From: Sulfolobales archaeon
Lineage (GTDB): Archaea > Thermoproteota > Thermoprotei_A > Sulfolobales > AG1
Length of the DNA stretch: 46,254 nucleotides
Assembly: GCA_038897115.1 (NCBI GenBank)
Contig: JAWAXC010000007.1
Span: 1-46,254, forward strand
Reading direction: 5' to 3'
In this document: piece after piece, positions 1 through 46,254 of the stretch
Position numbering within the stretch: the first letter of the stretch is position 1
Layout of the letters: every line of letters begins with the position of its first letter
Translations under genes and position numbers: made by a program
Notes under the pieces: model-generated
The model's input: only the letters and a program-made list of their open reading frames with translations
Databases searched by the model: none
Told to the model about the DNA's origin: nothing

Positions 1-59
1 CTACCCTCTTTAAGGATTATAACAGGGATCCCCGCTGGCTCTATATACTGGGCTGCCAT
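1..59 (-). CDS. thermosome (group II chaperonin) subunit, N-terminal fragment
   Basis: Only the first 19 or so codons lie in the window; the gene runs off the left edge. Reading the minus strand from the ATG at 59-57 gives MAAQYIEPAGIPVIILKEG, which matches the usual start of archaeal thermosome subunits (a short variable lead, then GIPVIxLKEG just before the first apical-equatorial helices). The family forms the ATP-driven double-ring chaperonin in the cytoplasm. The gene is divergent from the S17e gene. A TATA-like AAAGCTTATATAG on the minus strand at about 93-106 lies some 40 nt upstream of the ATG. The identification rests on a very short stretch, so subunit type (alpha, beta, gamma) cannot be told. 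Confidence 0.75.
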   Translation of the reverse strand, partial: MAAQYIEPAGIPVIILKEG

Positions 60-171
60 TTTCTAGCACCACAGATAAAGTCTCAGGGGTTCTATATAAG
101 CTTTTAGCTGTGAAATGATCTAGTCAAACATATATATCCATCGCATACCTCATATTACAGGGAAGGATAAG

Positions 172-405
172 GTGGGTAAGGTAAGGCCCACACCAATCAA
201 AAGAATATCGAGGGAGCTCCTCGAGAAATACCCAGATCTATTCACTAAGGATTTCCAGAAGAACAAGGAGATCCTAAAAACACTTTTAAGGACACAGAAT
301 AAGAAGCTTAGAAACCAGATAGCAGGCTATATAACACATCTTGTGAAAATAAGGGAGAGAATGCAGGAGAGGAAAGTAGAGCCTGTGGAGGAGATCCCAG
401 AATAG
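172..405 (+). CDS. rps17e: 30S ribosomal protein S17e
   Basis: A 77-residue basic protein beginning GKVRPTPIKRISRELLEKYP, the signature of eukaryote/archaea-type S17e, a small-subunit ribosomal protein absent from bacteria. Length is normal for archaeal S17e. The GTG at 172 follows a purine-rich GGAAGGATAAGG. The C-terminal tail is acidic (PVEEIPE). It opens a plus-strand run in which the MoaD-like gene follows after 4 nt, so the two are probably co-transcribed. A TATA-like CATATATAT lies at about 129-137. Identification is by overall sequence recognition rather than a catalytic motif. Confidence 0.93.
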   Translation: MGKVRPTPIKRISRELLEKYPDLFTKDFQKNKEILKTLLRTQNKKLRNQIAGYITHLVKIRERMQERKVEPVEEIPE

Positions 406-409
406 ATTC

Positions 410-706
410 GTGAAGGTGGCTCCTCTGAAGATAAGGCTTCTAGGCTCGCTCAAGCTATATGCTGGTAAAGAGGAGATAGAGATGAAGATAGATAGGGAGG
501 TAAGGCTTAGAGATGTGCTGAGGGATCTAGTTAGAAGAGAACCCTCACTCTCAAGAGCAATAGAGGAGGATGGAAGGGTTAAGCCGGGCTATCTAATTTT
601 TATAAACGACGCTGACTACATGGTCTTTGAGGGACTAGAAACGATTGTGAGGGATAGCGATATAATAACTATATTACCTGTAAGCCATGGGGGAGCTAAT
701 GTATAG
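410..706 (+). CDS. MoaD/ThiS-family ubiquitin-like sulfur carrier protein
   Basis: A 98-residue beta-grasp protein: IRLLGSLKLYAGKEEIEM at the N terminus (compare the MoaD pattern of a first strand ending in xLR.hxG), ending SDIITILPVSHGG followed by ANV. Family members (MoaD, ThiS, SAMP) carry sulfur as a thiocarboxylate on, or are conjugated through, a C-terminal Gly-Gly. Here the Gly-Gly is not terminal: three residues follow. Either a protease trims the tail or the protein is not an active carrier. The GTG start is 4 nt after the S17e stop; the 3' end overlaps the Cgi121 start and encodes its ribosome site. Which pathway it serves (molybdopterin, tRNA thiolation, protein modification) is not shown by the neighbours, although a SUOX-like molybdoenzyme is encoded further on. 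Confidence 0.8.
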   Translation: MKVAPLKIRLLGSLKLYAGKEEIEMKIDREVRLRDVLRDLVRREPSLSRAIEEDGRVKPGYLIFINDADYMVFEGLETIVRDSDIITILPVSHGGANV

Positions 707-1262
707 AGATCTCGAGGAGTATTTAAACGAGCTACAAACTATTATAAACAGCTGTAGGATTGAATATTATAGGATCAAAGATAATGTTAGAAATGCAATA
801 GATCTTATCGAGCAGAGAATCCGATGGAAATGTGGTGAAGAAATAGTCTTCCAGATATATGGAGAAGGAATCGCGATAACGGATAGGGTGGCCATCGCAT
901 CTCTTATAAGGCTTAGAAGAGCCTATCAGAGGAGAAGGACGGTTGCAAAGAAGATCTCTATTGAATATCTCTTAAGAACACTTGGTACGAGGAAGATCTC
1001 GCAGGCTCTAGAGCTTTCCAGGGCCAGAGAGGGGGGAAAGATCCTGGTGGCTGCTATATGTGGGGAATGCAGGATAGATGATCTGGGGTTGCCGATAGAG
1101 AGGATATCCATAGAGGAGGATGATCTTGTAATGGGGATGAAGACTTTGATATCGGCTTGTTTAGAAGAGAATATATATGGAAAGATCCATTTAGAAGGGG
1201 GGAAAGAAGAGCTTGAGAAGATCATGATAGGCTGTGGCCTGAGATTAGAGCTTGAGACCTAG
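699..1262 (+). CDS. cgi121: KEOPS complex subunit Cgi121
   Basis: About 187 residues. The middle contains LLRTLGTRKISQALELSRAR followed by ILVAAICGE, matching the Cgi121/TPRKB signature (xLxxGTRQIxEAI...). Cgi121 is the KEOPS subunit that binds the tRNA CCA end and stimulates Bud32 during N6-threonylcarbamoyl-adenosine (t6A) formation in the cytoplasm. I chose ATG 699 because GGGGGAG stands 5 nt upstream; an in-frame ATG at 687 is the alternative and adds four residues. The start overlaps the end of the MoaD-like gene, implying coupled translation. No other KEOPS subunit is in the window. The N-terminal 60 residues are helical and less conserved. Confidence 0.82.
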   Translation: MYRDLEEYLNELQTIINSCRIEYYRIKDNVRNAIDLIEQRIRWKCGEEIVFQIYGEGIAITDRVAIASLIRLRRAYQRRRTVAKKISIEYLLRTLGTRKISQALELSRAREGGKILVAAICGECRIDDLGLPIERISIEEDDLVMGMKTLISACLEENIYGKIHLEGGKEELEKIMIGCGLRLELET

Positions 1263-1324
1263 ATCTTTTCCATAGTATCATAGCCTTTATATAGTTCTGA
1301 GGGTAGAGATTATGGGGAGAATAG

Positions 1325-1504
1325 TTGAGTGTAAAGAAGAAGAAAAGGGAGGGCCCAGGACCCGCTACTGCTGCAGGGCTTGTATCCTTCTATAGAGATG
1401 TAGAACCTACTATCCAGCTAAAACCCCTACTAGTGATCTTAATATCCTCAGCATTTGTGATAAGCGTCTTTATTCTAAGGCTATTCATAAACCCCTTCTC
1501 CTAG
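1325..1504 (+). CDS. secG: Preprotein translocase subunit SecG/Sec61-beta
   Basis: A 59-residue protein: lysine-rich start (SVKKKKREGPGPATAAGLVSF), then FYRDVEPTIQLKP and one C-terminal membrane helix (LLVILISSAFVISVFILRLFI). This is the standard layout of archaeal Sec61-beta, the small tail-anchored subunit of the SecYEG translocon in the cytoplasmic membrane; the GPxxAAGLxxFY motif is diagnostic. The start is taken as TTG 1325; the ATG at 1312 is in another frame. It lies 62 nt after Cgi121 and 17 nt before the next gene, inside the same plus-strand run. Confidence 0.88.
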   Translation: MSVKKKKREGPGPATAAGLVSFYRDVEPTIQLKPLLVILISSAFVISVFILRLFINPFS

Positions 1505-1521
1505 CCCTCGGGCTGCCGGCT

Positions 1522-1953
1522 TTGTCATCACCATATGAAATATTAATCGAGGCTAGGAGGCTAGCTGAGAAGGGCGAGATCCGCAAAGCTCTCCAAATGC
1601 TTACCTCCCTAATACCTCCAGGAGAGGACTATGGTGTAGAGCTCGCCTCTAGCCCAACTATATCGTATTACATAGATAGGGGAGGGTTGCTATCCATTAG
1701 CAAGAGGGTGGAGGAGGGGATACCATATATGACTTCAACTGCGAGAAGGATTCCATGGGATCTTCTTCCGAGCTGGGTTATAGAGGATCTAGACTTCTGT
1801 AGAGTTATAGAAGATATTGTGAGGATCAATATTGAGTGGCTTAGCAAAGAGGGAAGAAGACACCCATATCAAGAAAAAGCTAGAGAGATAGCTAGCATTG
1901 ATATCAAGGAGCTTTGCAGGGATAGCTTGGGTGGGCTCTCTGAGCAGATGTAG
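1522..1953 (+). CDS. Conserved-looking hypothetical protein (143 aa)
   Basis: I do not recognise this protein. It starts TTG at 1522 with an amphipathic helical region (EILIEARRLAEKGEIRKALQMLTSLIP) that resembles a single helical hairpin, then a mixed region with RRIPWDLLPSWVIEDLDFCRVIEDIVRI. There is no signal peptide, membrane helix or zinc-binding cluster. Its 3' end overlaps the AK6 gene by about 20 nt, so it is almost certainly translated in the same operon. Being enclosed by SecG and AK6/Fap7 suggests an information-processing or ribosome-biogenesis role, but that is context only. Confidence 0.65.
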   Translation: MSSPYEILIEARRLAEKGEIRKALQMLTSLIPPGEDYGVELASSPTISYYIDRGGLLSISKRVEEGIPYMTSTARRIPWDLLPSWVIEDLDFCRVIEDIVRINIEWLSKEGRRHPYQEKAREIASIDIKELCRDSLGGLSEQM

Positions 1954-2542
1954 AGCTATAGCGATATCAGGCACACCTGGGGTTGGGAAGACAACCGTTG
2001 CAAAGATCCTGGCAGATATTTTAGGAGCAAAGACAATAGACCTCTCCCAACTAGTAATAGAAGAAGGCCTCTATATAGAATATGACTATGAGAGGAATAG
2101 CTATATCATAGATGAAGATCGTGTGCAAAAGCGTTTAAAAGAGCTTATATCTCAATGTAATGAAGAGAAAGAAAGTAGATATATAATTATAGAGGGTCAT
2201 TATGCTGAAATAGTTGATGATCAAGATCTGGAGATCCTCGTAATACTTAGAACAGATCCTAGAGAGCTTTTAAAAAGACTATGTAGTAGAGGCTGGGGGA
2301 AGGAGAAAAGTATGGAAAATAGCGAGGCAGAATATCTAGGGATATGCCTTGCTAACGCCCTTAACGAGCATCCACCTGAGAAGATATGTGAGCTAGATGT
2401 AACTGGAAAAGAGCCGAGTACTGTGGTAAAGGAGATCCTTGAAATCCTAGAGGGAAAAGCTAGATGTGAGCGTGGTATTGATTGGACAACATCAATAGAT
2501 CCTGAAGAGCTATATAGGGTAGCACATATATACTGTAACTAG
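1931..2542 (+). CDS. AK6/Fap7-type adenylate kinase
   Basis: P-loop kinase with Walker A GTPGVGKT about 14 residues from the chosen GTG start, then KTIDLSQLVIEEGLY and a lid-like RTDPRELLKRL...RGW. This fits AK6 (hCINAP/Fap7), a small NMP kinase that in eukaryotes and archaea helps late 40S/30S maturation by binding uS11. It is cytoplasmic. Family members begin just before the P-loop, which favours GTG 1931; a TTG at 1898 in frame would add 11 residues. Unusual is the C-terminal extension of roughly 30 residues past the kinase fold (ARCERGIDWTTSIDPEELYRVAHIYCN). It overlaps the end of the upstream unknown gene. Confidence 0.82.
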   Translation: MGSLSRCRAIAISGTPGVGKTTVAKILADILGAKTIDLSQLVIEEGLYIEYDYERNSYIIDEDRVQKRLKELISQCNEEKESRYIIIEGHYAEIVDDQDLEILVILRTDPRELLKRLCSRGWGKEKSMENSEAEYLGICLANALNEHPPEKICELDVTGKEPSTVVKEILEILEGKARCERGIDWTTSIDPEELYRVAHIYCN

Positions 2543-2706
2543 GCAACTAAAGCTAGCAAATACCCTCTAGCCTCTAGCCACATAATCACATTCTATAGAT
2601 AGCAACTATCTATTCTCATAAAAGATGTTTCTGATAGACCTTTTAATCGCATTAATGGACAGGTAACCATAAGGTGTGAAATATAGATTTTGCTGATATT
2701 ATTAAG

Positions 2707-3063
2707 ATGGGGAGGGCTATAGAAGAAAGGGATCCACTAGATGCGAGGCAGATCCTCTATACGCTCTTAATGTTGATACCAGTAGGGAGAGTTACAACAT
2801 ATGCCTCACTAGCTAGGGCTATTGGAACTAGTCCGAGAGCTGTTGGAAGGCTTCTCGCTATGAATGATAACCCTGTGATCATACCATGTCATAGGGTTGT
2901 GAAAAGCGATGGAAGCCTTGGAGGCTACACACCTGGAGGGCCCATGATAAAGAGGCGTATCTTGGAGCTTGAGGGTGTGAGGTTTAGAGGTGGAAAGGTT
3001 GATCCTGAGTGTATAATAGATATAGCTAGTGTCTTAGGGGTTAGCGGGAAGAGATCTAAATGA
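2707..3063 (+). CDS. ogt: Methylated-DNA--protein-cysteine methyltransferase (O6-alkylguanine repair)
   Basis: 118 residues containing the active-site motif IPCHRVV with the acceptor cysteine at about residue 61, preceded by the winged helix (VGRVTTYASLARAIGTSPRAVGRLLAMN). The protein removes alkyl groups from O6-guanine in a suicide transfer to that cysteine. It consists essentially of the C-terminal catalytic domain; the N-terminal RNase-H-like domain of longer family members is absent or reduced to about 10 residues, as in some archaeal and ATL-like proteins. Because Cys (not Trp) is present, it is predicted to be an active methyltransferase. It converges with, and overlaps by 8 nt, the downstream minus-strand gene. 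Confidence 0.88.
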   Translation: MGRAIEERDPLDARQILYTLLMLIPVGRVTTYASLARAIGTSPRAVGRLLAMNDNPVIIPCHRVVKSDGSLGGYTPGGPMIKRRILELEGVRFRGGKVDPECIIDIASVLGVSGKRSK

Positions 3064-3520
3064 AATGCCATATCCCAAAGAAGATCAATATTATACCTAT
3101 CACCGTTCCTAGCACATTCACCAATAGATCCTCAGATCTGCCGAGGACAACTGGAAACCTATAGTATTTCCCTCTGAAGGGATATAGAATGGCTACCCCC
3201 CTTTTAGTCATCAAATCCCCTATAATATGGGATATATATCCAAGTGCATAGCTAGCAGCTGGTACCCAACCCATCCCAGCTCTTAAGACTATAATCAGTA
3301 CCACAATAGAGGTCACAACTAGAGATAATATGTTATGGAGCGCCTTTCTATGCCTAAACCTGGTATCTAGATCCGGTACCACAGATCCTATACCACTTAT
3401 TATTGTTACGATTGGTAGATAGGATATATGGATGAATGGTGAGAGAATAGAGATTGATAGACCAACTCCAAAGATTATATGTGTATATCTCCTCATCCAT
3501 ATCCATGCCAAGATAATCAT
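3056..3520 (-). CDS. YdjM/DUF457-type membrane-bound metal-dependent hydrolase
   Basis: 154 residues with about four hydrophobic segments. Conserved polar motifs sit between them: PDLDTRFRHRKALHN and GYISHIIGDLMTKRGVAILYPF, matching the YdjM/DUF457 pattern (D.D, HR..H, and SHxxxDxxTxxGvxxxxPF) thought to bind metal at the membrane surface. Bacterial members are described as LexA-regulated inner-membrane proteins; the physiological substrate is not established. Start ATG at 3520 (minus strand); an ATG at the ninth codon is the alternative. Tail-to-tail overlap with ogt. Confidence 0.72.
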   Translation of the reverse strand: MIILAWIWMRRYTHIIFGVGLSISILSPFIHISYLPIVTIISGIGSVVPDLDTRFRHRKALHNILSLVVTSIVVLIIVLRAGMGWVPAASYALGYISHIIGDLMTKRGVAILYPFRGKYYRFPVVLGRSEDLLVNVLGTVIGIILIFFGIWHFI

Positions 3521-3640
3521 AGGCGGTATTTATGTAACATGAGGAGATCCCACCAACAAATTGTAGATCGAAAGGGTTCCCTTATCAATAAATATAAATT
3601 CATATTTACTATCAACAAATTAGAATGGTGACACTATGTC

Positions 3641-4561
3641 TTGAAGCCCAGACTAGGACTTGTTGGTGCTGGTAGATGGGGATCTACAATTGCTGAGAGA
3701 ATATATAGGGAGGGTGTTGCTGAGATTGCTGCTGTATATGATAAGGATTTAAATAGATCTAGATCTCTTGCCTCAAGAATAGGTGCTACCGCCCTAGATG
3801 ATCTAGATGGTTTTGAGAAGCAGAGAGATCTCCTGGGGATCATAATTGCAACATCTATAGAAAGTCTTGCAGAGGTCTCTATGAGGATAATTGAGCTGGG
3901 ATTCAATGTGTTCATAGAAAAGCCAGTTGCAGATAGCCTTGAGAAGGTTAGAGTGCTAAGGCGTGTAGCTGAGAAGAAGGGTGTGATAGCAATGCCTGGC
4001 TTCATAGTTAGATTTGATCCTGTTACCATATGGATAAAAAACCACATAGAAACCATGGGGGAAGCTATAGAGGATCTCTATCTATTCAGACTTAGTAGAA
4101 GGCCTCCTCAAAATAGGTTAAGCAATATATTACTAGATCTAGCAATCCACGATATAGATTTAGCCAGATACCTATTACTGGAAGAAGATTTAAAACCTGT
4201 AAGCTGGTATATACATAGCCTAGATATAGATCAGGGGGTATCGATATATGCAAAACATAGCAGAGGCTATATATACATAGCAGTTGATGGTATATCGAAA
4301 CAGAAGATAAGGAAGGTAATAGCTGTATCCAGTCAAAGCTATATTGAGGGGGACTATATAAATCGATATATAATCCTCAGAAGAGGTGGTGGGGATAGCC
4401 ATAAATATGTAGAGGTAAAGGGATCGGAAGCCCTGTTAAATGAGATAAAAGCCTTCATAGAGAGGTGTCAGGGGAAAGATATAGAGATCCCTACATTATT
4501 AGATGCTGAAAAAGCTCATGAGATTATCTCCCGTATAATGGGATCGCTACAGAAGAGCTGA
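3641..4561 (+). CDS. Gfo/Idh/MocA-family NAD(P)-dependent oxidoreductase
   Basis: 306 residues. The N terminus is a Rossmann fold with GAGRWG at residues 9-14 and an acidic strand end (AVYDKD); the family hallmark EKP is at about 93-95 (FIEKPVADS) and a catalytic-region HDIDLARYLL follows at about 170. Family members oxidise or reduce sugar, inositol or related hydroxyl groups using NAD(P). The substrate cannot be told here. Start is TTG 3641, just before the first beta strand; no ATG fits better. The adjacent downstream gene is RpiA, also plus-strand, with a 111-nt gap and its own TATA-like sequence, so an operon is not assured. Confidence 0.85.
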   Translation: MKPRLGLVGAGRWGSTIAERIYREGVAEIAAVYDKDLNRSRSLASRIGATALDDLDGFEKQRDLLGIIIATSIESLAEVSMRIIELGFNVFIEKPVADSLEKVRVLRRVAEKKGVIAMPGFIVRFDPVTIWIKNHIETMGEAIEDLYLFRLSRRPPQNRLSNILLDLAIHDIDLARYLLLEEDLKPVSWYIHSLDIDQGVSIYAKHSRGYIYIAVDGISKQKIRKVIAVSSQSYIEGDYINRYIILRRGGGDSHKYVEVKGSEALLNEIKAFIERCQGKDIEIPTLLDAEKAHEIISRIMGSLQKS

Positions 4562-4672
4562 TCCCTATAACATCTATTTAGAATCCTAGCTGGGGGATAA
4601 CAATGAAATATAGATATAGATCAAAGCTGTATCTTAATATTAATAATAATAGTTTTTATATATAGGGGCAAC

Positions 4673-5368
4673 ATGGATCTTAAATATGGGGCTAGGAGAA
4701 GTGTTTCGATCTATGCTGCAGATCTCATTGAACATTGTATAGGATGCACTATAGCTGTTGGAAGCGGATCTACTGTAAAGATCTTCATAGATGAGCTTGT
4801 TAAAAGGGGAATTATTACAAGATTTAGATATGTTTCTACAAGCTTCGACACAACTCTATATCTAAGAAAATCTGGAGCTAGAGATATAGAGACTGGGATA
4901 TGTCCTGGAGATATAGATATCTATATTGATAGTGCTGATGAAATAGATCCGAGGCTAAATCTGCTAAAAGGAGGTGGTGGAGCTCTATTTAGAGAGAAAA
5001 TAGCTATGCTGAGCTCTAATAGAAGAATCATAATAGCTGATGAAACAAAACTCGTGGATAAGCTTGGCTCGACAAGGGCTGTACCCCTAGAGGTTGAGGT
5101 CTATGCGATTAACTATGTTATGAGAGAGATAGAGAGGCTGGGATATAGAGCCAGCTATAGGGAAGCTGAGGGAAAGTTAGGACCTCTGATAAGCGATAAT
5201 GGGAATATATTGATAGATGTTTACACAGGCCCCATGGAAGATCCCATCTCTATTGATAGGCTTTTGAAAAACATAGAAGGTGTGATTACTACGGGGATTT
5301 TTCCGTATATGGGCTATGAGGTGGTGATAGGTAGGCTGAACGGGGCTGTGGAGGTCTTAAAAAGATAG
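4673..5368 (+). CDS. rpiA: Ribose-5-phosphate isomerase A
   Basis: 231 residues, normal for RpiA. Substrate-loop motifs are visible: GSGST at about 30-34, DIYIDSADEID at 82-92 (a Ser replaces the usual Gly in DGADEID) and KGGGGALFREK at 99-109, followed by IADETKLVDKLG. The enzyme interconverts ribose 5-phosphate and ribulose 5-phosphate in the cytoplasm and supplies ribose for nucleotides in archaea that lack an oxidative pentose phosphate pathway. ATG 4673 follows GGGGCAAC. A TATA-like TTTTTATATATAG runs at about 4653-4665. The stop codon touches the first copy of a 28-bp direct repeat. Confidence 0.93.
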   Translation: MDLKYGARRSVSIYAADLIEHCIGCTIAVGSGSTVKIFIDELVKRGIITRFRYVSTSFDTTLYLRKSGARDIETGICPGDIDIYIDSADEIDPRLNLLKGGGGALFREKIAMLSSNRRIIIADETKLVDKLGSTRAVPLEVEVYAINYVMREIERLGYRASYREAEGKLGPLISDNGNILIDVYTGPMEDPISIDRLLKNIEGVITTGIFPYMGYEVVIGRLNGAVEVLKR

Positions 5369-5395
5369 TGGGATTTAAGTGGGCTCCACAGGAAG
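5368..5395 (+). repeat. 28-bp direct repeat, copy 1
   Basis: Begins GTGGGATTTAAGTGGGCTCC and is identical over 28 bp to 6209-6236, in the same orientation. Beyond this, both copies continue with a similar but diverged purine-rich stretch ending GGGG. Copy 1 starts at the last base of the rpiA stop codon. The two copies bracket about 810 bp containing one winged-helix gene. Confidence 0.85.
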
Positions 5396-5585
5396 CAAAG
5401 GGGTCATATATTTTCATGGCCTCTGTACCGTTGATACCGTCATAACTTCAGGTAAAGAAGATCTATAAGATCATATGCATACCCAGAGGCCCCATAACTT
5501 CTTGTGGAACATGTGGAAATCTTGTTCAATATGCAAGCGTTACCAAAAGTTAGTAACGATCTTATACCTCTCAACATCAATAGAT

Positions 5586-5939
5586 CTACTCAGTATCAAA
5601 TATTAACCTTGATAACTCTCCAATTATATTTAAAAGCTTATCCCCCTTAGCAGATATCTTATTATATACACATTTCCTTTTACTAGATCTGCAATAGTCG
5701 GTATACCTTATTACAAGCCCCAAAGCCTCTAGCTCCTTCAACAACGCATGAGAGTCTCCCCAGCTTCTTAATACGCTTAGAAATTCACGTGTATACAGAG
5801 GCCTTTTCTTCAATACTTGAAGAGCCTTCACATACCTATAGATCTTTCTCAGCGTGTCAAGAAATTCGCCCTCCTCAAGTGATAGTAGCTCCTGCTTTTG
5901 CATCAAGCGGTCATCATATAAACCTGATATAATTAACAT
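5586..5939 (-). CDS. Small winged-helix DNA-binding protein
   Basis: 117 residues. YVKALQVLKKRPLYTREFLSVLRSWGDSHALLKELEALGLVIRYTDYCRSSKRKCVYNKISAKGDKLL has the helix-turn-helix plus wing layout of archaeal PadR/MarR-like or DUF-type winged-helix regulators, ending in a hydrophobic helix. The target is unknown. A TATA-like ACTTATAA on the minus strand at about 5946-5953 is too close to the first ATG (5939) for a leadered transcript, so translation may really begin at the ATG at 5903 (MQKQELLSL), giving about 105 residues and a near-leaderless message. It lies alone between two direct repeats, which suggests a small mobile or recombined segment. Confidence 0.6.
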   Translation of the reverse strand: MLIISGLYDDRLMQKQELLSLEEGEFLDTLRKIYRYVKALQVLKKRPLYTREFLSVLRSWGDSHALLKELEALGLVIRYTDYCRSSKRKCVYNKISAKGDKLLNIIGELSRLIFDTE

Positions 5940-6357
5940 AGGTTATAAGTATTCCTATCCATAACTATAACCCTCCATAGGAAGTAGGGGGGTGACCGCG
6001 TTTGTTGGCTTAAAACACAATACCTTCATTGTTAACATAAAGTATTTTAGAGCCTTAGCTAGATCAACAGCCTATATACAATATTTTCCATGGTATATCC
6101 TTTCGAAACATGATCTATTATGATTAAGGCTTTATCACTCTCTCAGATCTACAATGATCAAAATTATATGGTTTTCACGCTCTAACCACATGTTTTAGGA
6201 AAACATATGTGGGATTTAAGTGGGCTCCACAGGAAGTAATGGGGTTTTCTTTAAATTTAAAGTTAGAGCTAAGCTATAGAATCTAATAGATCGGTTCCAT
6301 ATATTTGATTATCGATTAATATCTTGATATCAATAAGACAGTAAGATCTATGTTACA
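5940..6357. other. Intergenic, no gene seen; carries direct repeat copy 2
   Basis: No credible coding frame on either strand. It holds the promoter of the winged-helix gene at its left end, a GC-richer patch around 5985-6005, the second direct repeat (6209-6236) and an AT-rich tract (6240-6345) before the 3' end of the SRP RNA. Confidence 0.6.
6209..6236 (+). repeat. 28-bp direct repeat, copy 2
   Basis: Identical to 5368-5395 and in the same orientation. It is preceded by ATAT and followed by TAATGGGG, whereas copy 1 is followed by CAAAGGGG. I found no third copy in the window. Confidence 0.85.
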
Positions 6358-6667
6358 CGGCGGCTCCAGGTCGTGCTATATATAGAGCCGCAGGAGAAGC
6401 CCTCCCCCCTACGCTCCCCCCGGTGACCTGTGAACGCTTGCGCCGAGGGTTAGGTTGCTCCCTTCCGGGCCTGGCCTGTTTCCCCTCGTGAAGGCGGTTT
6501 AGCCCCCTCCTCCGAGGAGGCCCCCGCCACCGCAAGCCCCACAGGGCGGGTTTCATAGCTGGGGGGAGGATCCTGCGGCTCTATATATAGCACGACCTGG
6601 TTACTGGCCCCCGCGTTACGCCCTTTTCGGGTATGGGGGTGGGCGAGGCCCCCGGCCCTACCCGCCA
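6358..6667 (-). ncRNA. 7S signal recognition particle RNA
   Basis: About 310 nt on the minus strand, very GC-rich in an AT-rich genome. The universal SRP54-binding core is present: CAGGCCAGGCCCGGAAGGGA followed by GCAACC (around 6451-6477 on the plus strand), i.e. the asymmetric loop and GGAA tetraloop of helix 8. Helix 5 is obvious: 6572-6600 and 6366-6394 are perfect 29-base complements. The 5' part (GGCGGG... with two GC hairpins) fits helices 3/4 plus helix 1, which closes with GCCGCC near the 3' end. The RNA scaffolds SRP19 and SRP54 for membrane targeting. Exact ends are estimated from helix 1 pairing, within about 5 nt. Small open frames across this locus are not genes. Confidence 0.93.
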
Positions 6668-6690
6668 TATAGATATACTGTTTCCCTGTT

Positions 6691-6700
6691 ATTAAAAATA
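6691..6700 (-). promoter_or_regulatory. Probable TATA box of the SRP RNA gene
   Basis: On the minus strand this reads TATTTTTAAT, centred about 28 nt upstream of the deduced SRP RNA 5' end at 6667, the normal archaeal TATA-to-start distance. It also lies 5' of the divergent GGPP synthase gene. Confidence 0.55.
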
Positions 6701-6733
6701 TTCTACTTATTACCTTGCTATGAGGATCTATAG

Positions 6734-7669
6734 TTGAGAGTAAGGTATATGGGGTTAGCGGTTGGAATAGATCTTAAGGATCTAATAGAATATATAGAGA
6801 GTAGGAAAGCAGTTATAGAGGCTGAGCTTGAGAAGGCTATTAAGGGCTATGAGGGTGAGGTTCTAGAGATAATCAACTATATGTCAAAGGGTGGGAAGAG
6901 ATTCAGAGGGATCCTCACTATACTGGTATGTGAGACCCTAGGAGGGAGGGTTGATGATGCATTAGATGCTGCGGTTGCAATAGAGCTTGTACATGCAGCA
7001 TCACTAGCTCTAGATGATATAATAGACTTCGATACAATTAGAAGGGGATCTCTGGCATCTTGGATAAGATATGGTATCTCGAAAACAGTTTTGATCTCGA
7101 ATATGCTTATACCGAAGGCACAGCTCATGATAGAGAGATATGGATTTGATGCTCTAGTAAAGGTTATAGAAGCATGGCTCCAAGCAACTAGCGGCGAGGT
7201 CATGGATGTATTTGGACCAAGCTCAGCGGTAGCAGGATATGAGACACTCGCTAGGCTGAAGACAGGCTCCGTCTTTAAAGCCTCTACATTCCTAGGTGCT
7301 AGAGCAGCTAGGGCTGGCAAGAACCTCGAAGATCTATCAACATCTTTCGGCGAGAACCTAGGTATTCTATATCAGATAGCAGACGATCTTGTAGACGTGT
7401 TATTAGAAAAAATTGATGAAAGAACACATGGGATAAAAATGTTTATGGAATGGCTAGGGAGTAAGAAGAGGGAGGAGGTTATCGAAAGAGCCCTCTCAAA
7501 GATATCTATATATATAAAGAGGCTTGAGACAATGATATCTAGATATCCCAAGAATAGGTATAGGGACTATCTATCAATTATACCTAGATATATGGTGTAT
7601 AGCATGTTAAAGGAGGCAGGTAGAGAGGGTGAGGAGGTATATAGAAGCATTGTGGAGGCAACCGGCTAG
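6734..7669 (+). CDS. Polyprenyl (geranylgeranyl/farnesyl) diphosphate synthase
   Basis: 311 residues. Trans-prenyltransferase motifs occur in order: GGKRFRG at 53-59, first aspartate-rich motif DDIIDFD at 94-100, and second motif DDLVD at about 217-221. The enzyme condenses isopentenyl diphosphate with allylic diphosphates to make the C20 (or longer) chains of archaeal ether lipids, in the cytoplasm. The second motif departs from the usual DDxLD, and the flanking GQ/GK residues are altered (YQIADDLVDVLLEKIDE), so chain length cannot be predicted safely. TTG 6734 is one start; the ATG at 6749 is a plausible shorter one. The lipid-headgroup gene egsA lies elsewhere in the window. Confidence 0.88.
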   Translation: MRVRYMGLAVGIDLKDLIEYIESRKAVIEAELEKAIKGYEGEVLEIINYMSKGGKRFRGILTILVCETLGGRVDDALDAAVAIELVHAASLALDDIIDFDTIRRGSLASWIRYGISKTVLISNMLIPKAQLMIERYGFDALVKVIEAWLQATSGEVMDVFGPSSAVAGYETLARLKTGSVFKASTFLGARAARAGKNLEDLSTSFGENLGILYQIADDLVDVLLEKIDERTHGIKMFMEWLGSKKREEVIERALSKISIYIKRLETMISRYPKNRYRDYLSIIPRYMVYSMLKEAGREGEEVYRSIVEATG

Positions 7670-7716
7670 CATATCTCTAGTTAAATACCGTATAGTTAAA
7701 GAGCCAAGGGATCCCA

Positions 7717-8460
7717 ATGGTTACTAGGCTATCTACAGGGATACATGATTTAGATCTAATGATTGAGGGAGGGATACCCGAAGGATTCTTTATAGCAATA
7801 GTAGGAGAGCCGGGTACTGGGAAAACGGTTCTGAGCATGCACTTCATACACCAGGGCATCCTAGATGGGGATAGATGTATATATGTTACCACAGAGGAGG
7901 ATAGAGAATCAATTATGGATCAGGCTATGAGATTTGGATGGGAGTGGAAACCCTTCCTAGGGAAAAGGCTCATAGTTATAGATGCTCTGAAGACACAAGA
8001 GGATCCATGGTCTCTGCAGGAGATGGAGGTGGAGACATTGATAAACAAGATTATAGAGGCTAAGAAGGCTCTGGGCTATGGAAGAGCTAGGCTTGTAATC
8101 GATTCCATATCTGCTTTCTGGCTTGAGAAACCAGCTATGGCTAGAAAATATAGTTATATGATTAAAAAGGCTCTCAGTAGATGGGGCTTCACTACATATC
8201 TAGTCTCGCAATACGCGATCACAACAATGTTTGCCTTCGGCTGGGGTGTTGAGCATATAGCAGATGGTATTATAAGGCTTAGAAGAAGGATTTCAAAGGG
8301 GGTTTTAAAGAGATACCTCATGGTGGAGAAGATGAGGAATACAAACCATGATAAGAAGATCTATGAGATAGATATTACAGCGAGAGGCCTCACAATCTTA
8401 GGGCCTGCCGATCTTGATATAGAGGATGTATCATCACCCAGCTATATATCTGGTAGATAG
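7717..8460 (+). CDS. KaiC/RadA-like RecA-superfamily ATPase
   Basis: 247 residues, a single KaiC domain. It opens LSTGIHDLDLMIEGGIPEGFF, then Walker A GEPGTGKT at 30-37, the catalytic acidic pair TTEED at about 58-62, and Walker B RLVIDSISAF near 125-134. Such stand-alone KaiC proteins are abundant in archaea; some regulate motility (ArlH) or signalling, but most have no assigned role. This copy has the complete ATPase core and a C-terminal strand region (KIYEIDITARGLTILGP) typical of the family. It starts 47 nt after the GGPP synthase and precedes a membrane glycosyltransferase; a common operon is possible but unproved. Confidence 0.85.
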   Translation: MVTRLSTGIHDLDLMIEGGIPEGFFIAIVGEPGTGKTVLSMHFIHQGILDGDRCIYVTTEEDRESIMDQAMRFGWEWKPFLGKRLIVIDALKTQEDPWSLQEMEVETLINKIIEAKKALGYGRARLVIDSISAFWLEKPAMARKYSYMIKKALSRWGFTTYLVSQYAITTMFAFGWGVEHIADGIIRLRRRISKGVLKRYLMVEKMRNTNHDKKIYEIDITARGLTILGPADLDIEDVSSPSYISGR

Positions 8461-8506
8461 AGCCTAGAAATATACCGATTATAGATCTATAGAAGGGTAG
8501 GATAAT

Positions 8507-9679
8507 ATGAAGAAGGCATTGAACACTCTCATTATTCTAGGCTTTATTACAGTAGTAATGAGCATCTACATACATGATCCCATCTTTCTAGGCCAATATA
8601 CCGATTATATAGCAATATATATTAGAGATCCATCTAAAACTATAACCGGATATCCATATCTGGATTACCCCTTTGAATACACACCTCTAATAGCTCTTCA
8701 ATGGATGGTTGCATCAAAAATAGCTCTCTATATGCTCTCCCATGGATTCGATCCACTCTCATCTATCACAAGGGCATTCTATATAACCAATACTATCTTC
8801 TACGCACTATATATACTCGCTATATATTTCATAGCACAAGAGGCTAATGCGTCCAGGGTATCAAAAGCTTTAGCTATAATCTCTCCATCTATGGTCTACT
8901 ATCTCTTCTATAACTGGGATATATCTGCATCAGCTTTAATGGCTATAGGTCTTTTTCTGCTATTGAGAGCTAGGTATTATATGGCATCGTTTTTTCTCGG
9001 GCTCGCCGCATCTATAAAGATATTCCCTGGAATAGCTATTCTTACATCAGCGATCATCATGTATAGAGAGGGACTAGGCCTTAGAAAAATACTTATAGCC
9101 CTGGCTATAGGTGTATCTACAGCGTTAGCACCATATATAATTCTTCTCCTAGTATATGCTCCAGCGTTTTTCTATATAATTAGCTATCACTCTAACTGGT
9201 ATTGTGAGAACTGCTTCTATGTGCTCTTTACCAGCGATATATTTGATCCACGTTTCAGAATGGTGTCTACCGCGCTTATGATCTCTATACCCCTTCTCTA
9301 TTCCTTTTATATATTTAAATATAGTTCTATCACAAAGCACCTATCTGTAATGGCCCCCCTGATCTCTACATCTCTCTCGATAAGCTTTTCATATGTATAT
9401 TCACCCCAGATGAATATCATGATCTCCCCCCTCTACATAGCTCTCAGAGATAAGAAAACCTATTTGCTCCTCCTCCAAGATATTCTTAACACCCTTATCA
9501 TGATACTATGGTTTCATGAAAGTACTATCTCAGGATCTCTGGGTATTGAGAGTAGGGGTCCCTGGCATAGAGAGAGTCCTATACAATGGATAGCGTTTAC
9601 CAGGATATTACTGCTATGGATAATAGCGATTCTTATTGCTAGAGAGTTGAAATTAGAGACGCGTTTCAAATCAATATAG
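8507..9679 (+). CDS. Polytopic membrane GT-C type glycosyltransferase (GT87/DUF2029-like)
   Basis: 390 residues with about ten hydrophobic segments. An early loop has YPYLDYPFEYTPLI, where GT-C enzymes carry their acidic motif and the YPP-like patch, and SIKIFPGIAIL at about residue 165 matches the GT87/DUF2029 motif (xxKxxPxx). These enzymes use polyprenyl-phosphate sugars on the outer face of the membrane to build glycans. ATG 8507 follows GGGTAGGATAAT. The substrate is unknown. An extracytoplasmic loop contains two cysteines in close spacing (WYCENCF), perhaps a disulfide or metal site. It lies immediately after the KaiC gene. Confidence 0.65.
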   Translation: MKKALNTLIILGFITVVMSIYIHDPIFLGQYTDYIAIYIRDPSKTITGYPYLDYPFEYTPLIALQWMVASKIALYMLSHGFDPLSSITRAFYITNTIFYALYILAIYFIAQEANASRVSKALAIISPSMVYYLFYNWDISASALMAIGLFLLLRARYYMASFFLGLAASIKIFPGIAILTSAIIMYREGLGLRKILIALAIGVSTALAPYIILLLVYAPAFFYIISYHSNWYCENCFYVLFTSDIFDPRFRMVSTALMISIPLLYSFYIFKYSSITKHLSVMAPLISTSLSISFSYVYSPQMNIMISPLYIALRDKKTYLLLLQDILNTLIMILWFHESTISGSLGIESRGPWHRESPIQWIAFTRILLLWIIAILIARELKLETRFKSI

Positions 9680-9724
9680 CTAGGATCTCATCACTATTTA
9701 AGCCGTGATAACGCTTTACTATCA

Positions 9725-10390
9725 CTAGGTATTCTTCTCCTCCCTATATGGGCTTCTAAGAATCCTAACAATTTCCTGAGCCTTCCACTCAGAGATACCC
9801 TCGACCCTGCTTAGTTCTGAGGGACTTGCGCTGAAAACAGCCAAAACGCTCCCGAATTTTCTAAGCAGCCTTCTAGCTAGCTTTGGGCCTATATATGGCA
9901 AGCTCTGAACTATATATAACTGCCACTCCTCAATACTCTCTAGCTTCGGCTTTTTATGTGCTACAGGATATCTATAAAGGCTACTCTGGCTCTTCTGGGC
10001 TAGTGTGTGTATAAAATAGGCGGCTTCCTCATCATCTGAGGAATATACAATGCTAACACCATCTTCTCCTACAAGCCTCGCCAATGATCCATACACCGAT
10101 TGCCATCTATCAGTATAGAGTCTGATCTCGGAGGGCGAGCCCTGAACTAATATAATGGCTCTCTCATAAACCTCTAAAAGCCTTCTCACCTGATCGAATA
10201 GACGACCATCAAATATGCTCCTAACAAGATCGTGGATGTTTTTCCTCTCCACAGCGATTGTATCTGCTACCACATAGTCTCCAACATCTAGCATCTTATA
10301 TACAATATAATCTCCTAATCTACTCAGTATCTGGGGTATCCCTGACATCCTTTCCCTCTCATCAACAATTATCTTTGGCATTGTCCCCAT
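9725..10390 (-). CDS. xpf: XPF/Mus81-family structure-specific DNA endonuclease (short, helicase-less)
   Basis: 221 residues: an ERCC4 nuclease domain with IIVDERER near residue 7, GDYVVADTIAVERK ending at 50 (the (V)ERK metal and catalytic motif), then a C-terminal tandem helix-hairpin-helix region (LPYIGPKLARRLLRKFGSV...SRVEGISEWKAQEIVRIL). Crenarchaeal XPF lacks the N-terminal helicase of euryarchaeal Hef and cuts 3' flaps and branched DNA, usually with PCNA. Crenarchaeal homologues often end in a PCNA-binding box; the tail here (SPYREEKNT) does not show a clear one. Start ATG at 10390; MPKIIVDERER, three codons on, is the alternative. Confidence 0.9.
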   Translation of the reverse strand: MGTMPKIIVDERERMSGIPQILSRLGDYIVYKMLDVGDYVVADTIAVERKNIHDLVRSIFDGRLFDQVRRLLEVYERAIILVQGSPSEIRLYTDRWQSVYGSLARLVGEDGVSIVYSSDDEEAAYFIHTLAQKSQSSLYRYPVAHKKPKLESIEEWQLYIVQSLPYIGPKLARRLLRKFGSVLAVFSASPSELSRVEGISEWKAQEIVRILRSPYREEKNT

Positions 10391-10707
10391 GTAATATTAT
10401 AGAATATTACTAGGCTATATTAGGCATCCTGACTTTTATAAATGGAAGAAGCTATCTATGGGAATATCTATTGATACTTCTAGCTATATTGAGGGCCTCT
10501 GACATTAATTAATAGATCGATCTAGCTGAGATATAGCTTAGGCCCAGAATTTTATATAGATCAATTTTTATATTCTTGTAATAGAATTTTCCGTCTTTAT
10601 CAATAATTAAGCAGAGATATTAATTACTGATGATATTAAGCTAACGAGAAATATTTTCACTAACCTCTGAGGGTTTTTAAATATGAAGTATTTTTATGGA
10701 GATGAAC
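10391..10707. other. Intergenic region between divergent xpf and pilus operon
   Basis: Very AT-rich, with no supported gene. It contains the xpf promoter region at the left and the pilin promoter at the right (TTTTTAAATA at 10674-10683, centred about 29 nt before ATG 10708), suggesting a nearly leaderless pilin transcript. Several TA-rich near-repeats are present, but none forms a clear operator. Confidence 0.5.
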
Positions 10708-11160
10708 ATGGGTATCGGGAAAAGGTATATAAAGGGTTTGAGCGAGCTGGTAGTGATCATGATAGCTGTTGCGATAGCGATTCCAGTGATGTTTCTCCTC
10801 CAGGCATGGTTAACAGGACAGATAGCCAAGATGCCTGAGCTGGAGTCTGTAGCAGCTACCTATAATGCTAAACTCATTAATACGAATACTATATTGGTAA
10901 GTATTACTGTTACTAACAATGGTAATGATCCTATAAGTGTTGATAGCATCTTAGCCGTGTATACCACGAGCAACGGATCTATAAAGCCGCTAAACACAAC
11001 CACAACGCTATCTGGAAATCTGCCAATAACTATAGATCCCAAGTCAAGTAAAACCATCATAATAAATATTGATGGAGCCTCGAATGTCGATAGCATAGTT
11101 GTGGCTGTAAGATCGCTAACTACAAATGCTCAGAAAATGATAAAGGCAACAGGAATTTGA
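10708..11160 (+). CDS. Type IV pilin-like protein with class III signal peptide
   Basis: 150 residues from ATG 10708 (in-frame ATGs at 10696 and 10702 add a few residues; GGAGATGA stands just before 10708). MGIGKRYIKG is the charged leader; predicted PibD/ArlK cleavage is after Gly of KG, before LSELVVIMIAVAIAIPVMFLL, the hydrophobic assembly helix with Glu near +3. The mature remainder is a beta-rich, Thr/Asn/Ser-rich domain (ITVTNNGNDPISVDSILAVYTT) typical of surface-exposed archaeal pilins and archaellins. It is the first gene of an operon with its assembly ATPase starting 11 nt downstream, so it is likely the main filament subunit. Confidence 0.85.
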   Translation: MGIGKRYIKGLSELVVIMIAVAIAIPVMFLLQAWLTGQIAKMPELESVAATYNAKLINTNTILVSITVTNNGNDPISVDSILAVYTTSNGSIKPLNTTTTLSGNLPITIDPKSSKTIIINIDGASNVDSIVVAVRSLTTNAQKMIKATGI

Positions 11161-11171
11161 TGGTGATCTAG

Positions 11172-12671
11172 TTGCTTAGATTTTACACAAAAAACCTTTT
11201 TTCTAGATCTAAAAGCATTGAATCGATTCTAAGAAGGAGACTCATAGGAAGCAAGGGATCCATTATGGCTAAGAGGGTTAGCACAACAGATGAGGAGAAT
11301 ATAAGCACTATTACCATAAATCAGGATAAAACGAATTCAGAGTTTGGAGAGATCCTATTTGAATATAGCGTGGGGCCATATAAAATCTCTGTCATGAGCC
11401 TAGATGGAGAGTATATATATCTTTCTGAGCTGGTTCCTAAGCCCTCTAAAGAGTTATTAACTATTATAGAGGGGGCGGCGCGGGAGCTAATTAGATATGT
11501 TCCTGAAGATCAGGATCTGGATGACTATTATATAGCAGAAGTACTTAAGAGGATCTATAGTATTCCGCACGACTATATAGATCTCTCTATCTACCTAGTT
11601 AAGGAGAAGCTTAGATATGGTAAAATCCAGGTTCTTCTAGACGACCCCTATGTAGAGGATATAAGTGTAAGCGGTCCAGGCCCTGTTTGGATCAGGCATA
11701 GGAGTATAGTTGAGATAAACCCTAATGTAGATATGATTAGAACAAATATAGTGCTTAGCATGGATGACGTGCTCTCTCTACAAAGATATATATCTACTAG
11801 ATGTGGTGTATATCTATCTAGATCGAATCCAATAGTGGATACACAGCTTCCAAACTCCGACGGCGGGCACAGGGTTCATATGGTTGATATCATAGTAGCC
11901 GGTGAAAGGCCAGAGATATCTATTAGGAAGAAGCTGAGGGAAAGGGTAACAATTGAATGGCTAATCGAGAGGGGATCTATCCCGAGGGCTGTAGCAGAGT
12001 ATCTAAAGCTTGTGGTTTGGAGTAGAGGCTCCATCGTAATTGCAGGGCCCCCTTCTAGTGGTAAGACCACGCTTTTAAAGGCAATACTATATAGCTTTGT
12101 ACCTCCAACCTGGAAGGTAATTATTATAGAGGATACCCCAGAGATAGAGATACTTGAGAACAGCCCCTGGATAAGATATTCCACATATGATCTCGGATCT
12201 CTTCACATAGATCAATTTCTTCTCGCAAAGGCAGCACTTAGATCATCTGCTAACAAGATCCTAGTCATAGGTGAGACTAGAGGAGCTGAAGCACAGGTTC
12301 TCTCACAGGCCCTTAATATGGGTATGGGTGCAATAACAACATTCCACGGCGGATCCTCGGAAGAGGTTATTACAAGACTTATGTCCCCACCAATAAGTCT
12401 CTCAAAACACCAGATCAGCAGTATATGGACAATAGTTGTAATGAGCTCTGAATGCCAGGAGATCCGTAAAACATCGAGATGCGTGCGTAGCGTAGATGAG
12501 ATAATACCTATAGGAGATGATATTAAGATTAAGAACCTATACTCTCTAGGGATAGGAGAGCCGAACACTGGAGAGCTTATATTGAATAGCTCTAGACTAC
12601 CCACCTATGTAAAGGAGAAGGCGGCGATAGCTGTAGCTGAGAAGGGGGGTAATGGTGGGGCTTCTAGCTGA
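11172..12671 (+). CDS. Type II/IV secretion (GspE/FlaI/TadA-type) assembly ATPase
   Basis: 499 residues. The N-terminal domain (about 60-250) leads into a RecA-like core: Walker A GPPSSGKT at 292-299, Asp box IIEDTPEIEI at 318-327, Walker B ILVIGETRGAEA at 363-374, His box GMGAITTFHGGS at 384-395. This is the hexameric cytoplasmic motor that extends type IV pili or archaella. A variable Ser/Thr-rich stretch fills the first 55 residues. Start TTG 11172 follows GGTGATCT. Its end overlaps the platform gene by 20 nt, so the pair is coupled. The absence of archaellum accessory genes argues for a pilus rather than an archaellum. Confidence 0.92.
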   Translation: MLRFYTKNLFSRSKSIESILRRRLIGSKGSIMAKRVSTTDEENISTITINQDKTNSEFGEILFEYSVGPYKISVMSLDGEYIYLSELVPKPSKELLTIIEGAARELIRYVPEDQDLDDYYIAEVLKRIYSIPHDYIDLSIYLVKEKLRYGKIQVLLDDPYVEDISVSGPGPVWIRHRSIVEINPNVDMIRTNIVLSMDDVLSLQRYISTRCGVYLSRSNPIVDTQLPNSDGGHRVHMVDIIVAGERPEISIRKKLRERVTIEWLIERGSIPRAVAEYLKLVVWSRGSIVIAGPPSSGKTTLLKAILYSFVPPTWKVIIIEDTPEIEILENSPWIRYSTYDLGSLHIDQFLLAKAALRSSANKILVIGETRGAEAQVLSQALNMGMGAITTFHGGSSEEVITRLMSPPISLSKHQISSIWTIVVMSSECQEIRKTSRCVRSVDEIIPIGDDIKIKNLYSLGIGEPNTGELILNSSRLPTYVKEKAAIAVAEKGGNGGASS

Positions 12672-14118
12672 TATAAGAAGAAGATATATAGATCTTGTTT
12701 CGCTCTCGATTTCCAGCTATAGAGACTATATATCGCTTGGGGCTGAGGCTAGATTAGCTCTAATCGGATCTTTAGCTTCTATAGTATCATCGATCTTAAT
12801 TATAATCTTTATAGAGATACACTATAAGTTTGAACTATCCTTTCTAATAGCTGTGGTTGGAACACTGTTATCTAGTTATAAGGTAATAGAGAGGATCTCA
12901 AAATCTCTTGAGAGGAGAAAGGGGCTTGTGGAAGAGCTTCCCTATCTAATGTTCATGGCATCTGTCACAGCCAAGACGGGTATGGAATTAATAGAAGCGT
13001 TAACATTTATAGCTACTAACGATAGCAAAGGGAGGGTTTTTAGATATTTCTCAGGTATATCGAAGAGACTGGTTAACATATCTAAATATATAAGCATCTA
13101 TGATGCCTTAGAAAATATATCGGGTATACCAAGAGCTGTTAAGAGGGTATTTCTTAGCTATATAGCTAGCATCGCCCAAGGTATAGGTGTCGAGGCCTTA
13201 AGATCTATGGGGGCGGAGATGATCAGGGAGTCATCGAAGCAGATCTCTAGAATAATAGATCTTTCCGCCCAGGGAGGGCTACTAGCTGTGATGATTATGA
13301 CAACAGCTCCTATGCTGATCCTAGGTATTTCCCCAATAGTTGGAGGCTATATAGCACTTTCAGCGGCTATCATGATTACTATTGCGACACCACTTATATT
13401 GATAGCTATACCTCCAACGCCATACCCATTTAGGCAGATCCCCGTATTATCGCCTAAACTATATTCAATACTTAGGGCACTATCTATTTCAACCCTTATT
13501 GGGCTCTACATAAGTCTGTATATACAGATGCTTATACAACCAGTTAATTTACCATCTAGAGAACCCATTATGAGCTTGATCTATATTTTCTCCTTATTAC
13601 TAATAGTTCTAGGCCTTATCTTCACAGCTATTTATATCTTCTATATTAGAAATATGAGATCGATTAGAGATCTCTTAGAGGCGGCTGGTAGCTATGTTAG
13701 AGTATATAGAACCCTAGCAGGTTTCGATATAGATAGATATCTTAGTGGTATAAAGCTATCGGTTCCATGGATACTAAGCTATATAGCGCTTTCAGTTAGA
13801 TTTCTAATGGAAAGGGGAGAGATAGATCCATACGTATTTAGTAGATTTTCAGATGAGATAGGGGATATTCTTTCGAAGAGTGTTAATAAGCTCTTCACAT
13901 CTTCGATCCCTCTAGCATCCTCGCTTCTGCAACCAATATTTCTCTCCCAGATTATCTTAATGATGCATGTTGGAGAGCTATATACATTCATATTATCAGC
14001 TGTATCCATACTTGCAGCATCACTTATATCCTCTAAGGTGTTCTTCGGCGAGATCTATAATACTCTTATCCCTGGGATATCGATGATCCTTCTCTCACTG
14101 CTTATGCCTTTGAGGTGA
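12652..14118 (+). CDS. TadC/FlaJ-type pilus platform membrane protein
   Basis: 488 residues with about nine hydrophobic segments in two T2SF-like halves. Cytoplasmic stretches include ERISKSLERRKGLVEELPYLMFMASVTAKTGMELIEAL, the usual T2SF pattern (pLxxFxxxLaxxxxsGxxlxxAL), and a second related stretch near 140-210 (SGIPRAVKRVFLSYI...SMGAEMIRESSKQ). The platform anchors the assembly ATPase and pulls pilins from the membrane. ATG 12652 lies inside the end of the ATPase gene after GGGGGGTA. The last four nt overlap the next gene (GTGA). Confidence 0.87.
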   Translation: MVGLLADIRRRYIDLVSLSISSYRDYISLGAEARLALIGSLASIVSSILIIIFIEIHYKFELSFLIAVVGTLLSSYKVIERISKSLERRKGLVEELPYLMFMASVTAKTGMELIEALTFIATNDSKGRVFRYFSGISKRLVNISKYISIYDALENISGIPRAVKRVFLSYIASIAQGIGVEALRSMGAEMIRESSKQISRIIDLSAQGGLLAVMIMTTAPMLILGISPIVGGYIALSAAIMITIATPLILIAIPPTPYPFRQIPVLSPKLYSILRALSISTLIGLYISLYIQMLIQPVNLPSREPIMSLIYIFSLLLIVLGLIFTAIYIFYIRNMRSIRDLLEAAGSYVRVYRTLAGFDIDRYLSGIKLSVPWILSYIALSVRFLMERGEIDPYVFSRFSDEIGDILSKSVNKLFTSSIPLASSLLQPIFLSQIILMMHVGELYTFILSAVSILAASLISSKVFFGEIYNTLIPGISMILLSLLMPLR

Positions 14119-16514
14119 CGAATATGATCCAAAGGATTGGAAAGACCTATAAAGTGGAAGAAGTGAGGAGGATAGAGGTACCGCAGCTTCTAGCCAGCTA
14201 TGGTCTTACGCTAAAGCCCTCTAGAATTAACCTGGAAGCGATATTTGTTGAGGTTCAAAGCAATATAGATATTATAGTGAGGCCCTCGATCGGGATTAAA
14301 ACTAGCTCTATAAAGCCATGGATCTTCTATGTTGAGTCAGATGTTCCCAGGCTCTGTATAGATTCAGCATGTTATAATCTAGAGAATAGGCTCAAGATCG
14401 CTCCGCTTAGCGAGAATACCTTTATAGCCTCCTCTGGGAAAAAGGGCTATCTGATCGAGGTACTGGGGGAGGGGTTGAGTGTGAGAAATATAGATGTTGG
14501 GGGGATTATAGGTTATGCACCATTCACAGATAGGATAGTGCTTCTCATATCATCGAGAGGGCTTAGGAGGAAGGTGATGGCAGTTGATCAGGGATACACC
14601 TATAGTATTGATTCTTATTGTATTGAGAGGGTGGAGGGGCATTCACTAGTAGCTTATGAGTCTGAGGGATACACAAGGATCTACTTTGGAGTAGACTATG
14701 GTGGCTACTCCTTCTACGATATCAAGGGATCTCCAAGTATATGTAGCATAGGTCATCGTGTTGCAAGCATAGGAATCAATGGGAAGGGCTCTATATACAT
14801 TGGTAGAGGCCTCTATCTAGAAACCCCTCTAAACTCAAAGGCCATTGCATGGATACCCGAGAAGAGAGAGCTTCTCCTATATGATGAGAAAAGTGGATGG
14901 CTCATAGAGAGTGACTTAAAGAGTTTTAAACCTATAGCTAGGCTGCCGGAGAAACCTATATATATTGGCTCTACTAAAGACTCCCATATAGTATCTGTAT
15001 CAGGCAATATTCTAGCTATAAAGGATTCTATTCTAGTTAGACCCGATCTACATGGGCGGATGATTAGAGCTGTTTCAGCAAGCCATAAGGGTATTGTTAT
15101 CGACACCGGTAATAATACGTTGATCGCATCTATAGATGGGAGGGTTCTAAAAGAACTGAAGAAGAGAGAGGATATAACCTGTTGGGGCTTTACGGATAAG
15201 CTTCTCTGTATATCAGGTTACTTCATAGGTATTATAGATCCTGATAAGGAGGAAGAGATCATTGTAGGTGAGCTTGAACAAGAACCTGGGATCTATGTAA
15301 AGGGATCTAAAGCGATCCTAGATATAAGTTTAGAGGGGCCAATAGATATTCTAGATAGTATTAGAGATGGAGATAGGTATATTGCTAAGATAGCATCGAA
15401 GACGCTTACAGGTGAAGTAGAGGTTAAGATGGTGCTTAAAAACCTATTGGAAGATCATGTGTTAAATGCTAAGCTACATATACCGCTACCTGAGATCGAG
15501 GTAGTAGAGGCTGAAATGATCACAACACCAAGTGGGATTTTTATGAAGTGTAATAGCCCTGGTTATGTAAAGGCTATTATCAATATGAGAGGAAAAGAGG
15601 GATTCCACGAACTCTATAAATATGTTGCAAGGGTGAAGACTGGAGAAAAGGTTATTGGTAAGAAGAGCTTCATATATATAGGAAATGCAGAGCCGATTAA
15701 ACTAGAAATATGTATAGATGCAGGAGTTGAAGAAGCGGAGCTCGAGATAGTAGGTTTTAGAGAGGTAGAGGGAGAGGCATTCTATAGATCAACTGTTAGG
15801 GGCAGATCTATAGATATGATACCAAAGCTGGAGATAATACATAGAGAAGGATTTAGCAGAATATATCTAAAGATAAACACAATCGGAGATCTCAAGGTAG
15901 ATAGAGCTACGTTGAGACTCTCCTGCCTAAACACCGTCTTTGAAAAGAGCGTTGAGGGGGAGGATGAAATAGTTATGAATATCGCTGGATGCGAAGCACC
16001 CGCCTCAATATCTATAATCGCTGAGGCTGGGGGATTTATATGGCGATTCTCAAGAAATATCACTCTTAAGGAGTTAGAGATATGCTTAAACAAATATATG
16101 AGTCAGGGCACACTAGATAGGGTGAGATGTTCTGAGGGAGGGTTCTACAAATATGTTGATGGTATATCCTATGAGGATAGATCCCCTATAAGAAGTATGG
16201 ATATATTTTATGGAAGAGGATGCACCCTTATACTAGATACTACTAAGGATGCTAGCTACATCGTTACAAGCATCGTGGGAGGGCTATATAGATATGGCTC
16301 TCTAAAGTCTGGGATAAACCGCATTGATCTCGATAGATGTTGCGTAGATATGCCTCTCCGCCTATGTATATATGATGGGGCTTCATATAGAGAATACCTG
16401 ATCAATCCCCCACCTGTGGAGAAGCTGGTTAAACATGCATATGTAACATCATATAAGCTCTATAATATTCTGGAGAGGATAGTCAATGAATATCAAGAAG
16501 ATCTTGGGGATTAG
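14115..16514 (+). CDS. Large unknown protein of the pilus operon (799 aa, beta-rich)
   Basis: I do not recognise a family. No signal peptide or membrane helix is visible, so it is probably cytoplasmic unless exported by an unknown route. Residues about 60-400 consist of repeated short strand-turn units of roughly 40-45 residues (LLLYDEKSGWLIESDLKSF, SILVRPDLHG, TLIASIDGRVLKEL), suggesting a beta-propeller; the rest looks like successive beta-sandwich domains, with a final amphipathic helix (YKLYNILERIVNEYQEDLGD). It is unusually rich in cysteine for a thermophile's cytoplasmic protein (for example LCIDSACY, RCCVDMPLRLC). GTG 14115 overlaps the platform gene by 4 nt and its end overlaps the VirB4 N-domain gene by 29 nt, so it is an integral operon member. 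Confidence 0.8.
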   Translation: MTNMIQRIGKTYKVEEVRRIEVPQLLASYGLTLKPSRINLEAIFVEVQSNIDIIVRPSIGIKTSSIKPWIFYVESDVPRLCIDSACYNLENRLKIAPLSENTFIASSGKKGYLIEVLGEGLSVRNIDVGGIIGYAPFTDRIVLLISSRGLRRKVMAVDQGYTYSIDSYCIERVEGHSLVAYESEGYTRIYFGVDYGGYSFYDIKGSPSICSIGHRVASIGINGKGSIYIGRGLYLETPLNSKAIAWIPEKRELLLYDEKSGWLIESDLKSFKPIARLPEKPIYIGSTKDSHIVSVSGNILAIKDSILVRPDLHGRMIRAVSASHKGIVIDTGNNTLIASIDGRVLKELKKREDITCWGFTDKLLCISGYFIGIIDPDKEEEIIVGELEQEPGIYVKGSKAILDISLEGPIDILDSIRDGDRYIAKIASKTLTGEVEVKMVLKNLLEDHVLNAKLHIPLPEIEVVEAEMITTPSGIFMKCNSPGYVKAIINMRGKEGFHELYKYVARVKTGEKVIGKKSFIYIGNAEPIKLEICIDAGVEEAELEIVGFREVEGEAFYRSTVRGRSIDMIPKLEIIHREGFSRIYLKINTIGDLKVDRATLRLSCLNTVFEKSVEGEDEIVMNIAGCEAPASISIIAEAGGFIWRFSRNITLKELEICLNKYMSQGTLDRVRCSEGGFYKYVDGISYEDRSPIRSMDIFYGRGCTLILDTTKDASYIVTSIVGGLYRYGSLKSGINRIDLDRCCVDMPLRLCIYDGASYREYLINPPPVEKLVKHAYVTSYKLYNILERIVNEYQEDLGD

Positions 16515-17076
16515 GGATGATATTGCAAAGATCCTATATGGATCGTCAGATCTAAGGCTAGTTAAGGGGAGAATCGTTAGCTGTTGGAATAAGGGGTGTG
16601 TGGCAAAGGGCTTTCTAATTGTAAGAGATTTTATCGATATGCCAGAGGATCTCAGTGAAAGAGATCTAAGGAAAATACTGAATTCATATGTAAGGACACT
16701 TGCAGAGAACGCCCCAATAGATCTAAGGGTTATAGTGCTTCCAACAAGATCAGATGAGGTTATAGCTAGGATAGAAAAGGCTATACAGGTGAAGCAGATC
16801 ATATTAGAATCTGATCCTTCAAATGAAAAGCTAAGAACCGAGATCGAGAGGCTCAAAAGGATAAAGAAGAGGATATTAGATGGGGAGATGCCCTTCTCGA
16901 TCAACATGATCTTCGGTGTAACAGCTTTAGGAACCACAGAGGAGGAGGCAATTGAGAAGCTATCTCGCAAAATGGAGATCCTGAAGGAGGAGCTCAGAGG
17001 GTTGGGTATATATGTAGAGGATCTCAGAGGCCTAGGGGCTATAGCATTTATTAATGAGTTTTTTCGCAGAGCCTAG
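16486..17076 (+). CDS. VirB4 N-terminal-domain-like protein (split VirB4, first part)
   Basis: 196 residues. The middle and end (IDLRVIVLPTRSDEVIARIEKAI..., LRTEIERLKRIKKRILDGEMPFSINMIFGVTALGTTEEEAIEKLSRKMEILKEELRGLGI) follow the helix-then-strand layout of the CagE/TrbE/VirB4 N-terminal domain seen in front of conjugation ATPases: one coiled segment, a 'dGe.pf..n.i.gv.a.g.teeea...l..k...l...l...Gi' strand-helix unit. The gene ends 23 nt inside the next one, which encodes the ATPase half in the +1 frame. ATG 16486 follows GAGAGGATAG. Two readings are possible: separate subunits, or one VirB4 protein made by +1 frameshifting at a T-run. Confidence 0.65.
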   Translation: MNIKKILGIRDDIAKILYGSSDLRLVKGRIVSCWNKGCVAKGFLIVRDFIDMPEDLSERDLRKILNSYVRTLAENAPIDLRVIVLPTRSDEVIARIEKAIQVKQIILESDPSNEKLRTEIERLKRIKKRILDGEMPFSINMIFGVTALGTTEEEAIEKLSRKMEILKEELRGLGIYVEDLRGLGAIAFINEFFRRA

Positions 17077-18244
17077 AGGACTCCTTCTAAAAATCATTAG
17101 CAAGATAGTTAGCAGACCTTTCCTAGCATCATCTATCCACTCTATATACTTCTCCCCCTTCCTAAGAACATCTCTCCATTCAAGGGGGATCCATAAAAGC
17201 GGGATTCTAATAGGTAGAATAATAAATAGTGGGAGAAACATCTTTTGGAACCCCAACAACTCTATGAGCCCTCACGTAATAGTTGTGGGGCCAACAGGTT
17301 CCGGTAAGACGGAGACCTTGATAAGCATCGCTACAAAGATGCACTCTATTTTCTCAACAACCATTCTCGCTATAGATGTGAAGGGGGATATAGAGGCTAG
17401 GCTATTGAAGAGGGGATATCCATTTAGATCTATAGATATACCTAAAACCCCCCTAGGATCTCTCTACCCATTCTACATAGATCCAAATGCTAGGGCTGGT
17501 CAGGTTTTCGATGCTATAATCAGCTCCTTCGATGTTAATGATATAAAGATGCAGGCAGCTATATACAAAGCGATTAGAGGGGCTTATGAGAAAACTCCAA
17601 CGCCTAGCTGGCAGAATGTGCTCTTTGAACTCTCTCAGGAGGATGAGCATGTTAGGATACTAGTATCGAGGATTGTGGATGAGATCTCCTATCTAGATGG
17701 TGGAAGACAGCAGGCTGGACATTATGAGATTGTTGAGGGAGAGGTAAATATTATATCGCTCTCGAGGATCTCTAAGGAGAAAGAGGAGATGCTAAGCTAT
17801 GCAATGAACATGATTTTTCAAGATATGCTTAACTATATGTCCTCTAAGCATGTAGATCCTAGATATGTTGGGGGAGCGATAGTAATAGATGAGGCATGGA
17901 TCCTCACTAGGAAGGGGAAGAGCCCGGCTAGACTATTAAACCTAGTAAAGCTATCCAGGGGATATGGGCTAGCCGTTCTTCTAGCCACACAGAGTTTCAG
18001 AGATTTTGGGGATGAATGGGATAGGATTTTAGAGAACTCAGGTCTCTTGATAGCGCTTAGCAATCCAAGTAAAAGGTTCTGGAGCGATGCGTCTAAATTC
18101 CTGAAAATAGATAGAGAAGCTATAGAAGAGCTCATGGTTATAATGAGAAGGGGTGATGCCCTTATAAGAATCCTCCCAGATCCCAGGCCCCTACCCGTTT
18201 CCCTCGAGATAGAAGCTATAGAAGATCTTATGGTGGTGAGGTGA
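17054..18244 (+). CDS. VirB4/HerA-like ATPase (split VirB4, motor part)
   Basis: 396 residues: RNIFWNPNNSMSPHVIVVGP then Walker A GPTGSGKT at 79-86, IDVKGDIE, and Walker B GAIVIDEAWIL near 274-284, followed by VLLATQSFRDFGD (sensor-like Gln). This matches archaeal VirB4/TraC-like ATPases of conjugation and type IV secretion. The ATG at 17054 has no good ribosome site directly upstream and lies at a run of six T in the end of the preceding frame, so the protein may be made by frameshift or by coupled re-initiation. It is the last gene of the pilus operon. HerA/FtsK-type DNA translocases are the nearest alternative family. Confidence 0.85.
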   Translation: MSFFAEPRGLLLKIISKIVSRPFLASSIHSIYFSPFLRTSLHSRGIHKSGILIGRIINSGRNIFWNPNNSMSPHVIVVGPTGSGKTETLISIATKMHSIFSTTILAIDVKGDIEARLLKRGYPFRSIDIPKTPLGSLYPFYIDPNARAGQVFDAIISSFDVNDIKMQAAIYKAIRGAYEKTPTPSWQNVLFELSQEDEHVRILVSRIVDEISYLDGGRQQAGHYEIVEGEVNIISLSRISKEKEEMLSYAMNMIFQDMLNYMSSKHVDPRYVGGAIVIDEAWILTRKGKSPARLLNLVKLSRGYGLAVLLATQSFRDFGDEWDRILENSGLLIALSNPSKRFWSDASKFLKIDREAIEELMVIMRRGDALIRILPDPRPLPVSLEIEAIEDLMVVR

Positions 18245-18595
18245 AGCCAGATTCTGGGGCAAAAGTTAATTAAGATCATTCCATGTATTGCGATAAATAG
18301 GTCTCTCCACAATCGATCTTCTTATATCTTGTCTTAAGCCAAATATAGATCATGGAGATCTCTAGGGTAGAACCTTATAAGAGATTGTGATAGAAGCAAT
18401 ACAAGATAAGATCGTAAAATCTCCTACTTTATTAGCTCTAGAATGCTATTAGGTAGTGAGTGATAAGTGATGAATATTATGGCCTCCAAGGAGGTAGCAA
18501 TGATATCTAGAAAAGCAACATATTTCTATAAAAGCACTATTTTCATAGGGAGATATTTAGCTATATATACAAGAACATAAGCTGGGTGTATATCT
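18245..18595. other. Intergenic region upstream of ThrRS
   Basis: No supported gene. TTCTATAAAAGC at 18524-18535 is a likely TATA element for the synthetase, leaving a leader of about 40 nt. A 36-codon open frame at 18470-18580 has an internal ATG at 18500 preceded by GGAGGT, but it spans the TATA element and its product is not convincing. Confidence 0.45.
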
Positions 18596-20434
18596 ATGAG
18601 GATACTGATGATCCATGCAGAGGAGTTTAGCTATAGAGTTCGTGAGCCAGCAATTGAGAAGCCGGAGGAAGTAGCGGAGAGGGAGAATCTTAAGAAGAAT
18701 GTGTTAGTTGTGTTCACAACAATAGAAAGGGGGGATGAGCAAGATAGAGGAATTATAGAAAGGGCATCTGAGGAGATTATAGATGTGATGAAGAAGGTTA
18801 GTGCGAAAAGCGTTTTATTATATCCCTATGCCCACCTCTCACAAGATCTAGCACCTCCTGAGACAGCTCTTCAAATGCTTAGAGAATTAGAGAGGGTTTT
18901 AAGGGAGAGGGGTGTAGAGGTATCTAGAGCCCCCTTTGGCTGGTATAAAGAGTTTATGCTAAAATGCTATGGTCACCCGCTGAGCGAGCTTTCAAGAACT
19001 TTGAAGCCAGGTGCAAGGGTTAGGAGGGCTGTTGAGAAATCCTATTACATATTAGATTTAGATGGAAAGCTCTACAAGCCCGAGGAGTTTGACTATAGTA
19101 AATATCCTGATCTAAGGGTTCTGGTGGAGAAGGAGGTATTTAAGAAGGAGGGGGAGGGGGGAAGATCGCGTGTATCTGAATATATGAGGAAATTCGGCTT
19201 TGAGTGGGAGGAGTTCTCAGACCCAGGTCATATGAGATATAGCCCGCATGCCACCGCTATACTAGATAGTGTTTCCCAATATTCATACTCAGTTGTGAGA
19301 AGCCTGGGAATACCTGTCTTCAGGGTTAAGGGGACAAATATGTTTGATCTTTCGGTTAGGGCTGTTAAGGAGCATGCGGATCTATTTGGCGATAGACTGT
19401 ATGAGGTTGAGAGCGAGGGCTCGAGGCTTGTTATGAGATATGCTGCGTGCCACCAACAGTTTGCGATGCTCAAAGACTGGATATTAAGCTATAGAGATCT
19501 TCCTATGGGGATGTTTGAGGTAGCTGATAGCTATAGATATGAGCAGAGGGGCGAGCTCCTCCTAGGATTCAGGCTTAGAAGGTTCCACATGCCAGATATG
19601 CATATACTGTGCAAAGATCTTGAGGAGGCTATGAGGTTAACCCTAAAGATAAGGGATAAGATCTTTGAGGAGGCTAAGAAGGTGGGGAGGGATTATGTAG
19701 CTATTATAAATGTTACCAAGGGCTTTATGGAGAGATCTATGGATTATCTAACAGAACTCGTTAAAAGAGATGGGAAGCCAGCCCTGGTGGTGGTTTACCC
19801 AGATAATATCTACTACTGGGTGATCAATGTTGAGTATAACATAATAGATGTCACACAGAAGCCTAGGGAGATAGCTACTTTCCAAATAGATATTGGTAAT
19901 GCAGAGAGATTCGGCATATCATATGTAGACCCAAATGGCACACAGAGAAGACCCCCAATAATACATACAGCTATTATTGGAAGTGTTGAGAGATATATAT
20001 ACATGCTCTTCGACACAGCAGCTAAGATAGAGGAAAGCGGTAGAACCCCCTACCTACCCTTCTGGGTATCGCCTATCCAAGTAAGAATCATACCGATAAA
20101 GCAGGAGCATATGGGATACGCACTTGAAGTGTACAAAGCTATATCTGAGAGGGGCTTTAGAGTAGATATAGATGATAGGGATGAGAGCCTAGCTAAGAAG
20201 CTCAGGGATGCAGGGATAGAATGGGCATATTTCGTGGTGATAATAGGCGATAGAGAGGTTAAAACGAGAACCATAACTGTTAGGGAGAGACCATCAGGGG
20301 ATCAAAAGACATATACTATAGAATCCTTCTTAAACCTGTTAGAGGAACTCTCAAAAGGCTATCCAAAGGTGGAACTCACAATGCCCGAGCTAGTTAGTAA
20401 GAGACCCTCCCTCCCATATCTAAGGGAGGTATAG
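18596..20434 (+). CDS. thrS: Threonyl-tRNA synthetase (archaeal type)
   Basis: 612 residues. An N-terminal archaeal editing domain of the D-aminoacyl-tRNA-deacylase fold (MRILMIHAEEFSYRV, then YPYAHLSQDLAPPETALQML and APFGWYKEF...HPLSELSRTL) removes misacylated serine. The class II catalytic core follows: motif 2 region FEVADSYRYEQRGELLLGFRLRRFHMPD, zinc-type residues in the RYAACHQQ area, motif 3 GSVERYI. The C-terminal anticodon-binding domain runs from about 500. Charging of tRNA-Thr occurs in the cytoplasm. Some crenarchaea split editing and catalytic activities into two proteins; this one carries both on one chain. It is monocistronic, starting at ATG 18596. Confidence 0.95.
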   Translation: MRILMIHAEEFSYRVREPAIEKPEEVAERENLKKNVLVVFTTIERGDEQDRGIIERASEEIIDVMKKVSAKSVLLYPYAHLSQDLAPPETALQMLRELERVLRERGVEVSRAPFGWYKEFMLKCYGHPLSELSRTLKPGARVRRAVEKSYYILDLDGKLYKPEEFDYSKYPDLRVLVEKEVFKKEGEGGRSRVSEYMRKFGFEWEEFSDPGHMRYSPHATAILDSVSQYSYSVVRSLGIPVFRVKGTNMFDLSVRAVKEHADLFGDRLYEVESEGSRLVMRYAACHQQFAMLKDWILSYRDLPMGMFEVADSYRYEQRGELLLGFRLRRFHMPDMHILCKDLEEAMRLTLKIRDKIFEEAKKVGRDYVAIINVTKGFMERSMDYLTELVKRDGKPALVVVYPDNIYYWVINVEYNIIDVTQKPREIATFQIDIGNAERFGISYVDPNGTQRRPPIIHTAIIGSVERYIYMLFDTAAKIEESGRTPYLPFWVSPIQVRIIPIKQEHMGYALEVYKAISERGFRVDIDDRDESLAKKLRDAGIEWAYFVVIIGDREVKTRTITVRERPSGDQKTYTIESFLNLLEELSKGYPKVELTMPELVSKRPSLPYLREV

Positions 20435-20646
20435 TTATTTAACAACCGCCTCTCTCCACCGCTAAACAGAGATCTTGGTATCTCTATGAGCTACTGTTGA
20501 GCCTAACGGCATATGACCTCCATCACTTGGAGGGTTTTCACTAATAATTATGAAATAGTTATAAGAATGAGATATAAATCTCAGCATAGCATAGAAAGAC
20601 AGGATCCAGGATAGAGAACAGTAACTCAAAGCTTCTGCCCCAGCGG

Positions 20647-21201
20647 TTATACATAACACATTATTTTAAAAGGGGAAAGTGTCTCTATAGCCACCCTCAG
20701 ATCTTCTTTAACTTTATCAACATCTATACACATATATTTGGATACATTATCGAGTATTTTAAGTGCTCTTTTCGCTAATAATTCGAATTCTCTAACCCTA
20801 CCCTCTTGAATCTTTACGAAGGAGGCTGCTGTTAAAATAAGACCGTGTAGAGCTTTCTCACCAGATACTCTCCATAATGGCTCTAAAGCCTCATGGGCTT
20901 CCCAGAATCTCTCCTCGTTAAATAGATCTACAAATTTCTTTAGGATCTCATGTCTATTTACTGTATAAGGCTGTGAGGGCTCCTCTCCAAGAGATCTCCA
21001 GAGAACTATCTCTCCTATAATATTCTTTATAGTAGCTATAGCTAGAGGAAGATCTGGATCCCAAATCTCTATCTCAACATGCTTAGAGGCAATCCTTATG
21101 TTTGGGATCTTCATAGAGCATCTAAGGAGACTCAATAGGTACTCCCTATCACTTGGCCTATAACCTCGATTGTTTCTTGTTATAAATAGATATCTTCTCA
21201 A
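20647..21201 (-). CDS. DUF309-family protein
   Basis: 184 residues. The C-terminal half has VDLFNEERFWEAHEALEPLWR...ALHGLILTAASFVKIQEGR, the DUF309 signature (FNxGxYWExHExLExxW then GLIxxAA). The family is widespread in archaea and bacteria but of unknown biochemical role; structures are all-helical. The N-terminal 90 residues are not part of the known domain and look like a small alpha/beta module. Its ATG at 21201 overlaps the stop of the preceding minus-strand gene (21198), so translation is probably coupled. It converges with thrS across 212 nt holding a CCTCCA/TGGAGG hairpin. Confidence 0.75.
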   Translation of the reverse strand: MRRYLFITRNNRGYRPSDREYLLSLLRCSMKIPNIRIASKHVEIEIWDPDLPLAIATIKNIIGEIVLWRSLGEEPSQPYTVNRHEILKKFVDLFNEERFWEAHEALEPLWRVSGEKALHGLILTAASFVKIQEGRVREFELLAKRALKILDNVSKYMCIDVDKVKEDLRVAIETLSPFKIMCYV

Positions 21202-21473
21202 TCTATACCAGCCTTTCTAGTTATATATAGCTCGCCTGCTTTTCTAGATATACCTTGAATAGGCTCTTCTGATACTAAATATATCTCTTTATTCCCAATC
21301 CTCATGATTTTCCCCCTTATATCAAGCCTTAGATCCTTGATCTCGGTGTGTATCTCTTCATGGATTTTAGATCCTGTTAAGGCATTATAGGTTGCTATCC
21401 TCACCTCATAACCCGAGACACCGTTATCCCTTATATATATCATGGAAAAGCCTTCTGGGGTCTCTCTATTCAT
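21198..21473 (-). CDS. Hypothetical protein (91 aa)
   Basis: I do not recognise a family. The product is a compact, probably all-beta protein (YEVRIATYNALTGSKIHEEIHTEIKDLRLDIRGKIMRIGNKEIYLVSEEPIQGI) with no membrane helix or cysteine cluster. Start ATG at 21473 on the minus strand. The 4-nt overlap with the DUF309 gene implies an operon of two and a shared role. Confidence 0.6.
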   Translation of the reverse strand: MNRETPEGFSMIYIRDNGVSGYEVRIATYNALTGSKIHEEIHTEIKDLRLDIRGKIMRIGNKEIYLVSEEPIQGISRKAGELYITRKAGID

Positions 21474-21649
21474 ATTCTACGCCATATAGTAGAGTAATGC
21501 TCAAAATAATAATTATAATCAAGGATCTTGGATCCTTTGATAGAGATAACAGCAATTAAATCATAGTCCCTAGCATGTCTAGAAGTTACATAAAAGCATT
21601 TTCCAGTTTTATTAAAAATATGGAGATAAGCTAGTAGGATAGAGGCTAG

Positions 21650-22762
21650 GTGCTAGATATGAAGCGTTCACCGCATTGTATAGAAAGGCGTTCTGAATAT
21701 TACTTCTTATTATCCCAAGATCATCCTGAGATGTCATATATAGAGATGGTAAGCATGTTAAAATCTATTAATAGGGATTACCGCCTACTCTATATGGAGC
21801 CAGGGCTAGCAATTATTAGATTTAATAACTCAATTGAGGATCTAGGTAATATCTCGCCTGCATATATAAAGGAGATAGGTATTTCACTATATATAGAGCC
21901 TCTAAGGGATGGATTCACCCCTTACGCAGCAATTAGATCTTTAAAAATGCTATTCAAATGTAGATCTAGGGTGGATATTAAAATATATAGCCTTGGTAGA
22001 AGAAAATTAGCCTGTGATTATACATTAATTATCAAAGAAATTATAGAGGGACGTGAAAAAATATTTAGCAAGGATCTGAAGGGAATTGAGGTTAGAGGAT
22101 CTGAAGATAGTTGGGAATGTCCCACTCAGATCTCAATAATCGCAGGAAATATAGTAGTAATTGGATACCCAATCGCTACGAGAATAAAGTATTTGAAAGG
22201 GGATGTAGAGGATAGAAAATATATGAGGAGGGAAGATATAGTCTTTATGGCTAATATATATAGTTATTTATATAATGGTAAAAGAAAAGTCTTTGATCTA
22301 TTTTCTGGCTATGGCTATATACTAGATGAGCTATGTATCAGAGCATCTCCCAAGATAATTATTGGAAGTGACATAGATCCTAGGAAAGTAGCTGTATCTA
22401 AAAAGATGGTTAGGCATCAATGCACCTTCGATCTAGTTGTAGCAGATGCCATGTATCCGCCTTTCCGAAGAGCCTGTGTAGATGCCATTATATCGGATCT
22501 TCCATATGGGAGGAGGAGTAAGGTTTACAGCGATGAGACGCTTAAACTACCTATATCGTTTCTCAATAGAGCTTCAGATGTGCTTAGCGAGGGCTCAATA
22601 GTTATTCTAGCATTATCTCTAGATCAGTTTAGGCATCTTAAGACCTTTCTCAGAGATAACCCCTACTATAAATTAGTATCCTTCTGCATACAATACGTCC
22701 ATGGAAGCCTTTCGAGAGTATATATTATCCTTCGATTTACTCAAAAAACAGTTACACAATAA
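21650..22762 (+). CDS. Trm-G10/Trm11-like tRNA (guanine-N2)-methyltransferase
   Basis: 370 residues. The C-terminal half is a class I SAM methyltransferase: VFDLFSGYGYILDELC (motif I), IIGSDIDPRKVAVSKKMV (motif II), FDLVVADAMYPPF and then ISDLPYGRRSKVYSDE (motif IV, with SDLPYG for the usual D/N-PPYG). This arrangement fits the Trm11/TrmG10 group, which modifies G10 of tRNA with an N-terminal THUMP domain for RNA binding. The N-terminal half has weak resemblance to THUMP only. Start at TTG-like codon 21650; ATG 21659 (MKRSPH) is an alternative. Another RNA N2-guanine methyltransferase is possible. Confidence 0.65.
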   Translation: MLDMKRSPHCIERRSEYYFLLSQDHPEMSYIEMVSMLKSINRDYRLLYMEPGLAIIRFNNSIEDLGNISPAYIKEIGISLYIEPLRDGFTPYAAIRSLKMLFKCRSRVDIKIYSLGRRKLACDYTLIIKEIIEGREKIFSKDLKGIEVRGSEDSWECPTQISIIAGNIVVIGYPIATRIKYLKGDVEDRKYMRREDIVFMANIYSYLYNGKRKVFDLFSGYGYILDELCIRASPKIIIGSDIDPRKVAVSKKMVRHQCTFDLVVADAMYPPFRRACVDAIISDLPYGRRSKVYSDETLKLPISFLNRASDVLSEGSIVILALSLDQFRHLKTFLRDNPYYKLVSFCIQYVHGSLSRVYIILRFTQKTVTQ

Positions 22763-22789
22763 TTAAAATATTGCTTAGATACGTCTTTG

Positions 22790-23422
22790 CTAAGGAGAGG
22801 AATCCCTTGCTGTGAATCCAGCCACACGCCTTCTAAGATGCCTCCCACTAGATCCTTTAAACCTCTCCTCCTCCCAAACATTGCCCCTTTCGTGATAACC
22901 GCGCTCTTCCCAGTATCCATCAACATAATGATCTATGAATACTAGCCTTTCAACCCATTTAGCCCCTTTCCAGCCATAAAGGTGGGGTATGAAGATCCTG
23001 GCTGGGAAGCCTTGTTCAATTGTTAAGGGCTTTCCATTGATCTCTATGGCAATTATAGCCTTGGGATCTCTAATATCCTCTATTGGGATAACAGTTGTAT
23101 ATCCATCTAAGCTAATTGTATATAGCCACCTAGCATCACTTCTTACCCCAGCCATATCCATGATCCTTGCCAGAGGCACACCCCTCCATCTAACATTAGC
23201 AACGCTCCAACCTGTAACGCAGTGAAAATCTGATATATACTCGAGATCAGCTAGCTTCTTCAGCTCTTCATAGTTGAACTCTAATCTCTTTTCCACAAGC
23301 CCCTCCACCTTTAATCTATATCTCTCAATATCTACCTTAGGAATCCCGAACTCCGCATATATTATAAATCTCGGTATATATCTTTGCCCCGGAGGGATCT
23401 GTTTAGCCTGTGCCTGGCTCAT
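22790..23422 (-). CDS. Sulfite-oxidase-fold (SUOX/MsrP-like) molybdopterin protein
   Basis: 210 residues. [34 protein letters not shown] contains the Mo-ligand cysteine at about 68 and the WRGVPL motif; later [24 protein letters not shown] is the conserved GxxSxKWLxxI-type region with Lys and Trp. The family binds the molybdenum cofactor and includes sulfite oxidases, nitrate reductases and MsrP. This protein has no signal peptide and no C-terminal dimerisation domain, so it would act in the cytoplasm as a single-domain enzyme. The electron partner and substrate are unknown. It is tail-to-tail with the methyltransferase gene. Confidence 0.83.
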
Positions 23423-23535
23423 CTTTCTTCACAACCACATTTCTCACTAGATTATACTAGCTTGGTAATAAGCTATAATGATATAAAGCTCTCCCTTACT
23501 TTTTATAATTGAATGTTGGGGAAAGGAGTCTGTTT

Positions 23536-24912
23536 TTATAGCTCTATTATTTCTATGCTCTTCTTATTAGAGGTGTTGTTTATCAATAATAGCTTATCAT
23601 ATGTATGGGCTTCTGATGCTTCTTTTAAGATCTTCTCTTTTATATATTGTATTATGTTAGTGCTTTCAGAGAGGTCCTTTGTATAGATCGGCTCTACACC
23701 CCAGAGTAGGTGGGCCTGTCTATATGGGTCTATGTTATTTGTTATGAAGTAGATCTTATGTTTTGGCTTATTTACAGAGATCGGAATAGCATCTCTAAGA
23801 TCTATATCTATTATTGCTATTGGGGCTTGCATGCTTTCAGAAAGTCTGTAGATCCCATATGGGAGCCTGCCTCTCCTTCCAATGCTAGGTACTATTTTCT
23901 TCTGCTCTGTGCCTCCATATATGATCTCGGGATCTTTTTCAGCCCTCTCTATAACCCTCTTCGCCCACTTAACAGCCTCTATAGGGTACATACCCACAGC
24001 GGTTTCTCCTGTTAGCATTATCCCATCAACACCTTGTGCTATTACACCATAGAGGTCTCCAACCTCAGCTCTTGTAGGGACTGGTGAGTTCATCATGGAT
24101 TCGAGGATCTGGGTTGCAACTATACATGGCTTCCCCATCTCTCTACATATATTAATAATTCTTCTTTGGATCGCTGGAATCTCTTCTAAACCTATGTTCA
24201 TCCCTAGATCCCCTCTGGCGATCACAATCCCATCTGCCTCCTCAGCTATAGTCTCTATATTTTTAACAGCGCTCATGTTCTCAATCTTAGCAAGGATCTT
24301 CTGCTTCCCGCCTAAGCTCTGTATAGTTTTCCTCACAATCCTTAGATCCTCAGGGCTTCTCACATGGCTAGCACCGATGTATGAGAAACTGTTTTCAACA
24401 GAGAATCTAAGGGCCTCTAGATCTCTCTCCCTTAGGATCTGGGAGCTTATCTCCTTGCCCCTGATCGCAAGCCCCTTTCCAGATCTAAGGATCCCATCGG
24501 TTAACGCTATAGTCTCTACCCTTCCCCAGCTAGAAGATACAACTTCAAGCACAACCCTCCCATCATCAAGCAAGATTATATCGCCCTCATCAACCAATTC
24601 ATAGAATTCCATATCGCGTACAGGAACACCGTCTCCGGCATTTGAAAACACGATCTTGCTGCCTCTTTTGAATGGGAGCTCGCCAAAGTCTCCTAACCTT
24701 ATCGAGGGTCCTGGGAGATCCCCTATTAGGCATATATAATCCTTCACTAGAGCCTCTAGATCCCTTATAGCGCTCACTATCTCCCCCCAAAACCTGGCAT
24801 CTCCATGTGCAAAGTTTATCCTCATACATCTAACACCTAGCCTATAGAATTCTCTCAAAATATCATGGCTCTTGGATGCTGGTCCAATAGAGGTTATTAT
24901 CTTTGTCCTCAA
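23536..24912 (-). CDS. pyk: Pyruvate kinase
   Basis: 458 residues, typical length. Family motifs in order: TKIITSIGPAS (first strand), MRINFAHGD, ILAKIENMSAVKNIETI with catalytic Lys, ADGIVIARGDLGMNIGLEEIP, CIVATQILESMM, and VDGIMLTGETAVGMYP. The enzyme converts phosphoenolpyruvate plus ADP to pyruvate and ATP in the last step of glycolysis. Start is TTG 24912 in LRTKIITSIG. The C-terminal allosteric domain is complete and ends in a Lys/Asn-rich tail. Two inverted repeats occupy the promoter region between this and the divergent MFS gene, suggesting specific transcriptional control. Confidence 0.95.
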   Translation of the reverse strand: MRTKIITSIGPASKSHDILREFYRLGVRCMRINFAHGDARFWGEIVSAIRDLEALVKDYICLIGDLPGPSIRLGDFGELPFKRGSKIVFSNAGDGVPVRDMEFYELVDEGDIILLDDGRVVLEVVSSSWGRVETIALTDGILRSGKGLAIRGKEISSQILRERDLEALRFSVENSFSYIGASHVRSPEDLRIVRKTIQSLGGKQKILAKIENMSAVKNIETIAEEADGIVIARGDLGMNIGLEEIPAIQRRIINICREMGKPCIVATQILESMMNSPVPTRAEVGDLYGVIAQGVDGIMLTGETAVGMYPIEAVKWAKRVIERAEKDPEIIYGGTEQKKIVPSIGRRGRLPYGIYRLSESMQAPIAIIDIDLRDAIPISVNKPKHKIYFITNNIDPYRQAHLLWGVEPIYTKDLSESTNIIQYIKEKILKEASEAHTYDKLLLINNTSNKKSIEIIEL

Positions 24913-24934
24913 GAGTCTTCACAAGTAATAATAT

Positions 24935-24958
24935 GTATCAGGGGATATTAGCTGATAC
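24935..24958. promoter_or_regulatory. Inverted repeat in the pyk leader
   Basis: GTATCAG (24935-24941) and CTGATAC (24952-24958) are perfect 7-bp arms around a 10-nt centre. The site is 23-46 nt upstream of the pyk start codon, just downstream of where a start from TATA-like CTATAAGTAT (minus strand, about 24990-25000) would fall. That is a typical place for a repressor to block transcription. The hairpin could alternatively act in the RNA. Confidence 0.45.
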
Positions 24959-25042
24959 GTAACTAACTATAACAAGCAATTAATAATACTTATAGGAGTC
25001 GAGTAATGGGTGGTTATATAGTGTTTAGCTATATATACACAG

Positions 25043-25077
25043 GATCTTTTTAATGATTACTAATCATTAAAAAGATC
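25043..25077. promoter_or_regulatory. Perfect 35-bp palindrome between pyk and an MFS gene
   Basis: GATCTTTTTAATGATTA, one central C, then its exact reverse complement: 17-bp arms with a single-base spacer. It sits in the divergent intergenic region, 131 bp from the pyk start and 100 bp from the MFS start. Such length and perfection suggest an operator for a dimeric regulator; a poly-T containing terminator-like structure is less likely because no gene ends there. Confidence 0.6.
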
Positions 25078-25176
25078 TTAGTAGTGTTTTAAAGAGACAA
25101 TCGATCTAGTAGCTAGGTAAGTTTCTCTAACGTTATATATGAACTAATAGGAAGAAATTCTAGGAGGATAATATAG

Positions 25177-26409
25177 TTGCGTCTAGGCAGGTTGTTCCTG
25201 CTATACCTCTCTGTAGCTGTTGTGAGGGCTGCTAACGCTGTATTTATAGTATCAATAGCTCTAACATATCCGGAGATAGGCGCAGCTACGATAGGTCAGC
25301 TATTAGCTGTCTACTCAATAGTTGAGGCGCTATCTGGTTTTTTATGTGGGGTTATATATGAGATTCTAGGAGTAAGGATCTCTCTTCTAATTTCCTCAGC
25401 TGTGCTCACATTGTCTTATATGGCTATGAATAATGCATCTAAATTCTCAGATCTTTTCATATTCAATGCCCTCGCAGGACTATCTGCATCTATGATACTG
25501 GTTTCGTCCCTATCAGCTATAGCTGAGGGGACTATGGGGGTTGGCACTGCTAAGAGGATCTTTGGGGTCGGCGGTTTTGAGGCATCGAATCTAGGGGGAT
25601 ATGCTATTGGCTTTGCTCTAGCAGGTCTCCTAGAAATCCTGGGGATGTTGAGAGGGTTTATAGTGCCATCTATTCTAGCTTCTATAGCGGTTGTGACAAG
25701 CATATTTATAACACCTATTAGATCAGAGCTGAGGAGAGGTTATAGAATTTACCAAATTGAAAGGAGATCCCTCTTTCTAATCCCCATGTGGCTTGGGATG
25801 GCGTTAATACTTGGCGTAGGTTTTCTCTCACCAAAGATACTAAGTAGCCTGAAGCTAGGGGTCTCAATACCATTTCTAGCTAATATCTCTATTACCAGTA
25901 TATCTAGCAATTACATAGGTTCTCTTGAAAATATAGGAGCTAATCCTAGCATCGGTTTGTTATTGATACTAGCCCTTCTAGGCGTCTCTCTAGGCATTAT
26001 GGTGGGTAGTGGAATATCGGCGAAAATAGGTAAGGAGAGATCATTAGTGCTGGGCGCACTATCCTTTCCCGCAGCACTAATCACAATAGGCTTTACATAT
26101 GAAAACCTCTTATTATATCTACCATTAATAATAATTATAGCTATACCTGCCCTCTCAATCCCCCCAACACTTCTAGCTCTTCTAGCTGATTATACAGATG
26201 AAAGCAGGCAGAGGGGGCCCTCCTCAGGCATCTATGTAACGGTTCTTGGGATAGGTATAGGGGTGGGCGAGATTCTAGGTGGAATGATCTTTGACCTATA
26301 TGGGCTTAAAATATTGACATTCCTTCTAGCCCTATTCTTTATAATCCTATCATTACCAACGATAATATATGTTAATAGATCTATGAGAAGAAGATCTTCG
26401 ATCTTCTAG
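25177..26409 (+). CDS. Major facilitator superfamily transporter
   Basis: 410 residues with about twelve hydrophobic segments arranged in two halves joined by a charged loop near 180-200 (SELRRGYRIYQIERRS). LLAVYSIVEALSGFLCGVIYEILGVR in the first half is the usual MFS loop 2-3 region. Glycine-rich helices (VTVLGIGIGVGEILGGMIFDLYG) occupy the C-terminal half. The TTG start at 25177 is preceded by a strong GGAGGATAATAG. The substrate is unknown; divergence from pyk hints at a central-carbon metabolite, but this is inference. Confidence 0.82.
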   Translation: MRLGRLFLLYLSVAVVRAANAVFIVSIALTYPEIGAATIGQLLAVYSIVEALSGFLCGVIYEILGVRISLLISSAVLTLSYMAMNNASKFSDLFIFNALAGLSASMILVSSLSAIAEGTMGVGTAKRIFGVGGFEASNLGGYAIGFALAGLLEILGMLRGFIVPSILASIAVVTSIFITPIRSELRRGYRIYQIERRSLFLIPMWLGMALILGVGFLSPKILSSLKLGVSIPFLANISITSISSNYIGSLENIGANPSIGLLLILALLGVSLGIMVGSGISAKIGKERSLVLGALSFPAALITIGFTYENLLLYLPLIIIIAIPALSIPPTLLALLADYTDESRQRGPSSGIYVTVLGIGIGVGEILGGMIFDLYGLKILTFLLALFFIILSLPTIIYVNRSMRRRSSIF

Positions 26410-26453
26410 GATGGATTGTGTTTCTAATTAAAGCAGGTTTAGAAGCTTCAGGA

Positions 26454-26690
26454 TCATTTGATCTTCTCTATAACGATCTCTCTATCAGATACTCTATTTA
26501 CCACTTGGATTAACCCATATCTCAGAAATAGATCTATTGCCTCGTTAAGCTCCTTAACCTGGCTCTCTGAAGCATTTATTCTTATCCTCTCACCCTTTTT
26601 GACCTTCCTCAGACTTGATAGTATTGCTGCTACAACACCTCCACATCTTTTAGCCTCCTTCTCTAAATCAAGTACCCTGGCCTCTAGCAT
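26454..26690 (-). CDS. Hypothetical small protein (78 aa)
   Basis: I do not recognise a family. It is predicted helical at both ends with a basic centre (SSLRKVKKGERIRINASESQVKELNEAIDLFLRYGLIQVVNRVSDREIVIEKIK). The layout helix-helix-strand-strand recalls very small winged-helix proteins. It converges with the MFS gene (44-nt gap) and lies about 200 nt from the FAD oxidoreductase gene. Start ATG 26690. Confidence 0.5.
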   Translation of the reverse strand: MLEARVLDLEKEAKRCGGVVAAILSSLRKVKKGERIRINASESQVKELNEAIDLFLRYGLIQVVNRVSDREIVIEKIK

Positions 26691-26893
26691 ACTTCCTACC
26701 TAATTTCTATGGTGACTAGAATGCTTATATTGATATCCCTCAAATATATATTTGGCTTGCTATATAAATCTCTGGTGAAGAGGCCAAGGCGCTTCTGAAA
26801 GGTGATGTAGAGCTCCGGTCTGATCTCTGTATAGCTTATAATAATTTATAGCTCTACAGATCAAATTCCTAAGCAACATAATCTGTTAGATAC

Positions 26894-28045
26894 TCACATA
26901 ATAGGTGTATGTATCTCTCCACAACCCTCAATACCCCTTGTGCTTTTCATACTAAGAACCCTTATCTCAGGATCCACATTATCTCCCATAGCAAGCCTTG
27001 CCAGCTGGATCCCTAGATATGGTGATCTCATGGTTCCATATGTGCTTAATCCATACGCCAGGAAGAGGTTTCTATACCTCGAATCTCTACCTAGGAAGGG
27101 GAGATGATCCTGGGTTAGATCGCAGGAACCACTTATAATAGTTACAAGCCTTGCATTATCCGCACCAATAATCCTATCCATGAAATCATCCAACACCCTC
27201 TCTAGTATGGAGCTGCTTGGCGAAATATTATCGGGGTCTTCAAGAAACTCACATTGGCCATCACCTATTATTGCTCTCCTAGCTGTTTCAGGCACTATGT
27301 ATAGATGCGATACGTTATCATAGATCACCGGTATATCGCCTTCTAACCCAAGCTCTATCGCGTGACTTTGGCATAGTAGGAATACTTGCTGTGGTGATAG
27401 CCTCTCCCCAAAGCTCTTCATATATACGCGAGATGTATTTACACCAATGTTTAGAATAAAGATCTCTCCATATATATTACAATTGCTTTTAATAGATATA
27501 GTCCTTTCGATCCTATCCCCATCTGGCTTTAAATATGTATCGCCACATACCTCATATATAGATCCTCCTAGACCCTCTATTTCCTTGCGAAGTCCATACG
27601 ATATAGAGCCTATATCTAGAATACCATCATCTTCAGTATATATTCCCACCTCGTTATCTCTGATCTTCACTATATTCCATATACTCCTAACCTCATATGG
27701 ATCTAGGAGTTTATAGTTGATACCAACAGATCTATATATTGTTTCAAGTCTGCTAAGCACACGACCTCTGCTATTTATTGTTAAAACCCCCTTTCTTCTA
27801 AAATATATTTTATTGTGGTTTTTCTCAAGCTCCCTAATGATCCTTATGGATCTTTCTGCAAATAGTATATCAGCCCTTAAAACCAGCTGCCTCGTAATAA
27901 TACCAGTACTTCTTGAGCAGGATCCTGAGCAGAGGGTCTCTTTCTCAACTATAGCTACCCTATATCCTCTTCTAAGCATCTCAAGGGCTGTGAAGAGTCC
28001 TAAAAGCCCTCCACCAACTATTACCGCATCATATTTCATTTCCAT
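26894..28045 (-). CDS. FAD-dependent oxidoreductase of the DAO (glycine oxidase/GlpA-like) family
   Basis: 383 residues. The dinucleotide-binding motif VIVGGGLLGLFTALEMLRRGYRVAIVEK is at the N terminus, with a typical CSGSCSRSTGII segment after it; the C terminus has LPFLGRDSRYRNLFLAYGLSTYGTMRSPYLGIQLA, the second FAD-binding region. The family oxidises amino acids, N-methyl amino acids or glycerol phosphate using FAD. No signal peptide. The substrate cannot be assigned. It ends YGEIHTPIM-like and is a single gene divergent from the IMPase gene with a 104-nt shared promoter region. Confidence 0.82.
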   Translation of the reverse strand: MEMKYDAVIVGGGLLGLFTALEMLRRGYRVAIVEKETLCSGSCSRSTGIITRQLVLRADILFAERSIRIIRELEKNHNKIYFRRKGVLTINSRGRVLSRLETIYRSVGINYKLLDPYEVRSIWNIVKIRDNEVGIYTEDDGILDIGSISYGLRKEIEGLGGSIYEVCGDTYLKPDGDRIERTISIKSNCNIYGEIFILNIGVNTSRVYMKSFGERLSPQQVFLLCQSHAIELGLEGDIPVIYDNVSHLYIVPETARRAIIGDGQCEFLEDPDNISPSSSILERVLDDFMDRIIGADNARLVTIISGSCDLTQDHLPFLGRDSRYRNLFLAYGLSTYGTMRSPYLGIQLARLAMGDNVDPEIRVLSMKSTRGIEGCGEIHTPIM

Positions 28046-28149
28046 CTAAATATCAATATGCCTAGGTATTATATTAAGCTCCGATCTTTAATTGTTGATC
28101 AAGCATATTACTATTTATACTAGATATTAGAGCCCAGGTATCTCCATCT

Positions 28150-29004
28150 TTGGTGGCTTATATGGAGAGAAATGTGCCAGCTATGGATATTAAGGAGCTC
28201 TTTAGATTGCTAGTTAGAATTGCTATAGAGGCATCTAGATTTGCTAAGGAGAGAAGCGATGATCAGAGTATGTCTAGGGTTTTATCCAAAAACCCTGCAG
28301 GTGATATTACGCGGAGAATAGATCGTGAGGTTGAGGATCACGTATATCAAGCTATTAAGCAATCTGGGATCAATGCCTTAGTAATAACCGAAGAATCAGG
28401 CGTGCTAAATACCAGTAGGGAGAATCCAGAATATATAATCCTCCTCGATCCTCTTGATGGCTCTATAAATTATGTGGCAAACGTACCATACTGTAGTGTT
28501 AGTATAGCAGCACTCCCATATAAGGAGAATGCATCTATAGACGATATAGCGGTTGGAGTGGTATCAGAGATCTTTAGAGATAAATATTATAGCTTTATAA
28601 AGGGAGATGGCGCCTATATAGATAACGAACCAGCATCTAAATATATAGCGGATATCCGTGATGCGATCCTTGTATACTTCGAGGAGCCAGATCTGATTGG
28701 AAGGATACATAAAATCTGGTTAAAGCTAGGCAAGCCTAAAATAAGATCCTTGGGCTCTGCATCTCTAGATATAATCTATACATCCATTGGGAGATTTAAG
28801 GCTTTCATAGATCTCAGAGGAAGGTTGAGAAATGTTGATGTAGCTGCAGCAATAGGATTTGCAAGAGAAGTTGGGGCATATGTAACAGATGAGAGAGGTG
28901 GGCGTATAGAAATTCCTCTAAATAGATTATCGAATATAGGATCCATAGTTGTTACAAGAGATAGAGAGGTAATAGAGTTATTAAAATCACATATAGATCA
29001 TTGA
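28150..29004 (+). CDS. Inositol-monophosphatase-family phosphatase (IMPase/FBPase-like)
   Basis: 284 residues. Metal and catalytic motifs are in order: DITRRIDREVEDHV at 52-65, EES at 81-83, LLDPLDGSINYVANVPYC at 99-116, and DVAAAIGFAREVGAYVTDERGG at about 230-250. Archaeal members often hydrolyse both fructose 1,6-bisphosphate and inositol 1-phosphate, Mg-dependent. The TTG at 28150 is the longest start; ATG 28162 and 28183 are alternatives. It is followed after 6 nt by a short membrane-protein gene. Confidence 0.9.
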   Translation: MVAYMERNVPAMDIKELFRLLVRIAIEASRFAKERSDDQSMSRVLSKNPAGDITRRIDREVEDHVYQAIKQSGINALVITEESGVLNTSRENPEYIILLDPLDGSINYVANVPYCSVSIAALPYKENASIDDIAVGVVSEIFRDKYYSFIKGDGAYIDNEPASKYIADIRDAILVYFEEPDLIGRIHKIWLKLGKPKIRSLGSASLDIIYTSIGRFKAFIDLRGRLRNVDVAAAIGFAREVGAYVTDERGGRIEIPLNRLSNIGSIVVTRDREVIELLKSHIDH

Positions 29005-29010
29005 AAATCG

Positions 29011-29163
29011 GTGTATAAGTTGGAGAGCCCTGATCTTATCTGGACATCTATACTCGGAGTAATCCTGGGAGGACTGGCTCTAACATATCTAATACTGCTA
29101 TTGATTATCAAGCTTCATCTTGGGAGGAGAAGATCTCATAGCAAGAGCTCTTCCAATAGCTGA
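29011..29163 (+). CDS. Small single-pass membrane protein
   Basis: A 50-residue frame, GTG 29011 to TGA 29163: YKLESPDLIWTSILG, a hydrophobic helix (LGVILGGLALTYLILLLIIKL), then a basic serine-rich tail (RRRSHSKSSSNS). Predicted membrane insertion with the basic tail in the cytoplasm. It begins 7 nt after the IMPase stop, so co-translation is likely. Its end overlaps the 3' end of the opposing DUF99 gene by 66 nt. Function unknown. Confidence 0.55.
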   Translation: MYKLESPDLIWTSILGVILGGLALTYLILLLIIKLHLGRRRSHSKSSSNS

Positions 29164-29727
29164 TGCGATTACATCTGCATGTCTCAAGGGCTGTGGAAGT
29201 GGATGATAGGTTTGGTTATCAGCTATAAGCTTTAGACATATATCCCATTCTAACCCTATACACAGAATTCTTATATATCCTCTAGGTGTTGCAATTACTC
29301 TAGAGCTTTTATAAGATTTCTCTATAATATTATATCTATCAATATGGTTCTCAAAATGGCTTTCAAGGGCGGCTCTTATCCTTACGAGATCCAATGGATG
29401 GCTAAATATAACTATAATAGGTAGACCGATTTTCCTATTCAACCTCCAAGGATCATAGACCGAGAACCCTCCATATATAACGTTATCACAAATAATAGCC
29501 TCAAAACCTTTATCACTAAGCCTTATGGCTTCGTTATATATATCAACCAATAGATCTTCGATATATGGAGAGTCAACTAGAAGCATTTTAATAACAACCC
29601 CATAGATCCTAGACCTACGCCCAATAACACCTACAACCGGGGTATATCCTCTCAACGACTTATATTCAGGCAGGAAATATCCATCATCTACCGCCAGCAC
29701 TATACCCTCTTTAGAGAAGCTTATCAC
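29098..29727 (-). CDS. DUF99-family protein (endonuclease-V-like fold)
   Basis: 209 residues with the DUF99 pattern: EGIVLAVDDGYFLPE near the N terminus, YTPVVGVIGRRSRIYGVVIKMLLVD, AIICDNVIYGGFSVYD (matching the GxxxGGFNVxD signature), and GLPIIVIFSHPLDL. The family is archaea-wide and related in fold to endonuclease V; nuclease function is proposed but unproved. Conserved Asp residues are present here in the DDG and YD motifs. Start ATG 29727. Tail overlaps the small membrane gene on the other strand. Confidence 0.75.
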   Translation of the reverse strand: MISFSKEGIVLAVDDGYFLPEYKSLRGYTPVVGVIGRRSRIYGVVIKMLLVDSPYIEDLLVDIYNEAIRLSDKGFEAIICDNVIYGGFSVYDPWRLNRKIGLPIIVIFSHPLDLVRIRAALESHFENHIDRYNIIEKSYKSSRVIATPRGYIRILCIGLEWDICLKLIADNQTYHPLPQPLRHADVIASAIGRALAMRSSPPKMKLDNQ

Positions 29728-29866
29728 CCCATCTTCTCTTTAACAATTCCTTGTCGAGGTTCCATCTAAGTATAAAACCTACCATAAATATAGCGTTCAC
29801 GGGTGTGTCTTCTTTCTACACTTTTCAGCTGATTTCAAGAAAGATATAAAGCGATTTAGAGGATAG

Positions 29867-30114
29867 CTGACCTCCTCCCCTTTCAATTCTATAGTAGATC
29901 ACTGATCTCTCGCCTGGTTTAGCCCTGGGCCGGGTCTCCGGCCCATTACCCCTATCCCCTCTCGGGGCTATGGTTGCTAGCCCCTATCTCTCATAACCAT
30001 CATCTGAGGGCTAAGCTGTCATGCTTAATCACATCATCTAGCTATAGTACCTGCATCAAAAATTATAAGCATTCCGTCACCCCCGCCCTAAAGAGGCGAG
30101 GCTTTCAGTTGTAA
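29867..30114 (-). mobile_element. MITE-like relic of an IS200/IS605-type (TnpB) element, copy A
   Basis: About 248 bp, GC-rich and non-coding, clearly related along most of its length to 36914-37167. Read on the minus strand it begins TTACAACTGAAAGCCTCGCC, continues with a GC hairpin (GGGCGGGG), and ends AAAGGGGAGGAGGTCAG. These recall the subterminal-hairpin left and right ends of archaeal TnpB-only IS605 elements. An internal perfect hairpin GGGCCGG/CCGGCCC is at 29927-29944. There is no transposase frame. The family assignment is from memory of such ends, not from a search. Confidence 0.5.
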
Positions 30115-30152
30115 GAACGTCAGAGCGTGGATAATCGTTATACTAATAGATG

Positions 30153-30173
30153 AGATCATTGATAAAATGATCT
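30153..30173. repeat. Short inverted repeat
   Basis: AGATCATT and AATGATCT, 8-bp arms around GATAA, in the gap between relic copy A and the phosphoribosyltransferase gene. It is 115 nt upstream of that gene's ATG. No function can be assigned. Confidence 0.35.
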
Positions 30174-30287
30174 AGGGAGCCTCCATAGATGAGAAAGCGT
30201 AGGTTGAAATAGCATAACTATATTAGATATAGCTGGTAGATTGTTCTTTATACCTTGTTATGTTAATAGATATATGGGGGATTTAAT

Positions 30288-30875
30288 ATGGGATTTCTTG
30301 TCCTTAACTGGTCCGATATATCTAATGGCGCGATCGAGCTTACAAAGAAGATATCTGACAGCGGTTTTTTTCCTGACATGGTTATTGGTATCTTTCGAAA
30401 TGGCTGGATCTTGGCGAAGATCGTATCAGATCTTCTTGGAGTAGATGATGTTGGTGGGATAGGTATTAAGTTCTACAGAGGCATTGGTGAGACTAGAGAG
30501 AGGCCTCTCGTTACCTCTGGACCAACATTGTCTCCAAGGGAGAAGAGGGTTCTAATAGTTGATGATGTCTCAGATAGCGGTAGAACCTTACAAACAGCGA
30601 TAGAGCTTATAAAGCTATATGGGGCTAAAGAGGTTAGGACAGCAACCCTCTATGTGAAGCCCAGAACAATTCTATATCCAGACTATTACTATGCAGAGAC
30701 TACCGATTGGATCGTATTTCCATGGGAGTATGGTGAGACAATTAGAGAGATCTCTCTAAGGCTATATGGCAATCTAAATCCTGAGTCTCTATTAAAGGCT
30801 GCTGAAAGTGTTGGAATAAAGGATCGCGATCTACTTCAGGGCTTGATATATATAGAAAACGGTAAGAGAAGGTAG
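30288..30875 (+). CDS. Purine-type phosphoribosyltransferase
   Basis: 195 residues. FPDMVIGIFRNGWILAKIVSDLLGV is the first strand-helix unit, and RVLIVDDVSDSGRTLQTAIELIK (about 87-109) is the PRPP-binding loop motif with two acidic residues. DWIVFPWEYG is the aromatic base-binding region seen in Gpt/hypoxanthine-type enzymes, which salvage guanine, xanthine or hypoxanthine using PRPP in the cytoplasm. The exact base is not fixed by these motifs. Start ATG 30288 after GGGGGATTTAAT. It is isolated between relic elements. Confidence 0.87.
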   Translation: MGFLVLNWSDISNGAIELTKKISDSGFFPDMVIGIFRNGWILAKIVSDLLGVDDVGGIGIKFYRGIGETRERPLVTSGPTLSPREKRVLIVDDVSDSGRTLQTAIELIKLYGAKEVRTATLYVKPRTILYPDYYYAETTDWIVFPWEYGETIREISLRLYGNLNPESLLKAAESVGIKDRDLLQGLIYIENGKRR

Positions 30876-31273
30876 TAAGTCGTCTAAGCCCATTTGCTTT
30901 TTCCATATTCAGGCTCATCCACTGTTTTCTTTCCCTAGCCAGTCTACGGCTCCGGAGGGTCTCAATATCTTCATAGCCATTTACGGGCCAAGGCGCATAG
31001 CCTTGTCCCTAGTCAAAAACTTATCGGCTCATCTATATCATAAGAGATATAGTTTTCGATCCTTATATGCTACTCTGTTAAAGCAATACCGAGAAGCTAT
31101 AGTAGCTGGAAACCTTAAAGCTCGCTACTAAGCCAGCAGCTTCGCTACTCTTAAGTCTTAAAAACAAAAGAGATCTATACCATAATCGAGATAACCCCCT
31201 CTTCATCTTAAAGGCAAGGCTTTCAGCTACAACCTTTTTATATTCTAAGATTACGAATATTTGTTGGATAGAT
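30876..31273. other. Intergenic region with degenerate IS605-like end
   Basis: No gene. On the minus strand a short frame near 30928-30999 reads MAMKILRPSGAVDWLG then stops, possibly debris of a TnpB C terminus but too short to prove. CCAAGGCGCATAGCCTTG (about 30988-31006) forms a hairpin. At 31211-31232 AAAGGCAAGGCTTTCAGCTA resembles the outer end of relic copies A and B, suggesting a third decayed copy. The egsA promoter TTTTTATATTC is at about 31237-31247. Confidence 0.4.
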
Positions 31274-32338
31274 TTGCACAGACATTCGATGAGGCATCTA
31301 ATAGATCTTCCAAGGCTGATATTAATAGGATCTGGGATACGGTATGAGGTTGGTAGCAAAATAGAGGCTCTAGGCATAGGTAGGAAGATCCTTATTGTGA
31401 GTGGTTCTAAAGACACCAGGGTATATGCGAAAGAGGTTTCAGATATACTATCTGATAAAGGTTTTGATGTAGCATCTATCGATGTTAAGTCATCATCTAT
31501 AGAAGATGTTATAAGGGTAGTGGATGTCTCTAACGAGTTCAAGGCTAACGCGATCATAGGCCTTGGCGGTGGGAAAGCTATAGATGTAGCTAAATACGCT
31601 GCTAGACAGACTGGTAGAATATTCATAAGCTTTCCAACAGCACCATCGCATGATGGGATTGCATCGCCCTTCGCATCTATTAAGGGGATTGGCGAGGTAA
31701 AATCTGTAGAAGCTGTAACGCCCCTAGCTATATTCGTTGATCTTGATTATATGATTAGATCTCCGAGGAGATTGCTAATAGCAGGGGTGGGGGACTTGAT
31801 AGCTAAGTTCACAGCGGTACTGGATTGGAGGCTTGCCCATCTCCTTCATAATGAGTATTACGCCGAGTATGCAGCATCACTAGCTATACATAGTGCTAAA
31901 CATGTGATAAGCTCTTGGAGGAGGATCAAGAGCGCCTCTATAGATTCATATAGAATAGTTGTTGAAGGTCTAATTAGCAGCGGTGTGGCTATGTGTATTG
32001 CAGGCTCGACAAGACCTGCAAGCGGATCGGAGCATCTCTTTAGTCACGCCCTAGATCTTGTAGCTAACTACCCAGCTCTCCATGGCGAGCAGGTTGGGGT
32101 TGGAACAATTATGATGGCCTATCTACATGGGAAGAATTGGAGAAAAATAAGATATATACTTAAAGCACTCGGCGCCCCTACATCAGCTAAAGAGCTTGGC
32201 GTCTCAAGGGAGAAAATTATAGAGGCTCTCACAATAGCTCATAAGATTAGGCCTGAGAGATATACAATCTTGGGAAGGGATGGGCTCTCGAAAGAGGCTG
32301 CTGAGAATCTAGCGATTGCCACTAAGGTGATTGATTAG
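31274..32338 (+). CDS. egsA: sn-glycerol-1-phosphate dehydrogenase
   Basis: 354 residues. IIGLGGGKAIDVAKYAA is the NAD(P)-binding loop; ISFPTAPSHDGIASPFASI follows, then the zinc-ligand region: Asp in AGVGDLIAKFTAVLDW, His in GSEHLFSHAL and His in LHGEQVGVGTIM. The enzyme reduces dihydroxyacetone phosphate to sn-glycerol 1-phosphate, setting the stereochemistry of archaeal membrane lipids. It works together with the prenyl synthase encoded at 6.7 kb. TTG 31274 is the longest start; ATG 31289 (MRHLIDLPR) is close to the family start. It ends 3 nt from the opposing XerA gene. Confidence 0.95.
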   Translation: MHRHSMRHLIDLPRLILIGSGIRYEVGSKIEALGIGRKILIVSGSKDTRVYAKEVSDILSDKGFDVASIDVKSSSIEDVIRVVDVSNEFKANAIIGLGGGKAIDVAKYAARQTGRIFISFPTAPSHDGIASPFASIKGIGEVKSVEAVTPLAIFVDLDYMIRSPRRLLIAGVGDLIAKFTAVLDWRLAHLLHNEYYAEYAASLAIHSAKHVISSWRRIKSASIDSYRIVVEGLISSGVAMCIAGSTRPASGSEHLFSHALDLVANYPALHGEQVGVGTIMMAYLHGKNWRKIRYILKALGAPTSAKELGVSREKIIEALTIAHKIRPERYTILGRDGLSKEAAENLAIATKVID

Positions 32339-32341
32339 AAG

Positions 32342-33268
32342 CTAGATGGTTCTTCCCTCAGCAATTTCAGATCCGCTATAAACCCCAGAGATCGAATATA
32401 TCTTTAGGTATATATTCTTTATATCCTCCTTTACCATATGTAGATATATCTGGGTAGTCTTTATATCCTTATGCCCCAATATCCTTTGCAAAACTGGAAG
32501 GGGTAGACCCCTTTTAAGTGATTCGGTTGCAAATGTATGTCTCAGTATATGGGGCCTCACCCTCTTAGGATCTATACCAGCCCTCATAGCAAGGGTTTTA
32601 AGCCTCTTATATAGAGCGGTATATGTGATGGGAATAACCCTCTCATCCTCCGAAGATATAGATGGCTTCACAGCCTCTAACACTCTTTTAGAAAGATCCC
32701 CTATGAATACTACTCTCTCCTCACCATACTTAGCCCCCCTCACATAGATCTCCCTAGCTTCTAAGTCTATATCCCTCCATCTTAGAGAGAGGAGTTCAGA
32801 AGCTCTAAGACCTGTTTCCACGAGAAGAGATATTATTAAGAGATCTGTGGCATCTCGAGCAGCATTTAAAAGCTTAAAGATCTCCTGGGGCTTTAGAGTC
32901 TCTATAAGCCTCCTAGATCCCTTTTTAAATCCACCAACATTGATCTTTAGCCCTAACCATCTTATAAAAGATCTAATGAATAGCGAGTAGTAATAAAGAG
33001 TGGTTTCAGAGCCCTTCCCTCTAATGCTCTTATTAAAGCCTCTCTTAATCCTCTCTAATCTCCACCTCTGTATATCTCTCTCACTTAGCTCTGAAACCTT
33101 TTTATTACCAACTATAGATATAAAATCCTTTATAGCTGCCCTATAGCTTCTCACAGTCTTCTCACTAGCTCCTGAAGCTCTTAGTTGTAATAGGAATTCC
33201 TGCATCGCATCTTCTAACGAGCCTCTGAGAGTATCTTCGCTAGGCCCTATCAAGTCAAACTTTGTCAT
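32342..33268 (-). CDS. xerA: Tyrosine recombinase, XerA-like
   Basis: 308 residues: an N-terminal SAM-like core-binding domain (about 18-110) and a C-terminal catalytic domain with Arg155 (TGLRASELLSLRW), Lys near 180, HILRHTFAT (His240, Arg243), LGHKDIKTTQIYLH (His266, Tyr275). All six active-site residues appear intact. Archaeal XerA resolves chromosome dimers at a dif site, and integrases of mobile elements are similar. There is no tRNA gene or element next to it, and size and context favour the chromosomal enzyme. I saw no convincing dif site nearby. Start ATG 33268. Confidence 0.9.
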   Translation of the reverse strand: MTKFDLIGPSEDTLRGSLEDAMQEFLLQLRASGASEKTVRSYRAAIKDFISIVGNKKVSELSERDIQRWRLERIKRGFNKSIRGKGSETTLYYYSLFIRSFIRWLGLKINVGGFKKGSRRLIETLKPQEIFKLLNAARDATDLLIISLLVETGLRASELLSLRWRDIDLEAREIYVRGAKYGEERVVFIGDLSKRVLEAVKPSISSEDERVIPITYTALYKRLKTLAMRAGIDPKRVRPHILRHTFATESLKRGLPLPVLQRILGHKDIKTTQIYLHMVKEDIKNIYLKIYSISGVYSGSEIAEGRTI

Positions 33269-33350
33269 ATATTATCCGAAATATTTACTAGATAGAGATC
33301 TAGGGATAAAAAAGTGTATGGGATATCACGTAAGTACTAGCCGGTTATAT

Positions 33351-33524
33351 CTATGCTGGTGCGTAGACCCCTCTCTCTAGTCTCTTTACAAGACCCTTCT
33401 TAAGGAGTCTGTTGAGGGCTCCCCTTACTGTATTATAGTTAAGCCCTGTAGACTGGCTTATCTCTTTAGGAGAAGCCTTTCCCTTGCTCTTTAGAACGTT
33501 TATCACCTTCTCGGTGCTGCTCAT
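33351..33524 (-). CDS. Small winged-helix (MarR/TrmB-like) protein
   Basis: 57 residues from the ATG at 33524, chosen because GGTGAGAT precedes it by 5 nt (GTG 33533 adds three residues). STEKVINVLKSKGKASPKEISQSTGLNYNTVRGALNRLLKKGLVKRLERGVYAPA is a bare winged helix: helix, helix-turn-helix, then a two-strand wing. Proteins of this size in archaea are probable transcription factors; its target is unknown. It lies 80 nt upstream of xerA on the same strand. Confidence 0.72.
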   Translation of the reverse strand: MSSTEKVINVLKSKGKASPKEISQSTGLNYNTVRGALNRLLKKGLVKRLERGVYAPA

Positions 33525-33605
33525 ATATCTCACCTAGATCTGATCTTGATTCTGGGTTAATAAGCGTTACGCTAATTACAACTAAAGGATTTATTATTTG
33601 GTATG

Positions 33606-34616
33606 TTAATATGGCGGATTCAGCTTCTCTCTAACGCTCTTAGCTATTCTCCTCAAAAGCCTCAGCTTTTTCACCGCTATTATCTCTGGGAGGAATTCTA
33701 AGCTAGTATTATGGGTTATATATAGCTCTCCACCATTTCTCTTTCTAGCTATCTCAAGGATCCTATGTACCAGATCTTTATAATTCTCCATCCTAGTTGT
33801 TCTAGCATTGACAATAGCAAGAGCTAGGCCTCCCATAGATGCTAGATCACCTATCCTATCCCAGGGAGGGGATGTTTCAGCAACATCTACTGTGTAGAAT
33901 ATATTATCATACCTACTGGCTAATCTCACGAATATCTGTAGTACTTCCCATCTATATCCAAAATATGTGATAATCCAAAATCTGGAATCCGGGAATCTCT
34001 CTAAAAGCTCCCTATATATATTCTCAATATATCCTAGCGGTGCCTCATAAACTACTAAAGATGGCTCATGAAGATCTATGTTTTTAACACCAATTCTAAG
34101 GCTTCTCTCTACCTCTAGAAAAACGACTTTCTCAATATAATCCCTCATAAATTCCTCAACACTATATATACTTTGATCTAGGAGAGAGTTTGTAACCATA
34201 GTAAATGGTCCTGGAAGGCTTAATGCTATTCTGTTAATCGGAATATCAATTTTCTTTGCAACTTCAACGCTTTTCTCGAGAATCGCTGATGCCATCGCTT
34301 CTCTATAGCTGATTTTATTTTTAATAACTGGTTGTCTGAAGAAATAGTTATTGTCATAGAACCTCTTAAGCCCATCAATCTCTATACCATCGATCCCAGA
34401 GATCATAGGGTTAAATATATCATCCCATCTAAACATTCCATCACTAAATCTATCGTACCCCAGGCTTAACATGTATTTAAAAAATCTCTCAGTATATCGG
34501 GCATATATTTTATCTAGATCGTCTTTCGAGAGCTTTCCAGACATATACCTTGATATTGCTCTAGCGAGCCCTCTGGGCCTGGGATATAAGCCGTGTTGCA
34601 TTAGATATACCTCCAT
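33606..34616 (-). CDS. MetE N-terminal-domain-like protein (split methionine synthase partner)
   Basis: 336 residues, a TIM-barrel of the cobalamin-independent methionine synthase type: LSLPGPFTMVTNSLLD, KNIDLHEPSLVVYE (equivalent to the DEP segment) and ELYITHNTSLEFLPEIIAVKKLRLL near the C terminus, as in MetE N-terminal barrels. The zinc-ligand cysteines of the catalytic half are missing, so it is likely the folate or pterin-binding partner rather than the catalyst. It starts 2 nt after the catalytic gene, so both are made together. Its start ATG 34616 is followed by an in-frame ATG at 34601. Confidence 0.75.
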   Translation of the reverse strand: MEVYLMQHGLYPRPRGLARAISRYMSGKLSKDDLDKIYARYTERFFKYMLSLGYDRFSDGMFRWDDIFNPMISGIDGIEIDGLKRFYDNNYFFRQPVIKNKISYREAMASAILEKSVEVAKKIDIPINRIALSLPGPFTMVTNSLLDQSIYSVEEFMRDYIEKVVFLEVERSLRIGVKNIDLHEPSLVVYEAPLGYIENIYRELLERFPDSRFWIITYFGYRWEVLQIFVRLASRYDNIFYTVDVAETSPPWDRIGDLASMGGLALAIVNARTTRMENYKDLVHRILEIARKRNGGELYITHNTSLEFLPEIIAVKKLRLLRRIAKSVREKLNPPY

Positions 34617-34618
34617 AT

Positions 34619-35650
34619 CTACCCCCTCAACTCTATCTTAGACATACCCCTCGCTATATATTCTCTTCTAGCTATATTGGTTCCCTGCACCATAACCTCA
34701 AGCTTCCTCCTAGCAATATCTCTAGGGAGTAGCTTGAGCCCACAGTCTGGGTTAATATATATTCTATCTGGTTCAACATATTTTGTCGCCTTCTCTATAG
34801 CTCTAGCGATACTCATAGGATCCTCAATAGCTCTATTATGAACATCGATAACCCCTAGGCCTATCTCTTTATCCCCCAACTTCGAAAGAACATGAAGATC
34901 CCTGTAGCCTCTATTGGCGAATTCAAGCGCGAATTGGCTGAATGCCAGTCTTTCGAAGTACTTAGAGAGGAGCTCATAATCACTATAGCATACATGAATA
35001 CCCAGCTTTATATTAACACCTCTGGTAACCTCATTTATAGCCTCTACAGCCCATTCCATCTCCTCAGGGTGTGTTGTTAGAGCTGGCTCATCTACTTGGA
35101 TGAAAAGGGCTCCCGCTTCCTGTAGTGTTAAAATCTCTCTATTTATTATCTTTGCCAACTCGAATACGAGCTCCTCTTTAGAGTTATAGTATTCGTTGAA
35201 GCTCCAATCCGCAATAGTATATGGGCCTGTTATAGTTACTTTCACAACACTCCTCCTACTAACTCTCCTGAGAAACTGGTATTCCCTTAGCACTATAGGC
35301 TCTCTATAGCTTAGCTTAGATACAACAGCTGGTTTGTTGAAAAAGTTGTTACCCCATACCCTTACAGGGCCGTAGAATTTAAAGCCATCGATCCTAGCTG
35401 CGAAATATTCTACCATCTCATCTCTTCTCATCTCACCATCACTAGGTATATCTATACCAGCCTCCTCCTGCTCCCACACAACGATCCTCACGGCATCGTT
35501 AAACGCCTCCTCAAGGGCTTTATCATCTACCCTTCCAACGGACCACTGTCTAATCATATTTCTAAGCCATCTCGGCCTTGGATAGCTACCTATCACACTA
35601 GTAGGGAATATAGGAAGCTCTATACCCAGGCTTCTCCTCAATTTGGTCAA
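34619..35650 (-). CDS. metE: Methionine synthase, cobalamin-independent catalytic domain (MetE C-terminal type)
   Basis: 343 residues. TSVIGSYPRP at the start and IPSDGEMRRDEMVEYF are family motifs; zinc and homocysteine ligands are His219 and Cys221 (LGIHVCYSD), Glu243 (ALEFANRG) and Cys303 (INPDCGL). FIQVDEPALTT is the DEP motif. The enzyme transfers a methyl group to homocysteine. In archaea the methyl donor is probably a pterin or corrinoid methyl carrier rather than the triglutamate folate of plants. The two MetE halves are separate genes here, catalytic half first. Start ATG 35650. Confidence 0.88.
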   Translation of the reverse strand: MTKLRRSLGIELPIFPTSVIGSYPRPRWLRNMIRQWSVGRVDDKALEEAFNDAVRIVVWEQEEAGIDIPSDGEMRRDEMVEYFAARIDGFKFYGPVRVWGNNFFNKPAVVSKLSYREPIVLREYQFLRRVSRRSVVKVTITGPYTIADWSFNEYYNSKEELVFELAKIINREILTLQEAGALFIQVDEPALTTHPEEMEWAVEAINEVTRGVNIKLGIHVCYSDYELLSKYFERLAFSQFALEFANRGYRDLHVLSKLGDKEIGLGVIDVHNRAIEDPMSIARAIEKATKYVEPDRIYINPDCGLKLLPRDIARRKLEVMVQGTNIARREYIARGMSKIELRG

Positions 35651-35733
35651 CTATGAATAGATATTGAGAAAAACAATATATAGATTTCGAGAACCATCTG
35701 TTTCTGTCTTTAAAGATGATAGGATCTAGAGGC

Positions 35734-36003
35734 CTATATAGCTTTTATAGCCCTCCCCGTAGGTAGTCTAGCCTTAGCTATGATCCTATATCCACAGCAT
35801 GGGCATCTAAGCGTTTCTACCACAGTTATCCTGCTATATGGAAAATACTTACCACAGCGCCAGCAAACATAGCATGGCTCCTCCTCCCTACACCCTATCT
35901 CAGGGCTCCTCCTCTCATCTTGGGCTTTACATATGCAGAATGTGAGATCCTTATCCTTACACATCTCCTCAATCGAGATACTCACTCTACCTACCCATAA
36001 CAT
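35734..36003 (-). CDS. rpoP: RNA polymerase subunit Rpo12/RpoP-like zinc ribbon
   Basis: 89 residues. The C-terminal half YVCWRCGKYFPYSRITVVETLRCPCCGYRIIAKARLPTGRAIKAI matches Rpo12 (C-x2-C at 47 and 50, C-x2-C at 67 and 70, then the basic KxR...KAI tail), which stabilises the Rpo3-Rpo10 assembly in RNA polymerase. Normal Rpo12 is under 55 residues; here about 42 N-terminal residues precede the ribbon and add five cysteines (15, 23, 25, 38, 44). No in-frame start lies nearer the ribbon, so either the extension is real or translation starts at a non-standard codon after the GGGAGGAGGAG at about 35880-35891. Confidence 0.75.
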   Translation of the reverse strand: MLWVGRVSISIEEMCKDKDLTFCICKAQDERRSPEIGCREEEPCYVCWRCGKYFPYSRITVVETLRCPCCGYRIIAKARLPTGRAIKAI

Positions 36004-36283
36004 ATCAGCTGCTAAGCCTATATTCTAGCGCTTCCCATACTCTCTAGATGTTTAAAACAAATTCAACAAGATCTATCCTCTAAAACCATTAATCTACAGA
36101 TAGCATGTGAAATCTCATTCACCTTCTGCTTACTACATCACCTTTTCTCCACTCTCAACACGCTCTTCGAAGATCCATTCCCCTTAGGGGGCAGAAACTT
36201 TGAGCTACTGTTTTCTGTTCTGGATCGTGTCTTTCTATGTCATGCTAAGACCTATATCTCTCATTCTCATAGCTAATTGGAAC
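36004..36283. other. Intergenic region, no feature recognised
   Basis: Pyrimidine-rich plus strand with no supported gene. A CCCCTTAGGGGG hairpin at about 36182-36193 may belong to the neighbouring structured element or be a minor terminator. Confidence 0.4.
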
Positions 36284-36293
36284 CATCCAGGCA

Positions 36294-36420
36294 ATGGGAG
36301 CCCTGCTCCAAGCCCGCGCGGGTTAAACCTAGATGGGAGCCCCGTGCCGCTAGGCTCAACAACCATCTGTGAGTGAGGTGGAACTCCTCATCGCTAAACA
36401 GGGCAAAGCGATAGGGAGAG
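36294..36420 (+). mobile_element. Solo structured piece resembling a TnpB-element 3' end (omega/reRNA-like)
   Basis: GC-rich non-coding block with two near copies of ATGGGAGCCC (36294 and 36333), a palindrome CCCGCGCGGG at 36313-36322, GTGAGTGAGGTGGAACTCC, and a terminal hairpin with arms ATCGCT (36390-36395) and AGCGAT (36407-36412) followed by AGGGAGAG. This order (paired guanine-rich boxes, GAGGTGGAAC, final hairpin, GGGAG) recalls the 3' region of archaeal IS605 TnpB genes, where the guide RNA is encoded. No tnpB frame is present. The call relies on recollection; another structured RNA is possible. Confidence 0.4.
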
Positions 36421-36501
36421 GCTGTTGGAAAGCCTTCCTTATATAATAATAAAGATGGGAAGCTAAACATCGAAGAACATAGATCAAATCAATAATGTTT
36501 C

Positions 36502-36594
36502 TGGAGCCGGGGGCGGGATTCGAACCCGCGATATAGCGGGTTACAACGGCCTACCACTGCAGCCCGCCGCCTTAGGCCGCTCGGCCACCCCGGC
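36502..36594 (-). tRNA. tRNA-Cys (GCA) with 15-nt intron
   Basis: Minus-strand cloverleaf: acceptor GCCGGGG (36594-36588) pairs with CCCCGGC (36512-36506); discriminator U73, typical of Cys, then encoded CCA (36504-36502). The T arm is GCGGG-UUCGAAU-CCCGC. The anticodon stem is GCGGG/CCCGC with loop CU-GCA-G-A; the anticodon is at 36560-36558. A 15-nt intron (36556-36542) sits between positions 37 and 38, the canonical archaeal site cut by the bulge-helix-bulge endonuclease. A minus-strand TATA-like ATTCTTAATATC at 36632-36621 is about 30 nt upstream. Confidence 0.93.
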
Positions 36595-36643
36595 CCTCTA
36601 ATATTAAATTCTATTTCTGAGATATTAAGAATTAACGCCTAAG

Positions 36644-36655
36644 CTTTTAAGATAA
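36644..36655 (+). promoter_or_regulatory. Probable TATA box of rpl40e
   Basis: CTTTTAAGATAA lies about 30 nt upstream of the L40e ATG at 36682, which would give a very short leader. It is on the opposite strand from, and close to, the tRNA-Cys promoter. Confidence 0.45.
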
Positions 36656-36681
36656 TATTTAGATAAATATTGTGGAGGCCC

Positions 36682-36855
36682 ATGCCGCTAAACGATCCTG
36701 AGTTGATGAGGATCGTTATGGATAGAGTTCTGGATAAAAAGATATGTAGGAGATGTGGAGCTATAAATCCTCTCAGGGCTGTAAAGTGTAGGAGATGTAG
36801 AAGCTATGATCTAAGGCCTAGAAAGCTCAGATTTGGAGGAAAGAAGATAAAGTAG
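36682..36855 (+). CDS. rpl40e: 50S ribosomal protein L40e
   Basis: 57 residues from ATG 36682: MPLNDPELMRIV, then a zinc ribbon CRRCGAINPLRAVKCRRC (C-x2-C...C-x2-C) and a basic tail RKLRFGGKKIK, the archaeal L40e layout. It is a zinc-binding large-subunit protein. A TTG at 36670 would add four residues (MWRP), but the family begins at MPL. It is divergent from tRNA-Cys. Confidence 0.95.
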   Translation: MPLNDPELMRIVMDRVLDKKICRRCGAINPLRAVKCRRCRSYDLRPRKLRFGGKKIK

Positions 36856-36913
36856 CTCTCCCCTACTTTAGAGGACAGAGCTTTCTATGGTATCTCAGGG
36901 ATAAGTCTGGGAA
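36856..36913. other. Short intergenic lead into relic copy B
   Basis: Contains nothing recognised; it separates the L40e stop from the start of the second ~250-bp relic. Confidence 0.4.
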
Positions 36914-37167
36914 CTGACCTCCTTCCCTTTCAATTCTATAGTAGATCACCTTGGTCTCTCGCATGGTTTAGCCTTGGGCCTGGTCTCCTGCCCATTACCC
37001 CTACCCCCTTTCAGGGGCTAGTGGCTATTGTTGCTAGCCCCCATCTATGATCATCCGGGGGCCTGGTTGCCATGCTTGACCGCCTCATCATCTAACCTAG
37101 TGCTAACATCAAAGATTATAAGCATTAACAACATCCCCACCCTAAAGGACGAGGCTTTCAGTTGTAA
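36914..37167 (-). mobile_element. MITE-like relic of an IS200/IS605-type (TnpB) element, copy B
   Basis: About 254 bp, related to 29867-30114 over nearly its whole length with scattered substitutions and small gaps. On the minus strand it begins TTACAACTGAAAGCCTCGTC and ends AAAGGGAAGGAGGTCAG. It contains the shared segment GATCTACTATAGAATTGAAA. There is no transposase. The internal hairpins are less perfect than in copy A, so copy B looks older. Location 60 nt after L40e. Confidence 0.5.
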
Positions 37168-37486
37168 TGATTAGAAAGCTTTTATATCCTCTTATTGATT
37201 ATGTTTAAAGGCCTAGTATATCTAGATCGTGAGATATTTGGAGACTAGGTGGAGAATCTCCATAGCGTCCCCCTGTTTATTGATTTTTAATCATGGTAAG
37301 TGGGTTATTATGCTATCCGCAGATCCCTTATCGCAGTAGCTCGCCCCTAGCTGTCTAGGAGTTCATAGCCCTACAGTTCTTGGGCTTTGATCCAATTATC
37401 TATTCGTTTATGTGGGTTGTAAGGGCTGAGGATGCGAAGATCTCTTTAGCTAGATTAGAAGATGAGGAAATATCGGGGTTTGTTTA
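37168..37486. other. Intergenic region, no feature recognised
   Basis: About 320 nt. No convincing frame on either strand and no structured RNA signature. It contains the upstream region of the MFS gene, with TATA-like stretches but no clear single promoter. Confidence 0.4.
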
Positions 37487-38746
37487 TTGGGCAGCGCTTC
37501 TCAGAATTTTAATAGAGAGAAGAGTCTGAGGTATTGGATGGTTGAATCTCCTACATATAATTTTTCAACTTCTCTCTCAACCTCGCTAGCCCAGCCATTT
37601 GGCATAAGATTTCTTGGAATGGATGTTGCTGGCTTGGGTATATTAACATCTATACAGCTGGGCTTCGTAGGGTTGGGAGCGTTTTTTGGTGATCTCATTA
37701 TCAATAAATATAGGTTTAATAGAAAAGCTTTCTGGACAATATTTGGTGCCATCAATAGAGTCGGTTGGGCCTCGATAATACTAACCACTATATTTCCTGG
37801 AGAGACGCGTATCCCTATTTTTTATATATTAATAGCTATATCGCAGTTCTCAGGAGCAGTTGCTGGGATCGCTGCTGGGGATATTGGAGGCGATCTAGTT
37901 GATAGGGAAAGGGCGCCAAGATTCTTTGGATTCCTCAGCTCTATCAATAACGTTGCAGCTCTAGCCTCTCTAATTATATCTACAGTATTGTTTATCTTAG
38001 CAGGAGGTGGAAGTTATTACGCATACCTATTGCTCTACATAATATCCCTTGTTTCTGCTGTGATCTCAACTATTTTTCTAATAATGATTAAAGATGATCC
38101 TGAGGTGGTTAGGGTTTTTAAGACCTCTCTTATAAAGTATCGCAGCACATCTCTTAATATATATAGAGAACTCTTGCTAGGTATTAATACCAAGAACTAT
38201 GTGCTAGTCATAGTGCTATATACAGCCTCGGTAAATATACCTGCATCACTATGGAACTACTATTTAATCTATGGGATAGGTGGTGATGAGGTTTGGATAA
38301 CAGCAAAAACAGCGACCACATATATGGTGAAAGCTATTATGCTCCATATATGGCCCATATATATACAGAGATATGGAATTAGAAGGATATTTATAGTATC
38401 TCTAATAGCCATATCGCCTATACCGCTAATATTCATGCTCGCTAGAAACTTTGCCCTGCAGATAATGTTAGAGATATACTCAGCTATATGGTGGTCATCA
38501 TGGGATCTCTGCACAGGTTTATATAACCTCTATCTACTCCCTAGAGAGAAGAGAGCCTCGATGCTCGCAGTAATAACACTTGCTACTAACATGAGTGCCT
38601 CCATATCTTCGCTCACAGGCTCAGTCATAGCATCTACATTATCTCCATATGGTGCGGAGACCACATTTATCATCTCTTCCCTATCAAGGCTAGTGATAGC
38701 TCTAACTGCATATAGAAGCATGCCCAGCCTTAATCTAAGATCCTAA
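37487..38746 (+). CDS. Major facilitator superfamily-like membrane transporter
   Basis: 419 residues and about eleven or twelve hydrophobic segments. SIQLGFVGLGAFFGDLIINKYRFNRKAFW resembles the first-half MFS loop (GxxxDxxxRR type), and GDIGGDLVDRERAPRFFGFLSSINN gives the mid-protein charged loop before another set of helices. The conserved central loop (KDDPEVVRVFKTSLIKYRSTS) separates the halves. It is not closely similar to the MFS at 25.2 kb. TTG 37487 was used; ATG 37535 is the main alternative. Substrate unknown. Confidence 0.75.
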   Translation: MGSASQNFNREKSLRYWMVESPTYNFSTSLSTSLAQPFGIRFLGMDVAGLGILTSIQLGFVGLGAFFGDLIINKYRFNRKAFWTIFGAINRVGWASIILTTIFPGETRIPIFYILIAISQFSGAVAGIAAGDIGGDLVDRERAPRFFGFLSSINNVAALASLIISTVLFILAGGGSYYAYLLLYIISLVSAVISTIFLIMIKDDPEVVRVFKTSLIKYRSTSLNIYRELLLGINTKNYVLVIVLYTASVNIPASLWNYYLIYGIGGDEVWITAKTATTYMVKAIMLHIWPIYIQRYGIRRIFIVSLIAISPIPLIFMLARNFALQIMLEIYSAIWWSSWDLCTGLYNLYLLPREKRASMLAVITLATNMSASISSLTGSVIASTLSPYGAETTFIISSLSRLVIALTAYRSMPSLNLRS

Positions 38747-38880
38747 ATCTCTGCAAGTTCCATCTAATAATTAAAGCTAATAATAATCAGCATATTAAGT
38801 GTTATCTGGGGAGGGTAATCAAGCTGATAGCCAATAAGGGCTATACGATCAGGTGGTTTGGTGATCTAAGACATGTATAT

Positions 38881-39327
38881 GTGAACACTATATGGTTCTT
38901 CGAATATATATTGAAATATGTTGTGCCAGAAGATAGAGCTCCCCCAATATATTATAGATGGGTACATGAGCTATATATAGATGAGGATTCAAAATATGTA
39001 TTTAAAGTCAGAACGGGCGATGATGCCATTATAGATTCGAAGATTTTGGGGGATGTAGAAGAACTTGATGCAGGAGAAATGCTATTTAATCTATCGAAGC
39101 TATATATATCTACATATCTTGATAGGCTCAGATCCATTGATGCCTATAGCGAAGAATCCTTCAACATAGAGGATACAGTTAAAAGGCTATATAGCGAGAT
39201 ATATAGATCATCATCGATTCCAACAAGGGTCGTTCTCTTAGAAACACTCAGAGACCACGGTGACTTCAGAGAGCTAAATCAAAGCGTTCTACATGTCAAC
39301 TGGATCTATATAATGTCATTCAACTAA
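38881..39327 (+). CDS. Hypothetical protein (148 aa), start uncertain
   Basis: I do not recognise a family. It is soluble, aromatic-rich and acidic (IWFFEYILKYVVPEDRAPPIYYRWVHELYIDEDSKYVFKVRTGDD), ending in a hydrophobic tail (VNWIYIMSFN). GTG 38881 has no good ribosome site. The frame stays open upstream through GYTIRWFGDLRHVYV with coding-like composition, and a strong GGGGAGGGT at 38810-38818 precedes a CTG at 38824 by a suitable distance. The true protein may begin there with a rare start codon, adding about 19 residues. Confidence 0.55.
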   Translation: MNTIWFFEYILKYVVPEDRAPPIYYRWVHELYIDEDSKYVFKVRTGDDAIIDSKILGDVEELDAGEMLFNLSKLYISTYLDRLRSIDAYSEESFNIEDTVKRLYSEIYRSSSIPTRVVLLETLRDHGDFRELNQSVLHVNWIYIMSFN

Positions 39328-39960
39328 TTCATAACCCCTATACTTTAGTAGAAGGGGATTTGATGTTAAAAGCAAAGCAATCTAGATCTGCATAGCTTTT
39401 AATAACTAGCGGTAACTTCTATCTACCCTGCATATTTATAGCAGAGGCTGTAACAGTTCACCTGAGGATGGTTTGAGCCGCCCTCGGGCTCATCACTCCT
39501 ATATATTAAGCTCTCTGTCATGTTAATCAGCTCTGGTTATATGTCAATAAAAGCCATATATATGGTTAAAGGAGTTCTTCTCCTCACAGGCTCTGAAAGG
39601 ATCTCTGATTACAGCTGCAAGCCTCGCTCTTCTAGGGTGGGCTATCATGTTTTCTTATAGGAAATTCCGAGTAGCAAGATTAAGAAGAATCGAGAGGGCA
39701 TTGAGCTTCCTTGCCTAACTATAGCATATTCATAATCTCAATGCTTGCTAACAGCTTTTATCTTACATATTATGGCTTTATTATTTGATCTGTTTATATG
39801 AGCTAGTTATAGTTTTATCTACTTCTATATACATTATAATACAAGATCGTATTAAGATTAAAGGTCTATATTACTTGCTTCCCTGAGGCTATGTGGATAT
39901 CTAGTAGGGGCTTAGTTTTTATTTTTTCTAGTTAATATTAGTGGTGGAGAGATAGTTAGC
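39328..39960. other. Gene-poor region with one structured element and one open frame
   Basis: At 39461-39496 a GC-rich hairpin: GAGCC and GGCTC arms with a GCCCTC-type loop inside outer GAT/ATC pairs and an asymmetric GGTTT bulge, in AT-rich surroundings, possibly a small structured RNA. At 39551-39718 an open frame reads as a membrane helix with basic tail (GSLITAASLALLGWAIMFSYRKFRVARL), but no ATG, GTG or TTG starts it, so a decayed gene or unusual start is possible. The remainder shows nothing recognisable. Confidence 0.4.
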
Positions 39961-40287
39961 TTGCTCAAGGTTGACAGAAAGACGTATATGTGGCTCTATA
40001 AGGGGTTAAAGGTGGCTTCAGCTACGGTTCTCCTAATCATAGGTTTCACTGCTCTAATATATCTGCTGTCAATTGGTTCAGAGATTATAAATGCCAATAC
40101 GAGATCTATGGATGGTAACACTGCTTCTTCTAACTATTTTCTCCAGGGCTTCTACGGCTTTCTTAATACCGCTCTATGGATCTTTGTTATCTTCTCCGGA
40201 GCTATATTCTTGCTAGCCTATGCTATATATGTTATAGATGTAATTAGGGGTAAGAAGGAGGAAAATACCGAGCTGGAGGCTCTATAA
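39961..40287 (+). CDS. Small protein with two membrane helices
   Basis: 108 residues: a basic N terminus (LKVDRKTYMWLYKGLK), first helix VASATVLLIIGFTALIYLLSI, a polar loop (GSEIINANTRSMDGNTASSNYFLQGFYG), second helix NTALWIFVIFSGAIFLLAYAIYV and a charged tail (RGKKEENTELEAL). No known family. Start TTG 39961, 13 nt after GGTGGAGAG. Both termini are predicted inside, loop outside. It lies before the CBS and HerA genes and might be a partner of the HerA membrane ATPase, though it is on the other strand. Confidence 0.6.
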   Translation: MLKVDRKTYMWLYKGLKVASATVLLIIGFTALIYLLSIGSEIINANTRSMDGNTASSNYFLQGFYGFLNTALWIFVIFSGAIFLLAYAIYVIDVIRGKKEENTELEAL

Positions 40288-40479
40288 TTCAGCTTAGAGC
40301 ACTCGTAGTTATATTAGAATTCATCTTCATGAATAGCCTCACGATCTATAGGATAGAGAGAGATCTAATTCTCCACCTCCTCCCAGCTCTTAATGGTGGA
40401 GGTGATGTTAGAGCAACTCTATCTAGATAACTATAAAAGTCCTATAAACCCTCTGAGCCTATCTCTTAGGGGGTAATCC

Positions 40480-40929
40480 TTGATTAGGGCTGAGGATATT
40501 ATGACTCCTAATCCTATCACAGTTAGGCTTGATGAGAGTGTGGCTAAGGCTGCGAAGATTATGTCTGAAAACAAGATTGGCTCTGTGATTGTTATTGATA
40601 GTGGGGGTAAACCCATTGGTATTGTGACTAGTCATGATATCTTAGAAAAGGTTGTGGCGAGAGGTCTAAATCCGAATGAGGTTAGTGTGGGTAGGGTTAT
40701 GTCGAGTCCTCTAATATATGTTGATGCCTCTACACCTATAGATAAGGTTATAGAGGTTATGCTTAGAGCTGGGATAAGACATGTTCCTGTGATGAAGGGG
40801 GAGAGATTGGTTGGGATAATAGCTGAGTATGATATAATAGCCCTAGGCCCTGAGATCTTCCAGGCGTTAGAGCTCTTTGAGGCTGCAATGATGGAGAGGG
40901 CTAGGAGGAAGAGGGGTTCTCGAGGCTAG
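40480..40929 (+). CDS. CBS-domain pair protein
   Basis: 149 residues made of two CBS domains: first IRAEDIMTPNPITVRLDESVAKAAKIMSENKIGSVIVIDSGGKPIGIVTSHDILEKVV, second VGRVMSSPLIYVDASTPIDKVIEVMLRAGIRHVPVMKGERLVGIIAEYDII. Such stand-alone pairs bind adenine nucleotides and regulate a partner. The basic C-terminal tail (MMERARRKRGSRG) could bind nucleic acid. Start TTG 40480 after GGGGTAATCC. Its 3' end overlaps that of the opposing HerA gene by 29 nt. Confidence 0.88.
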   Translation: MIRAEDIMTPNPITVRLDESVAKAAKIMSENKIGSVIVIDSGGKPIGIVTSHDILEKVVARGLNPNEVSVGRVMSSPLIYVDASTPIDKVIEVMLRAGIRHVPVMKGERLVGIIAEYDIIALGPEIFQALELFEAAMMERARRKRGSRG

Positions 40930-42610
40930 ATCCTCTAGCAATATTTATCCTATGGAACACCCTTTTACCTGCAATATATATGATTCCATGTAAAGGCTCT
41001 AGAGATCTAAGTGTTCTTCTGATCTCCTCCCTAGAAACTTCATCATACGCTACAAAGCTAGATATAACATCTATTACCTTTGGATCTGTCTGTCGTAGGA
41101 AGAAAAACAATCCAGCGTTATTGATGATCTCAGAGGGGAGTTTTTCGAATTGCTGTGTTGAAATCACAACTGCGAGGCCATATTTCCTGCTCTCCCTAAA
41201 GATCTTAGATATAAACTCCTCAGCAGATCCCTTTAGCAGGTTGTGCGCCTCATCTATAATGACAACCAGATCTACCTCTCCCCTCTGCCCCGTTGATATC
41301 TTATATCTCCATATCTGCTTCAATAGATATTCAACATATAATGTTGAAGCATATTCAGAGCCTATGTTACTCATATCTAGTATAATGTGGTTCTCTCCCC
41401 TAGATAGTGATGCCTCGATATCTATAGGTTCTCCCTTAATATGTGTTGCGAGAATCCTTAGATATGGGATTATGCTGAGTAAGAGCTCTCTAGCCTTCGG
41501 ATCTTCTTTAGATCTCTCAAGCATCTCCTCAGCAACGATGAGTAGCTCTCTAAAGCTCTTACCACCCCTTCTAATAGTCTCCACAGCTACAGCCGATAGT
41601 ATTGATACTTGGAGAGCCCCTAACCTGAAGATCTTCCTTATACTGTCCACAAGCTCTAGAACTCTGGCCTCGGTAAGTGTGTTTGGCAGTATCTGTGGAG
41701 ACGCTTCTGAGGCATCTATAACTCTAAAACCCTCTAAGCCTCTATATTCTCCGTGATAGTCAATCACTATAACACCTATCCCTATACTCTTAAAGCCTTT
41801 TGCGAGGATCTTGCAGAGAGTAGTCTTCCCACTACCAGTATTCCCACTAATTACTATATGCGGTGATGAAGCTGTATCGATGGGTATTCTAAGTTTAATA
41901 CCCTTTTCAAGGCGAATATCTGGTATCTCTATGGATTTTAAATTATTCATAGATATGAGTTGTTCTTTATAATATGCTATAGATGTGTAGAGATAGATAA
42001 TGGAACCCCAAGACCCAATAGGGAGTAGGAGCCTCGATATTCTATGTCTATTGCCTCCAGCAGCTATTATGAGGCTTGCTATTACAACTCCTATCATAAC
42101 TATCGGATCCATCAGCAGTAGAGATCTATATGTGATATCTAGCAGAATCAATATAAGATCTATGATAGCTATTATAACTACAGCTATCCCTAGTGATATC
42201 ATAGAAATATAGGGTGTTTGCTTTAGACTTCTAATGATATATAGCATTATTTCTCTAGCATCTCTAGTCATTATAATGGGTCTCCTTCTCTCCTTCAAAG
42301 CATATCTAGCTATCACTAAAGCAATAGTAATCTGTATACCCAATATGCTGCTAGATATCATATCAAACCCAGATCCTATGTAGAGCGTTAACAATGTATA
42401 GATGCTGAGAAAAAGGGCTGGTAAGAAGGGGAGCATTATTTCTAAGGACTCACGTAGGATTATATATATTGCAACATAGATCACCAGGAATATAGGGGTA
42501 GATATTATAGCATAGGAATTAATAGTTTTCACCAGGGCTAGCAGTAGAGGTGTATATGTTAAGATAGTTGTGAGGAGCGATGCTAAAGCTATTGATCTAT
42601 ATGATTGCAA
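40901..42610 (-). CDS. Membrane-anchored HerA/VirB4-like ATPase (CedB-like candidate)
   Basis: 569 residues. The first 215 hold about seven hydrophobic segments (near 6-27, 32-52, 57-78, 83-102, 136-158, 163-184, 193-213). The DUF87/HerA ATPase follows: Walker A SGNTGSGKTT at 255-264, IGVIVIDYHGEY, then Walker B VVIIDEAHNLL near 447-457 and VVISTQQFEKLP. HerA-family hexamers translocate DNA or drive export. The fusion to a polytopic membrane domain recalls CedB, the crenarchaeal DNA-import ATPase, which is also membrane-bound, but the number of helices is higher than I would expect. Start ATG 42610 (TTG-free). Its 3' end overlaps the CBS gene. Confidence 0.8.
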   Translation of the reverse strand: MQSYRSIALASLLTTILTYTPLLLALVKTINSYAIISTPIFLVIYVAIYIILRESLEIMLPFLPALFLSIYTLLTLYIGSGFDMISSSILGIQITIALVIARYALKERRRPIIMTRDAREIMLYIIRSLKQTPYISMISLGIAVVIIAIIDLILILLDITYRSLLLMDPIVMIGVVIASLIIAAGGNRHRISRLLLPIGSWGSIIYLYTSIAYYKEQLISMNNLKSIEIPDIRLEKGIKLRIPIDTASSPHIVISGNTGSGKTTLCKILAKGFKSIGIGVIVIDYHGEYRGLEGFRVIDASEASPQILPNTLTEARVLELVDSIRKIFRLGALQVSILSAVAVETIRRGGKSFRELLIVAEEMLERSKEDPKARELLLSIIPYLRILATHIKGEPIDIEASLSRGENHIILDMSNIGSEYASTLYVEYLLKQIWRYKISTGQRGEVDLVVIIDEAHNLLKGSAEEFISKIFRESRKYGLAVVISTQQFEKLPSEIINNAGLFFFLRQTDPKVIDVISSFVAYDEVSREEIRRTLRSLEPLHGIIYIAGKRVFHRINIARGSSLENPSSS

Positions 42611-42859
42611 ATAGAATCACCCCTACATATTTCTCAATCACTACATAGCAGTAGGAATAGTCAAAGAGTTTAAAGCTATAATAGAGCATCATAGAGCCCC
42701 TTAATATCTGCTTGATCATCATTATCCTGGCCCTCTATAGTCTTACTACTCTAGAATCCTCTCCCCATAAGTAGGAGAACCCTTAAATCTTAATAACGAA
42801 TTACAGCTTACGTTCCATAGTATTGCTTTAGGCGAGGTATTACTGATCCAGACTCCCTA
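42611..42859. other. Divergent promoter region
   Basis: No gene supported. It carries the HerA promoter at the left and a TATA-like CTTAAATCTTAATAA at about 42782-42796 that could serve the small plus-strand genes to the right. Confidence 0.4.
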
Positions 42860-43012
42860 TTGCTTAGATCTAGCTATTTCTTTAAAGCTATAGCTTTGGC
42901 TATCCTAGTGACAGGATTTCTAGCTAAAGAGCATTATCTAAAGCCATATATTCCTCAAATATCAAATATCTCTTGGTGTTTATTTGGGGGCAATTTTGCT
43001 TGTAGATCTTGA
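42860..43012 (+). CDS. Possible small membrane protein
   Basis: A 50-codon frame from TTG 42860 to TGA 43012: LRSSYFFKAIALAILVTGFLAKEHYLKPYIPQISNIS followed by CLFGGNFACRS. One predicted membrane helix. It overlaps the start of the next gene by about 17-29 nt. Composition is coding-like, but the protein has no recognised relative and the frame could be chance. Confidence 0.3.
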   Translation: MLRSSYFFKAIALAILVTGFLAKEHYLKPYIPQISNISWCLFGGNFACRS

Positions 43013-43322
43013 TAGAATCGATCGAGATCAAAATCTCCTGGGAAAGATCCTAATGAAGGTAAGATATGGGAGGCTTGGAAGCCTTACAATATATCTCATA
43101 ACAGGCAATGCGGAGATCAAGACATGGGCTGAGAGGGTTAGGGATGCGCTTTCCAAGAACTTTGATGTCACTATATATCTCTATTCTATCAGCGATATTG
43201 AAAAGGGATTTAAAAAGGTGGTTGAAACATGTAGCAATAACTATGTATACGTATATAGGGAAATCCCAGATCAATATCTAAAGGAACTAACGAGCTATTG
43301 TGAAAAAGTCGAGATAGTATAG
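42984..43322 (+). CDS. Hypothetical protein (112 aa)
   Basis: I do not recognise a family. Alternating strands and helices (AILLVDLDRIDRDQNLLGKILMKVRYGRLGSLTIYLITGNAEIKTWAERVRDALSKNFDVTIYLYS) give a Rossmann-like small alpha/beta fold. It ends with KELTSYCEKVEIV. Start TTG 42984 or TTG 42996. It may be coupled with the preceding short membrane frame. No function can be inferred. Confidence 0.55.
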   Translation: MGAILLVDLDRIDRDQNLLGKILMKVRYGRLGSLTIYLITGNAEIKTWAERVRDALSKNFDVTIYLYSISDIEKGFKKVVETCSNNYVYVYREIPDQYLKELTSYCEKVEIV

Positions 43323-43595
43323 CTAGGCAATAGTTTCCTGAATCAATACCCTGGCCATCCTAGTCTTTGGGTATGGATTTACCCACTTGTCTTTCTCCCT
43401 ACGACTTGTATAAAGCTCCAGGAATCTCTAGAAGCCATTGAGAGATCGAGATATATAACCTCCTCTGGTCTATGGCTTATCCACTTATCTATTCAGAGAG
43501 ATCAGCTATGATGAGGTTTAAACATTTGGAGCTAGCTGGAGGAGGTGAGAAAAATATTATCCTCTAAGGGGGTCTTATCTATTGAGGTGTAATAG

Positions 43596-45614
43596 ATGGT
43601 TTGGCCAAGGTCTTTTTCGATCTTCACGATCTTTATTATATTTCTCTTCATGTTAACCCCATATCTAGTGTATACATCATCAATATCTGTTATAGGTTAT
43701 GCAAGGGTTCCAGCTCTAGCTGTTTATATGCTTGAGAATGGGAGCTATGTTGGTTCTATATCGTGGATAGAGGTTAAGATATTGGCACCGGGGAGTGGTG
43801 AGGTCTATGTGTCTACAGAGCCTCTTAGTGATATAGATCTCCAGGCCTCTGGTAGGGCAGCGGTTTTAATTGCATCTTATCTAGCTAACATAGATCCCTT
43901 TAAATATGACTATCTAATCTCTATCAAGGCCAGCGCACCTATTGTAGGAGGGCCTTCTGCGGGTTCTGCGATGGTTGCAGCTATATTCTCAGCTCTTACA
44001 AATATATCTCTAGATCCTCTTGTTGCATCTACAGGGATGATCCTGCCAGATGGGCTTATAGGCCCTGTTGGGGGTGTTCCTGAAAAGGTTGTTGCCGCAG
44101 CTTCAAGCGGTTATAAAACCATCTTAATCCCGTGGGGACAGTCTATATATCCAGAAACTAGATATGTTAGACAGAGTATAGGTCCGATTTCTGTTATAAG
44201 ACCTGTAAGTGTGAATATTAATGTAAGCGATCTAGCATCTAGATATGGAGCAAGGGTTGTTGAGGTTGCATCAGCCGAGGATCTTTTAGAACTATTTACC
44301 AGAGGCGCATACCAAGCTCCTAAAGAGCTTATGAGCCCATATATCTCTACTGGCGAGGAGAGCATTCTTAAGAGCTCATATGGAAACTTTACACAGCTTC
44401 AAGAAAGATCTGCTTCCTCTGCTAATCAGAGAATAGGATCTATAAGGGATCGCCAGCTAGTCTCCTTAATAAATAGCCTTCTAACCAGCTCAGAGAGATA
44501 TAGAAATGAATCTTCCGCTCTATTTGAAAGGGGGCTATACTATCCAGCGCTCTCGATGATCTTCACATCCTATACTCTAGCTAGATATGCAGAAAACATA
44601 GCAGGTGTATTCACAGCCCAAGATGCTACTACGTATACGAAGAACTATATATCGTATGTGGGATCTATGCTGAATAGCTATAGAGATCTCTGGAGATCTC
44701 TAGCATATGGTAAAAAAGGCTATAGCATTGAAGAGCTATATATATTGCCGGAGATTTTCAGAAGACTTCAAGATGCTGAGTATAGTCTAAATATCTCTAC
44801 ACAGCTAGCATCTTCAGGCAATATAGTAGATTCGCTTTACTACGCATCATATGCCGAGGCGAGGCTGAGGAGTATAGACACCTGGCTATCCCTACTAGGT
44901 CTAGGTACTGACAGCATGGTTAACATAACATATGTAGAGAGGATCTCATATTGGATATATAGCTATGCAGCAACTTCCCTAGCATATCTCGAATCACTGT
45001 TAAGCTCGCTAGGCTATCAGCTACAATCTACCCAGAGTCTTGAGGATATGCTGAGGAGAGCATCAACATACCTGGCTGGTGGAGATTATATCGCATCTAT
45101 ATCCATCTCAACCGACATTATAACCAATACAACCCTTACAATACACTCTATGTTCTCAATAAATGTAACAGGGCTTGCAGACGTGGTTAGGAGGGAGGTT
45201 ATGAGGGTTCTCTCAACAATTGGAGGAGACTCTCCTATATCTGCAAGGCTATATGCCCAGATGGGAGATTATTTAGCAAGCTCTGGGGAATATCAGCAGG
45301 CGATATCATTCTATGAAGAGGCTCTCTTCATACTCAGGATCTCGAAGCTATTAAATAGCCAAGGGATATCGCTAAATAGATCCACAGCAGCTGTGGTAGA
45401 ACCAACCAGCACAGAGGTTTCCAGCGTGACTAGGTCTATATCTACTAATACATCTACCCAGATCATCTCTATAGGCGGCAAAAGCGGTGAAACATCTAGC
45501 GGGGCTAATAATGTGAGACTCATGTCTATGGTCATAACGATAATAGCTATTGCGGTTGTTCTTGTATCTGTAGCCCTAGCTATATACATCTATAGAAGAT
45601 CTAGATCCAGTTAG
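43596..45614 (+). CDS. Extracytoplasmic Lon-like (S16) serine protease, COG1750 type
   Basis: 672 residues. An N-terminal membrane anchor or signal peptide (FTIFIIFLFMLTPYLVYTSS) precedes a Lon-type protease domain: VGGPSAGSAM with catalytic Ser121 and GGVPEKVVAA with catalytic Lys164, plus GLIGPVGG between. No AAA ATPase domain is present. The C-terminal half is helical (about 260-590) with tetratricopeptide-like segments (GDYLASSGEYQQAISFYEEALFIL) and ends in a Ser/Thr-rich linker and a final membrane helix (SMVITIIAIAVVLVSVALAIYIY) plus basic tail. It is predicted to lie outside the cell, tethered at both ends. Start ATG 43596 after GAGGTG. Confidence 0.8.
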   Translation: MVWPRSFSIFTIFIIFLFMLTPYLVYTSSISVIGYARVPALAVYMLENGSYVGSISWIEVKILAPGSGEVYVSTEPLSDIDLQASGRAAVLIASYLANIDPFKYDYLISIKASAPIVGGPSAGSAMVAAIFSALTNISLDPLVASTGMILPDGLIGPVGGVPEKVVAAASSGYKTILIPWGQSIYPETRYVRQSIGPISVIRPVSVNINVSDLASRYGARVVEVASAEDLLELFTRGAYQAPKELMSPYISTGEESILKSSYGNFTQLQERSASSANQRIGSIRDRQLVSLINSLLTSSERYRNESSALFERGLYYPALSMIFTSYTLARYAENIAGVFTAQDATTYTKNYISYVGSMLNSYRDLWRSLAYGKKGYSIEELYILPEIFRRLQDAEYSLNISTQLASSGNIVDSLYYASYAEARLRSIDTWLSLLGLGTDSMVNITYVERISYWIYSYAATSLAYLESLLSSLGYQLQSTQSLEDMLRRASTYLAGGDYIASISISTDIITNTTLTIHSMFSINVTGLADVVRREVMRVLSTIGGDSPISARLYAQMGDYLASSGEYQQAISFYEEALFILRISKLLNSQGISLNRSTAAVVEPTSTEVSSVTRSISTNTSTQIISIGGKSGETSSGANNVRLMSMVITIIAIAVVLVSVALAIYIYRRSRSS

Positions 45615-45651
45615 TCTCAGACGAGAGATCCTGCCCTGGTGGGTAGGTGCT

Positions 45652-46254
45652 ATGTCTTATACAGAACTTATAGCTATCCTTAGATGCCCTATCTGTGGCT
45701 CAGATCTGGAGAGTTTAGATGATATACTGCGATGTAGTAAATGCGGTAATAGGTACAAGGTTATAAATAATAGGATAATAGATCTAGTAATGACTGGTGA
45801 ACGCGGCTGGGTTAGCTTCTTTGAAAGGTTTCCCAAGATATATGATCCTTGGTCGAGAATTGGTTGGAGATTGACGGGGCGAGGCTCTTTAGAGAGCTTC
45901 TATAGCGAGTTCATAAAAGGGTTTAAAGGCTTAGAGGAGGGGATTGCTGTTGATGTTGGATGTGGCACAGGTACCCTAATATCTATGTTGGAGAGGAAAG
46001 GGTTTAGAGGAATAATAATAGGGATCGATATATCTATGCCCATGCTAAGGGTTGCGATGGGGAAGACGAAGAAAGCTATATTTCTCAGAGCATCTATGGA
46101 TAATATACCGTTGAAAGACTCCGTAGTTGATCACTATATCTCTAGCTTCGCAATACATATTGCTGAAGATAAAGAAAAGGTGTTTAAAGAGATGAGGAGG
46201 ATCCTTAAGAACATGGGTAGCTTTAGAATAGCTGTTGCAACAACTAACAGTATT
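45652..46254 (+). CDS. SAM-dependent methyltransferase with N-terminal zinc ribbon, partial
   Basis: The first 201 codons; the gene continues beyond the right edge. The N terminus ILRCPICGSDLESLDDILRCSKCGNRYKVINNRIIDL is a Trm112-like zinc ribbon (C-x2-C and C-x2-C), and GIAVDVGCGTGTLISMLERKGF is SAM motif I, followed by IIIGIDISMPMLRVAMGK and FLRASMDNIPLKDSVVDHYISSFAIHI. The class I methyltransferase probably acts on a small molecule or lipid; the ribbon-plus-methyltransferase layout is common in archaea with unknown substrates. Start ATG 45652 after GTGGGTAGGTG. Confidence 0.8.
   Translation, partial: MSYTELIAILRCPICGSDLESLDDILRCSKCGNRYKVINNRIIDLVMTGERGWVSFFERFPKIYDPWSRIGWRLTGRGSLESFYSEFIKGFKGLEEGIAVDVGCGTGTLISMLERKGFRGIIIGIDISMPMLRVAMGKTKKAIFLRASMDNIPLKDSVVDHYISSFAIHIAEDKEKVFKEMRRILKNMGSFRIAVATTNSI

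Follow-up and report, generated by a model that had tools for sequence, protein, structure and literature searches.

An archaeal operon that probably couples an Ups-like type IV pilus with CedB, the motor of Ced DNA import

Introduction

Why would a single archaeal operon encode both the assembly ATPase of a type IV pilus and a VirB4-like ATPase? The question is raised by six genes in a window (the whole stretch of DNA that was analysed, 46,254 nucleotides long) that is contig C7 of a genome of 2.44 Mb (188 contigs, 96% complete), from a heat-loving archaeon that NCBI naming places in Desulfurococcales. A first-pass annotation of this DNA proposed a pilus coupled to transfer between cells, analogous to, but distinct from, the Ced and Ted exchange systems. 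This work instead suggests that the operon serves DNA exchange by combining a type IV pilus akin to Ups with CedB, the motor that drives Ced DNA import, a reading to which we assign a probability of roughly 0.72. Most likely, it specifies a cell-pairing type IV pilus that is induced by damage and co-expressed with the Ced import motor, with a UpsX-family protein in between.

Results

A compact operon of six genes

In the window's list of open reading frames (ORFs), six ORFs on the + strand, each overlapping or adjacent to the next, span 10696-18244 in the order pilin, ATPase, platform, UpsX-family protein, CedB N-terminal part and CedB C-terminal part. The features are:

10653..10658, + strand: UV-box-like hexamer ATTTTC, inside AATATTTTC (10650-10658), about 43 bases 5' of the first pilin ATG
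10674-10683: TATA-like TTTTTAAATA, 3' of the UV-box-like hexamer
10696..11160, + strand: type IV pilin with class III signal peptide, 154 aa (from the sequence; weak NCBIfam UpsA match)
11172..12671, + strand: type IV pilus assembly ATPase (T2SSE/FlaI type; UpsE position), 499 aa (Pfam PF00437)
12652..14118, + strand: pilus platform membrane protein (T2SSF/TadC/UpsF type), 488 aa (sub-threshold PF00482 and UpsF)
14115..16514, + strand: putative UpsX-family protein, 799 aa (profile-profile comparison, AlphaFold2 model)
16486..17076, + strand: predicted CedB N-terminal part (split gene), 196 aa (NF041017, alignment)
17054..18244, + strand: predicted CedB C-terminal ATPase part (split gene), 396 aa (NF041017, alignment, tree)

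The junctions, from 5' to 3', are +11, -20, -4, -29 and -23 bases, bearing out the tight packing originally described (gaps and overlaps of +11 to -29 bases). The pilin start first proposed, 10708, is an in-frame ATG, but it is preceded by an ATG at 10696, and 10702 is a third candidate. The neighbours of the operon are housekeeping genes, ThrRS downstream and XPF/KaiC upstream, the upstream ones being common to AG1.

A type IV pilus resembling Ups

The first three genes had rightly been read as a class III pilin, a GspE/FlaI-type ATPase and a TadC/FlaJ-type platform. The pilin carries a class III signal, with cleavage between KG and LSELVVIMIAVAIAIPV; its best NCBIfam match is UpsA (6.5e-5, far under the cut-off), and UpsA matches are weak or lacking across the pilins of these operons. 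There is one pilin gene, and the UpsA and UpsB pair of Ups is not present. The ATPase matches Pfam PF00437 (T2SSE, 5e-19) and has the Walker A motif GPPSSGKT, while the platform, with about seven predicted transmembrane segments, has sub-threshold matches to Pfam PF00482 (T2SSF, 0.0017) and NCBIfam UpsF (4.8e-4). In a maximum-likelihood tree, the ATPases from UpsX-linked loci formed a single clade (16 rows, 100/99). The UpsE proteins of Sulfolobaceae (taken to be family f5, because its CedB and UpsX exceed the curated cut-offs) lay outside this clade in the best tree, although joining the two was not rejected (AU p=0.222). Naming the pilus Ups outright was dropped, since its gene order and pilin number are not those of Ups, and the union of the ATPase with UpsE stood at this p value.

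Both the separate position of the ATPase clade and the poor UpsA matches would suit an alternative that we regard as unlikely, whereby cedB was carried into the operon of an adhesion-type type IV pilus (for attachment or biofilm formation), CedB works as usual with CedA and CedA1, and shared transcription is the only link between pilus and motor.

A remote homologue of UpsX

The 799-aa protein has no Pfam family and no match to the NCBIfam UpsX model, and had been described as a large unknown. That description no longer holds: when a profile of 12 window-type proteins was compared with a UpsX profile, hhalign gave a probability of 99.2 (E=1.7e-19, 515 columns), and the controls were negative, with E=0.11 for reversed UpsX and 0.02 to about 1 for the platform, ATPase and CedB families. 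In genome G023, an ups operon opens with a gene that reaches 674.9 bits with the NCBIfam UpsX model (cut-off 550). Independently, a profile made from 20 window-type proteins matched the UpsX genes of G012, G032, G033 and G040 (1.9e-19 to 3.2e-8) and, in 398 genomes of the phylum, nothing from other orders. Judged by these profiles, the protein is a distant homologue of UpsX.

AlphaFold2 modelled the whole protein as all beta plus a C-terminal helix at 768-798 (pLDDT 87, pTM 0.63), and the first 400 residues with a pLDDT of 90 and a pTM of 0.86. Foldseek searches with these 400 residues returned almost only beta-propellers, the type of propeller not being fixed because TM was only about 0.2-0.3, while the whole model gave low TM-scores, with FN3/Ig-like chains among the matches. 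As modelled, the protein would comprise an N-terminal beta-propeller-like part (about 1-400) and an Ig/FN3-like part. Cysteines 356, 365, 604 and 626 are invariant in 20 sequences.

A CedB motor split between two genes

The last two genes do encode a VirB4-like N-domain and ATPase, as first described, yet together they are a CedB divided between two genes. In the NCBIfam model NF041017 (CedB, 590 positions), the 196-aa protein corresponds to positions 74-203 (2.9e-15), and the 396-aa protein to positions 234-587 (1.5e-75), both matches being under the equivalog cut-off of 700 bits. The 396-aa protein also matches Pfam AAA_10, the Walker A (GPTGSGKT) and Walker B (AIVIDEA) motifs of the pair are both intact, and in alignments the two halves jointly retain the CedB fold parts. 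A search of the window's genome found no second CedB, the next NF041017 match scoring only 60 bits. By these model matches, the pair is CedB, the motor of the crenarchaeal DNA-import (Ced) system, in two genes.

CedB is also split in other members of the window's family (f1) and in family f8, and fused in f9. In three relatives (G086, G146 and G179), 13-46 bases separate the halves, which rules out frameshifting that would fuse them, and argues for gene fission. The CedB tree, which is unrooted, separates the UpsX-linked copies (28 rows, 90/98) from those of Ced operons and Sulfolobaceae, consistent with a single move of cedB into the pilus operon.

Other Ced components in the genome

A CedA profile seeded from the ced operons that adjoin CedB in other families, which also finds Sulfolobaceae CedA, located CedA in the window's genome (G000:C91:4-1008, E=1.5e-37), with its N-terminus lost at a contig end. 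The CedA1 site falls off the contig in this genome; CedA1 adjoins CedA in AG1 and other relatives, and the AG1 CedA1 matches the pilin entry PDB 8DFU (1.3e-24), which we take to be the solved A. pernix CedA1 pilin, from the pilus described in PMC9905601. CedA was found in 17 of the 18 genomes searched, with a CedA1-like match adjoining in most. CedD lies on contig C6 (L008:1285-2835), scoring 289.5 bits over nearly the whole model (curated cut-off 600). The window's own 569-aa HerA-like ATPase (40901-42610) was dropped as a CedD candidate, at 87 bits against 289.5 for the C6 gene.

With CedB in the operon, CedA and CedD elsewhere in the genome, and CedA1 beside CedA in relatives, the originally proposed coupling of a pilus to transfer is supported as regards DNA transfer, but its supposed distinctness from Ced and Ted was wrong at the core.

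It is very unlikely that the split CedB is instead the second motor of a separate pilus-like machine, exporting DNA or protein without CedA. Such a machine would fit the sharing of one operon by both motors, and the fact that cedA and cedA1 lie inside the pilus-CedB operon in no genome examined. However, the near-universal CedA of the genomes searched, mostly with its CedA1-like neighbour, and the CedB fold parts retained between the two halves speak against it, and we know of no type IV pilus powered by a VirB4 relative.

Conservation of gene order

The order pilin-ATPase-platform-UpsX-CedB was found in each of the four f1 genomes that carry the stretch in full: the window's, G095 (Desulfurococcaceae archaeon AG1, BEWT01000016, of the same genus), G086 and G146 (Desulfurococcales archaeon EvPrim.Bin15). 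G184, also of f1, was left out of this count, as its contig ends within UpsX. The same order, with a fused CedB, recurs in 16/18 f9 genomes, with no pilin detected in G116 and a contig end interrupting G155. Within f8, G179 keeps the order from the platform onward, and 11 further genomes have a gene for a 755-833-aa protein directly 5' of the split CedB, with no adjoining pilus genes detected; hhalign relates this protein to UpsX plausibly but weakly (82.9% over 237 columns). In families f2, f4, f11 and f14, CedB sits 3' of cedA1 and cedA.

Since gene order is conserved in f1, f9 and partly f8, the operon is, as judged from synteny, a core system, neither a mobile element nor a chance junction. 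The first-pass annotation had itself pointed to gene order in relatives as a check, and the recurrence of this order in other genera and families makes it more than chance; scattering of the VirB4 pair and 799-aa genes away from the pilus genes was looked for in relatives and was not the case, and their synteny revealed no element border inside the operon. VirB4-type ATPases are typical of conjugative elements, yet there is next to no likelihood that the CedB pair belongs to an integrated one abutting the pilus operon. Synteny contradicts this, with the same junction present in three families, as do the housekeeping genes on either side (ThrRS, XPF/KaiC), and the ATPase fits the model of CedB, which is chromosomal, rather than those of plasmid VirB4.

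Gene order also bears on whether pilus and motor are linked by shared transcription alone. The order is constant across families while the flanking genes vary, and the UpsX-like gene, albeit of weak homology, lies beside CedB in the 11 f8 genomes without adjoining pilus genes, both of which count against so loose a link. Conversely, the coupling is not strict, because some genomes with UpsX-family and pilus genes near each other, such as G002, G019 and G030, have no CedB detected, as would be expected if cedB had simply been carried into a pilus operon.

A UV-box in the promoters of one family

In S. acidocaldarius, UV-inducible ups promoters require the hexamer A(N)TTTC at -44 to -39, and the ced loci are without it (PMC5817253). 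All five f1 operon promoters contain AATAYTTTC, the last six bases of which are the UV-box hexamer ANTTTC. The hexamer starts 81-100 bases 5' of the pilin cleavage site, and a TATA-like stretch rich in A and T comes after it. This 9-mer, picked after looking at the f1 promoters, has a background of 14 occurrences in 398,700 strand-bases of f1 DNA (0.035 per kb). The published hexamer has a chance of 0.07-0.16 per 50-base promoter, the product being 7e-6, a figure that overstates independence because the f1 genomes are related. The hexamer scan also detects the motif 5' of upsX in G023 and G026. None of the 14 readable f9 operon promoters has a UV-box, nor do the cedA1 promoters of the three f1 genomes looked at, like the published Sulfolobus ced loci.

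Damage induction of the operon is therefore suggested for f1 only, with the motif in 5/5 f1 but 0/14 f9 promoters. Its absence from f9 would be in keeping with a pilus linked to CedB by transcription alone, whereas its presence in every f1 promoter is evidence to the contrary.

Discussion

Sulfolobus DNA exchange requires both Ced and Ups (PMC9905601), with DNA imported by CedB together with CedA and CedA1 (PMC9905601, PMC11868833). Alongside the computed gene identities, gene order, CedB phylogeny, CedA and CedD of the same genome, CedA1 of relatives and promoter motif, we infer damage induction, cell pairing, the formation of a complex, a role for UpsX and a direction for the DNA. Firstly, DNA damage would switch on the operon from its single UV-box promoter. 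Secondly, the ATPase and platform would build the type IV pilus that pairs cells. Thirdly, the N-terminal and ATPase parts of the split CedB would form a VirB4-like motor under the CedA channel and CedA1 conjugative pilus, both encoded elsewhere, and would pull partner DNA in for repair. Fourthly, the UpsX-family propeller protein may be an import-side scaffold or adaptor linking the pairing pilus and the motor.

In Sulfolobus, deletion of upsX lowers DNA transfer while pili and aggregation remain normal, and UpsX partly relocates to the membrane after UV (PMC3892339). Tying UpsX to DNA transfer, this knockout weighs against a link by shared transcription alone. The UpsX-family gene sits between the pilus genes and CedB, and the UpsX-like gene stays with CedB where pilus genes do not adjoin; both suggest that UpsX acts at the import motor, where it might serve as an adaptor, rather than in pilus assembly. 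A bolder version, which we consider doubtful, is a single machine, in which UpsX would tie the pilus platform to the split-CedB motor and CedA, such that pilus contact triggers or feeds DNA import; if true, archaeal families would have conserved a functioning hybrid between a type IV pilus and type IV secretion.

Under the preferred reading, of a pairing pilus co-expressed with the Ced motor, the operon suggests that cell contact and DNA uptake are produced as one unit, and UpsX can be assigned a specific position at the import motor that lends itself to testing. Ups genes have been reported absent from Crenarchaea outside Sulfolobales (PMC11868833), beyond which pilus-linked chromosomal DNA exchange would now extend. 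The naturally split CedB also offers material for structural work.

The operon resembles Ups in that its genes for a class III pilin and for the ATPase and platform of a type IV pilus adjoin one for a putative UpsX-family protein, and, in f1, in its UV-box promoter. It differs in its order (pilin-E-F-X-CedB, against upsX-upsE-upsF-upsA-upsB), in having one pilin rather than two, in an ATPase that stands apart from UpsE in the best tree, although the test allows their joining, and in containing CedB, whereas Ups and Ced are encoded apart in Sulfolobus. The likeness to Ced lies in the CedB, CedA and CedD of the window's genome and the CedA1 of its relatives; the difference is that this CedB is two genes in a pilus operon, whereas cedB stands alone in Sulfolobaceae and follows cedA1-cedA in other families. 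With Ted (TedA, TedB and TedC, for DNA exchange in Thermoproteales), compared here by description, it shares a domesticated chromosomal VirB4-like motor (PMC9905601), but type IV pilus or UpsX genes are not reported at Ted loci. The published Ups and Ced accounts covered, which include neither the 2016 Ced paper nor any supplements, contain no CedB-pilus operon in the passages searched; relative to that literature, the parts are rated as already known and their conserved combination as new. On the strength of its gene content and order, the operon is best described as Ups-like and Ced components in a changed arrangement rather than as a third, unrelated system.

Related loci and the cedD neighbourhood

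The UpsX-like gene and split CedB occur together in 11 genomes of family f8 (L049, L051-L054, L064, L202-L206), in which pilus genes were not detected adjoining them. A small SSO5209-family gene lies divergent to the UpsX-like gene in f8, and to the pilin gene in f9, the family with the window's operon order and a fused CedB:

L051:6096-6437 (-), SSO5209-family protein, f8
L056:2954-3259 (-), SSO5209-family protein, f9

In both the window's own genome, where the two genes overlap, and its same-genus relative AG1, cedD is immediately preceded by a gene for a 224-225-aa zinc-ribbon protein:

L008:2819-3493 (-), on contig C6 of the window's genome (G000)
L187:13251-13928 (-), AG1

In both genomes this protein contains a TFIIB-type zinc ribbon, with no cyclin-fold domain detected, and is reminiscent of the DNA-damage factor TFB3.

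Other genes of the window

40901-42610 (-), HerA/VirB4-like ATPase, 569 aa

This ATPase, with approximately six predicted transmembrane segments N-terminal to its ATPase domain, was rejected as a CedD orthologue because its likeness to CedD (87 bits) is remote, as is that to CedB (58 bits). Elsewhere, a 672-aa protein (43596-45614, +) has a Lon-type protease domain close to its N-terminus, its long remainder lacking an NCBIfam match, and a pair of neighbouring genes (33606-35650, -) encodes MetE-like methionine synthases of 336 and 343 aa.

Three genes adjoin the operon in both the window and AG1 (L032), the glycosyltransferase/XPF order differing between them:

7717-8460 (+), KaiC-type ATPase
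8507-9679 (+), GT87-like glycosyltransferase
9725-10390 (-), XPF nuclease

The glycosyltransferase is of interest given that glycans serve in pilus-recognition in Sulfolobus.
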